NCBI GenBank assembly: GCA_945862135.1
Contig: CAMAYE010000008.1
Location: forward strand, 1-38,995
Direction: 5' to 3'
DNA length: 38,995 nt
Origin: Bordetella parapertussis
GTDB taxonomy: Bacteria > Pseudomonadota > Gammaproteobacteria > Burkholderiales > SG8-41
A program made the position numbers and the translations under genes. Numbering within the stretch: position 1 is the first letter of the stretch; the number at the start of each line of letters is the position of its first letter. The notes under the pieces were generated by a model, which saw nothing but the letters and a program-made list of their open reading frames with translations, was not told the origin of the DNA and ran no database searches. This document shows positions 1 through 38,995 of this stretch, in pieces.

Positions 1-2
1 TC

Positions 3-1499
3 GGCAATGAAGCCGATCTCGGCGTAGGTGAGCTGGCCGGCCTGCTGGTCGATGATCCGCATACCGATGCGATCCTGCTGTTCATGGAAACCATCCGCGA
101 CGCCAAACATCTGGCGGATGCCGCGCGCCGCGCCTACGATGCCAACAAACCGGTCATCGTTTACAAGCTCGGTCGCTCCGAAGTGGGCCAGGATCTGGCG
201 GCCTCCCATACCGGCGCGATGGCCGGTACTGATGAAGCGGTCGATGCCTTTTTCAAGGCCCATGCGATGCTGCGTGTGGATACGCTGGAGGCGCTGTTCG
301 AACTGCCGGCGCTGGTCAAAGGTCGCAAGCCCAACAAAAATCACCGCGTCGCATCCATGACCACGACTGGCGGCGGCGCCGCCTGTGTGGTTGACCGCAT
401 CGGTACCTACGGCGTTGATGTGGTCGGCCCAACCGATGCGCTGGTCGCCAAACTGGCGCAACAGAACATCACGATTAACAAATCGCGAATCACCGACCTG
501 ACGCTGGCCGGCGCGAAAAAGGAAATTTACGGCGGCGTGCTCAATGCGCTGCTGCAATCCGACCATTGCGACCTTGTGCTCGCAGTGGCCGGCAGCTCGG
601 CGCAGTTCCAGCCGCAGATCGCCGTTGAACCGATGGTTGAAGCTAATCGCGGCGACAAAGCCCTGGCCGTATTCCTCGCGCCGCATGCCGAAGCCTCATT
701 GAAACTGCTGGCCAGTGCAGGCGTCGCCGGTTTCCGCACGCCGGAATCCTGCGCCGATTCGATTCGTGCATGGAAACAATGGGTTCCGCCGCTGGCGATT
801 CCTGCAGCGGATGCCAAACGCACCGCTGCGGCCGTTGCATTACTGAAAGCAGCGCCGGGCAAACAGCTCAATGAACAACAGGCTTGCGGCGTTTTCGGCG
901 CGCTGGGCGTTCCACAAGCACAGACTGCGGTGATGGCGGATGCCCATGCCAAGGTGGATATCGGTTATCCGGTGGTCGCCAAAATCCTTTCGCCCGACAT
1001 TGCGCACAAGACCGATGCCGGCGGCGTGGTACTGAACATCGCTGATGCAGCAGCGCTGAAGCAGGCGGCAACCGATATCTTCACCCGCGTCAAAGCCAAA
1101 CATCCGCAGGCAAAACTGAACGGTATCTTGGTGCAACGCATGGAGCGCGGCCTCGCCGAAGTGATCGTCGGTTACAAACGCGATCCGCAGGTCGGGCCGC
1201 TGGTGGTGATCGGCGTCGGTGGTGTCCTCGCCGAGATTTACAAGGATTTCGCGATGCGCCTGGCACCGGTGACACCGGAAACCGCACTGCAGATGATCGA
1301 TGAAGTCAAAGGACTCGCGGTGATCCGCGGCTACCGTGGCATGACCAAAGGTGACTGCAAGGCGCTGGCGGAAGCGGTGGCGGCTTTCTCGCAACTGGCC
1401 GCCTTCGATGACATCGCCGAAGCTGAAATCAACCCGCTGATCGTCCGCAAAGAAGGCGAAGGCGTGGTGGCCGTCGATGGACTGATCGTCCGCCAATAA
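3..1499 (+). CDS. NDP-forming acyl-CoA ligase (acetyl-CoA synthetase-like), 5' end cut by window
   Basis: The frame is open from the first complete codon at base 3, and the residues before the first Met read as the normal family sequence, so the gene starts outside the window. The visible 498 residues cover the succinyl-CoA-ligase-like part (SHTGAMAG, the region of the phosphorylated His in ADP-forming acyl-CoA synthetases) and a C-terminal ATP-grasp domain (GYPVVAKILSPDIAHKTDAG, VIVGYKRDPQVGPLVVIGVGG, EINPLIV). The family interconverts acyl-CoA plus NDP and Pi with acid, CoA and NTP in the cytoplasm. The position upstream of a dehydratase/lyase cluster suggests activation of a short-chain acid released by that pathway; this is inference. 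The substrate cannot be read from sequence. Confidence 0.9.
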   Translation, partial: GNEADLGVGELAGLLVDDPHTDAILLFMETIRDAKHLADAARRAYDANKPVIVYKLGRSEVGQDLAASHTGAMAGTDEAVDAFFKAHAMLRVDTLEALFELPALVKGRKPNKNHRVASMTTTGGGAACVVDRIGTYGVDVVGPTDALVAKLAQQNITINKSRITDLTLAGAKKEIYGGVLNALLQSDHCDLVLAVAGSSAQFQPQIAVEPMVEANRGDKALAVFLAPHAEASLKLLASAGVAGFRTPESCADSIRAWKQWVPPLAIPAADAKRTAAAVALLKAAPGKQLNEQQACGVFGALGVPQAQTAVMADAHAKVDIGYPVVAKILSPDIAHKTDAGGVVLNIADAAALKQAATDIFTRVKAKHPQAKLNGILVQRMERGLAEVIVGYKRDPQVGPLVVIGVGGVLAEIYKDFAMRLAPVTPETALQMIDEVKGLAVIRGYRGMTKGDCKALAEAVAAFSQLAAFDDIAEAEINPLIVRKEGEGVVAVDGLIVRQ

Positions 1500-1510
1500 A
1501 GCGTCAAGCA

Positions 1511-1532
1511 GCCGGGTCGCCCGCGACCCGGC
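1511..1532 (+). promoter_or_regulatory. Strong GC hairpin directly in front of the selenoprotein Shine-Dalgarno
   Basis: A perfect 9-bp inverted repeat (GCCGGGTCG / CGACCCGGC) with a 4-nt CCCG loop lies between the ligase stop and the next start. It is followed at once by GGAGG (1533-1537), not by a T-run, so it is not a normal Rho-independent terminator. It could stabilise the processed 3' end of the upstream message or tune ribosome access to the downstream gene. The structure is seen directly; the role is inference. Confidence 0.6.
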
Positions 1533-1547
1533 GGAGGAGCGTCACAA

Positions 1548-2066
1548 GTGGCACAAAGTCTGGGCAACAAGCTGGATACGGGGGATCGTTTTCCTGATCT
1601 CGATCTATCGCTGGTCAGCGGCGGCGCGCAGCGCTTGTCCACGCTGACCGCGGGCCAGTGGAGCGTGGTGCTGCTGTACCGCGGCGACTGGTGAAGATAC
1701 TGCCGTCAGCAGTTGGCTGACTATCAAACATGGCTCCCCGATCTGAAACAGCTCGGCATCTCGGTCATCGCGGCTTCGGTCGATACGCCGGAAGCGGCGC
1801 AGCAATCCGTGAGCACGAACAAACTCTCGTTTGCGGTGGCCCACAGCCTGGATTATCAGGACATCAGCCGCCGCACTGGCGCATTCATCGAGCATGAGCG
1901 CAAAATCCTGCAAGCTACGGGATTCCTGCTTAAACCCGACCTGACGCTACATGTCGCCACTTATTCCACCGGACCCATCGGCCGTCTCACGCCCAACGAC
2001 GTGAGTTCAGTCGTACGACTCAACCTTGCCAAAACAACAGCACCCCAAGGAGAAAAAACATGTTGA
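1548..2066 (+). CDS. Peroxiredoxin-like selenoprotein (AhpC/TSA fold, UxxC), Sec encoded by TGA at 1692-1694
   Basis: The reading frame starts at GTG 1548, ten bases after GGAGG, and gives 172 residues if the TGA at codon 49 is read as selenocysteine. The N-terminal half has the redoxin hallmarks (GDRFPDLDL, VVLLYRGDW). The codon after YRGDW is TGA, exactly where relatives carry the first Cys of WCPYC; the frame resumes with RYCRQQLADY and continues through a normal thioredoxin-fold C-terminus (ISVIAASVDTPEAA, ATGFLLKPD). The active site would therefore be U-R-Y-C. The protein probably reduces peroxides or disulfides in the cytoplasm using a thiol donor. The stop overlaps the start of the MmgE/PrpD gene (2060), so the gene is likely translationally coupled. 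The alternative is a nonsense-mutated pseudogene, but the exact active-site position, intact frame on both sides and SECIS-like hairpin argue against that. Standard gene callers would start it wrongly at TTG 1713. Confidence 0.85.
1696..1725 (+). promoter_or_regulatory. Candidate bacterial SECIS element
   Basis: Just 3' of the TGA codon the RNA can fold as GAUA (1696-1699), a five-base 5' bulge CUGCC, a perfect 6-bp stem GUCAGC (1705-1710), loop AGUUG (1711-1715), GCUGAC (1716-1721) and UAUC (1722-1725). The loop has G as its second base and lies about 17-20 bases after the UGA, within the range known for SelB-dependent bacterial SECIS elements. A U lies in the bulge, as in E. coli fdhF. The hairpin is within the coding sequence, as expected in bacteria. 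Confidence 0.8.
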
Positions 2067-3418
2067 TGGAACAACTCGCCGACTACGCAATCCGCGAACA
2101 GACTTCGAAGCTGCCGCCGCAGGTGATCCACCATGCCAAACGCGCGGTGATCGACTGGTACGCGGCGCTGCTGCCTGGCAGCGTCGTCAATCCGGCGGTG
2201 CTGATGGAAGAGGCCTTTGCCGAAGATCTGGACCGCGGTCGTGCACGCCTTGCCACCGGCCGTCGCGCCACGCTGCGCGCTGCTGCGTTGATCAACGGTG
2301 CGGCTTCGCATTCGGTCGAGTTCGATGACATTTACCGGGATGCCGGTTACCACCCGGGCAGCCCGACCATCTCCGCGGCACTGGCTGCGGCACAAGCCTC
2401 CGGTGCTTCAGGTGACCGTTTCCTGCGCGGTGTGATCGTGGGCTACGAGATTTCCACGCGCATCGGCGAAGCGGTGATGCCGTCGCATTACAAGTACTGG
2501 CATACCACCGGCACCGTCGGATCGTTCGGTGCGGCGGCGGCAGCAGCCACCGTGCTCGGTGCGAACAAGGAACAATTCATGCACGCGATGGCCACGGTCG
2601 GCAGTTTTGCTTCCGGCCTGCAGCAGGCCTTCCGTTCACAGGCAATGACCAAGCCGCTGCACGGCGGCCATGCGGCCGATGCCGGCTGCTGGGCGGCGAT
2701 GGCGGCGATGAAAGGCCTCACCGGCGCGCTCGACATGCTCGAAGGCGAAGTCGGTTTCGGCAATGCGATGAGTGTGAATCCGGACTGGAGCAAGGCGACC
2801 AAGGGTCTGGGCGTGGATTACCACATCAACCACATGACCTTCAAAAACCACGGCTGCTGCGGTCACACCTTCCCGTCGATTGACGGCGCGCTGCACCTGC
2901 AACAGCAGCACGGTTTCACGCACAAGGATGTGAAACACATCAAGCTGCACACCTACAAGGCCGGCCTCAACATCATCGACAACAACAATCCCGAGGGCGA
3001 ATACCAGGCCAAGTTCAGCATTCAGTACACCGTCGCCCACGCGCTGGTGCGCGGCAGCGTGCGCCTCAATGCTTTCGATCCCGATCATCTCAACGATCCC
3101 GAAATTCGCGCGCTGCTGAAAAAGATCGAGCCGATTGCCGACCCCGATATTTCTGCGGGTTATCCGAACCGCCGCGAGTCGCGAGTGGAAATCGAATTGA
3201 ACGACGGTCGCAAGTTTGAACACTTCCAGCCTTACCGCAAAGGCGATCCGGAACTGCCGCTGACCGACGAGGAACTCGACGGCAAGTTCCTTGAACTCGC
3301 GGAGCCGGTGATCGGCAAGGCTGCAGCCGCATCTTTGCTGCAGCAACTGCGGGATACCGAGAAACTGGCGAACGTTGATTACGACACTGGTGCCGGTACG
3401 AAACGGGCTACTGGCTGA
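2060..3418 (+). CDS. MmgE/PrpD family protein (2-methylcitrate dehydratase-like)
   Basis: The 452-residue length and sequence fit the MmgE/PrpD family: helical N-terminal domain with AVIDWYAALLPGS and NGAASHSVEFDD, then YHPGSPTISAALA, the glycine/alanine-rich GTVGSFGAAAAAATVLG, KPLHGGHAADAG, and a C-terminal domain starting near VDYHINHMTFKNHGCCGH. Characterised members dehydrate 2-methylcitrate or act on itaconyl-type and related carboxylates, but most paralogues next to Bug receptors have unknown substrates. The ATG overlaps the stop of the selenoprotein gene by 7 bases and has AAGGAG at 2047-2052. Two Bug receptors and a PEP-mutase-type lyase follow on the same strand, pointing to a carboxylic-acid degradation operon. 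Confidence 0.9.
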   Translation: MLMEQLADYAIREQTSKLPPQVIHHAKRAVIDWYAALLPGSVVNPAVLMEEAFAEDLDRGRARLATGRRATLRAAALINGAASHSVEFDDIYRDAGYHPGSPTISAALAAAQASGASGDRFLRGVIVGYEISTRIGEAVMPSHYKYWHTTGTVGSFGAAAAAATVLGANKEQFMHAMATVGSFASGLQQAFRSQAMTKPLHGGHAADAGCWAAMAAMKGLTGALDMLEGEVGFGNAMSVNPDWSKATKGLGVDYHINHMTFKNHGCCGHTFPSIDGALHLQQQHGFTHKDVKHIKLHTYKAGLNIIDNNNPEGEYQAKFSIQYTVAHALVRGSVRLNAFDPDHLNDPEIRALLKKIEPIADPDISAGYPNRRESRVEIELNDGRKFEHFQPYRKGDPELPLTDEELDGKFLELAEPVIGKAAAASLLQQLRDTEKLANVDYDTGAGTKRATG

Positions 3419-3449
3419 GCTGTGTCATTCAACACCGGAGGAGACAACA

Positions 3450-4421
3450 ATGAAAACAATGGAAAAATCCCTGATCGCCCTTGCACTCGCCGCAATGGCG
3501 ATGCCGGCATTGGCAGCAGAAACTTTTCCGTCACGGCCGATCCGCGTCATCGTGCCCTATGCGCCGGGCGGCAACGTCGATATTTCCGCACGCATCATCG
3601 CCCCGCCTCTGGGTGAAACTCTCGGGCAGACGGTGGTGGTCGATAACCGTCCCGGCGCCGGCGGCAATCTCGGCGCCTCGCTGGTGGCCAAGGCCACGCC
3701 TGACGGTTACACGCTGCTGGTCGGTTCCAGCGGACCGCTGTCGGTCAACCCGGTCATTTTCAAGAGCCTGCCCTACGATTCACTAAAGGATTTTGCGCCG
3801 ATCTCGACAGTGCAGGCTGTGCCGCTGGTCGTACTTGCCGGACCGAAATCGAATTTCAATTCGATCGCCGATATCATCAATGCGGCAAAAGTACGCCCCG
3901 GCAAAGTTACCATGGCTTCAGCCGGCGCCGGCACCACCAATCATTTCGCCATCGAACTTTTTGCGAACATGGCGAATGTCAAATTGCTGCACGTACCTTA
4001 CAAAGGCAGCGGACCGGCACTGTCGGAACTGCTCGGCGGCCAGGTCGAAACCATGATCGACCAACTCGCAGCATCGATCGGCTACGTCAAGGACGGCCGA
4101 CTGAAAGTACTGGCGGTGACCACGCCGCAACGAGCGGCCGCCCTGCCCAACGTGCCGACACTCGACGAGCTGGGTTACAAGGGATACAACGCGGCGACGC
4201 TGCTTGGCCTGCTCGCCCCCGCAGGAACCCCCAAACCGGTGGTCGGCACACTTAACGCCGCGATGCGCAAGGTCATGGACAACAACGCGGTGGCCGAACG
4301 TTTCCGCGGCCTTGGCGCCAATCCCGGCGCCAGTTCACCCGAAGAATTCAGCACGCGCATCCGCGACGAGCTGCAGCAATGGCAGAAGCTGGTGAAACAG
4401 CTCAACCTGAAGTTCGAATAA
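3450..4421 (+). CDS. Bug/TctC-family periplasmic solute-binding receptor (first of six)
   Basis: Start is ATG 3450, preceded by GGAGGAGA (3436-3443), giving 323 residues. The first 22 or so form a signal peptide ending ALAAE. Family motifs follow in order: PSRPIRVIVPYAPGGNVD, VVVDNRPGAGGNLG, ATPDGYTLL, PYDSLKDFAPIS, LLHVPYKGSGPALSELL. Bug receptors bind carboxylates in the periplasm, sometimes with a TctAB membrane transporter and sometimes as orphans; no TctA or TctB is in the window. The gene lies 31 bp after the MmgE/PrpD gene, so it probably captures the substrate of that pathway. Confidence 0.93.
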   Translation: MKTMEKSLIALALAAMAMPALAAETFPSRPIRVIVPYAPGGNVDISARIIAPPLGETLGQTVVVDNRPGAGGNLGASLVAKATPDGYTLLVGSSGPLSVNPVIFKSLPYDSLKDFAPISTVQAVPLVVLAGPKSNFNSIADIINAAKVRPGKVTMASAGAGTTNHFAIELFANMANVKLLHVPYKGSGPALSELLGGQVETMIDQLAASIGYVKDGRLKVLAVTTPQRAAALPNVPTLDELGYKGYNAATLLGLLAPAGTPKPVVGTLNAAMRKVMDNNAVAERFRGLGANPGASSPEEFSTRIRDELQQWQKLVKQLNLKFE

Positions 4422-4443
4422 TGCACCGCCCGGGAAATCGCAA

Positions 4444-5439
4444 ATGACCAGAACATCGCAAATGAAAATTCCAGCAGCCTGGCGCTGCCTGACCGTTCTA
4501 TTCGTCCTTTTGCTGCCGATTGCCGCACTTGCTCAAACAGACTTCCCCAACAAACCCATTCGACTGATTGTGCCCCTCGCGCCCGGCGGCACTGGGGATA
4601 CGCTGGCACGCCTGTCCGCCGAGTTGCTTTCGTCCTCACTGGGCCAATCCACCGTGGTGGATAACCGGCCGGGCGCCAACGGCATCATCGGCATGGAGCT
4701 GGTTGCCCAGGCCGCACCCGATGGCTACACGCTGTTGTCCGGTTCCAGCGGCAATACTGCGCTGAACGCAGCCCTGCACGGTGACAAGCTGCGCTTTGAC
4801 GTGGAACGCGATTTTTCGCCGGTGATCCATGTTGCGACGACAACTTCGGTGGTGGTGGCCCACCCCAGCCTGCCGGTGAAGTCGATTCCCGAATTGATAT
4901 CACTCGCCCGCAGCAAACCCGGCTCGATTCACTACGCTTCGGCTGGCATCGGCTCGGCCGTACATCTTGGCAATGCGTTATTCGAGAATATGGCCGGCGT
5001 GCGCATGAATCACGTTCCCTACAAGGGCAGCACACCGGGACGAATTGCTGTGGTACAGGGTGAAGCCCAACTCATGTTTGACGGCCTGTTGCCGGCCCTG
5101 CCGCTGATCCGTCAAGGCAGGCTGCGCGCGCTGGCGGTAACCGGGACGCAACGGTCGTCTGTCGTGCCCGAATTGCCCACCATCGCCGAAACCCTGCCTG
5201 GATACCGCGCCGAAACGTGGTATGCCCTGTTTGCGCCCGCACGGGTCTCTCCGGTCGTGGTTAATAAACTCCACGCTGCGGTTGCCGCCGGACTGAAGCG
5301 TGCAGACGTTGAACAGCGACTGCGATCACAGGGTGCCACACCCGCCGGCACCTCCCCCGGCGATTTGGCGCAGCTGCTAAAACAGGAAACCGCGCTGTGG
5401 AGAAAAGTCATCAAGGATGCCGGCATCCGGGCCCAATAA
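4444..5439 (+). CDS. Bug/TctC-family periplasmic solute-binding receptor (second)
   Basis: A 331-residue protein with a signal peptide (hydrophobic core VLFVLLLPIAALAQ) and the Bug order of motifs: NKPIRLIVPLAPGGTGDTLA, TVVDNRPGANGIIG, PDGYTLLSGSSG, MNHVPYKGSTPG. A second in-frame Met at 4462 is an alternative start because no strong Shine-Dalgarno is seen at 4444. It follows the first receptor by 22 bp, and the two are only moderately similar, so they may recognise different ligands. The mature protein acts in the periplasm. Confidence 0.92.
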   Translation: MTRTSQMKIPAAWRCLTVLFVLLLPIAALAQTDFPNKPIRLIVPLAPGGTGDTLARLSAELLSSSLGQSTVVDNRPGANGIIGMELVAQAAPDGYTLLSGSSGNTALNAALHGDKLRFDVERDFSPVIHVATTTSVVVAHPSLPVKSIPELISLARSKPGSIHYASAGIGSAVHLGNALFENMAGVRMNHVPYKGSTPGRIAVVQGEAQLMFDGLLPALPLIRQGRLRALAVTGTQRSSVVPELPTIAETLPGYRAETWYALFAPARVSPVVVNKLHAAVAAGLKRADVEQRLRSQGATPAGTSPGDLAQLLKQETALWRKVIKDAGIRAQ

Positions 5440-5558
5440 CACTGACTCCAGTCACACGCGAGGCGCAAGGATGCGTCATCAGCACGATTCCCCTCGACTG
5501 AATTGCTGACACCGAATAGTTCAATTAACCCCAACTGCACTGTATTACGGAGAATTTC

Positions 5559-6464
5559 ATGAGCCAGCCCCCTTTGAAACTAACCACCCGCATGCGAGCA
5601 CTACTGGCGCGCACAGGCTGCATCGTTGCACCTGGCGTCGCCGATGCCTTCGGTGCACGCCTCGTCAAAATGGAAGGTTTCGAAGCGGTGTACATGACCG
5701 GTTTCGGCACCAGCCTGACCCGGCTGGGCATGCCCGACGTCGGCCTGCTGACCGCAACCGAAATGATCGACAACGCGAGCCGCATTGCCGAAGCTTCCGA
5801 ACTGCCGGTCATCGCCGATGCCGACACCGGTTACGGCAATCCAATCAACACGCGGCGCACCATCCGCGATTACGAAAAAGCCGGCGTTGCCGGGGTACAT
5901 CTTGAGGATCAGGCCTGGCCGAAACGCTGCGGCCATCTCGCCGGCAAACGCGTGATTCCGACTGCCGAAATGGTGGCCAAGATCAAAGCGGCCTGTGACG
6001 CACGGCGCGACGATGATTTTGTCATCATCACCCGTACCGATGCGATCGCCATCGAGGGCATAGAGGCCGCACTGGAACGCGGCGAGCGTTATCGTGAAGC
6101 CGGCGCTGACGTGCTGTTCATCGAGGCCCCGGTCGGACGCGAGCAGGTCGAAATCGTATCGAAGCGTTTCAAGGGCGTACCGCTGCTCTACAACATGGCG
6201 GCCAGCGGCAAAACACCGGACCTTCCCGCGGACGAACTCGGCAAACTCGGCTTCAAGCTGGCGATTTATCCGAACTGGATGCTGCTCGCTGCAATTCCGG
6301 CAATGCAGAACCTGCTTCGCGAGCTGAAAAAAACCGGATCGATTGCGCACATGCGCGACAAGGTGGCGAACTTCAAACAGTTCACGGATATTGCCGGCTT
6401 GCCGGAAATTCAGGAACTCGAAAACCGCTACGGCCTCCCCGAAGACCAGCGCGCCGCGCTCTGA
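5559..6464 (+). CDS. Isocitrate lyase/PEP mutase-family C-C lyase (methylisocitrate- or dimethylmalate-lyase-like)
   Basis: The 301 residues match the short members of the ICL/PEPM superfamily. Visible motifs are the metal site DADTGYGNP, the LEDQAWPKRCGH loop with K122-R-C124-G-H126 carrying the catalytic Cys of true lyases, and IIARTDAIA-like IITRTDAIA. The Cys-containing KRCGH signature argues for C-C bond cleavage (methylisocitrate, 2,3-dimethylmalate or similar) rather than PEP mutase or oxaloacetate decarboxylase chemistry. The products would be pyruvate or another oxoacid plus a small acid. The start has AGGAGA-like CGGAGA upstream. Association with MmgE/PrpD and LeuCD suggests one pathway; the exact substrate is inference. 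Confidence 0.88.
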   Translation: MSQPPLKLTTRMRALLARTGCIVAPGVADAFGARLVKMEGFEAVYMTGFGTSLTRLGMPDVGLLTATEMIDNASRIAEASELPVIADADTGYGNPINTRRTIRDYEKAGVAGVHLEDQAWPKRCGHLAGKRVIPTAEMVAKIKAACDARRDDDFVIITRTDAIAIEGIEAALERGERYREAGADVLFIEAPVGREQVEIVSKRFKGVPLLYNMAASGKTPDLPADELGKLGFKLAIYPNWMLLAAIPAMQNLLRELKKTGSIAHMRDKVANFKQFTDIAGLPEIQELENRYGLPEDQRAAL

Positions 6465-6474
6465 TCACTACGGC

Positions 6475-8232
6475 ATGAGCTCTACTGCGCGACGCGTTTG
6501 CCAGTCAGGTCTCGCGCTCGCGCTGTGGGCAGGGCTGTGTCTGCCGCTGCAGGCGCAGAGCGATCGGCCGGCGCAACCGGAACCCGCCAGCGGCCACAGC
6601 GAAAAGCAGCTCGCTCACGCGCGAGTTCATATGGTTGCGGCAGCGCATCCGCTGGCCGTGGCCGCGGGTCTGGAGATTCTTGAGGCAGGCGGCACTGCCA
6701 GTGATGCAATGATCGCGGTGCAGCTCGTATTGAATCTGGTTGAGCCGCACGCATCGGGCCTGGGTGGCGGCGCCTTCCTGCTGCACTACGACGCAGCCAG
6801 CCGCAAACTTCAGGCTTACGACGGACGCGAGACCGCACCTGCTGCGGCAACGCCCGAACTGTTCATGCGTGTCGGCAGGCCGATGCCCTTTCGCGAAGCG
6901 GTCAACGGCGGCCGCTCGGTCGGCACGCCGGGCGTGCCCCGCCTGCTCGAAACCGCACATCGCAAACACGGCAAACTGCCGTGGGCCAGGCTGTTCAAAC
7001 CCGCGATTGAGCTTGCTGAACAGGGCTTCCCGTTATCAAACCGTGTACATGCACTGCTGCAGCGTAAGGGCGCGCTGGGCAGTGAAGCGGCTGCACGTGC
7101 GTACTTTCTGACTGTGGACGGCACACCCAAACCAGCGGGCACCATGCTGCGCAATCCTGAGTTCGCCCGCACCTTGCGTGCGATTGCTGCAGGCGGTGCC
7201 GATGCGTTTTATCGCGGGGAAATTGCCATCGACATTGTCGATGCCGTGCGCAAACACCCTTCCAATCCGGGCATCCTCAGCACAGCAGATCTTGCCGACT
7301 ATCAGGTGCGTGAAGTTGACCCTTTGTGCGCGCCATATCGCGTTTTCCGCGTCTGCAGCATGCCGCCCTCATCCTCCGGCGGCATCGCCGTGCTGCAAAT
7401 GCTGGGCATGCTGTCGCATCGGGATATGTCTGCAGTCGCACCGGGCTCCGCACAGGCGGTCCATCTGCTCGCCGAAGCGGGTCGGCTGGCCTATGCCGAC
7501 CGCAACCGCTGGGTTGCCGATGATCGTTATGTCGAAGTGCCGGTGCGCGGTCTGCTTGATACGGCTTACCTTGCCGCGCGGACAAAATTGATCCAGCCCG
7601 GCCACTCCATGGGCAAGGCAGAGGCCGGGGTGCCTCCTGGCGCCCGGATCGCCTATGCCGACGACACCGTTGAAGAAATCGCCGGCACCAGCCATATCGC
7701 CATTGTTGACGGCAAGGGCAACGCCGTTTCGATGACCACGACCATTGAGAATTTTTTCGGCAGCAGAATCATGGTGCACGGCTTCCTGCTCAACAACCAG
7801 CTGACTGACTTCAATTTCAACCCCTTCGACAACGGGCGTCAGGTCGCCAATGCGGTCGCGCCGGGGAAACGGCCGCGCAGCTCCATGGCGCCCACAGTGG
7901 TATTCAACAGCAACGGCGACCTGCATCTGGTGATAGGCTCACCAGGCGGCAGCAGGATCATCAACTACGTTGCCAAGACGCTGATCGCGACGCTGGACTG
8001 GGGTCTTGATATCCAGGCGGCCATCGCACTGCCCAACGCGGGCAGCCGCAACGGCCCGACTGAAATCGAGCGTGGCACGTCTTACGAAGCACTGGCAGCT
8101 CCGCTGGCCACAATGGGACATGAAGTACAGACGCTGGACATGACCAGCGGCCTGCACGGCATCATGCGGGTAAATGACGGTTGGCAGGGCGGCGCGGACC
8201 CGCGCCGTGAAGGCATTGCAAAGGGACGGTAA
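6475..8232 (+). CDS. Gamma-glutamyltransferase (GGT/cephalosporin acylase family)
   Basis: ATG 6475 was chosen because it starts a clear signal peptide (SGLALALWAGLCLPLQAQ); the open frame extends upstream into the lyase gene but those residues are not family-like. The 585-residue precursor has the large-subunit motifs HPLAVAAGLEILEAGGTASD and EPHASGLGGGAFLLHYD (the oxyanion/gamma-glutamyl site region) and the autoprocessing site GTSHIAIVD, with T405 as predicted nucleophile and new N-terminus of the small subunit. Family enzymes hydrolyse or transfer gamma-glutamyl groups from glutathione or related amides in the periplasm. It is 10 bp after the lyase gene and before leuCD, an unusual position that may mean it unmasks an amide-linked substrate. 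Confidence 0.9.
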   Translation: MSSTARRVCQSGLALALWAGLCLPLQAQSDRPAQPEPASGHSEKQLAHARVHMVAAAHPLAVAAGLEILEAGGTASDAMIAVQLVLNLVEPHASGLGGGAFLLHYDAASRKLQAYDGRETAPAAATPELFMRVGRPMPFREAVNGGRSVGTPGVPRLLETAHRKHGKLPWARLFKPAIELAEQGFPLSNRVHALLQRKGALGSEAAARAYFLTVDGTPKPAGTMLRNPEFARTLRAIAAGGADAFYRGEIAIDIVDAVRKHPSNPGILSTADLADYQVREVDPLCAPYRVFRVCSMPPSSSGGIAVLQMLGMLSHRDMSAVAPGSAQAVHLLAEAGRLAYADRNRWVADDRYVEVPVRGLLDTAYLAARTKLIQPGHSMGKAEAGVPPGARIAYADDTVEEIAGTSHIAIVDGKGNAVSMTTTIENFFGSRIMVHGFLLNNQLTDFNFNPFDNGRQVANAVAPGKRPRSSMAPTVVFNSNGDLHLVIGSPGGSRIINYVAKTLIATLDWGLDIQAAIALPNAGSRNGPTEIERGTSYEALAAPLATMGHEVQTLDMTSGLHGIMRVNDGWQGGADPRREGIAKGR

Positions 8233-8262
8233 CAATGAAATGCGTGAAACGAGGACACTGAC

Positions 8263-9672
8263 ATGGCACTGACGATGTTTGAAAAAATCTGGAACAGCCA
8301 CGTGATTCTGGAAAAACCCGATGGCGACGCATTGCTGCACATCGACCGCAATCTGGTGCACGAAGGCTCATTCCATGCCTTCGGTGCGCTGGCCAAGGAA
8401 GGCCGCAAGGTGCGCAAACCCTCACAAAATTTTGCAGTGGCCGACCATTACGTCCCGACCGTCGGCCGCGAGCGCGGCGTCGAAGGCGCGGAAGACGCCG
8501 ATGCACGCCACATGATCCGGTTGCTTGAGGAAAATGCACGCGTGAACGGCATCGCCCATTACGGCATCGACGATGACCGTCAGGGGATCGTGCATGTCAT
8601 CGGCCCCGAACTCGGCATCACCCAGCCGGGGCTGACAATCACCTGCGGCGATTCACATACCTCGACACACGGCGCGCTCGGCGCCTATGCCTTCGGCACC
8701 GGCGCATCCCAGCTGAAACAGATTCTGGCGACACAATGCCTGTGGCTGAAACGACCGAAAACACTGCGCATTGTCGTCGATGGCCAGGTGGCCCCCGGAA
8801 TAACCGGCAAGGATGTAGTGCTGGCAATCATTGCCAAAATCGGTACCGCCGGCGCCACCGGCCATGTCATTGAATTCGCCGGATCGGCCATCCGCGGCCT
8901 CACGGTCGAAGGCCGGCTAACGGTGTGCAATATGGCGATCGAAGCCGGCGGACGCGCCGGCATGATCGCGCCGGACGACAAGGTTTATGAATACCTGCAC
9001 GGCCGCGAGTTCTCACCCAAAGGCGCCGAATGGGATCGCGCATTGACGCAATGGCGCGAGCTGCCCTCCGACGACGGTGCGCGCTTCGACCGCGAAGTGA
9101 CGCTCGACGGCTCGAAACTCGAACCGATGCTGACCTGGGGCACCAGCCCCGAGGAAGCGCTGCCGGTCACCGGCCGCATCCCCGACCCGAAATCGCTGGG
9201 TGACGCCAACCAGCGTGCGCATGCGGAACAGGCGCTGGCCTATATGGACCTCAAACCCGGCATGGCGCTGACCGACATCAAAATCGACCGCGCCTTCATC
9301 GGCAGTTGCACTAACGGCCGCATTGAAGACCTGCGCTCCGCTGCTGCGGTACTGAAAGGCCGCAAGGCGGTCATTCCGGCCTGGGTATCGCCGGGCTCCA
9401 CCGCGCTGAAACGACAGGCCGAGGCCGAGGGCCTGGACAAGGTCTTCCTCGACGCCGGCGTCGAGTGGCGTGCGTCAGGCTGCTCCAGCTGTGCTGCGAT
9501 GAACGGCGACAAGGTGCCGCCGGGCATGCGCAGCGCCTCCACCTCCAACCGCAATTTTGAAGGCCGCCAGGGCAAGGGCGCCCGCACCCACCTGATGAGC
9601 CCGGCGATGACCGCCGCGGCTATTGTCACCGGCCGAGTTACCGACGTACGCACCCTGAAAACGGAAAACTGA
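8263..9672 (+). CDS. leuC: LeuC-type isopropylmalate dehydratase large subunit (4Fe-4S hydratase)
   Basis: The 469-residue protein has all LeuC signatures: TCGDSHTSTHGALGAYAFG, FIGSCTNGRIEDLRSA with the first cluster cysteine, and SGCSSCAAMNGD with the C-x-x-C pair for the 4Fe-4S cluster, then STSNRNFEGRQGKGARTHL. It forms a complex with the small subunit encoded one base downstream. The ATG is preceded by GAGGA. No leuA or leuB is nearby; instead a lyase, MmgE/PrpD and Bug receptors flank it. It may be a catabolic paralogue (alkylmalate or dimethylmaleate hydratase type) rather than the leucine-biosynthetic enzyme; sequence alone does not settle that. Confidence 0.93.
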   Translation: MALTMFEKIWNSHVILEKPDGDALLHIDRNLVHEGSFHAFGALAKEGRKVRKPSQNFAVADHYVPTVGRERGVEGAEDADARHMIRLLEENARVNGIAHYGIDDDRQGIVHVIGPELGITQPGLTITCGDSHTSTHGALGAYAFGTGASQLKQILATQCLWLKRPKTLRIVVDGQVAPGITGKDVVLAIIAKIGTAGATGHVIEFAGSAIRGLTVEGRLTVCNMAIEAGGRAGMIAPDDKVYEYLHGREFSPKGAEWDRALTQWRELPSDDGARFDREVTLDGSKLEPMLTWGTSPEEALPVTGRIPDPKSLGDANQRAHAEQALAYMDLKPGMALTDIKIDRAFIGSCTNGRIEDLRSAAAVLKGRKAVIPAWVSPGSTALKRQAEAEGLDKVFLDAGVEWRASGCSSCAAMNGDKVPPGMRSASTSNRNFEGRQGKGARTHLMSPAMTAAAIVTGRVTDVRTLKTEN

Positions 9673-9673
9673 C

Positions 9674-10288
9674 ATGACCCCGTTCACCACACTGACCGCC
9701 ATCGCCGCTCCGATCGAGATGGCCAACATCGACACCGATCGCGTAATCCCCGTGCGTTTCCTGCGCAAGCTGCGCAACGACAAGGCGGGTTACGACCCAT
9801 ACCTGTTCCATGACATGCGTTTCGACAATGACGGCCGGGAACTGCCGGACTTCGTGCTCAACCAGCCGGCGTACCGCAAGGCCGGCATCCTGGTGGCGGG
9901 CGCGAACTTCGGTTGCGGCTCGTCGCGCGAAGGCGCGGTTTATGCACTGCTCGACTACGGCATCCGCTCGGTGATCGCGCCGTCCTTTGGCGACATCCAT
10001 TACGCCAATGAGCTTCAGAACGGCATGTTGCCGGTGATCCTGCCCGAGGAGATCTGCCGCGGTCTGCGCGACCAGTTGCGCGCCAAACCCGGCGCAACAC
10101 TGACGATCGACCTGCCGAAACAGATCGTGACCGATACCGAGGGCACTGCCCATCCGTTCACCATCGACCCGGTCTACAAGGAACGGCTGCTGAAGGGGCT
10201 GGATGACATCGGGCTGGTTCTTGCAAACACGCCGGCGATCGAGACCTTCGAGCACGATTACCACGCACAAAGACCCTGGCTGGCCTGA
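9674..10288 (+). CDS. leuD: LeuD-type isopropylmalate dehydratase small subunit
   Basis: The 204-residue length equals that of standard LeuD. It has NIDTDRVIPVRFLRKL near the N-terminus, GANFGCGSSREGAVYALLDY (substrate-specificity loop) and APSFGDIHYANELQNGMLPV. It supplies the swivel domain of the heterodimeric hydratase with LeuC, whose stop is one base upstream, so the two are surely cotranslated. The pair ends this part of the + strand cluster; a 64-bp gap precedes corA. Confidence 0.93.
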   Translation: MTPFTTLTAIAAPIEMANIDTDRVIPVRFLRKLRNDKAGYDPYLFHDMRFDNDGRELPDFVLNQPAYRKAGILVAGANFGCGSSREGAVYALLDYGIRSVIAPSFGDIHYANELQNGMLPVILPEEICRGLRDQLRAKPGATLTIDLPKQIVTDTEGTAHPFTIDPVYKERLLKGLDDIGLVLANTPAIETFEHDYHAQRPWLA

Positions 10289-10352
10289 CAAAGCCGGATT
10301 AATGTCCCGGGTATGCAGCGCTGCGCTATGATGCGCGGCGGGAGATTTTGAG

Positions 10353-11318
10353 ATGATCGTCAACAGTGTCGCGTACCGGGACGGAAAAAAAATCGCGGAT
10401 GTCGCTCGCGAGGAAATCCGTACCTATCTTCAGCGCAACGACTGCATCCTGTGGATGGCAGTCCGCGATCCCGAACCCCACGAACTCAAGCAGCTTGAAG
10501 AGGAATTTGACCTTCATCCCCTTGCTGTAGAAGACGCGCATCATGGCCACCAGCGTCCGAAATTCGAGGAATACGGCGACGAACTGTTCATGGTTCTGCA
10601 CATGATCGAACCGGACGGTGATGACCTGCGCGTTGGCGAAGTGGATATTTTTGTCGCCCGCAACTACGTCCTCTCGGTACGCAGCCGCAGCGAACGCAAC
10701 TTTGCCGATGTGCGCGCACGCTGTGAGCGCGAACCCGAACTGCTGCAGTACGGTACCGGTTATATCCTTTATGCCCTGATCGACGCGGTGGTCGATCGCT
10801 ATTTTCCGATCCTGGACGGCCTTGAGACGCAACTGGAAAACATCGAGGACCGCATCTTCGCCGGTACTTCGCCGCGCGCCAATATCGAAGCGCTTTACGG
10901 CATCAAGCAGGATTTGATGACACTTAAACATGCCACTGCGCCGCTGCTGGAATCGCTGAGCAAACTGCACGGAGGACGCGTGCCCCAGTTGTGCAACGGT
11001 CTGGGCGAATATTTCCGTGACGTGTCCGATCATCTGGGTCGCATCAACCAGAACATCGATGCTGCGCGCGAGATGGTCACCACCGCGATTTCGGTCAACC
11101 TGTCGATGATCACGCTACAGGAAAACGAAGTCACCAAACGTCTGGCCGGTTACGCCGCGCTTGTGGCCGTGCCGACACTGATCGCCGGCATCTACGGCAT
11201 GAACTTCGAGTACATGCCGGAGCTGAAATCGGTCTGGGGGTATCCGCTCTCGCTGGCGCTGATGGTCCTCATTGACGGTTACCTGTTCTGGCGCTTCCGC
11301 AAGGCCAAGTGGTTATAA
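10353..11318 (+). CDS. corA: CorA-family magnesium/cobalt transporter
   Basis: A 321-residue protein with the soluble N-terminal domain (AVEDAHHGHQRPKFEEYGD typical of CorA), long helices, and two C-terminal membrane segments. The signature Gly-Met-Asn is at residues 282-284 in IYGMNFEYMPEL between the two membrane helices, forming the pore mouth. The protein works as a pentameric channel for Mg2+ in the inner membrane. The start has GGGAG nine bases upstream. The stop overlaps the start of the next gene by 10 bases, which suggests cotranscription but not related function. Confidence 0.94.
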   Translation: MIVNSVAYRDGKKIADVAREEIRTYLQRNDCILWMAVRDPEPHELKQLEEEFDLHPLAVEDAHHGHQRPKFEEYGDELFMVLHMIEPDGDDLRVGEVDIFVARNYVLSVRSRSERNFADVRARCEREPELLQYGTGYILYALIDAVVDRYFPILDGLETQLENIEDRIFAGTSPRANIEALYGIKQDLMTLKHATAPLLESLSKLHGGRVPQLCNGLGEYFRDVSDHLGRINQNIDAAREMVTTAISVNLSMITLQENEVTKRLAGYAALVAVPTLIAGIYGMNFEYMPELKSVWGYPLSLALMVLIDGYLFWRFRKAKWL

Positions 11319-12562
11319 CCGCCCCTGCGGCGGTCGTGATCGGCGGCGGACCTGCCGGCCTGATGGCCGCGGAAGTGCTGCTGGGCGGCGGTATGTCCGT
11401 CGATCTTTACGATGCGATGCCTTCGGTTGGCCGCAAATTCCTGCTCGCCGGCAAAGGCGGCCTGAACATCACTCACGCCGAGCCGCAGCAAAAATTCCTG
11501 CGCCGGTATGGTTCGCGCGATCGAAGGCTTGAACCGATGCTGAATACCTTCGGCGCCACGCAGTTGCGCGACTGGGTACACGGTCTCGGTGTTGAAACCT
11601 TCGTCGGCAGTTCGCAACGCGTATTCCCCAAGGAAATGAAGGCTGCGCCGCTGCTGCGCGCGTGGCTGCACCGCTTGCGCGCCGCGGGACTGCGGATCCA
11701 CGCGCGGCATCGGTGGACCGGCTGGGACGCGGACGGTACCTTGCTTTTCTCAACGCCGCAGGGCGAAACCGCGCTCACTGCAAGCTGCACCATACTCGCA
11801 CTGGGTGGCGGCAGCTGGCGACGACTCGGCTCCGACGGCGCCTGGGTGCCGTTGCTGGAAGCGCGCGGCATCACGATCGCATCGTTAAGGCCCGCAAATT
11901 GCGGTTTCGAAGTGTCATGGAGCACACATCTGCGGGAGCGTTACGCCGGGCATCCGGTGAAAGCCGTTGTCGCGTCAGTGACGGACGCGAACGGAGCGAT
12001 CCATCAGCGCAATGGCGAATTCGTGGTCAGTGACTATGGCGTCGAAGGCAGCCTGATTTACACCTTGTCAGCGCCGTTGCGCGACACCATCGCTGCACAG
12101 GGCCACGCAACCCTTTATCTCGATCTGCTGCCGGATCATGACGCAGCGCGGGTCATGACCGAAGTCTCGCATCCGCGCGGATCGCGCTCGCTGACCACCC
12201 ATCTACAAAGCCGGCTCGGACTCAAAGGCATCAAGGCCGGCTTGCTGCGCGAAGCCCTGACTGCCGAAGCGATGCACGACCCACAACAACTCGCCGCGAC
12301 CATCAAGGCACTGCCGCTGAAACTGGCTGCGACGCGACCACTGGATGAAGCCATCAGCAGTGCCGGCGGCGTGCCGTTCGAAGCGCTCGATGAGCAATTG
12401 ATGCTCAAGGCAATGCCTGGCGTGTTCTGCGCCGGGGAAATGCTCGACTGGGAAGCACCGACCGGGGGTTATCTGCTGACCGCATGTTTTGCTACAGGTC
12501 GTGCCGCGGGAGCGGGTGCTCTGACGTGGCTTCAACGGCAATCCAATGCGCAAGCCGTTTAG
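11309..12562 (+). CDS. HI0933/BaiN-like FAD-dependent flavoprotein
   Basis: GTG 11309 begins 417 residues that start with an FAD-binding GGGPAGLMAAEVLL motif. The family signatures GKGGLNITHAEP, ILALGGGSWRRLGSDG and the C-terminal GVFCAGEMLDWEAPTGGYLL all point to the HI0933-like NAD(P)/FAD-dependent oxidoreductases (TIGR03862-type branch). Members are cytoplasmic flavoproteins, mostly of unknown substrate. The gene overlaps the corA stop by 10 bases and its own stop overlaps the convergent deaminase stop by 4 bases, so there is no room for a terminator on either side. Confidence 0.88.
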   Translation: MVITAPAAVVIGGGPAGLMAAEVLLGGGMSVDLYDAMPSVGRKFLLAGKGGLNITHAEPQQKFLRRYGSRDRRLEPMLNTFGATQLRDWVHGLGVETFVGSSQRVFPKEMKAAPLLRAWLHRLRAAGLRIHARHRWTGWDADGTLLFSTPQGETALTASCTILALGGGSWRRLGSDGAWVPLLEARGITIASLRPANCGFEVSWSTHLRERYAGHPVKAVVASVTDANGAIHQRNGEFVVSDYGVEGSLIYTLSAPLRDTIAAQGHATLYLDLLPDHDAARVMTEVSHPRGSRSLTTHLQSRLGLKGIKAGLLREALTAEAMHDPQQLAATIKALPLKLAATRPLDEAISSAGGVPFEALDEQLMLKAMPGVFCAGEMLDWEAPTGGYLLTACFATGRAAGAGALTWLQRQSNAQAV

Positions 12563-12996
12563 ACGCCGATATCCTCGTTCCAAAGATCGGGCTTGGCGGC
12601 AATAAATTCGCGCATCAACGCGAAGCAGGTTTCATCCTGCAATACCTCCACAGTAACGCCGCGCGACCGAAGCAGCAGCTCTTCCCCCATGAACGTGCGG
12701 TTCTCGCCGACGACCACCCGGAGAATGCCGTAGAGCAAAATGGCGCCGCTGCACATCGCACAGGGTGACAGCGTGGTGTAGAGCACGGATTCGCGGTAAA
12801 CGGTGGCAGGCTGGCGGCCGGCATTTTCAAAAGCGTCCATCTCGCCGTGAAGAATTGCGCTGCCCTGCTGCACCCGCCGGTTATGTCCACGGCCGATGAT
12901 GCGACCCTGGTGCACGATCACTGAGCCGATGGGAATGCCGCCTTCTGCCAATCCGCACTGTGCTTCAGCGATCGCTGCCTGCAGGTATGGATCCAC
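12559..12996 (-). CDS. Yeast-type cytosine deaminase (zinc deaminase fold)
   Basis: The 145-residue protein closely resembles fungal cytosine deaminase (Fcy1) by eye: EGGIPIGSVIVHQG, GRGHNRRVQQGSAILHGEMD, ESVLYTTLSPCAMCSGAI, LYGILRVVVGEN and a C-terminal DLWNEDIGV. HGE supplies the zinc His and the catalytic Glu, and PCAMC the two zinc cysteines. The reaction would be cytosine to uracil plus ammonia; isocytosine or other pyrimidine and guanidine-like compounds are possible. Most bacteria instead use the unrelated CodA amidohydrolase. Start is GTG 12996; the gene follows dapE by 38 bp on the same strand. Confidence 0.78.
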   Translation of the reverse strand: MDPYLQAAIAEAQCGLAEGGIPIGSVIVHQGRIIGRGHNRRVQQGSAILHGEMDAFENAGRQPATVYRESVLYTTLSPCAMCSGAILLYGILRVVVGENRTFMGEELLLRSRGVTVEVLQDETCFALMREFIAAKPDLWNEDIGV

Positions 12997-13034
12997 GGGG
13001 ATTTTTGCGCGGGTCTGGGCCGATCGACTGAGGC

Positions 13035-14183
13035 TTATGGTTTCCCGGCCAGCAGGATGTCCAGGATGCGCCGGTAGATTTTCTGCAGCGGCTCAACTTC
13101 GACCACCGGCAGGCATTCATTGACCTTGTGGATGGTCGCATTGGTCGGCCCGAATTCGATGACCTGCGGGCAGATGTCGGCGATGAAACGGCCGTCCGAC
13201 GTGCCGCCGGTGGTCGACAGTTCGGTATCGACGCCGGTAACTTCCTTGATCGCTTTGGTCACGACATCGACCAGATCGCCGCGCGCCGTCAGGAAGGGCC
13301 GGCCATCCTGCCGCCATTCGAGGTCGTACTTCAAATCATGTTTGTCGAGAATGCCGTGCACCTGTGTCTGCAACGATTCAACGGTGCTGGCGGTGGAGAA
13401 GCGGAAATTGAACTGTACGCGCGCGCTGCCGGGGATCACATTGTTGGCGCCGGTGCCGGCGGTGAAATTCGAGATCTGCCAGGTGGTCGGCGGAAAATAT
13501 TCATTGCCGCGGTCCCACTCGGTGCTGGCGAGTTCGGCAATCGCCGGGGCAACTTCATGAATCGGGTTGCGCGCCATGTGTGGATACGCGACATGCCCTT
13601 GTATGCCATTGACGGTGAGGATGCCGGTGAGCGAACCGCGGCGGCCGTTTTTGATCATGTCGCCGAGTTGTTTGACCGAGGTCGGTTCGCCGACGATGCA
13701 GTAGTCGAGCTTCTCGCCGCGCTTCGCCAGCGCCTCCACCACTTTCACGGTGCCGTCGGTGGCCGGGCCTTCTTCATCAGATGTGAACATCACCGCCAGC
13801 GAGCCCGGATGATCAGGGTTGGCTTTGACGAATTCGCGGATTGCCACCACAAACGCGGCAATCGAGGTTTTCATGTCGGAGGCGCCGCGACCGTAAAGGA
13901 TGCCGTCCTTGATGGTCGGCGTGAACGGGTCGATGCCCCAGTTCTCGACGGGCCCGGTGGGCACCACATCTGTATGTCCGGCAAAACAGATCAACGGTGC
14001 TGCACGGCCGCGCCGCGCCCACAGGTTGGTGGTTCCGTTGCTGGCGATGATTTCGCATACGAAACCCAGAGGCTCCAGTTCGGCAATGACCAGTTCCAGA
14101 CAACCGGCGTCATCCGGCGAGACCGAAGGCCGCGCGATCAGTTGCTTTGTGAGTTCAAGGGTATTGATGTCGCTACTTTCCAT
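13035..14183 (-). CDS. dapE: Succinyl-diaminopimelate desuccinylase
   Basis: ATG 14183 gives 382 residues, the usual DapE length; the frame continues upstream but those residues are not family-like. Metal-binding motifs are in place: [40 protein letters not shown] and the C-terminal [14 protein letters not shown]. The enzyme removes succinate from N-succinyl-LL-diaminopimelate in lysine and peptidoglycan synthesis, using two zinc ions. The 99-bp region to the next, divergent gene must hold promoters for both directions. This is a housekeeping gene inside an otherwise catabolic stretch. Confidence 0.95.
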
Positions 14184-14282
14184 TGAATGGACTTCCAAGG
14201 CTGTGGTGTGTGCTTCTGCGTCGCATGTTAACAAAGTGCAGGTAAAATCTCGCCTCTTCCCCTCGCCTGATTACGGTTTTTC

Positions 14283-15281
14283 ATGACCACATTGCTGGTT
14301 TCACATCGCCTGCACGCTGAACGTGGCGCCGACCTCGCGGCCCAGGCGCAACGACTAAGCATTGAGCTGGAACTCGTTGTGTTGCCGGCCGATCCGGAAG
14401 CGCGATTGAGTGACACCGATTGCGCACGCCTTGATCTGGCGTTTTTTTCAGCTGACGTGTTTCCGAAATTTTCACGGCAGTTCTTTTCGACGGTACGCAA
14501 GGCGCCCGGGCTGAAATGGCTGCATGTGTTCAACGCCGGGGTCGATCACCCGATCTATAGCGAAATGCTGCAACGGGGCGTGCGGCTGACCACCTCCGCC
14601 GGCACTACTGCCGTGCCCATTGCTCAGACAGCGATCGCCGGTCTACTGATGCTGGCGCGCAATTTTCCACGCTGGCTCGATGCGCAGCGTGAGCGGCGCT
14701 GGGATCCGGCGCGTCCGCCGCATTTCCCGCGCGATCTGGTTGGACAGACGGTACTGATTTTCGGACTGGGCAGCATCGGTTCAGAAATTGCCCGGCTCGC
14801 CCGAGCGCTGGGCCTGAAGGTGATCGGCATACGCCGCAGTCCGCAAAAACCCGGTGATCCGGTGGATGAAATGCACCCGCCGCAGAAACTGCCGGATCTC
14901 CTGCCGCGCGTCGACTGGCTGGTCATCGCCAGCCCGCTGACGACTGAAACCCGTGGCATGATCAATGCGGATCTACTGGCCCGGTTACCGCCCGGGGCGC
15001 ATATCATCAACATCGGTCGTGGTGAAATCATCGACGAAGCAGCCATGATCGAAGCGCTGCGCAGTGACCACCTCGGTGGCGCCTATCTAGACGTTTTCGA
15101 AAAAGAGCCGCTGCCGGCAGAATCCCCGCTATGGGATCTGCCCAAAGTGATCATTTCACCGCACAATTCGGCTGCGGCATCAGGCAACGATGAACGCGTT
15201 TATCAGTTGTTCGTCGCCAATTTGGGGCGCTGGAAGAGTAAGCAAGCACTCGCAAATGAAGTGCGCAACGCCTCAACATAA
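14283..15281 (+). CDS. D-2-hydroxyacid dehydrogenase (GhrA/glyoxylate-reductase type)
   Basis: The 332 residues contain the Rossmann motif IFGLGSIGSEIARLARALG followed by GIRRSP, where basic residues after the second strand suggest NADPH preference. The catalytic trio of the family is visible: Arg in INIGRGEIIDE, Glu in YLDVFEKEPLP and His in VIISPHNSA. It reduces a 2-oxoacid to the D-hydroxyacid or the reverse, in the cytoplasm. It is the first gene of a + strand set and is followed 18 bp later by a Bug receptor, consistent with hydroxyacid uptake and oxidation. The substrate is not determinable here. Confidence 0.9.
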   Translation: MTTLLVSHRLHAERGADLAAQAQRLSIELELVVLPADPEARLSDTDCARLDLAFFSADVFPKFSRQFFSTVRKAPGLKWLHVFNAGVDHPIYSEMLQRGVRLTTSAGTTAVPIAQTAIAGLLMLARNFPRWLDAQRERRWDPARPPHFPRDLVGQTVLIFGLGSIGSEIARLARALGLKVIGIRRSPQKPGDPVDEMHPPQKLPDLLPRVDWLVIASPLTTETRGMINADLLARLPPGAHIINIGRGEIIDEAAMIEALRSDHLGGAYLDVFEKEPLPAESPLWDLPKVIISPHNSAAASGNDERVYQLFVANLGRWKSKQALANEVRNAST

Positions 15282-15299
15282 TGATAACCAGGAGGAATT

Positions 15300-16268
15300 A
15301 TGAATAAAATCAATTGCTTAGCTTGTGCCGCCGCTTTGGTACTGGCTGCTCAGCCCGTTCTCGCACAGCAAAACTGGCCAACGCGCACGGTGCGCATCAT
15401 CGTGCCCTACGCTGCGGGCGGCAACACCGATTACACCGCGCGCACCGTCGCAGCCAAAGTCTCTGAAATGTGGGGCCAGCAGGTCGTGGTCGATAACCGC
15501 CCCGGCGGCGGCACCAACATCGGCTCGGAACTTGCCGCCACCGCCGCACCCGATGGTTACACCTTGTTCATGGGCGGCGCCTCCAACGCGATCAACATGA
15601 CGCTGTATTCGAGGCCGCCTTACAACACCGCACGCGATTTTCAACCAGTGGTGTGGTGCGTGCAGGGCGCAGCGCTGCTCGCAGCTCATCCCTCGCTGCC
15701 CGCCAAGAATGCCAAGGAGCTGATCGCTCTGGCCAAGTCACGACCTGGCCAGCTCAACTACGGTCACGCCGGTTTAGGCAGCTCCAACCACATGGCCGGT
15801 GAACTGCTGAAGTACCTGACCGGCATCAACATCGTACATGTGCCGTACAAGGGCAACGCGCCATCGATCACTGACGCCATCTCGGGTAACGTCGAGATGG
15901 TGTTCAGCGGCGTGCCGGCACTGGTGCCGCATATCAAGTCGGGCCGCCTGCGCGCGATTGCCCTCAGCAGCCTGCAGCGTTTTCCCGCAGTGCCCGAGGT
16001 GCCGACCTTCGACGAATCCGGAGTCAAAGGCTACGAGGCGAGTAACTGGTTCGGCCTGATGGCGCCGAGCAAGGTATCGAAAGACATCGTCAACAAGATC
16101 AACGCCGATTCCAACAAGGCGCTGGCAATGAAGGACGTACGCGAGAAATTCGATCGCGACGGCCTGATCACCAAAGGCGGCTCAACCGAGGACTTCGGCA
16201 AGTTCATTCGAGCCGAGACTGAAAAATACGCCAACGTCATCAAAAAAGCCGGCATCCCGCAGCTTTAA
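15300..16268 (+). CDS. Bug/TctC-family periplasmic receptor (third)
   Basis: ATG 15300 follows a strong GGAGGA (15291-15296). The 322 residues have a signal peptide ending VLAQQ and the full motif series: TVRIIVPYAAGGNTDYTA, VVVDNRPGGGTNIG, APDGYTLFMGG, NIVHVPYKGNAPSITDAI. It sits between the hydroxyacid dehydrogenase and another Bug gene, forming a run of two receptors in tandem. It should bind a carboxylate in the periplasm. Confidence 0.93.
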   Translation: MNKINCLACAAALVLAAQPVLAQQNWPTRTVRIIVPYAAGGNTDYTARTVAAKVSEMWGQQVVVDNRPGGGTNIGSELAATAAPDGYTLFMGGASNAINMTLYSRPPYNTARDFQPVVWCVQGAALLAAHPSLPAKNAKELIALAKSRPGQLNYGHAGLGSSNHMAGELLKYLTGINIVHVPYKGNAPSITDAISGNVEMVFSGVPALVPHIKSGRLRAIALSSLQRFPAVPEVPTFDESGVKGYEASNWFGLMAPSKVSKDIVNKINADSNKALAMKDVREKFDRDGLITKGGSTEDFGKFIRAETEKYANVIKKAGIPQL

Positions 16269-16291
16269 TTAGACCATTTCAGGAGATCTCC

Positions 16292-17275
16292 ATGATCATG
16301 AAACAACTGGTATCCGCTGTTGCCGTAACCTTGGCCTTTGCACTGCCCGCGCAGGCCCAGCAAGCCTGGTCGCCCAGTCGCAATGTCGAAATCGTCGTCG
16401 GCTCCGCCCCAGGCGGCAGCAATGACAAAACCGCACGCGCTGTCGAAAAAGCCATTGTCGAAGCCAAACTGATCCCGACTTCACTGAGTGTGGTCAATCG
16501 CCCCGGCGGCGGCAGTTCAATTGCCTTCAACTATGTGAGCCAGAAAAAGGGCGACGCCCATACCCTGCTGATCGGCACCACCGCGCTGCTCACCAACCAC
16601 ATCGTCGGCACCAGCCCGCTGAGCTATCAGGACTTCACGCCGATCGCCTCGCTGTTCAACGATTACGTGGTGTTTGCAGTCAATGCCAACTCGCCGATCA
16701 AGACCGGCAAGGACCTGATCGCGAAGCTGAAGGAAAATCCTGCTTCGGTATCCATCGGTTTCGCGACTACGCTCGGCAGCCACAACCACATCGCAGCAGG
16801 ATTGCTCGCCAAGAGCGTCGGGGTCAACGCGCGCAATCTCAAAGCCATCGCGTTCAAAGGTTCCGCCGAAGCGGTTACCCAGGTACTCGGCGGTCATATC
16901 GACATGGTGACCACCGCCGCGGGCAATGTAGCCTCGCACCTAGCAGAAGGCAGATTGCGTGTCATCGGCGTGTCTTCCGCGAAACGTTTCCCCGGCGCAT
17001 TCGCCAACGTGCCGACCTGGAAAGAACAGGGTGCGAATCTGGTCTACGGCGGCTGGCGCGCAATCATGGCGCCGAAGGACATCACGCCAGCGCAGATCGC
17101 TTACTGGGAGGGCGTGCTGCGCAAGGTCACATCGACACCCGAATGGAAAGCAGACCTCGACAAAAACTACTGGTCGGATGACTTCGTGACCAGCGCGCAA
17201 TTCTCCAAAGACATCGCCAAGGACTACGCGGATATCAAAGCCGTGCTCGTCGACATCGGCCTCGCCAAACAATAA
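16292..17275 (+). CDS. Divergent Bug/TctC-family periplasmic receptor (fourth)
   Basis: The 327-residue protein has a signal peptide (TLAFALPAQAQQ) and the general Bug layout, but its ligand-loop motifs differ from the other five: VVGSAPGGSNDKTAR rather than VPYAPGGxxD, SVVNRPGGGSS rather than VVDNRPG, and AIAFKGSAEAVTQVLGG where others have HVPYKG. A typical C-terminal lobe (PKDITPAQIAYWEGVLRKV) follows. These changes put it nearer the TctC-proper branch, so it may bind a different ligand class. AGGAGA lies in front of the start. It is 23 bp after the third receptor. Confidence 0.88.
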   Translation: MIMKQLVSAVAVTLAFALPAQAQQAWSPSRNVEIVVGSAPGGSNDKTARAVEKAIVEAKLIPTSLSVVNRPGGGSSIAFNYVSQKKGDAHTLLIGTTALLTNHIVGTSPLSYQDFTPIASLFNDYVVFAVNANSPIKTGKDLIAKLKENPASVSIGFATTLGSHNHIAAGLLAKSVGVNARNLKAIAFKGSAEAVTQVLGGHIDMVTTAAGNVASHLAEGRLRVIGVSSAKRFPGAFANVPTWKEQGANLVYGGWRAIMAPKDITPAQIAYWEGVLRKVTSTPEWKADLDKNYWSDDFVTSAQFSKDIAKDYADIKAVLVDIGLAKQ

Positions 17276-17302
17276 TCAGCCTTCTGCCAGGAGCAACAAG
17301 CC

Positions 17303-18079
17303 ATGAGCGCACCAGCCGTCATCACCGAACGCCCCGCCGAAGGCGTCGGCCTGATCCGCATCAACCGTCCGGACGCACGCAATGCGCTGAACATGGAGGT
17401 GCGGAAGCTGATCGGTCAGCACCTGACCGAGATGGCCGATGACGATTCGGTGCGCTGCATCGTGCTCACCGGCAATGACAAGGCATTTGCCGCGGGTGCC
17501 GACATCAAGGAAATGGCCAATGCCGGTGCCATCGAGATGTTGCTGCGCGGGACGCAGAAGTTGTGGCGCATCATCTATGGCTGCCCGAAACCGGTGATTG
17601 CTGCGGTCAGCGGTTTTGCGCTGGGCGGCGGCTGCGAACTGGCGATGACCTGCGACATCATCATTGCCGGCGAATCCGCCAAGTTCGGCCAGCCTGAGGT
17701 GAAGATCGGCATCATCCCGGGTGGCGGTGGCACGCAGCGTTTCCCGCGAACCGTGGGCAAGTACAAGGCGATGCGTTACGTGCTGACCGGTGACATCTTC
17801 GGTGCGAAGGAAGCTTTCGACATGAATCTCGTCAGCGAAATCGTGCCCGATACCGAAGTCGAAAAACGTGCGGTCGCCATGGCCGCACAGATCGCCGAAC
17901 TGCCGCCGATCGCCATCCAGCAAGCCAAGGAAGCGATCATCCGTGGCGCGGATGCCTCACTGGAAACCGGTTTGACGCTGGAAACGCGTACGCTGCAGAT
18001 GCTGTTTGCGTCGCAGGACCAGAAAGAAGGCATGGCGGCCTTTATTGAAAAACGCAAACCCAAGTTCACCGGACGCTGA
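17303..18079 (+). CDS. Enoyl-CoA hydratase/isomerase (crotonase family)
   Basis: The 258-residue length and motifs are those of true enoyl-CoA hydratases: oxyanion-hole segments AAGADIKEM and GFALGGGCELAM, with both catalytic glutamates present (the Glu of GGGCE and that of FGQPEVKIGIIPGGGG). It adds water to trans-2-enoyl-CoA in the cytoplasm. It is 27 bp behind the fourth Bug receptor with CAGGAG upstream, and appears to belong to the same transcript. It could act with the acyl-CoA dehydrogenase and carboxyltransferases encoded further right, but those are on the other strand. Confidence 0.93.
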   Translation: MSAPAVITERPAEGVGLIRINRPDARNALNMEVRKLIGQHLTEMADDDSVRCIVLTGNDKAFAAGADIKEMANAGAIEMLLRGTQKLWRIIYGCPKPVIAAVSGFALGGGCELAMTCDIIIAGESAKFGQPEVKIGIIPGGGGTQRFPRTVGKYKAMRYVLTGDIFGAKEAFDMNLVSEIVPDTEVEKRAVAMAAQIAELPPIAIQQAKEAIIRGADASLETGLTLETRTLQMLFASQDQKEGMAAFIEKRKPKFTGR

Positions 18080-18086
18080 TCAAACC

Positions 18087-18611
18087 GTGACGCCAGTACC
18101 GCGGCAAATTCCGCTGGTACTGGCGTTGTTGTTTGGTGGCGCTTTCGCCGCAGCGGGTGTGTTGATCTTTGCCTTGTTGCTCGGCCACATCCCCACTCAA
18201 CCTGGTGCAATGCAGGCGCCACCGGCGATACTCTGGCTGGTCGGTACCGTCTTCTTTACGGCAGGACTGGGCATGATGCTGTACCGCATGACGCCAAAGT
18301 TTGCGGGCATCTGCGGTTTGATCGCGTTGTGTGCATTCATTGCCACTTTCAATTGGATCGCCTTCGGGCCTGGCGAACGTAACTTCACCAAAAGCACAAG
18401 CTTCTCCGGGCCTGTCGTTTCCTCGAGCGTTTCATCCGGTAAAAAGCAAACCGCGTCCGAGACCGAAGGCCGTCTGGTGTTCGGGATTTTTGCCGGGGCC
18501 ATGGACGCGCTGATCCTGTTCGGTTTTTACAAAGTGTTCATGCAGCGGAACGCGGGGCGACGCGGAATATCGCCCGGTGATGTGCCGCCGACAAAGCATC
18601 CCAGGGATTGA
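18087..18611 (+). CDS. Small integral membrane protein of unknown function
   Basis: Start GTG 18087 lies 7 bases after the enoyl-CoA hydratase stop; the open frame also runs upstream into that gene but would then overlap it. The 174 residues show two clear membrane segments near the N-terminus (IPLVLALLFGGAFAAAGVLI and PAILWLVGTVFFTAGLGMM), a third around GICGLIALCAFIATFNW, a Ser-rich extramembrane loop and a fourth hydrophobic stretch near LVFGIFAGAMDALILFGFY. I do not recognise the family. Its 3' end overlaps the start of the EamA gene by about 30 bases, so it is probably cotranscribed with it. Confidence 0.65.
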   Translation: MTPVPRQIPLVLALLFGGAFAAAGVLIFALLLGHIPTQPGAMQAPPAILWLVGTVFFTAGLGMMLYRMTPKFAGICGLIALCAFIATFNWIAFGPGERNFTKSTSFSGPVVSSSVSSGKKQTASETEGRLVFGIFAGAMDALILFGFYKVFMQRNAGRRGISPGDVPPTKHPRD

Positions 18612-19497
18612 TCTGCGCAAACCCGCACAGGAGTGGCTGGCGCTCGCCGCATTGTTTGCAGGCGCCACTGCAATCGCCACCGCACCGTTGTTCGTCAAGG
18701 TCAGCGAGACCGGTCCCGTCGCCACCGCATTCTGGCGCGTCTTCCTTGCACTGCCGCTGCTGTGGACATGGGCCATTACTACGCAAGGCGCCCGCCTCGC
18801 AGGGCAGGCGCGATCCCATCGCAACATGCTGTTTGCCGCGGGCTTCTTTTTCGCCGGCGACCTCGCGGTGTGGCATTGGTCAATCCTGCTGACCTCGGTC
18901 GCCAACACCACGCTGCTCGCCAACCTCGCCCCGATCTTCGTCACCGCCGTGACCTGGTTCGTCTTCCGGCAAAGGCCCCGGCGGCTGTTTCTGGCCGGTC
19001 TTGCAGCCGCCATCAGCGGCACACTGCTGCTGATCGGCGCCAACTTCGGCCAGGGCAGCGGCGCACTGCTCGGTGATGCGCTGGGTGTCATCACCGCGAT
19101 GTTTTATGCGGCGTATCAGCTTTCGGTTTCACGTCTGCGCGCGCAGGTGCCCACCGCCAGCATAATGGCCTGGAGCAGCACGGTGATGGCAATCCTGCTG
19201 TTACCGATCGCCTGGGCTTCCGGCGAACGCATCCTGCCGCTGACGGATGCGGGCTGGCTCAAACTGATCGGTATCGCGCTGTTTGCACAAGTCATCGGCC
19301 AGAGCCTGATCGCCTGGGCCATGGCCCACCTGACCGCAACTTTTTCTTCCGTCGGGCTGCTGCTGCAGCCGGTAATGGCCACGTTGTTCGCCTGGATCCT
19401 GCTTGGCGAAATCATCGGCCCACTGCAATTTGCCGGTGGTGTACTGGTGCTCTCGGGTATTGCTCTGGCAAGGCACGCCAGCGCAAAAAATCACTAA
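18580..19497 (+). CDS. EamA-family (DMT superfamily) transporter
   Basis: About 305 residues with ten predicted membrane helices in two EamA repeats: the first around FVKVSETGPVATAFWRVFLA and ANTTLLANLAPIFVTAVTW, the second around DALGVITAMFYAAYQLS and FSSVGLLLQPVMATLFAWIL. The family exports metabolites or amino acids across the inner membrane. ATG 18580 is preferred; a GTG one codon earlier (18577) is an alternative. The gene ends 12 bp before the convergent amidohydrolase gene. Confidence 0.9.
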   Translation: MCRRQSIPGIDLRKPAQEWLALAALFAGATAIATAPLFVKVSETGPVATAFWRVFLALPLLWTWAITTQGARLAGQARSHRNMLFAAGFFFAGDLAVWHWSILLTSVANTTLLANLAPIFVTAVTWFVFRQRPRRLFLAGLAAAISGTLLLIGANFGQGSGALLGDALGVITAMFYAAYQLSVSRLRAQVPTASIMAWSSTVMAILLLPIAWASGERILPLTDAGWLKLIGIALFAQVIGQSLIAWAMAHLTATFSSVGLLLQPVMATLFAWILLGEIIGPLQFAGGVLVLSGIALARHASAKNH

Positions 19498-19508
19498 CCG
19501 GAGCGCTG

Positions 19509-20867
19509 TCAGCGCAAGGTGTTCTTGTAGACCTTGCCATCTTTCATGATGACCAGGAAATTCTTTGTGGGATCAGCAACGAGTTTGATATTGGCAATCG
19601 GATCGCCGTCGACCAGCAGCAGGTCGGCCAGCGCGCCCTGCTCAATCACACCGACCTTGCCGGCGTATGGATTGCGCGGGCCGGACAATCCGAGCAGTTC
19701 GCCGTTGTCGGCAGTCGCCATCTTCAGCACCTCGGCCGGGGTGTACCAGCGCACCATCTTGGCCAGATTAGCGCCCTGCATCGCCGCCTGCTCGGCGCTG
19801 AACAGGTTGTCAGTGCCCCAGGCGGTGCGGATGCCGTGCTTTTTTGCCGTCGCATAGGCGAAATCGGTGCCCTTGTACATCGCAAGCTGCTTGGCACGAT
19901 TGGGCGAGCCCTCGGGAAAAGCCGAGGGCCGATCGTCGATGAAGGGCTGCAGGCTCCACCAGATGCTTTTCTCCGCCATCAGTTTGGCTGTGGCGTCGTC
20001 AAGCAGCTGGCCGTGGTCGATGCACTTCACGCCGGCATCGATCGCCTGACGCACTGCGCGCGGGGTATACGCGTGAACTGTGACGTAGGTGCCCCAGTTC
20101 TCTGCTGCCTCGACCGCGGCGCGCAGCTCTGGCAGTGAGTACTGGGTGACATCAAGCGGGTCGTAGCTCGAGGCCACACCGCCGCCGGCCATTAGCTTGA
20201 TTTGTGTTGCGCCCAGTGCAAGCTGCTCACGAACGCGCTGGCGCACCATGTCGGGACTGTCGGCAATTGCCGCGCCGCCGACGCGCTCGCTGAAGGTGTA
20301 ATCACCGGGACGCGCCGGCAGGTCATTCGGCAAACGGAAATCGCCATGGCCTCCGCTCTGGGAGACAAATGCGCCCGAGGGCCAGATGCGCGGCCCTTCG
20401 ACCAGGCCGCTGTCAATGCCGTGCTTCAGACCGAACACCGGACCACCGAGATCGCGTGCGCTGGTGAAACCGCGCATCAGCATGTCCTTCGCGCCCTTGA
20501 CCGCAACGACGTTGATGAAGCCGATGTCGCCGGTCAGGATCGCCGCCTGCGACAGCATCGAGAACATCAGGTGGGTATGTGCATCAATCAGGCCGGGCAT
20601 CAGCGTGAGGCCGCCGCCGGCGATACGTGTCACCGCCATGTCGGCCGGCGGTGTGATCGGGGATGTGGAGATTGTCTGGATCACGTTGCCGATGACCAGC
20701 ACGTTACCCGGTGGGGTCAGCGACTTCGACTTGCCGTCGAACACGCGGACGTTTTCAAACAGCACTCCGGTCGGCATTGCCGGCTTGACCTGTGACTGCG
20801 CCAGCCCCGGAAACAGCCCTGCGACCAGGCAGACAAGGCCTGTCACACATCCATACCATCGTTTCAT
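19509..20867 (-). CDS. Exported amidohydrolase-family metalloenzyme (imidazolonepropionase/Xaa-Pro dipeptidase-like)
   Basis: The 452-residue protein starts with a signal peptide (CVTGLVCLVAGLFPGLAQSQ). The metal site of the amidohydrolase superfamily is complete: LIDAHTHLMF (HxH), QIKLMAGGG (bridging Lys), TVHAYT and CIDHGQ (His ligands), and AWGTDNLF (Asp). The first strand GVLFENVRVFDGKS and the closing GALADLLLVDGDPIANI are typical of the prolidase/imidazolonepropionase-like group. It should hydrolyse an amide or cyclic imide in the periplasm. A cytoplasmic paralogue of the same length is at 32998-34356. Confidence 0.9.
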   Translation of the reverse strand: MKRWYGCVTGLVCLVAGLFPGLAQSQVKPAMPTGVLFENVRVFDGKSKSLTPPGNVLVIGNVIQTISTSPITPPADMAVTRIAGGGLTLMPGLIDAHTHLMFSMLSQAAILTGDIGFINVVAVKGAKDMLMRGFTSARDLGGPVFGLKHGIDSGLVEGPRIWPSGAFVSQSGGHGDFRLPNDLPARPGDYTFSERVGGAAIADSPDMVRQRVREQLALGATQIKLMAGGGVASSYDPLDVTQYSLPELRAAVEAAENWGTYVTVHAYTPRAVRQAIDAGVKCIDHGQLLDDATAKLMAEKSIWWSLQPFIDDRPSAFPEGSPNRAKQLAMYKGTDFAYATAKKHGIRTAWGTDNLFSAEQAAMQGANLAKMVRWYTPAEVLKMATADNGELLGLSGPRNPYAGKVGVIEQGALADLLLVDGDPIANIKLVADPTKNFLVIMKDGKVYKNTLR

Positions 20868-20973
20868 TATTTGTCCCTGATTTTTTTGTGACGCATCGAA
20901 CCGCCGCGAGCAGCCGCAATCCCCCGGCTATTTTGATTTTAACCCGAAAGAATCGGATATCGACGGCCATTAG

Positions 20974-21111
20974 CCGAAAGGCGGGAATGTCAAACAGGTC
21001 CGCTTGATCCTGTAGCGCCACCGCGACGCCGAACTCCTGCTACTGGATGGGCAGGATCACGTCGATCACGCCGTCCACATACGCGGACGCATAGGTCGTG
21101 ATGCGGATCAT
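20974..21111 (-). pseudogene. Remnant of a GNAT acetyltransferase gene (N-terminal fragment with in-frame TAG)
   Basis: Reading from ATG 21111 gives MIRITTYASAYVDGVIDVIL-P-I-Q, then TAG (21042-21040), then QEFGVAVALQDQADLFDIPA in the same frame. This is the N-terminus I recognise from a GNAT N-acetyltransferase group whose members read ILPIQQQEFG and DQPDLLDIP. Similarity stops about residue 46 and the acetyl-CoA site is missing, so the gene is both stop-interrupted and truncated. Its ATG overlaps the DUF3565 stop as ATGA, showing the two were once an operon. The rest of the gap to 20868 shows nothing recognisable. Confidence 0.65.
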
Positions 21112-21317
21112 GGCCGAGGATCCGCCGCCGCGCCGGATTCACTTTTTTTACAGGACAGCAGACGCCCGATCATCGCCTGACGTTTTTCTGCAGTGGTGAC
21201 CCAAGGCCGGTTTTGCCATGGCGGATTGTGTCGCACATGCTGGTTGTGGCCACAAGCCAATTGCGCAACCCAATCGCCGAGTTCGTCCTGATGATAGCCG
21301 GTGATGGCGCTGTTCAT
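21108..21317 (-). CDS. DUF3565-family small protein
   Basis: A 69-residue protein whose body (GYHQDELGDWVAQLACGH, QHVRHNPPWQNRPWV) matches the DUF3565 family of proteobacteria. The conserved Cys/His residues (ACGHNQHVRH) and a late Cys suggest a metal-binding fold, but I know of no established function. Family members often end with C-x-x-C; here the tail reads LLSCKKSESG, so the second Cys seems lost. It lies between LpxR and a decayed acetyltransferase gene, whose start overlaps its stop. Confidence 0.75.
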   Translation of the reverse strand: MNSAITGYHQDELGDWVAQLACGHNQHVRHNPPWQNRPWVTTAEKRQAMIGRLLSCKKSESGAAADPRP

Positions 21318-21343
21318 ACAACGAGCCAGGATAAGGCGGTCAC

Positions 21344-22396
21344 TTAAAACTCGAGTCCGATATTCAGCGAGTAAAACTGCTGCTTGCCGCCACCGCCAAG
21401 CGGCGTGTAGAACTCTTCGCTGCGTTTCACCCGGGTGACTGAAACTCGCAGCGCTTCAATGCGCATGGACAGCCCTGCCATCAGATCGTAGACATGGTCG
21501 CGGGTCGCAACGCTGGGTCCGTCACGGAACAGGGATCCGTCGAGAAAAATATTGTGCGCCATCAGGCGACCGTCGGCCCCGGCAAATACAAACCATTCGT
21601 ACGGTGAACGCCGCCCTTCGTCGAACTGCCGGCGCGCATTTTTCAGCATCGCGCCGCCGGGTTCGATGCCATCCGGCCCGAAACCCGTCATGTGCTGGCC
21701 GACGCGCAGAATGGCCCCGGCCCGCACAAACGTCATGATGGTGCCGATCGTGGCTCCGGCATGCGGCACCAGTTGTACGCCGTTGCTGTCTCCATAACGC
21801 CGCTTGTGCAGATAAGTCAGCAGGAATCCCGGCTCGGTGCGAATCTGATTGTCCCAGCCTTTTGGTTCCAGTCCATCGACGATGTATTTATGCCAGAACG
21901 TTTGCACGGGTTCACCCAGCGCCGGCCGTCCGACAAATCCCAGATCAAATTCAACGGTATGCATCCGGTCATCTTTGACGCTCTGCGCCACCGCGCCTGC
22001 ATATAACCACGCAGCCCATGGCCGGTCATTCGGCTGTGGCGCGGCAACGGTGATGTCGCGCGGCGTGTACATGTTCTGACCAAAGAACAGACCGAAGTGG
22101 TTGCTGGCGCCATCGGTAATCGCATCGAGCAGTGCATTGGGCGGTCGCGTGAAAAACTTGCTGACCTTGTCTGCAGGAATGCCGCCGCCAATCTTGATGC
22201 CGTTGGTGTAGTAGCGATCACTGCTGCCGAAGGAGTCGTTTTCGATGAATATCTGAATTTCGCTGCCGCGCAGGTCGACCGGTTGGGTCGGCGCTTCAGT
22301 GGCGCGCGCTGGTCCCGCCAGCAGCGCAATCAGCACCAAGACGCATGCTGAAACAGATCCAGTAGGTAAGCGCGCACAAACTCTTGGGTTTAACAA
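21344..22396 (-). CDS. LpxR-like outer-membrane lipid A deacylase
   Basis: The 350-residue frame begins at TTG 22396 in an AT-rich stretch; the exact start is uncertain but a signal peptide (SACVLVLIALLAGPARATE) follows. The mature N-terminus EIQIFIENDSFGSSDRYYTN matches the LpxR family, with the Asn-Asp pair thought to bind Ca2+ and the YYTNG motif. Alternating strand patterns and a terminal Phe (SLNIGLEF) fit a beta-barrel. LpxR removes the 3'-acyloxyacyl chain of lipid A, changing endotoxin recognition. The MliC-like lipoprotein gene lies 116 bp upstream on the same strand. Confidence 0.85.
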   Translation of the reverse strand: MLNPRVCARLPTGSVSACVLVLIALLAGPARATEAPTQPVDLRGSEIQIFIENDSFGSSDRYYTNGIKIGGGIPADKVSKFFTRPPNALLDAITDGASNHFGLFFGQNMYTPRDITVAAPQPNDRPWAAWLYAGAVAQSVKDDRMHTVEFDLGFVGRPALGEPVQTFWHKYIVDGLEPKGWDNQIRTEPGFLLTYLHKRRYGDSNGVQLVPHAGATIGTIMTFVRAGAILRVGQHMTGFGPDGIEPGGAMLKNARRQFDEGRRSPYEWFVFAGADGRLMAHNIFLDGSLFRDGPSVATRDHVYDLMAGLSMRIEALRVSVTRVKRSEEFYTPLGGGGKQQFYSLNIGLEF

Positions 22397-22512
22397 AATA
22401 TCTTTATAATCAATAGTTTACTGTATATTCCCGATGCTGCTCATGATTGGACGGCGACAAATTCCAACTGTTCCCGCAAGGCGGAAACCGCAGGATTGCC
22501 GTCCGCAAATGG

Positions 22513-22869
22513 CTAGCGGTAACGCTCGGTCTTGGGCAGGGGGCCGGTGACGCAGGGCCCGAAAAGGATGCGGCTGTTTTCCTCGAGGATGGCGCGTTCG
22601 CCCTCGAGATACAGGGTCAGATTTCCGTTGCTGTACTTTTCCTGAGCGGCGCTATCGGCACGTTGCAAGATCACCGGTTTGCCATCCATCAGTACAGCTG
22701 CAGTCCGGGCATCCGGCGCGCGCTGAACCTGCAGCAGCCGGTTCTGCGCACACTGGTAGTCAATGCGGACCGGCAGCACCGTGACGTCAGTGCCCGGGCC
22801 CACACAGCCCGCCAGCAGGACCATGCAGCCGGCAACAGCGCCGCTTCGCGCCAGGTTCAATGCAATCAT
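22513..22869 (-). CDS. MliC/PliC-type lysozyme-inhibitor lipoprotein
   Basis: A 118-residue protein with a lipoprotein signal (LLAGC, acylated Cys22). The mature part has the MliC pattern: RIDYQCAQNRLLQVQ, AAVLMDGKPVILQRAD, KYSNGNLTLYLEGERAIL and a final GPC, the two cysteines likely forming the family disulfide. MliC proteins are periplasmic or outer-membrane anchored inhibitors of C-type lysozyme. Its neighbour is an LpxR-like protein, so two envelope-defence genes lie together among metabolic genes. Confidence 0.78.
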   Translation of the reverse strand: MIALNLARSGAVAGCMVLLAGCVGPGTDVTVLPVRIDYQCAQNRLLQVQRAPDARTAAVLMDGKPVILQRADSAAQEKYSNGNLTLYLEGERAILEENSRILFGPCVTGPLPKTERYR

Positions 22870-22939
22870 CCGGGAAACTCCGCAACAGAATTCAGGTTGT
22901 TGGACGGGCGGTGCCGGGCGGTAATCTGTCCCGAAACCG

Positions 22940-24055
22940 TCAGATATCCCGCCGGTATTTTTTCAGTTTACGCGCATTCAGGGTCATGCCGATGCCCGGA
23001 CCTGTCGGCAGCTGCAACATGCCATTCTTGATCACCGGGTCTTCATTGGCGACATGGTCCTTCGCGTCGATGAAGCTGGAAAACTCGTGCGCATGCGGCG
23101 TGACGTAGGTGCTGGCGAAATGTGCCGCCGCCACACAACCGATCTGCATGTCCGCCTGGGTGCCATTGTGTACCGGCGTGTAGTACGACTGCGCCAGCGC
23201 GAGAATCTGCCGTGAACGGGTGTAACCGGTGCGCGCGCACTTGATCACTACCGAACGGATTGCGCCCAGCTTGAGTTCGTGCAGCACGTCGTCGGGCGTC
23301 ATGCAGGAGTCATCACCCGAAATCGGGATTATTGTGCGCTCGGCGCAGAAACGTTTGCCCGGACCGTCGCGCGCGGGAATCGGTTCTTCGATCAGCGCAA
23401 CATTGACCTCTTCAAAGTAAGGCGAGGTTTCCAGCAGATCCTGCGAAGAGTAGCCCTGATTGCAGTCGATGGTGATCTCGTGATCGTCGCCGACCAGCTT
23501 TCGCAACGCACGCAGCAGCGTGATGTCACGCTTTTTGTCGATGCCGCATTTGACCTTCCACGCCTTGAAGCCGTAACGCTTGATCATGCGCTCGGCCTCG
23601 GCCAGCATTTCCTTGTTGGAACCCAGCATCAGCCGGCGGTTGACCGGCAGCGCCTTGGGTGTGCCGCCAAGCAGTTCGGCACAGGTGATGCCCAGATGTT
23701 TGGCCTGGGCGTCGAAAATAGCCATGTCGATCGCTGACTTGGCCGCCGGGTTGCCGGCGAACTGGTCAAACACCGCCCACACCGCCGTCAGATCGAATAC
23801 ATTCAGCCCCGTCAGTTTCGGCGCGAGATGGTCGCGCACGATGGTGGTGATCGACTGCTGGGTTTCGCCGTAAATCGTCGGCCGCGGCGGCGCATCTGCA
23901 ATGCCTTCGGTGCCATCAGACAGCGTGACGATGATGATGACGTTGTCGATGTCCTTGATCTCGCCGCGCGCCCACTTGATGGGTTGCAGCAGCGGCACGA
24001 CGACGGGAATCGCTTCAATGGAGCGGATGGTGAGCTGGCTGTCTTTGGATTTCAT
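22940..24055 (-). CDS. Enolase-superfamily enzyme (mandelate racemase/muconate lactonizing type)
   Basis: ATG 24055 gives 371 residues; the longer open frame upstream to 24181 is not family-like. The capping domain (SIEAIPVVVPLLQPIKWARG) is followed by the barrel with KxK at residues 167-169 (WKVKCGID) and metal ligands in TIDCNQG (D197), LIEEPIP and ISGDDS. The KxK motif places it in the MLE subgroup, which includes cycloisomerases, o-succinylbenzoate synthases and dipeptide epimerases; the substrate is unknown. It lies 79 bp after a carboxyltransferase gene and may belong to the same - strand transcript. Confidence 0.88.
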   Translation of the reverse strand: MKSKDSQLTIRSIEAIPVVVPLLQPIKWARGEIKDIDNVIIIVTLSDGTEGIADAPPRPTIYGETQQSITTIVRDHLAPKLTGLNVFDLTAVWAVFDQFAGNPAAKSAIDMAIFDAQAKHLGITCAELLGGTPKALPVNRRLMLGSNKEMLAEAERMIKRYGFKAWKVKCGIDKKRDITLLRALRKLVGDDHEITIDCNQGYSSQDLLETSPYFEEVNVALIEEPIPARDGPGKRFCAERTIIPISGDDSCMTPDDVLHELKLGAIRSVVIKCARTGYTRSRQILALAQSYYTPVHNGTQADMQIGCVAAAHFASTYVTPHAHEFSSFIDAKDHVANEDPVIKNGMLQLPTGPGIGMTLNARKLKKYRRDI

Positions 24056-24134
24056 TTTTGGTTCTTCGGTATTAAATAGCGTGAAGACACACTGCAAAAC
24101 CTTCAGGGCAAGCCTGGCGGTTTTGCAGGGATGA

Positions 24135-25667
24135 TCAGTAACTCGTCGGCCAGGTACGCATGAGATGCTGCCCGACACCATTGCTCATGCGCATCCGATG
24201 CACATCGAGCATGCGGATCAGCCAGCTGCGGGTATCGCGCGGATCAATCACATCCTGCGCGGTGTAAATCGCCGCCATATCGTAGGGGGAAGTGCCTTTG
24301 GACATCTTGGCCATGGCTTCCTTGAATTTTTCCGGTTCTTTTTCCGGGTCGACGCCGAACACAACCTTGGCGCCGAAGTCCGGTTTCATGAAGCTGATCT
24401 CGGCGGTCAGCCAACAGGCCAGTTCATCGGTATTGCCGCCAGCGCCCATATTGGACACGGCGAGGCCATAACTCTTGCGCACGATCACCGAAATTTTCGG
24501 CACGGTGACCAGCGTCATCGCATTGAGCCAGTTCATCACCTTGCCGGTGACGCCCTTCTGCTCGCCTTCCATGCCGATCAGGAAACCTGGCTGGTCGACC
24601 AGAAGTACGATCGGGATGTTGAAGGAATCACACAGCACAAAAAACGCCTGCACCTTCTGGCAGGCATCGGCGTCAATCGCGCCACCTTTGTACAGCGGAT
24701 TGTTGGCAATGATGCCGACGGATTTTCCATCCAGCCGCGCCAAAGCAGTGACAATGGTTTTGCCGAAGCGGGATTTCATCTCGAACATCGAGCCGCGGTC
24801 GACGATGCACTGCACCACCTTGCGCATGTCATAGACCTGGTTCGACGATTCCGGGATCAGCTTCATGACATCCTTGATCGCTTCGTCAGAACCTTCCGGC
24901 ACCGGATACTCCGGTGGCGGCTGCATGTTGTTGCCGGGCAGGTAGGACAGAAACTGCTTGATCGCATCCACCGCCTGTTCGTCGGTATCGACGACCTGAT
25001 CAACAATGCCGCTGGTTTCGGCGTGCACGCGCCAGCCGCCGAGTTCCTCGCCGTCGCACTGCTTGCCGGTGGCCATCGAAATCAGCCGCGGGCTGGACAC
25101 CGCCATGATCGCGCCCTTGCGCATCACACAGAAATCCGACATCGAGCCGTACCACGCCGAAGAACCGTAGCAGTGACCCAGCACACCGGCCGCCCACGGC
25201 ACTTCGCGCATGCGCTGGTATTCGTAGGGGTCGTCCTTGGAACCGATGGAACCCGCACCCATCACATCAGGCATGCGCGCACCGGTGGATTCGCCGAGGA
25301 ACACCAGCGGGATGCCGCGTTTTTTCGCGACGCCCTTCATCTGCTTCAGTTTCTTGATGTTGATTTGCGCGCTGGATGCGCCCTTGACCGTGAAGTCATT
25401 GGACACCGCCGCCACTTCGCGACCTTCAACACGACCATAACCGGCCACTTTGCCGTCGGCCGGCGTGGTGTGTTTGTCTTCGGGACGGACGGATACGCCG
25501 TGCAGACCGGATTCCAGAAACGAGCCCGCATCAAACAGGCGGTCGAGGCGTTCACGCGCATTCAGTACGCCCTGCGCCTTGCGCTCGGCAAGTTTTTCAG
25601 GCCCGCCCATCGCCAGCGCCTTCTGCTTGCGGGCGTCGAGTTCCTTGATCATCTCTTCAAAAGCCAT
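24135..25667 (-). CDS. Acyl-CoA carboxylase carboxyltransferase subunit (copy 1)
   Basis: ATG 25667 gives 510 residues with the crotonase-like carboxyltransferase fold in two halves: GVLNARERLDRLFDAGSFLE, ADGKVAGYGRVEGREVA, VFLGESTGARMPD and, in the C-terminal half, IIANNPLYKGGAIDADACQK, LVDQPGFLIGMEGE and DPRDTRSWLIRML. Such subunits transfer carboxylate between biotin and an acyl-CoA (propionyl-, methylcrotonyl-, geranyl- or glutaconyl-CoA). No biotin carboxylase or biotin carrier gene is in the window. It is paralogous to the gene at 26763-28298; both end in WPTSY. Confidence 0.9.
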   Translation of the reverse strand: MAFEEMIKELDARKQKALAMGGPEKLAERKAQGVLNARERLDRLFDAGSFLESGLHGVSVRPEDKHTTPADGKVAGYGRVEGREVAAVSNDFTVKGASSAQINIKKLKQMKGVAKKRGIPLVFLGESTGARMPDVMGAGSIGSKDDPYEYQRMREVPWAAGVLGHCYGSSAWYGSMSDFCVMRKGAIMAVSSPRLISMATGKQCDGEELGGWRVHAETSGIVDQVVDTDEQAVDAIKQFLSYLPGNNMQPPPEYPVPEGSDEAIKDVMKLIPESSNQVYDMRKVVQCIVDRGSMFEMKSRFGKTIVTALARLDGKSVGIIANNPLYKGGAIDADACQKVQAFFVLCDSFNIPIVLLVDQPGFLIGMEGEQKGVTGKVMNWLNAMTLVTVPKISVIVRKSYGLAVSNMGAGGNTDELACWLTAEISFMKPDFGAKVVFGVDPEKEPEKFKEAMAKMSKGTSPYDMAAIYTAQDVIDPRDTRSWLIRMLDVHRMRMSNGVGQHLMRTWPTSY

Positions 25668-25680
25668 GGTGTTTCCAGAA

Positions 25681-26643
25681 TTAAAGTTTGACGCCGAGGT
25701 CTCGCACCAGCTTGCCCCACTGCGCAATACCCGAGCGCATGGATTCACGCAGTTGTTCCGGCGTGCCGCCGGCAGGCTCCGTGCCATCAGCGGCAAATGC
25801 CGCCTTGACCTCGGGCTGTGCCAGTACCGCATTGGTGTCTCGGTTGACTACATTGACCACGGCCTGCGGCATTTTGGCCGGTCCCAGCACAGCAAACCAG
25901 CTCGCCGCCGAATATCCGGGCAGGCCCGATTCAGCCACTGTCGGCACTTCGGGCAACACCGGCGAACGCTGCGCGGAAGTCACGCCGAGCACGCGCAGAC
26001 GGCCGCTCTTGATCTGCGGCACTGCTGACGGAAACGGTGCAAATGCGAGCTGGATCTGGCCACCTATGACATCGGTCACCGCCGGATTGGCGCCCTTGTA
26101 CGGAATATGTGTCATCTGGATACCGGCAAGCGCCTTGAAGTGCTCGGCAAACAGGTGGTTCCAGGTGCCGTTTCCAGCTGACCCGTAATTGAGTTTGCCG
26201 GGATTGGTTTTGCCGTAGGCGATCAGTTCGCCGACATTTTTCGCCGGCAGGCCCGGATTCACCACCAGCAGGCCCGGCGGCTGTGACACCAGCACCACCG
26301 GGGTCAGATCTTTCAGCGGATCGTAGGGCAGTTTCGGAAACAGGCTGGGGCCAACGAGAATGTTGCCGAATGACGCCAGCGCAATGGTGTAACCGTCGGC
26401 AGGCGCCTTGGACAGCATCTCCACACCCAGCGTGCCGCCCGCACCTGCGCGGTTATCAACAACAACCTGTTGATTCCATTTTTCCGACAGCTTCAGAGCA
26501 ATCAGACGGCCTTGCACATCGGTGTTGCCGCCGGGCGCAAAAGGCACGATGAAGCGCACGGGGCGTGAAGGAAAGTTCTGTGCTGACGCCGGCAGCACTG
26601 TTGCAGCAGCAATCAGTGCGGGAATCAGAATTCGATGGGACAT
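25681..26643 (-). CDS. Bug/TctC-family periplasmic receptor (fifth)
   Basis: ATG 26643 follows a GAGGAGCA Shine-Dalgarno (complement of 26648-26656) and gives 320 residues; the frame open to 26715 lacks a signal peptide in that extension. Signal peptide ALIAAATVLPASAQ, then RPVRFIVPFAPGGNTDVQ, VVVDNRAGAGGTLG, PADGYTIALASFG and THIPYKGANPAVTDV. It lies between the two carboxyltransferase genes, 13 bp upstream of copy 1, so ligand uptake and CoA-dependent degradation are probably coupled. Confidence 0.93.
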   Translation of the reverse strand: MSHRILIPALIAAATVLPASAQNFPSRPVRFIVPFAPGGNTDVQGRLIALKLSEKWNQQVVVDNRAGAGGTLGVEMLSKAPADGYTIALASFGNILVGPSLFPKLPYDPLKDLTPVVLVSQPPGLLVVNPGLPAKNVGELIAYGKTNPGKLNYGSAGNGTWNHLFAEHFKALAGIQMTHIPYKGANPAVTDVIGGQIQLAFAPFPSAVPQIKSGRLRVLGVTSAQRSPVLPEVPTVAESGLPGYSAASWFAVLGPAKMPQAVVNVVNRDTNAVLAQPEVKAAFAADGTEPAGGTPEQLRESMRSGIAQWGKLVRDLGVKL

Positions 26644-26762
26644 GGTCTGCTCCTCCTTCATCAACGGGTGCAGCGGTCTTGTTGCCGCTTCGTTGCAACC
26701 CTGGATTAAAGGCAACGCAGTCCGCGGGACCGCGCGCCAGCAACATTCAAGGCAATTTCAAA

Positions 26763-28298
26763 TCAGTAACTGGTTGGCCAGTTGCGCAGCAGGTGGTCGC
26801 CCACACCGTTTTTCATGCCCTTGCGGTGAATTTCCAGCGTGCGGATCAGCCACGCTCGGGTATCGCGCGGGTCGAGCACATGCTGCGCTTCGTACAGTTC
26901 GGCCAGGCCCCAAGCCGAGGTGTCGCGTTCGACTTCGGCTTTGAGCTTGGCGAACTTCTCGGGATCGTCCTGCTGCTTGATGCCGTACAACACATTGACT
27001 GATACCGCCGGGTCCATGAAACCGAGATCCGCCGTCGGCCATACCGCGACTTCATCCGCGCCCTTGCCGCCAGCCATGTTGATGTAAGCCTGACCGTAGT
27101 CCTTGCGCATGATCACCGTCAGCTTGGGCACGGTGACCTGCGACAGCGCGTTCATCCAGTTGATGACCTTGCCCGGCATACCACGGATTTCGCCTTCAAC
27201 GCCGATCAGGAAGCCCGGCACATCGACCAGGAATACCAGCGGTACGTTGAACGAGTCACACAACACCATAAAGCTGATGACCTTCTGCACCGCGTCGGCA
27301 TCAAGCGCGCCGCCCTTGTACATCGGGTTGTTGGCGATGAAGCCCACGCTTTTGCCGTCGAGTCGCGCCAGCACTGTCGAGATCGATTTGCCGAAACGTT
27401 CCTTCAGCTCGAACATCGAATCCTTGTCGGACACCGCGGCAATGATCTTGCGCACGTCATACACCTTGTTGCGCGATTCCGGCAGGATGTCAAAGATGGT
27501 CTTGCAGGCTTCGTCCGAGCCGGCCGGCACCGGAACCTCGGGCGGTGGCTGCATATAGTGGCTGGGCAGATAGGACAGAAACTTCTTGATTGCATCCATC
27601 GCCTGCTGATCGGTATCGACGGCCATGTCGGCCAGGCCCGATACACCCGTCAGCAGTTTCCATCCGCCGAGGTCCTCGGCTTCGATCGGCTTGTTGATCG
27701 CAATCGACGTGACGTTGGGGCTGGCAATCGCCATGATCGCGCCCTTGCGCATCACCACAAAATCCGACATGGCGGAATACCAGGTCGATGAGCCGTAACA
27801 CTGGCCCAGCAGCGCCGAACACCACGGCGATTCACGCAGGCGCTGATATTCATGCGGATCCTGCGCAATGATCGCGCGGCCGGCCGAACCCATGCGGTCG
27901 GGCATGCGCGCGCCGGACGATTCACCAAGCATCACCAACGGCATGCCGCGTTTGTTCGCAACCTGCTTCACATGCTTGATCTTTTTCATGTTGATCACGG
28001 CGGACGACGCACCGAGAACGGTGAAGTCGTTCGACACCAGCGCAATATCACGGCCGTCGATCTTGGCGAAGCCGGCGACTTTGCCGTCGGCAGGCGTCTT
28101 GTGTTTGACCGCAGGCTGGTTGCTGCGCGCGAAACGTCCGGATTCAATGAACGAGCCTTCGTCGATCAGGTAATCGATGCGCTCACGGGCGTTGAGATGG
28201 CCCTCAGCCTTGCGCTTGGCCAACTTCTCCGGTCCGCCCATGCCGAGCGCTTCATCAGTTTTCTGTTTGAATTCTTCGATCAGTTTTTCAAATGCCAC
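26763..28298 (-). CDS. Acyl-CoA carboxylase carboxyltransferase subunit (copy 2)
   Basis: The 511-residue protein has the same domain order as copy 1: GHLNARERIDYLIDEGSFIE, ADGKVAGFAKIDGRDIA, VMLGESSGARMPD, FIANNPMYKGGALDADAVQK, LVDVPGFLIGVEGE and DPRDTRAWLIRTL. By eye more than half of residues agree with copy 1, with clear differences in the acyl-CoA pocket region (QDPHEYQRLRESPW versus KDDPYEYQRMREVPW is conserved, while the segments after SSGARMPD differ). They could form a mixed hexamer or serve separate substrates. A 153-bp non-coding gap separates it from the acyl-CoA dehydrogenase upstream, so it may have its own promoter. Confidence 0.9.
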   Translation of the reverse strand: MAFEKLIEEFKQKTDEALGMGGPEKLAKRKAEGHLNARERIDYLIDEGSFIESGRFARSNQPAVKHKTPADGKVAGFAKIDGRDIALVSNDFTVLGASSAVINMKKIKHVKQVANKRGMPLVMLGESSGARMPDRMGSAGRAIIAQDPHEYQRLRESPWCSALLGQCYGSSTWYSAMSDFVVMRKGAIMAIASPNVTSIAINKPIEAEDLGGWKLLTGVSGLADMAVDTDQQAMDAIKKFLSYLPSHYMQPPPEVPVPAGSDEACKTIFDILPESRNKVYDVRKIIAAVSDKDSMFELKERFGKSISTVLARLDGKSVGFIANNPMYKGGALDADAVQKVISFMVLCDSFNVPLVFLVDVPGFLIGVEGEIRGMPGKVINWMNALSQVTVPKLTVIMRKDYGQAYINMAGGKGADEVAVWPTADLGFMDPAVSVNVLYGIKQQDDPEKFAKLKAEVERDTSAWGLAELYEAQHVLDPRDTRAWLIRTLEIHRKGMKNGVGDHLLRNWPTSY

Positions 28299-28418
28299 GG
28301 CTAATCCTTCGGGTCAATAACGAGGTCGCGCAAAAGGCGCGTTGTCGGTCCGGCCATTCTAGGGCAGTGCCGGAGGTCGGTGCGGGCAGGTGCCGCTTCG
28401 TGGACATCAAAAGTACTG

Positions 28419-28441
28419 ATTGGCCGCTAAAGGCGGCCAAT
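28419..28441 (-). terminator. Hairpin behind the acyl-CoA dehydrogenase gene, possible terminator
   Basis: A perfect 9-bp inverted repeat (ATTGGCCGC / GCGGCCAAT) with a 5-base loop starts 10 bases after the dehydrogenase stop. On the - strand it is followed, after CAGTAC, by TTTT, a weak and displaced T-run. It may be an intrinsic terminator or an mRNA-stabilising hairpin separating the AcnX-ACAD transcript from the carboxyltransferase transcript. Confidence 0.5.
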
Positions 28442-28451
28442 TAGTCGGCGA

Positions 28452-29597
28452 TCAGCTTTTCAGCATGTGCCGCGCAATCACCAGTTGCTGAATCTGACTG
28501 GTGCCTTCATAAAGCCGGAACAGCCTCACATCACGATACAACCGCTCCACCGCTGAAGCCTGCATATAGCCCGCACCGCCGTGAATCTGCACTGCACGGT
28601 CCGCGACGCGGCCGACCATCTCGGCGCAAAACAGCTTGGCGCAGGAGGCTTCCATCGTGATGCTCACCCCTGTGTCTTTTTTGCGCGCTGCTTCGAGCAC
28701 CATGCTGCGACCTGCGTAAACCTCGGCTTTGGAATCGGCAAGCATCGCCTGGACCAACTGAAACTCGGCGACCGGCTTGCCGAACTGCTTGCGCTCGCGG
28801 GCATAGTTCAGCGCCTCGTCCAGCAGGCGTTCTGCCGCACCGACGCAGACCGCGGCAATATTGAGCCGTGCCTTGTCGAGCACCTTCATCGCGGTCTTGA
28901 AACCCATGCCTTCCTGGCCGCCGATGATGTTGGCGGCCGGCACACGCACGTTGTCGAAGATCACATCAGCGGTATGCGAGCCGCGCTGTCCCATCTTGCG
29001 GTCATAGGGCCCGACCGTCAGGCCCGGCGTCTTGCGTTCGACGATGAAGGCCGACACACCTTTCGCATCCTTTGAATTCAGATCGGTGCGCGCCATCAAC
29101 GTAAAAACGTCGGCTTCCGGCGCATTGGTGATGTAACGCTTGCTGCCGTTGATGACATAAAAATCGCCATCGCGTTTTGCCGTGGTGCGCAGCGAACCGG
29201 CGTCGGAACCGGCTTCCGGTTCGGTCAGCGCGAAGGAGCCGGTGATTTCACCAGCTGCAAGTCGCGGCAGGTATTTCTTTTTCTGTTCTTCGCTGCCGTC
29301 GATGACGATGCCTTGCGAACCGATGCCGGTGTTGGTGCCGAAGCGCGAACGGAACACCGGCGAGGCGTAACACACGGCCATCGACGTCAGCACCTCTTCT
29401 TCGGTCGTCAGGCCGAGGCCGCCGTATTCCTCGGGAATGGTCAGCCCGAATAGGCCGAGTTCGCGCATCGCGGCAACGATGTCGGTTGGAATCTCGTCGC
29501 TTTCGGTGACTTCTTCCTCGCGCGGAATGAGCTTCTCACGGACGAAGCGTTGCAGGGTGTCGAGCAGAATGGAAAAGGATTCGGGGTCGCGGATCAT
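28452..29597 (-). CDS. Acyl-CoA dehydrogenase
   Basis: The 381 residues are full length for the family. Seen are the FAD/substrate-binding middle strand (ITGSFALTEPEAGSDAGSLR, FYVINGSKRYITNA), QRGSHTADVIFDNVRVPA, and the C-terminal helical domain with VQIHGGAGYMQASAVERLYR and RLYEGTSQIQ, where the Glu in YEGTS is the usual catalytic base. It oxidises an acyl-CoA to the 2-enoyl-CoA, passing electrons to ETF. It follows a Bug receptor gene by 105 bp and precedes the carboxyltransferases, so the cluster resembles branched-chain or dicarboxylic acyl-CoA degradation. Confidence 0.93.
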   Translation of the reverse strand: MIRDPESFSILLDTLQRFVREKLIPREEEVTESDEIPTDIVAAMRELGLFGLTIPEEYGGLGLTTEEEVLTSMAVCYASPVFRSRFGTNTGIGSQGIVIDGSEEQKKKYLPRLAAGEITGSFALTEPEAGSDAGSLRTTAKRDGDFYVINGSKRYITNAPEADVFTLMARTDLNSKDAKGVSAFIVERKTPGLTVGPYDRKMGQRGSHTADVIFDNVRVPAANIIGGQEGMGFKTAMKVLDKARLNIAAVCVGAAERLLDEALNYARERKQFGKPVAEFQLVQAMLADSKAEVYAGRSMVLEAARKKDTGVSITMEASCAKLFCAEMVGRVADRAVQIHGGAGYMQASAVERLYRDVRLFRLYEGTSQIQQLVIARHMLKS

Positions 29598-29606
29598 TTA
29601 AATTCA

Positions 29607-29691
29607 GTGGCTGGTTAATGGTGGCGGGTAACTTCAGATCATAGTCCAGCGCGTCGGTTCGGGTGTTAACCAGCCACCGTTCACCCGCCAC
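29607..29691. repeat. Interleaved inverted repeats in an intergenic region
   Basis: Two inverted repeats are nested in alternation: GTGGCTGGTTAA (29607-29618) with TTAACCAGCCAC (29666-29677), and GTGGCGGGT (29621-29629) with ACCCGCCAC (29683-29691). Because the arms alternate they cannot all pair in one simple hairpin; a pseudoknot or two exclusive folds are possible. The region fills the 105 bp between a Bug receptor gene and the acyl-CoA dehydrogenase gene. It could also be a small dispersed repeat. Confidence 0.6.
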
Positions 29692-29702
29692 TAGCCACGG
29701 AT

Positions 29703-30671
29703 TTATTGCAGTTCGACGTTCGCGTCCTTGATCACCTTCGCCCATTTGGTGATTTCCGACTGGATCAGCACTGCAAACTCCGCCGAAGTATTACCCACCG
29801 GTTCGCCGCCGAGTTCAGAGATGCGTTTGTTGACATCCGGCAACCTGACGATGCGGGCGGTTTCCGCTGACAACTTGTCTACGATGGCCTTCGGTGTTCC
29901 GGCAGTCGCCAGCAATCCGAACCAGGCGACCGAATCGTAGCCGGGTACGCCCGCCTCGGCGATGGTCGGCAGGTTGGGCACCGCGGCAACACGCTTGGCC
30001 GGGCTGACCGCCAGCGCGCGGATCTTGCCGGCCTGCACCTGCGGCAGGTACGGCGGCATGTTGTCGATGGTGACGGCAATCTGTCCACCCATGACGTCAC
30101 CCATCACACCCGCGCTGCCTTTATACGGAATATGCACGATGTTGGTACCGGTCATGCTCTTGAATAATTCCATCGACAGGTGGGCGGTGCTGCCATTGCC
30201 CGGCGAACCATAGGACAGCTTACCGGGATTGGCCTTGGCATGGGCGATGAATTCCTTGACGTTTTTTACCGGCAACGCGTTGTTGACCACCATGATGTTG
30301 GGCACCATCGCCACCAGACTGACCGGTGCGAAGCTTTGTTGCGGATGCCAGTTGAGCTTGCGGTAGAGGCTGACGTTGATGCCGTGGGTGCCGGCGGTAC
30401 CCATGATCAGCGTATAACCATCGGGGGTCGCACGCGCGGCGACTTCGGTGCCGATGTTGCCGGCAGCGCCGGCGCGGTTGTCAACGATCACCGGCTGGCC
30501 CCAGGCGTCGGTCATTTTCTGTCCGACGAGGCGCGCGAGGATATCGGTCGCACCACCCGGAGGATAGGCCACGATAATGCGTATGGGTTTGACCGGAAAG
30601 ACTTCCGCCGCTTCTGCGGACAAGGGCAGGACAGTCGCGGCCAACAATGCGATGGACATCAGCGGCTTCAT
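29703..30671 (-). CDS. Bug/TctC-family periplasmic receptor (sixth)
   Basis: 322 residues with a signal peptide (IALLAATVLPLSAEAAE) and the Bug motif series: PIRIIVAYPPGGATDIL, VIVDNRAGAAGNIG, ATPDGYTLIMGTAG and VHIPYKGSAGVMGDV. GAGGAG lies upstream. It is 51 bp downstream of the aconitase X small-subunit gene on the same strand and so is the likely receptor for the substrate of that operon. Confidence 0.93.
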   Translation of the reverse strand: MKPLMSIALLAATVLPLSAEAAEVFPVKPIRIIVAYPPGGATDILARLVGQKMTDAWGQPVIVDNRAGAAGNIGTEVAARATPDGYTLIMGTAGTHGINVSLYRKLNWHPQQSFAPVSLVAMVPNIMVVNNALPVKNVKEFIAHAKANPGKLSYGSPGNGSTAHLSMELFKSMTGTNIVHIPYKGSAGVMGDVMGGQIAVTIDNMPPYLPQVQAGKIRALAVSPAKRVAAVPNLPTIAEAGVPGYDSVAWFGLLATAGTPKAIVDKLSAETARIVRLPDVNKRISELGGEPVGNTSAEFAVLIQSEITKWAKVIKDANVELQ

Positions 30672-30722
30672 GAGGCTCCTCCTCGGGTTTTCATGCGGTG
30701 GTCCGCAGGTTTAATAGTAAGG

Positions 30723-31160
30723 TCAGGTGATGCCGCGACGAACCAGCGTCAGTGTCCGCCGTGCCGGATTGACGCGCACAATGTCACCGGTACGGATCAG
30801 CGCATAGGGATCCGCAGACCACCCTTCAGTTATGGTGATGCCGGCAAACACTGCGCCTTGAACCATCACCGGATTGGTGACGCCGAAGACAAAGGCTTTG
30901 GGGGCGATGCCCTTGTGCTGGATGTCATAAAACGCCCAGCCGGCGGCAATGCCGCCCTTGGCGCTCGGCGTTATCAGAATTTTGTCCTTGATGTTTTGGC
31001 CTTCCAGCGCGTGGCCGGGTCGCGAGATCAGACCGCTCCAGCGGTCGAGGTCGTAACGCGGAGAAAAGCCTTCGGTGGAGACCAGTGCTTCACCTTCGAC
31101 AATCTTTCCGAACGCCCGATTGACGCGGATGGTGTTGCCCGGCGTCACGCGTTTGCTCAC
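30723..31160 (-). CDS. Aconitase X swivel-domain subunit (DUF126)
   Basis: The 145 residues match the small, swivelling domain of aconitase X: GNTIRVNRAFGKIVEGEALV, ISRPGHALEGQNIKDKIL, PSAKGGIAAGWAFYD and FGVTNPVMVQGAVFAGI. It pairs with the catalytic subunit encoded just upstream, whose stop it overlaps by 4 bases (ATGA-type), so the two are translated together. Known AcnX enzymes are cis-3-hydroxy-L-proline dehydratase in bacteria and phosphomevalonate dehydratase in archaea. Confidence 0.9.
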   Translation of the reverse strand: MSKRVTPGNTIRVNRAFGKIVEGEALVSTEGFSPRYDLDRWSGLISRPGHALEGQNIKDKILITPSAKGGIAAGWAFYDIQHKGIAPKAFVFGVTNPVMVQGAVFAGITITEGWSADPYALIRTGDIVRVNPARRTLTLVRRGIT

Positions 31161-32401
31161 CGCACATCCTTGCCGGTGCAGGCGATGTCAATGCATTCGC
31201 CGGTGCGGCGCAGGATGGTATTGAATTTATGCGCACCGATGATATTGGCGAGTTTTGCCGAATTGGTGACGAGATTGCTCCAGCCTTCGCGCACGCGCAT
31301 CTGCGGCAGGTTCTGCAGAATGTAGAAACACACGCCCTCGAGAACGACTGCGCCGGACTGTTCGATGTCCTGCAGATAACCCAGTTCCTTCGCGGCGCTT
31401 TTGACGCCGTTGCTGGTGGTGATGAACAGCTGGCTGCCCTTCGCCACCTTGCGGCCCTTGAGCAGCGAGGCCAGCGTTTTCATTTCAAAAAGCGATTGCT
31501 GCGGCCCGGAGAACACCACCAGGTTCAGCGGATTGTTCTGCTTGTCGTAATCAGCATAGACTTTTTCGAGATCGCGGTTGGTAACCGTCATTACTTCTTT
31601 CGGCTTGCGCCCGCCGAAGGCCGCTTTCAGCGTCGGTGCTTCCGGCGTCACTCCAACCATATGGAACATGCCCATCGAGCCGTAACTCGCCAGTGCGGCG
31701 CCGAGCTGTTTCAGCTCATCCGCAGTGGGTGTGCGTTTGACGCCGGTGAATACCGGCACGGCGTAATAGTCCTGATGTCCCGAGCCGACGATCTTGCCGA
31801 TCGCGCCCCAGTCGGCCAGATCATTCAGTTCGGCATTCAGATTGACCTGGAAAGTCCCGCGGCGGTGTTCGTCGAGATGGAAGCCGTATTCGGGAACGCG
31901 CCCGGTCAGGCCTGCGGCGAGCGCGGCGGGACCGGCTTCAAAATTCGAACGCGCGCCGAACACTGAGTTGGCGTAGATCACCGTACCCGTATCGCCCCAG
32001 GCGACATGTTCACCGAGATGAGGCTGGTACAGCGTCTGGTAATTGATGCAGGTGTCGGCAGTGATGACATCCATGCGCCGCAGGCAGGCGATGAGTTCTT
32101 TTTCCTTGCGCGCTTCGTTGGCATCCTGCTTGAGATGTTCGACGTGGGCGAAGTCGATGCAGCGCGCATTGGTGGTCGTCGGCTGCCGGCATTTGGCGCC
32201 GGACTGCGCGGCCCTTTCGAGAAAGGACTTGCCGGCGTCGCCCATGACTTCGATGTCGCCCATCATGTGCACATTCGACACCGGCACAAACCTTTTCGCG
32301 CCGAAAAACTTGCCGACTTCCAGCTGCAGTTGCAGCGCTTCCTGCACCGCGCGGCCCTGCTCGCCGCGCAGCATTTTTTTCTCCTCTGCCGTCAGTCGCA
32401 T
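31157..32401 (-). CDS. Aconitase X catalytic subunit (DUF521, Fe-S dehydratase)
   Basis: The 414 residues begin MRLTAEEKKMLRGEQG and run through VHMMGDIEVMGDAG, TTTNARCIDFAH, ITADTCINYQTLYQPHLGEH, GDTGTVIYANSVFGARSNFE and a C-terminal ECIDIACTGKDVR; cysteines in these segments and in VLEGVCFYIL are candidates for the Fe-S ligands. The two-gene arrangement with a separate swivel subunit is one of the known bacterial AcnX types. Typical cis-3-hydroxyproline genes (proline racemase, pyrroline reductase) are absent; a cupin, an amidohydrolase and a Bug receptor are its neighbours, so the substrate here may be different. Confidence 0.9.
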   Translation of the reverse strand: MRLTAEEKKMLRGEQGRAVQEALQLQLEVGKFFGAKRFVPVSNVHMMGDIEVMGDAGKSFLERAAQSGAKCRQPTTTNARCIDFAHVEHLKQDANEARKEKELIACLRRMDVITADTCINYQTLYQPHLGEHVAWGDTGTVIYANSVFGARSNFEAGPAALAAGLTGRVPEYGFHLDEHRRGTFQVNLNAELNDLADWGAIGKIVGSGHQDYYAVPVFTGVKRTPTADELKQLGAALASYGSMGMFHMVGVTPEAPTLKAAFGGRKPKEVMTVTNRDLEKVYADYDKQNNPLNLVVFSGPQQSLFEMKTLASLLKGRKVAKGSQLFITTSNGVKSAAKELGYLQDIEQSGAVVLEGVCFYILQNLPQMRVREGWSNLVTNSAKLANIIGAHKFNTILRRTGECIDIACTGKDVR

Positions 32402-32436
32402 CGGGAGAGTATAACTATTTGATTTTAATGACTATT

Positions 32437-32955
32437 TTAACGTCTGGCCGTTTTCTTTTTCGCCGTTTTTTTCGCCGGGCCGAAGCCCTTCTCGAAATGC
32501 GGCCCGCTCATCGTGCCGTCCACAGCCTTGCCGATGATGCCCTGCGACAGATCTTTGATCGCCAGGAAAATGACGTCCTTGTCCTTGGTCGACGAGATCA
32601 GGTTGTGCGGCGCGTTCGCCGGAATGTAGATCAAGGTGCCGGCAGGGGCGACAACGCGTTTGCCGTTGACCGACCCCACCAGCGTGCCTTGCAGTACATA
32701 GTTCAGCTGCTCGTTCTTGTGCGTGTGCATCCGTGAGCCGGTACCGCGTGGCTTGTGGATGTAGCCGACGAGTATGCGTGAACCTTCAACAACACCGCCG
32801 TGCGAAGTCGAATAGCCGGTGCCCGCGGGCACTTTTTTCAGTTTCGCCATGCGGAAGTGATACTGGCCGTTTCCGGCGCGGATGGCGCCAACGGTCTTGG
32901 TTACGGATGCTGCTTTTTTTACGGCTTTTTTAACTGCCTTCTTTGCTGCGGCCAT
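32437..32955 (-). CDS. Cupin-domain protein with lysine/alanine-rich tails
   Basis: ATG 32955 is preceded by GGAGGGGG at proper distance and gives 172 residues. The central part is a cupin (GTGSRMHTHKNEQLNYVLQG, then VAPAGTLIYIPANAPHNLIS), with histidines suited to bind a metal. It is flanked by unusual tails: an N-terminal run of AAKK/AVKK repeats (about residues 2-20) and a C-terminal AKKTAKKKTARR. Such tails resemble bacterial histone-H1-like or AlgP-like segments and could bind nucleic acid or polyanions. The gene is in the AcnX operon, 35 bp upstream of the catalytic subunit gene. Confidence 0.85.
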   Translation of the reverse strand: MAAAKKAVKKAVKKAASVTKTVGAIRAGNGQYHFRMAKLKKVPAGTGYSTSHGGVVEGSRILVGYIHKPRGTGSRMHTHKNEQLNYVLQGTLVGSVNGKRVVAPAGTLIYIPANAPHNLISSTKDKDVIFLAIKDLSQGIIGKAVDGTMSGPHFEKGFGPAKKTAKKKTARR

Positions 32956-32997
32956 GCTCAACCCCCTCCGGTTGTTCGTTACGTAATCCCATACGGA

Positions 32998-34356
32998 TTA
33001 CAGGTAATCGATTTTTTTCCAGTCTTTCGGCGTGACGCTGACCACGCTCTTGCTGTGGCCGGGACGGCGGTCGGCGTAAACGCGGCCTTCCTTCATTACC
33101 AGTTCAATGTTCTTTTTGTCCTGGAACACGCGGATGTTTTTCAGCGGGTCACCCTTGACCGCGATGATGTCGGCCAGCTTGCCGGCTTCGACGGTACCCA
33201 ACTGCTTGTCGAGCTTGATCGCGCGTGCGGCATTGCGCGTTGCGCTCATGATCGCTTCCATCGGCGTCATGCCGAGGTTGACGTAGATTTCCATCTCGCG
33301 GGCGTTGGTGCCCATCTCGGGATCGAAGCCCATGTCGGTGCCGAGCGCGATGTTGACACCGGCCTTGTGCATTTTCTGGAAGGTCTCGAAGCAGTACGGC
33401 TGCAGCGCCTTCATTTTGTTGAGCACGAACTGCGAAGTGCCCTGGTCCTTGCGGGTGCCGATGGCCTGATCAGTGCGGTGGAGCAGCGTCGGCGTCATCC
33501 AGGTGCCCGACTCGGCAATCATGTCGATGGTTTCATCGTCATGGAACACCATGTGTTCAATGGTGTCAGCGCCGGCGGCGAGGGCCATGCGCTGGCCGTT
33601 GGGCGTGAAGCAGTGCACCGCGGCTGTTTTGTGGAAGGCATGGGCTTCGTCAACGATGGCGTCGATTTCTTCCTGCGTCATGTTGCGGATGTCCGGCTCT
33701 TCCTTGTCGGTGCCGCCGCCGCCGGTGGCGCAGGTCTTGACGATGTCACATCCGGCCAGCAGATTGGTCCGCGCCAGTTTGCGCAGTTCCCAGGGACCGT
33801 CTGCAGTCTGGAATCCGTAACGCTGCGCAGCGCGTGGCTGGATCAGGTCGAGGTGCGAACCGGTGATTGTGGTGAAACCGCCGATCAGCATGCGCGGGCC
33901 TTCAATCACGCCGGCTTCGATCGAATCGCGGATCGCACACAGATGCGCGGTAAGCAGGCCGCGGCCGGAATTGAGGCCGAGGTCGCGCAACGTGGTGAAG
34001 CCCATGTCGAAACACAGCTGGGCATGGAAAAGGCCGTACATTTGTTGCAGCTCGGGGGTGATTTCCCACTGCGCGACGCGGTAGTTATGGAAGGTCAGGC
34101 AGTTGAACATCATCGTGTGCAGATGCACGTCCATCAGGCCGGGCAGCAGCGTGGACTTGCCGCAGTCGATGATTTCCGCCTTGGCGGGTATTTTGATCTT
34201 GCCCTTGATGCCAACTTCCTTGATTCGGCGGCCTTCAACAATGATCACCGGATCCTTGACCGGCTTTCCGCCATTGCCATCAATCAGCAGGCCGCCCTTG
34301 ATGACACGGGTGGCGCCTTTGGCTTCGACGGGTTTGAATTCGAACATCTGGGACAC
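32998..34356 (-). CDS. Amidohydrolase-family metalloenzyme, cytoplasmic
   Basis: The 452 residues have no signal peptide. The metal site is complete: LMDVHLHTMMF (HxH), CDIVKTCATGGGG (Lys), AAVHCFT and TIEHMVFHDDE (His ligands) and ALGTDMGFDPE (Asp). It shares the strand GTVEAGKLADIIAVKGDPLKNI with the prolidase/imidazolonepropionase-like group and is paralogous to the exported enzyme at 19509-20867. AAGGAGGAG precedes the start. As first gene of the - strand AcnX set, it probably opens an amide or lactam to feed the downstream enzymes; this is inference. Confidence 0.9.
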   Translation of the reverse strand: MSQMFEFKPVEAKGATRVIKGGLLIDGNGGKPVKDPVIIVEGRRIKEVGIKGKIKIPAKAEIIDCGKSTLLPGLMDVHLHTMMFNCLTFHNYRVAQWEITPELQQMYGLFHAQLCFDMGFTTLRDLGLNSGRGLLTAHLCAIRDSIEAGVIEGPRMLIGGFTTITGSHLDLIQPRAAQRYGFQTADGPWELRKLARTNLLAGCDIVKTCATGGGGTDKEEPDIRNMTQEEIDAIVDEAHAFHKTAAVHCFTPNGQRMALAAGADTIEHMVFHDDETIDMIAESGTWMTPTLLHRTDQAIGTRKDQGTSQFVLNKMKALQPYCFETFQKMHKAGVNIALGTDMGFDPEMGTNAREMEIYVNLGMTPMEAIMSATRNAARAIKLDKQLGTVEAGKLADIIAVKGDPLKNIRVFQDKKNIELVMKEGRVYADRRPGHSKSVVSVTPKDWKKIDYL

Positions 34357-34437
34357 TCCTCCTTGTTGCTCAGGACTGCGACTGCCGTCCCGGACTGCAA
34401 AATTTGCAGAAATGTAAGCGTTTGCAGCAAAGCATGG

Positions 34438-34466
34438 AAGCTAATTAATCACCCCTTGCTTGTCAA
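34438..34466 (-). promoter_or_regulatory. Possible sigma-70 promoter for the amidohydrolase-AcnX operon
   Basis: On the - strand a perfect TTGACA (34466-34461) is followed 17 bases later by TAGCTT (34443-34438), a partial -10 match, about 80 bp before the amidohydrolase ATG. The -35 box sits inside an 11-bp dyad, GCTTG-A-CAAGC, which could be an operator. The -35 match is good and the -10 match weak. Confidence 0.35.
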
Positions 34467-34660
34467 GCCGCAGGGCTGAAATTCAGTGCATTTTCTCCAT
34501 CGCCGAAAGGAAGCGGGCGCAGGCTTGGGGATCGGGTTTGGTCGGGCACCGCCCCGACCACTGGCTGCGCAGGGAATTTCCCCGTCGGCGCAAACTGCGC
34601 CTGAGCGCAGGTCGTAGCCACGGCACACACGAACGCCATAGTCGTCATCGCGGTGTTCAT
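34463..34660 (-). CDS. Small exported protein of unknown function
   Basis: ATG 34660 has a very strong Shine-Dalgarno, CAGGAGGTGGG (complement of 34662-34672), which decides this start over the longer frame beginning at 34792. The 65 residues begin with a signal peptide (MNTAMTTMAFVCAVATTCAQ-A-Q) and a short proline-rich mature part (FPAQPVVGAVPDQTRSPS). I recognise no family. In another frame the 3' half encodes TKPDPQACARFLSAM, nearly the same as the end of the CobW-like protein at 38243, which hints at a frameshift in an older gene. The gene begins right where the transposase remnant ends. Confidence 0.5.
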   Translation of the reverse strand: MNTAMTTMAFVCAVATTCAQAQFAPTGKFPAQPVVGAVPDQTRSPSLRPLPFGDGENALNFSPAA

Positions 34661-34694
34661 TACCCACCTCCTGTTCGCCCTCTGCCAAACCGCA

Positions 34695-34994
34695 TCAACA
34701 GACACTGCCGCTGCGCTTGTAGAAGCGGTTGACGCACTGGGCATCACGCCGCCCCAGCGATTGCATCCATTGCGAGATGCCGTTCGGCGCATCCGGCGTC
34801 AGCAGCAGATGCACATGATTGGTCATCAGCACCCAGGCGTGCACCGCACAGCCGTATTTCTCCGCGCCGAGCTTCAGCCCGTGCAGGGTGAAGCGGTAAT
34901 CCTCTTCCGCAAAAAAACAGGCCGCACGGTTGTGACCGCGCTGCACGATGTGCTGCGGATGATCGGCCAGGTGGATGCGTGGGCGGCGCGGCAT
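34695..34994 (-). pseudogene. Truncated REP-associated tyrosine transposase (RAYT, Y1_Tnp)
   Basis: The 99 residues start MPRRPRIHLADHPQHIVQRG and contain the Y1 transposase core VHAWVLMTNHVHLLLTPD with the catalytic HxH (His-Val-His), then SLGRRDAQCVNRFYKRSGSV. Full RAYTs continue with a G-T-L-W-E-G-R-like block and the helix carrying the catalytic Tyr; here a stop comes directly after RSGSVC, so the protein lacks its nucleophile region and is probably inactive. It marks the left side of the accessory island. Confidence 0.85.
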
Positions 34995-35072
34995 GGCGGG
35001 GTTCGGGGCATCCGGTCATCAAGCAATGATGGACGAGGGTTAAAACGGGGTATTATTTAAGTATTTGTTTTT

Positions 35073-35090
35073 ATTGATATTTTTATCAAT
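35073..35090. repeat. AT-rich perfect hairpin
   Basis: ATTGATA and TATCAAT form a perfect 7-bp inverted repeat around TTTT in a strongly AT-rich gap between the transposase remnant and the lipoprotein gene. It may be a terminator-like structure or a mobile-element end; no function can be assigned. Confidence 0.5.
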
Positions 35091-35109
35091 TAGCTGGGGG
35101 AAGAATTCC

Positions 35110-35150
35110 ACTCCGGTACCTTTGGCTTGGTGCGACTCCGGTACCTTTGG
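35110..35150. repeat. Two direct copies of a 16-bp sequence with a KpnI-like palindrome
   Basis: ACTCCGGTACCTTTGG occurs at 35110-35125 and again at 35135-35150, a 25-bp period, each copy centred on GGTACC. Close by is TGGTGTCTGACCCCAT (35174-35189), a motif I associate with REP/RAYT surroundings in betaproteobacteria. The block fills the gap upstream of the truncated transposase and may be leftover REP-type sequence. Confidence 0.6.
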
Positions 35151-35201
35151 TTCTCTTGGTTTTTATGGTTTTATGGTGTCTGACCCCATTTACGCCTTTT
35201 C

Positions 35202-35849
35202 TTAATCTTTGCATTGCCATCCCTTAACCTGCTCTTTCATCGACTCTTCAATCGAGGCAAGACTTTTCAACTCTTCAAAAGGGAATGACCACGCTAAATC
35301 ATATGCCGCCTCACGCACTGCACGCTCACATAAAATAGATACCTGTCGATCAAGACCAATTTCAAACCGCTGGCAAGATGCGATTAGCTCTGGTACACCA
35401 GCGACCTCGTTCACAATCCATGCCTCAAAGCTCTTTCGATCCCAAATGCGAACGAATACAGTAGAGGTTGAATTCCCAAGCGCGATGTAATTTCCGACTA
35501 TTACATAATCAGTCTTTTTTACTGATTTCAACTCGGCCACGAAAATACTGTCGTTGGCAGGCCTAGGAAAGGCTCTGTAGTACCCTTTAGGCATGATCGC
35601 ACCAGTAACTTTCGAATTAGTATCTGCGGAAAGTTTTGTTTGAAAGTTAAACCCCCCTGAGGTAGGTAAATCATCCGGAAGCCACATTACATTTGATCGA
35701 AGAATATTTTCCTTCGGAACACAGAAACGCACTTCACCTACCACAAACTTTTCTATGTTGTCCGAGCACGCCCCTAATGCAAACATGCCACACCAAATGA
35801 GTAGCCAGTGTTTACACAATTTATCGCGCGCAATTTGGGCAGTAATCAT
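35202..35849 (-). CDS. Hypothetical lipoprotein, candidate immunity protein of the Rhs tip
   Basis: ATG 35849 was chosen because it gives a compact lipoprotein signal (HWLLIWCGMFALGAC, lipobox LGAC with Cys28) in 215 residues; an ATG at 35876 would only add polar residues. The mature part (VVGEVRFCVPKENIL, GYYRAFPRPANDSIFVAEL, VFVRIWDRKSFEAWIVNE) belongs to no family I know. It overlaps the end of the Rhs gene by 29 bases and has the same AT-rich base composition as the Rhs tip. Position, overlap and shared composition suggest it neutralises the Rhs toxin domain; an envelope-anchored inhibitor would imply a periplasm-active toxin. This is inference. Confidence 0.7.
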   Translation of the reverse strand: MITAQIARDKLCKHWLLIWCGMFALGACSDNIEKFVVGEVRFCVPKENILRSNVMWLPDDLPTSGGFNFQTKLSADTNSKVTGAIMPKGYYRAFPRPANDSIFVAELKSVKKTDYVIVGNYIALGNSTSTVFVRIWDRKSFEAWIVNEVAGVPELIASCQRFEIGLDRQVSILCERAVREAAYDLAWSFPFEELKSLASIEESMKEQVKGWQCKD

Positions 35850-37479
35850 ATACGCCACGTCCCGGGAAAACATCACTTATTCTGCCGCCCCATGCTCCTG
35901 GTGCACCATGCTGTCTGAAAACATTTTCATGGTAAATATTGATAACCTCTCTGCTGCGAATCACGGGATTACCCGCGCCGGCAGCATCTAGAGCACCAAC
36001 ATCCGCTCTAACAATATCAGCGCGAATACGATCAAGAATAGGTTGTGCTTCAGCTGCAGACTGAATTACTCCATTATTAATAAGATAGGTTGTTAAGCGA
36101 CCAGTCGCGAGCCTTCCCCAAAGTCCCTTTCCTTGGGAAACTTCTGCCGCTCTACAAGCGTAAGAGTCGCCACCGTCACAGGCCGCTCTCCAATACTCGA
36201 TGAATTTCCCTTGCTGCGCTAACGCTCTTTCTTCGTTAGTAACCCAACAGCGCCCTTGGCTACACGCGTTGAATAAATACCCAAACGCCGCCGTAGTCGC
36301 TCCATTCTCGAATTTTCCACCCCCAATCACTGAGGCAGTACCACCCGCAACTGTCGCAGCGACAAACCTTGCCTCTACCGACCATCCATCGGTGAAGTTT
36401 GTGGCTGCCTTTCCAAAAGCAGCTGACGCAGCGCCGCGACCACATCCACCACCGCTCATCGCCCCGCTCAGGCAACCAACTCCAGCATGCCCCAAGTAGC
36501 TGCCGGTGGTGCCTGCTGCAAAATTTGCACCAACCGCACCAAATAATCCCCCACTAATAGCTCCCTGTAGACCTGCTTGAAAGTTACCGCCGCTAAGCCC
36601 CATGCCAAATGCAAATCCGCCAGCAATTCCATTTCCAATTGCGCTTGCAGCAAACCCTAGGGTGTTCGCGGCCGTCACTGTCGAAACACCAAATACTGAA
36701 GTCCCGCCAGCGGCCGCAGTGTAGCCACTCATTAGCGCCCCTGCTGTGTAATATGATACGACCGCTATTGCCACCGCCTTAAAAACTTTCTTGAGGCTGA
36801 AGTACCCACTCGGATCCACATACATCAGCGGGTTATTCAGCACATAGCTGTAGCGGTTGTAACTCTGCAGGTTGCCCGGATCCTGCAGGAAGGGATCCGC
36901 CGTCACAAACCGTCCCAGCACCGGGTCATACACCCGCCCGTTCATGTGGATCAGCGCGATCTCGTCCAGATGCTCGTGGCTGGTGAAGCCGCGGTCCGTC
37001 ACCTGGCCGAAGAGCCCGTTGGTCGGATCATCCGTCCCCGCCGGGTAACGCCGCTTGCCATAGGCCTCGTAGGCCAGCCGCTCGGTGACACCGCCCGCCT
37101 CGTTGGTGATCAGCGTGATCGAGCCCAGGTGGTCCTGGTGCAGGTAGCGCGTCGCGGTGGTGGTCTCGGTCAGGTTCGGGTTTTCGCGGGCGTAGTGCAC
37201 GGCGACCGAGGTGCCGCCGGCGCTGATGTAGTACTTGTGTTCGATGCGGGTGCTGGGGCTGGCCTCGGTCTGCTTTTCATAGAGGAGCTGCCCCTTGCCC
37301 GCCGGGTGCAGGTAGATGAAGGTGCCGAGCGTGCTGTGGGCGAGCTTGGTGCGCTCGTGTTCGGCGTTGTAGACGTAGTTGTAGGTGGTGCTCGCGCCGC
37401 CGGAGTAGCCCACCCCCACCACCTGGGCGGGCATGTTGTAGCTGGTGTAGGTCAGCGTGCGGCCCAGCCCGGCGGTCAT
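35821..37479 (-). CDS. 5'-truncated Rhs-family protein with variable C-terminal toxin tip
   Basis: The first ATG of the frame is 37479, giving 552 residues, but the frame is open back to a stop at 37617-37615 and those codons (AFSYDANGNMTAG) are Rhs repeat too, so a long N-terminal part has been lost. The Rhs core shows YNYVYNAEHERTKLAHS, RYLHQDHLGSITLITNEAG, GRVYDPVLGRFVTADPFLQD and ends with NPLMYVDPSGYFS near 36805. Then come a Gly/Ala-rich hydrophobic stretch to about 36270 and a tip of about 150 residues (QGKFIEYWRAACDGGDSYAC to VYDYCPNCAR) that I cannot assign. Base composition falls sharply at the end of the core, as in exchanged polymorphic toxin tips. Confidence 0.82.
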   Translation of the reverse strand: MTAGLGRTLTYTSYNMPAQVVGVGYSGGASTTYNYVYNAEHERTKLAHSTLGTFIYLHPAGKGQLLYEKQTEASPSTRIEHKYYISAGGTSVAVHYARENPNLTETTTATRYLHQDHLGSITLITNEAGGVTERLAYEAYGKRRYPAGTDDPTNGLFGQVTDRGFTSHEHLDEIALIHMNGRVYDPVLGRFVTADPFLQDPGNLQSYNRYSYVLNNPLMYVDPSGYFSLKKVFKAVAIAVVSYYTAGALMSGYTAAAGGTSVFGVSTVTAANTLGFAASAIGNGIAGGFAFGMGLSGGNFQAGLQGAISGGLFGAVGANFAAGTTGSYLGHAGVGCLSGAMSGGGCGRGAASAAFGKAATNFTDGWSVEARFVAATVAGGTASVIGGGKFENGATTAAFGYLFNACSQGRCWVTNEERALAQQGKFIEYWRAACDGGDSYACRAAEVSQGKGLWGRLATGRLTTYLINNGVIQSAAEAQPILDRIRADIVRADVGALDAAGAGNPVIRSREVINIYHENVFRQHGAPGAWGGRISDVFPGRGVYDYCPNCAR

Positions 37480-37609
37480 GTTGCCGTTGGCGTCGTAGCT
37501 GAAGGCGGGGTTGGTATAGCCGTTGACCGTGCCTTCGATGCATTTGGCGGCATAGGCGCCGCCGCCGCTGCCGGGGGTGTTTTTTGCTGTAAAAGACTGT
37601 GCCGCCGAA

Positions 37610-37627
37610 AATGTTTACAATGTTTAC
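37610..37627 (+). promoter_or_regulatory. Tandem 9-bp operator-like repeat before the toxin-antitoxin genes
   Basis: AATGTTTAC is repeated exactly without a gap (37610-37618, 37619-37627), followed at once by the Shine-Dalgarno AGGAGG (37628-37633) and ATG 37643. Ribbon-helix-helix antitoxins bind short tandem repeats at their own promoters, so this is the likely autoregulatory site. Confidence 0.6.
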
Positions 37628-37642
37628 AGGAGGATCCCATCC

Positions 37643-37897
37643 ATGAGCGAAACCGTGGCCTTGCGGCTGGACACCGAAACCCGTAAGCGGCTGGACCAGC
37701 TGGCCAAAACCACCGAGCGCAGCCGCTCGGCGCTGGCGGCGGAAGCCGTCAAGCAATTCCTCGAACTCAATGAGTGGCAGATTGCCGCCATCCGCGAGGG
37801 CGAGCAGCAGGCGAATGCCGGCCAGTTCATCGACCATGACCGGCTGAAAAAGAAATGGGAGAAAAAGCTTGCGGCTGCGATGGACAAGGCTCGCTGA
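37643..37897 (+). CDS. Ribbon-helix-helix antitoxin (RelB/ParD/CopG type)
   Basis: 84 residues. The N-terminus SETVALRLDTETRKRLDQLA with SRSALAAEAVKQFL is a classic ribbon-helix-helix DNA-binding fold; the C-terminal half (WQIAAIREGEQQANAGQFID, then Lys-rich) is the usual toxin-binding tail. The perfect AGGAGG fixes the start. It overlaps the toxin gene by 29 bases, the normal layout of a type II module, and probably represses its own promoter through the tandem repeat just upstream. Confidence 0.88.
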   Translation: MSETVALRLDTETRKRLDQLAKTTERSRSALAAEAVKQFLELNEWQIAAIREGEQQANAGQFIDHDRLKKKWEKKLAAAMDKAR

Positions 37898-38156
37898 AGC
37901 CGACCTCGACAGCATTGCGGATTACATCGGGCAAGACAGCCCGGTCGCGGCTGCCCGGGTGATCCTCGAACTGATTGACCAGACGGAAACCCTGCTGACG
38001 CGGCATGTTGCGATGGGGCGACCGGGGCGCGTCATCGGCACCCGCGAGCTGGTCATCGGCCAGCTGCCTTACATCATTCCCTACCGGGTGCGCGAAGGTG
38101 AGATCGAAATTCTCCGTGTGCTGCACACTTCAAGGCGCTGGCCCGGTGATGTGTGA
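37869..38156 (+). CDS. RelE/ParE-family toxin
   Basis: TTG 37869 gives 95 residues starting RLRWTRLAEADLDSIADYIG, followed by ARVILELIDQTETLL, the GRPGRVIGTRELVI strand region and the family's closing YRVREGEIEILRVLHTSRRW. This is the ParE/RelE fold; the sequence around GTRELV and ILRVLHxxRxWP is closer to the ParE branch (gyrase poison) than to ribosome-dependent RelE, though this is not certain. TTG is the only start that includes the conserved first strand. It overlaps the antitoxin gene by 29 bases. Confidence 0.88.
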   Translation: MRLRWTRLAEADLDSIADYIGQDSPVAAARVILELIDQTETLLTRHVAMGRPGRVIGTRELVIGQLPYIIPYRVREGEIEILRVLHTSRRWPGDV

Positions 38157-38242
38157 CGCGCCTGCCTGTGCAGGGAAATCTCCGGAATCGTTTTTTTGAC
38201 CGGTAGCAGCGTACCGACGCCTGATCGCGGCGCACCTCGGTA

Positions 38243-38995
38243 CTACCGTGTCATCGCCGCCAGAAAACGCGCATAGGCCTGCGGATCGGGTTTGGGCACG
38301 CCTGTTGATGGCGCATCCGAGGTCCAGCCGAGCAAACCCAGGGTGTTTTCGATGGCGGCGCGATCCATGCCGCGGGTGATGAACACCAGCCGCGACCGGC
38401 GTTCGGCATCCGGCCATTGCGCCAGCGTTACCGGTTCGTGGATCAGCGTCTGCACCGCATGCACCGCCACCGGTTCGCCGTCAACGTTGAGCAGGCCTTT
38501 GACGCGCAGCAGCTCGGCCCCGCGCAACGAGGCGATCGCGGTCAGCCAGGCCGTCAGTCCGGCCGCGGTCACCGGCTCGTCGAGCAGGATGCTGTACGAC
38601 CGGATGCCGGGGTCGTGTGTTCCGGCCGTCCCGACGACGCGGCTTTGGCTGGCCTCGACCCGGACGTATTGTTCTTCCCGCAGCCAGCGCGCGAGATCGG
38701 TGGCCCGCGATTCCGGCGCCAGCGCCGCGCCAAACAGGGCAGAGGCTGCGATCACGCCATGAGCAACATGCAGCACTTCGGCCCCGGGATTGAGTTCAGC
38801 CAGGCGGGTGGTCAAGGCCGCAACGGTGGTCGCTTCAGGTCGATCGGTCTTGGTGATCAGCAAACGGTCGGCCAGCGCCGCCTGTTTGACGGACTCGGGC
38901 TGGGTTTCCAGTTGCTGCAGGCCGTTCACGCCATCGACCAGCGTAATCACGCTGTCGAGCATGTAAGTGGGCGCCAGCTTTTCATCGGTGACGAC
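38243..38995 (-). CDS. CobW/G3E-family GTPase or metallochaperone, 5' part outside window
   Basis: The frame runs off the right edge; the 250 visible residues lack the P-loop and the usual metal-binding CxCC. Seen are the Walker B-like SVITLVDGVNG, the guanine-recognition LLITKTD (NKxD variant with Thr in first place), and a CobW C-terminal domain (YSILLDEPVTAAGLTAWLTA, ELLRVKGLLNVDGEPVAVHA, RLVFITRGMDRAAIEN). G3E GTPases deliver or sense zinc or cobalt in the cytoplasm. The last residues (KPDPQAYARFLAAM) have a near match out of frame in the small exported gene at 34463-34660. Confidence 0.88.
   Translation of the reverse strand, partial: VVTDEKLAPTYMLDSVITLVDGVNGLQQLETQPESVKQAALADRLLITKTDRPEATTVAALTTRLAELNPGAEVLHVAHGVIAASALFGAALAPESRATDLARWLREEQYVRVEASQSRVVGTAGTHDPGIRSYSILLDEPVTAAGLTAWLTAIASLRGAELLRVKGLLNVDGEPVAVHAVQTLIHEPVTLAQWPDAERRSRLVFITRGMDRAAIENTLGLLGWTSDAPSTGVPKPDPQAYARFLAAMTR

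Follow-up and report, generated by a model that had tools for sequence, protein, structure and literature searches.

A predicted peroxiredoxin-like UxxC selenoprotein and its covarying bSECIS hairpin in Burkholderiales

In the window examined here (the whole stretch of 38,995 nt that was analysed), the forward-strand gene at 1548-2066 is, with high confidence, a genuine selenoprotein gene, whose in-frame UGA would be read as selenocysteine (Sec) at residue 49 through SelB and a downstream hairpin, giving a redox protein with a UxxC active site. The computational support covers the reading frame, the conservation of the TGA, purifying selection downstream of it, the Sec machinery of the genome and a covarying hairpin, and we infer Sec insertion at codon 49 with near certainty.

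The gene encodes a Sec-containing AhpC/TSA (peroxiredoxin-like) protein of 172 residues. Its GTG start at 1548 is preceded by a Shine-Dalgarno-like GGAGGAG (1533-1539, 8 nt before the GTG), a similar element is present in the orthologues, and these have the same length and begin with ATG or GTG at the equivalent position. Translation of 1548-2066 meets a single internal TGA (1692-1694, codon 49 in the motif RGDW-U-RYC), followed three residues on by the TGC codon of Cys52 (1701-1703), the UxxC partner of Sec49 and an invariant alignment column, and then an open frame up to the TGA stop at 2064-2066, which overlaps the ATG at 2060 of the next gene by 7 nt. The Pfam AhpC-TSA domain (PF00578) spans both sides of the internal TGA (residues 12-124; 67.8 bits against a gathering cut-off of 26). 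For this gene, the program-made list of open reading frames holds only a 117-aa fragment starting at TTG 1713, which matched no NCBIfam model. The initial annotation had described an intact redoxin frame broken once at codon 49, running on to a stop that overlaps its neighbour and missed or mis-started by standard gene calling, and all three points are borne out by these data. In comparisons with four relatives of the same genus, dN/dS was 0.18-0.33 before the UGA and 0.12-0.23 after it; the coding region downstream of the TGA is thus under purifying selection, which argues that the part after the UGA is translated.

A TGA at exactly codon 49 is present in 20 loci of the clade, this one and 19 others in related genomes, each with Cys at the third residue after it. 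An order-wide sample of 399 genomes yielded the TGA form in five further genomes (G122, G129, G205, G242 and G335), and in a phylum sample of 398 genomes the source gene was the sole TGA form among the matches listed. Nearly all stop-free homologues have Cys at the Sec49 column, for example in CPYC, CPIC or CPLC, including the nearest Cys homologue (G565:C166, motif RGSWCPYC); two, L118 and L120, the latter reading GGHSESC, were not resolved as Cys there. Because the TGA stands at the equal codon in all 20 clade loci and Cys occupies this site in stop-free homologues, its conservation is more than chance. The residue that follows Sec is Arg only in the copies of this genus, Pro in other Sec relatives and Ala in one. 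When 76 proteins were placed in a maximum-likelihood tree, 25 Sec forms clustered with one long-branched Cys form (L097), so that 25 of the 26 members are of the Sec type; the fork of this clade is moderately supported (87/83), with long branches flagged. A pair of Sec proteins, L045 and L046, belongs to another Sec peroxiredoxin-like group of the same family (RGHW-U-PYCNLEL). A full selA was not found in their genomes, which are 88% and 72% complete. The pair is placed elsewhere in the tree, apart from the main Sec clade, and Sec has therefore arisen or been kept more than once in the superfamily.

Downstream of the Sec codon, a bacterial SECIS (bSECIS) hairpin, GUCAGC-AGUUG-GCUGAC, occupies 1705-1721 on the same strand and begins 10 nt after the UGA. 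Published rules for such elements specify an apical loop of 3-9 nt, a stem of 4-16 bp, a G within the first two bases of the loop, a distance of 16-37 nt from the UGA and a minimum free energy of at most -7.5 kcal/mol (PMC13188914). The hairpin satisfies all of them, with a 5-nt AGUUG loop that has G at its second position and lies 16 nt after the UGA, a 6-bp stem and a folding energy of -10.9 kcal/mol for the region. In one sequence such a structure is weak evidence, since the hairpin region by itself folds with a z-score of only -1.29 and some 6-bp SECIS-like hairpin follows 163 of the 1296 TGAs of the window; the strength of the predicted element comes from comparison among homologues. The 17-nt element is kept in 20/20 loci with at most one unpaired cell. 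Among 11 members of the nearer subclade, codon pairs encoding the same residue are identical at five of the positions +4 to +9 after the UGA and in 36/37 cases at the sixth, whereas synonymous identity at neighbouring codons is mostly 0.3-0.7. The other subclade has the stem GCCGGC/GCCGGC or GCCGGC/GUCGGC, so that between subclades pair 1706/1720 changes from U-A to C-G and pair 1708/1718 from A-U to G-C. Two of these base changes alter amino acids (Q54 to R and D58 to G), while each partner base change is silent, a pattern that maintenance of the RNA pairs would predict. The covariation score of the hairpin was 0.407, compared with 0.237 in shuffles (0/500 reached 0.407) and at most 0.112 when the element was slid; the stem changes follow the subclades, and few independent covariation events may therefore be involved.

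The Arg codon after Sec is always AGA or AGG in this genus (region 1695-1725), where GATA beside the UGA could pair with a TATC that follows the hairpin to form a lower stem; this is 95.8% paired, but no better than shuffles. It had been suggested at the outset that Arg in U-R-Y-C may change redox behaviour; alternatively, RNA structure next to the UGA could account for the AGA/AGG codons.

The source genome (G000; 3.52 Mb in 310 contigs, 88% complete) encodes the machinery that such recoding would require. On contig C103, selA (8-1288; 557.8 bits), selB (1321-3204; 411.6 bits) and the tRNA-Sec gene selC (4905-4995; 75.9 bits, TCA anticodon) follow in that order. The selD gene (368.6 bits), which has an in-frame TGA of its own in GGGUGCKL, is broken by a contig end: it occupies 1 to about 850 on the reverse strand of C170 (L058), and its remaining end lies on C142 (start of L059). 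It adjoins mnmH, encoding tRNA 2-selenouridine synthase (498 bits versus 266). Between selB and selC lie a thioredoxin-reductase-like gene and a YaeQ gene (L057, 3364-4830); the former scored 228.7 bits, short of the cut-off of 343, is therefore not confirmed as a thioredoxin reductase, and is only a candidate for the reductant of the Sec protein. Across 120 related genomes, selA was present in 19/20 strong-score carriers of the TGA gene compared with 61/100 other relatives (Fisher p = 0.0017, with kinship ignored); the carrier in which it was not found, G009, is 84% complete. A separate observation concerns G081, where a frame at 7509-8666 that resembles SelB by eye lies close to a homologue (L064, G081:C19, near 6637). 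A second likely selenoprotein of the source genome is an AhpC/TSA peroxiredoxin (L060, G000:C230, 1886-2605, forward strand), with TGA at the classical peroxidatic Cys (FTFVU). A Sec-containing formate dehydrogenase was not found in this incomplete assembly, in which all matches to the model fell below the cut-off and lacked an in-frame TGA. The presence of selA, selB, selC and selD agrees with the initial annotation, which had taken the organism to make Sec; the other checks that it had proposed, an alignment of homologues and a bSECIS search, returned TGA or Cys at the site and a conserved, covarying hairpin within the published rules.

These data bear on two other readings of the codon. Decoding of the UGA as another amino acid, such as Trp, or its generic read-through with no Sec inserted could in principle apply to any in-frame UGA, and is here extremely improbable: the homologous column is Cys rather than Trp, a SECIS-type hairpin follows the codon, the genome has tRNA-Sec, and the same gene also terminates at UGA. 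A similarly minute probability attaches to the TGA being a genuine or spurious stop in a Cys gene that is decaying or was misread. Fragmentation and incompleteness of the assembly would be compatible with such an error, but the codon recurs in loci from many assemblies, dN/dS remains low beyond it, synonymous sites in the hairpin are frozen while its stem covaries, and the Sec machinery is complete; on homologues, selection and covariation, the pseudogene and sequencing-error readings were both rejected.

UxxC "Prx-like" selenoproteins of PF00578 are established predictions (PMC1088965, PMC2398784, PMC13188914). They have been described as a "Prx-like protein" with UxxC (PMC1088965), as "Prx-like 1" in the Global Ocean Sampling survey (PMC2398784), and as Prx-like thiol:disulfide oxidoreductases with UxxC or UxxU (PMC13188914, Table 1). 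The present protein resembles this set in its PF00578 domain, in having UxxC (U49-R-Y-C52) in place of the TxxU of Sec-containing peroxiredoxins, in the bSECIS element directly downstream and in the existence of Cys homologues; the likeness to the set (representative, e.g., WP_010940744.1) is drawn from domain and motif rather than from sequence comparison. What distinguishes the clade is its occurrence in Burkholderiales, its motif RG[DH]W-U-[RPA]-YC and its lack of an NCBIfam name. With the PrxU-type Sec-peroxiredoxins (TxxU; NF040737) it shares the AhpC/TSA domain and a Sec in the active-site segment; unlike PrxU, in which Sec takes the Cys position of TxxC, Sec here takes the Thr position, and identity with PrxU was rejected (26.3 bits against a cut-off of 270). 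SelL-related proteins (NF040769) and ResA-like WAxxUGC proteins (NF041054) are distant relatives with a thioredoxin fold, of which Sec forms are known, and both assignments were likewise rejected (27.0 against 120 bits and 18.7 against 300 bits, respectively). The source protein passes no NCBIfam selenoprotein model, scoring well below every cut-off, and other clade members gave only weak E-values against the same models. CPYC/CPIC AhpC/TSA proteins of the same phylum share the domain, and their CxxC begins with a Cys at the column of Sec49, but they contain no UGA and have no need for SelB.

In a profile comparison with solved structures, the protein matches peroxiredoxins and ResA. Aligned to solved peroxiredoxins, Sec49 falls at the Thr of TxxC and Cys52 at the peroxidatic Cys, so that RGDWURYC departs from the classical motif PxxxT/SxxC; with Cys52 and Sec49 on these two columns, the site is best described as a UxxC of thioredoxin type in a peroxiredoxin-like domain. 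The original placing of the TGA at the catalytic Cys thus holds if this means the leading Cys of a CxxC as in thioredoxins, where homologues have Cys, but not for the classical peroxidatic Cys. A structure prediction from six close sequences gave no usable model (mean pLDDT 36). A C-terminal Cys is also kept in the genus, and its conservation is confounded because its TGY codon shares bases with the start codon ATG of the following gene (2060-2066).

In thioredoxin-type CxxC motifs the nucleophile is usually the first residue, and the pKa of Sec is lower than that of Cys. Both points indicate residue 49 as the attacking group, and the related Cys forms are two-Cys motifs (CPYC/CPIC). With Sec inserted, the protein might nevertheless be a peroxidase nearer to classical peroxiredoxins, with the main chemistry peroxidatic at Cys52 and Sec49 resolving; the profile alignment of the peroxidatic Cys of solved peroxiredoxins (TPVC) with Cys52, with Sec49 two positions ahead of the Pro/Val and near the Thr, speaks for this arrangement, which in view of the preceding points we regard as unlikely. 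On the preferred reading, in which Sec49 is the nucleophile, the product most probably works either as a thiol:disulfide oxidoreductase or as a peroxidase, cycling through a selenenylsulfide between Sec49 and Cys52; its substrate and reductant are more speculative. Ribosomes arriving at the UGA (1692-1694) would be met by SelB, which, carrying Sec-tRNA(UCA) and bound to the hairpin at 1705-1721, would insert Sec49. Translation would then continue to the UGA at 2064-2066, acting there as a normal stop, with the following gene starting in the overlap. The resulting thioredoxin-fold, peroxiredoxin-like oxidoreductase would have the active site Sec49-Arg-Tyr-Cys52: an oxidised substrate, either a disulfide or a peroxide, would most likely be attacked by Sec49, Cys52 would close a selenenylsulfide with it, and a thioredoxin- or glutathione-type system would reduce this bond.

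The overlapping downstream gene (2060-3418, forward strand) belongs to the MmgE/PrpD family, and upstream lies an acyl-CoA ligase gene of the NDP-forming type (84-1499, forward strand), probably truncated where the contig begins; its counterpart in G013 encodes 691 aa. The order in the genus is NDP-forming acyl-CoA ligase, selenoprotein, MmgE/PrpD and then a TctC-type binding protein, the latter assigned by sequence resemblance. Among carriers outside the genus, a conserved gene context was looked for and not found, the surroundings there being unrelated. The 7-nt overlap, together with the order of selenoprotein and MmgE/PrpD genes kept in a genus relative, would fit an internal UGA that also acts as a regulatory switch, in which stopping at codon 49 versus read-through couples MmgE/PrpD translation to selenium supply. 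The unrelated contexts outside the genus and the purifying selection on the protein after the UGA weigh against such a switch, and we consider it improbable.

The UxxC kind of selenoprotein is already known, and what is new is the branch, which is unnamed and nearly Sec-only, its host group, Burkholderiales, and the co-constraint of RNA and protein. A more far-reaching reading, on the whole less likely than not, is an unnamed, nearly Sec-only UxxC Prx-like clade centred on Burkholderiales in which the SECIS element shapes the protein (Q/D to R/G at residues 54/58, with silent partners), and in which the Arg of this genus and the MmgE/PrpD overlap may link an organic-acid gene cluster to the supply of selenium. 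For Betaproteobacteria, the sole selenoprotein reported by a 2006 survey was formate dehydrogenase (PMC1794560); later literature was searched lightly. With two Sec redox genes and a Sec-type selD seen in the source genome, uncultured Burkholderiales very probably use Sec beyond formate dehydrogenase. Standard callers split or miss the gene and no family model covers the clade, so that the finding offers a ready basis for such a model. The hairpin, in turn, is a clean natural example of an RNA structure that limits both codons and amino acids.
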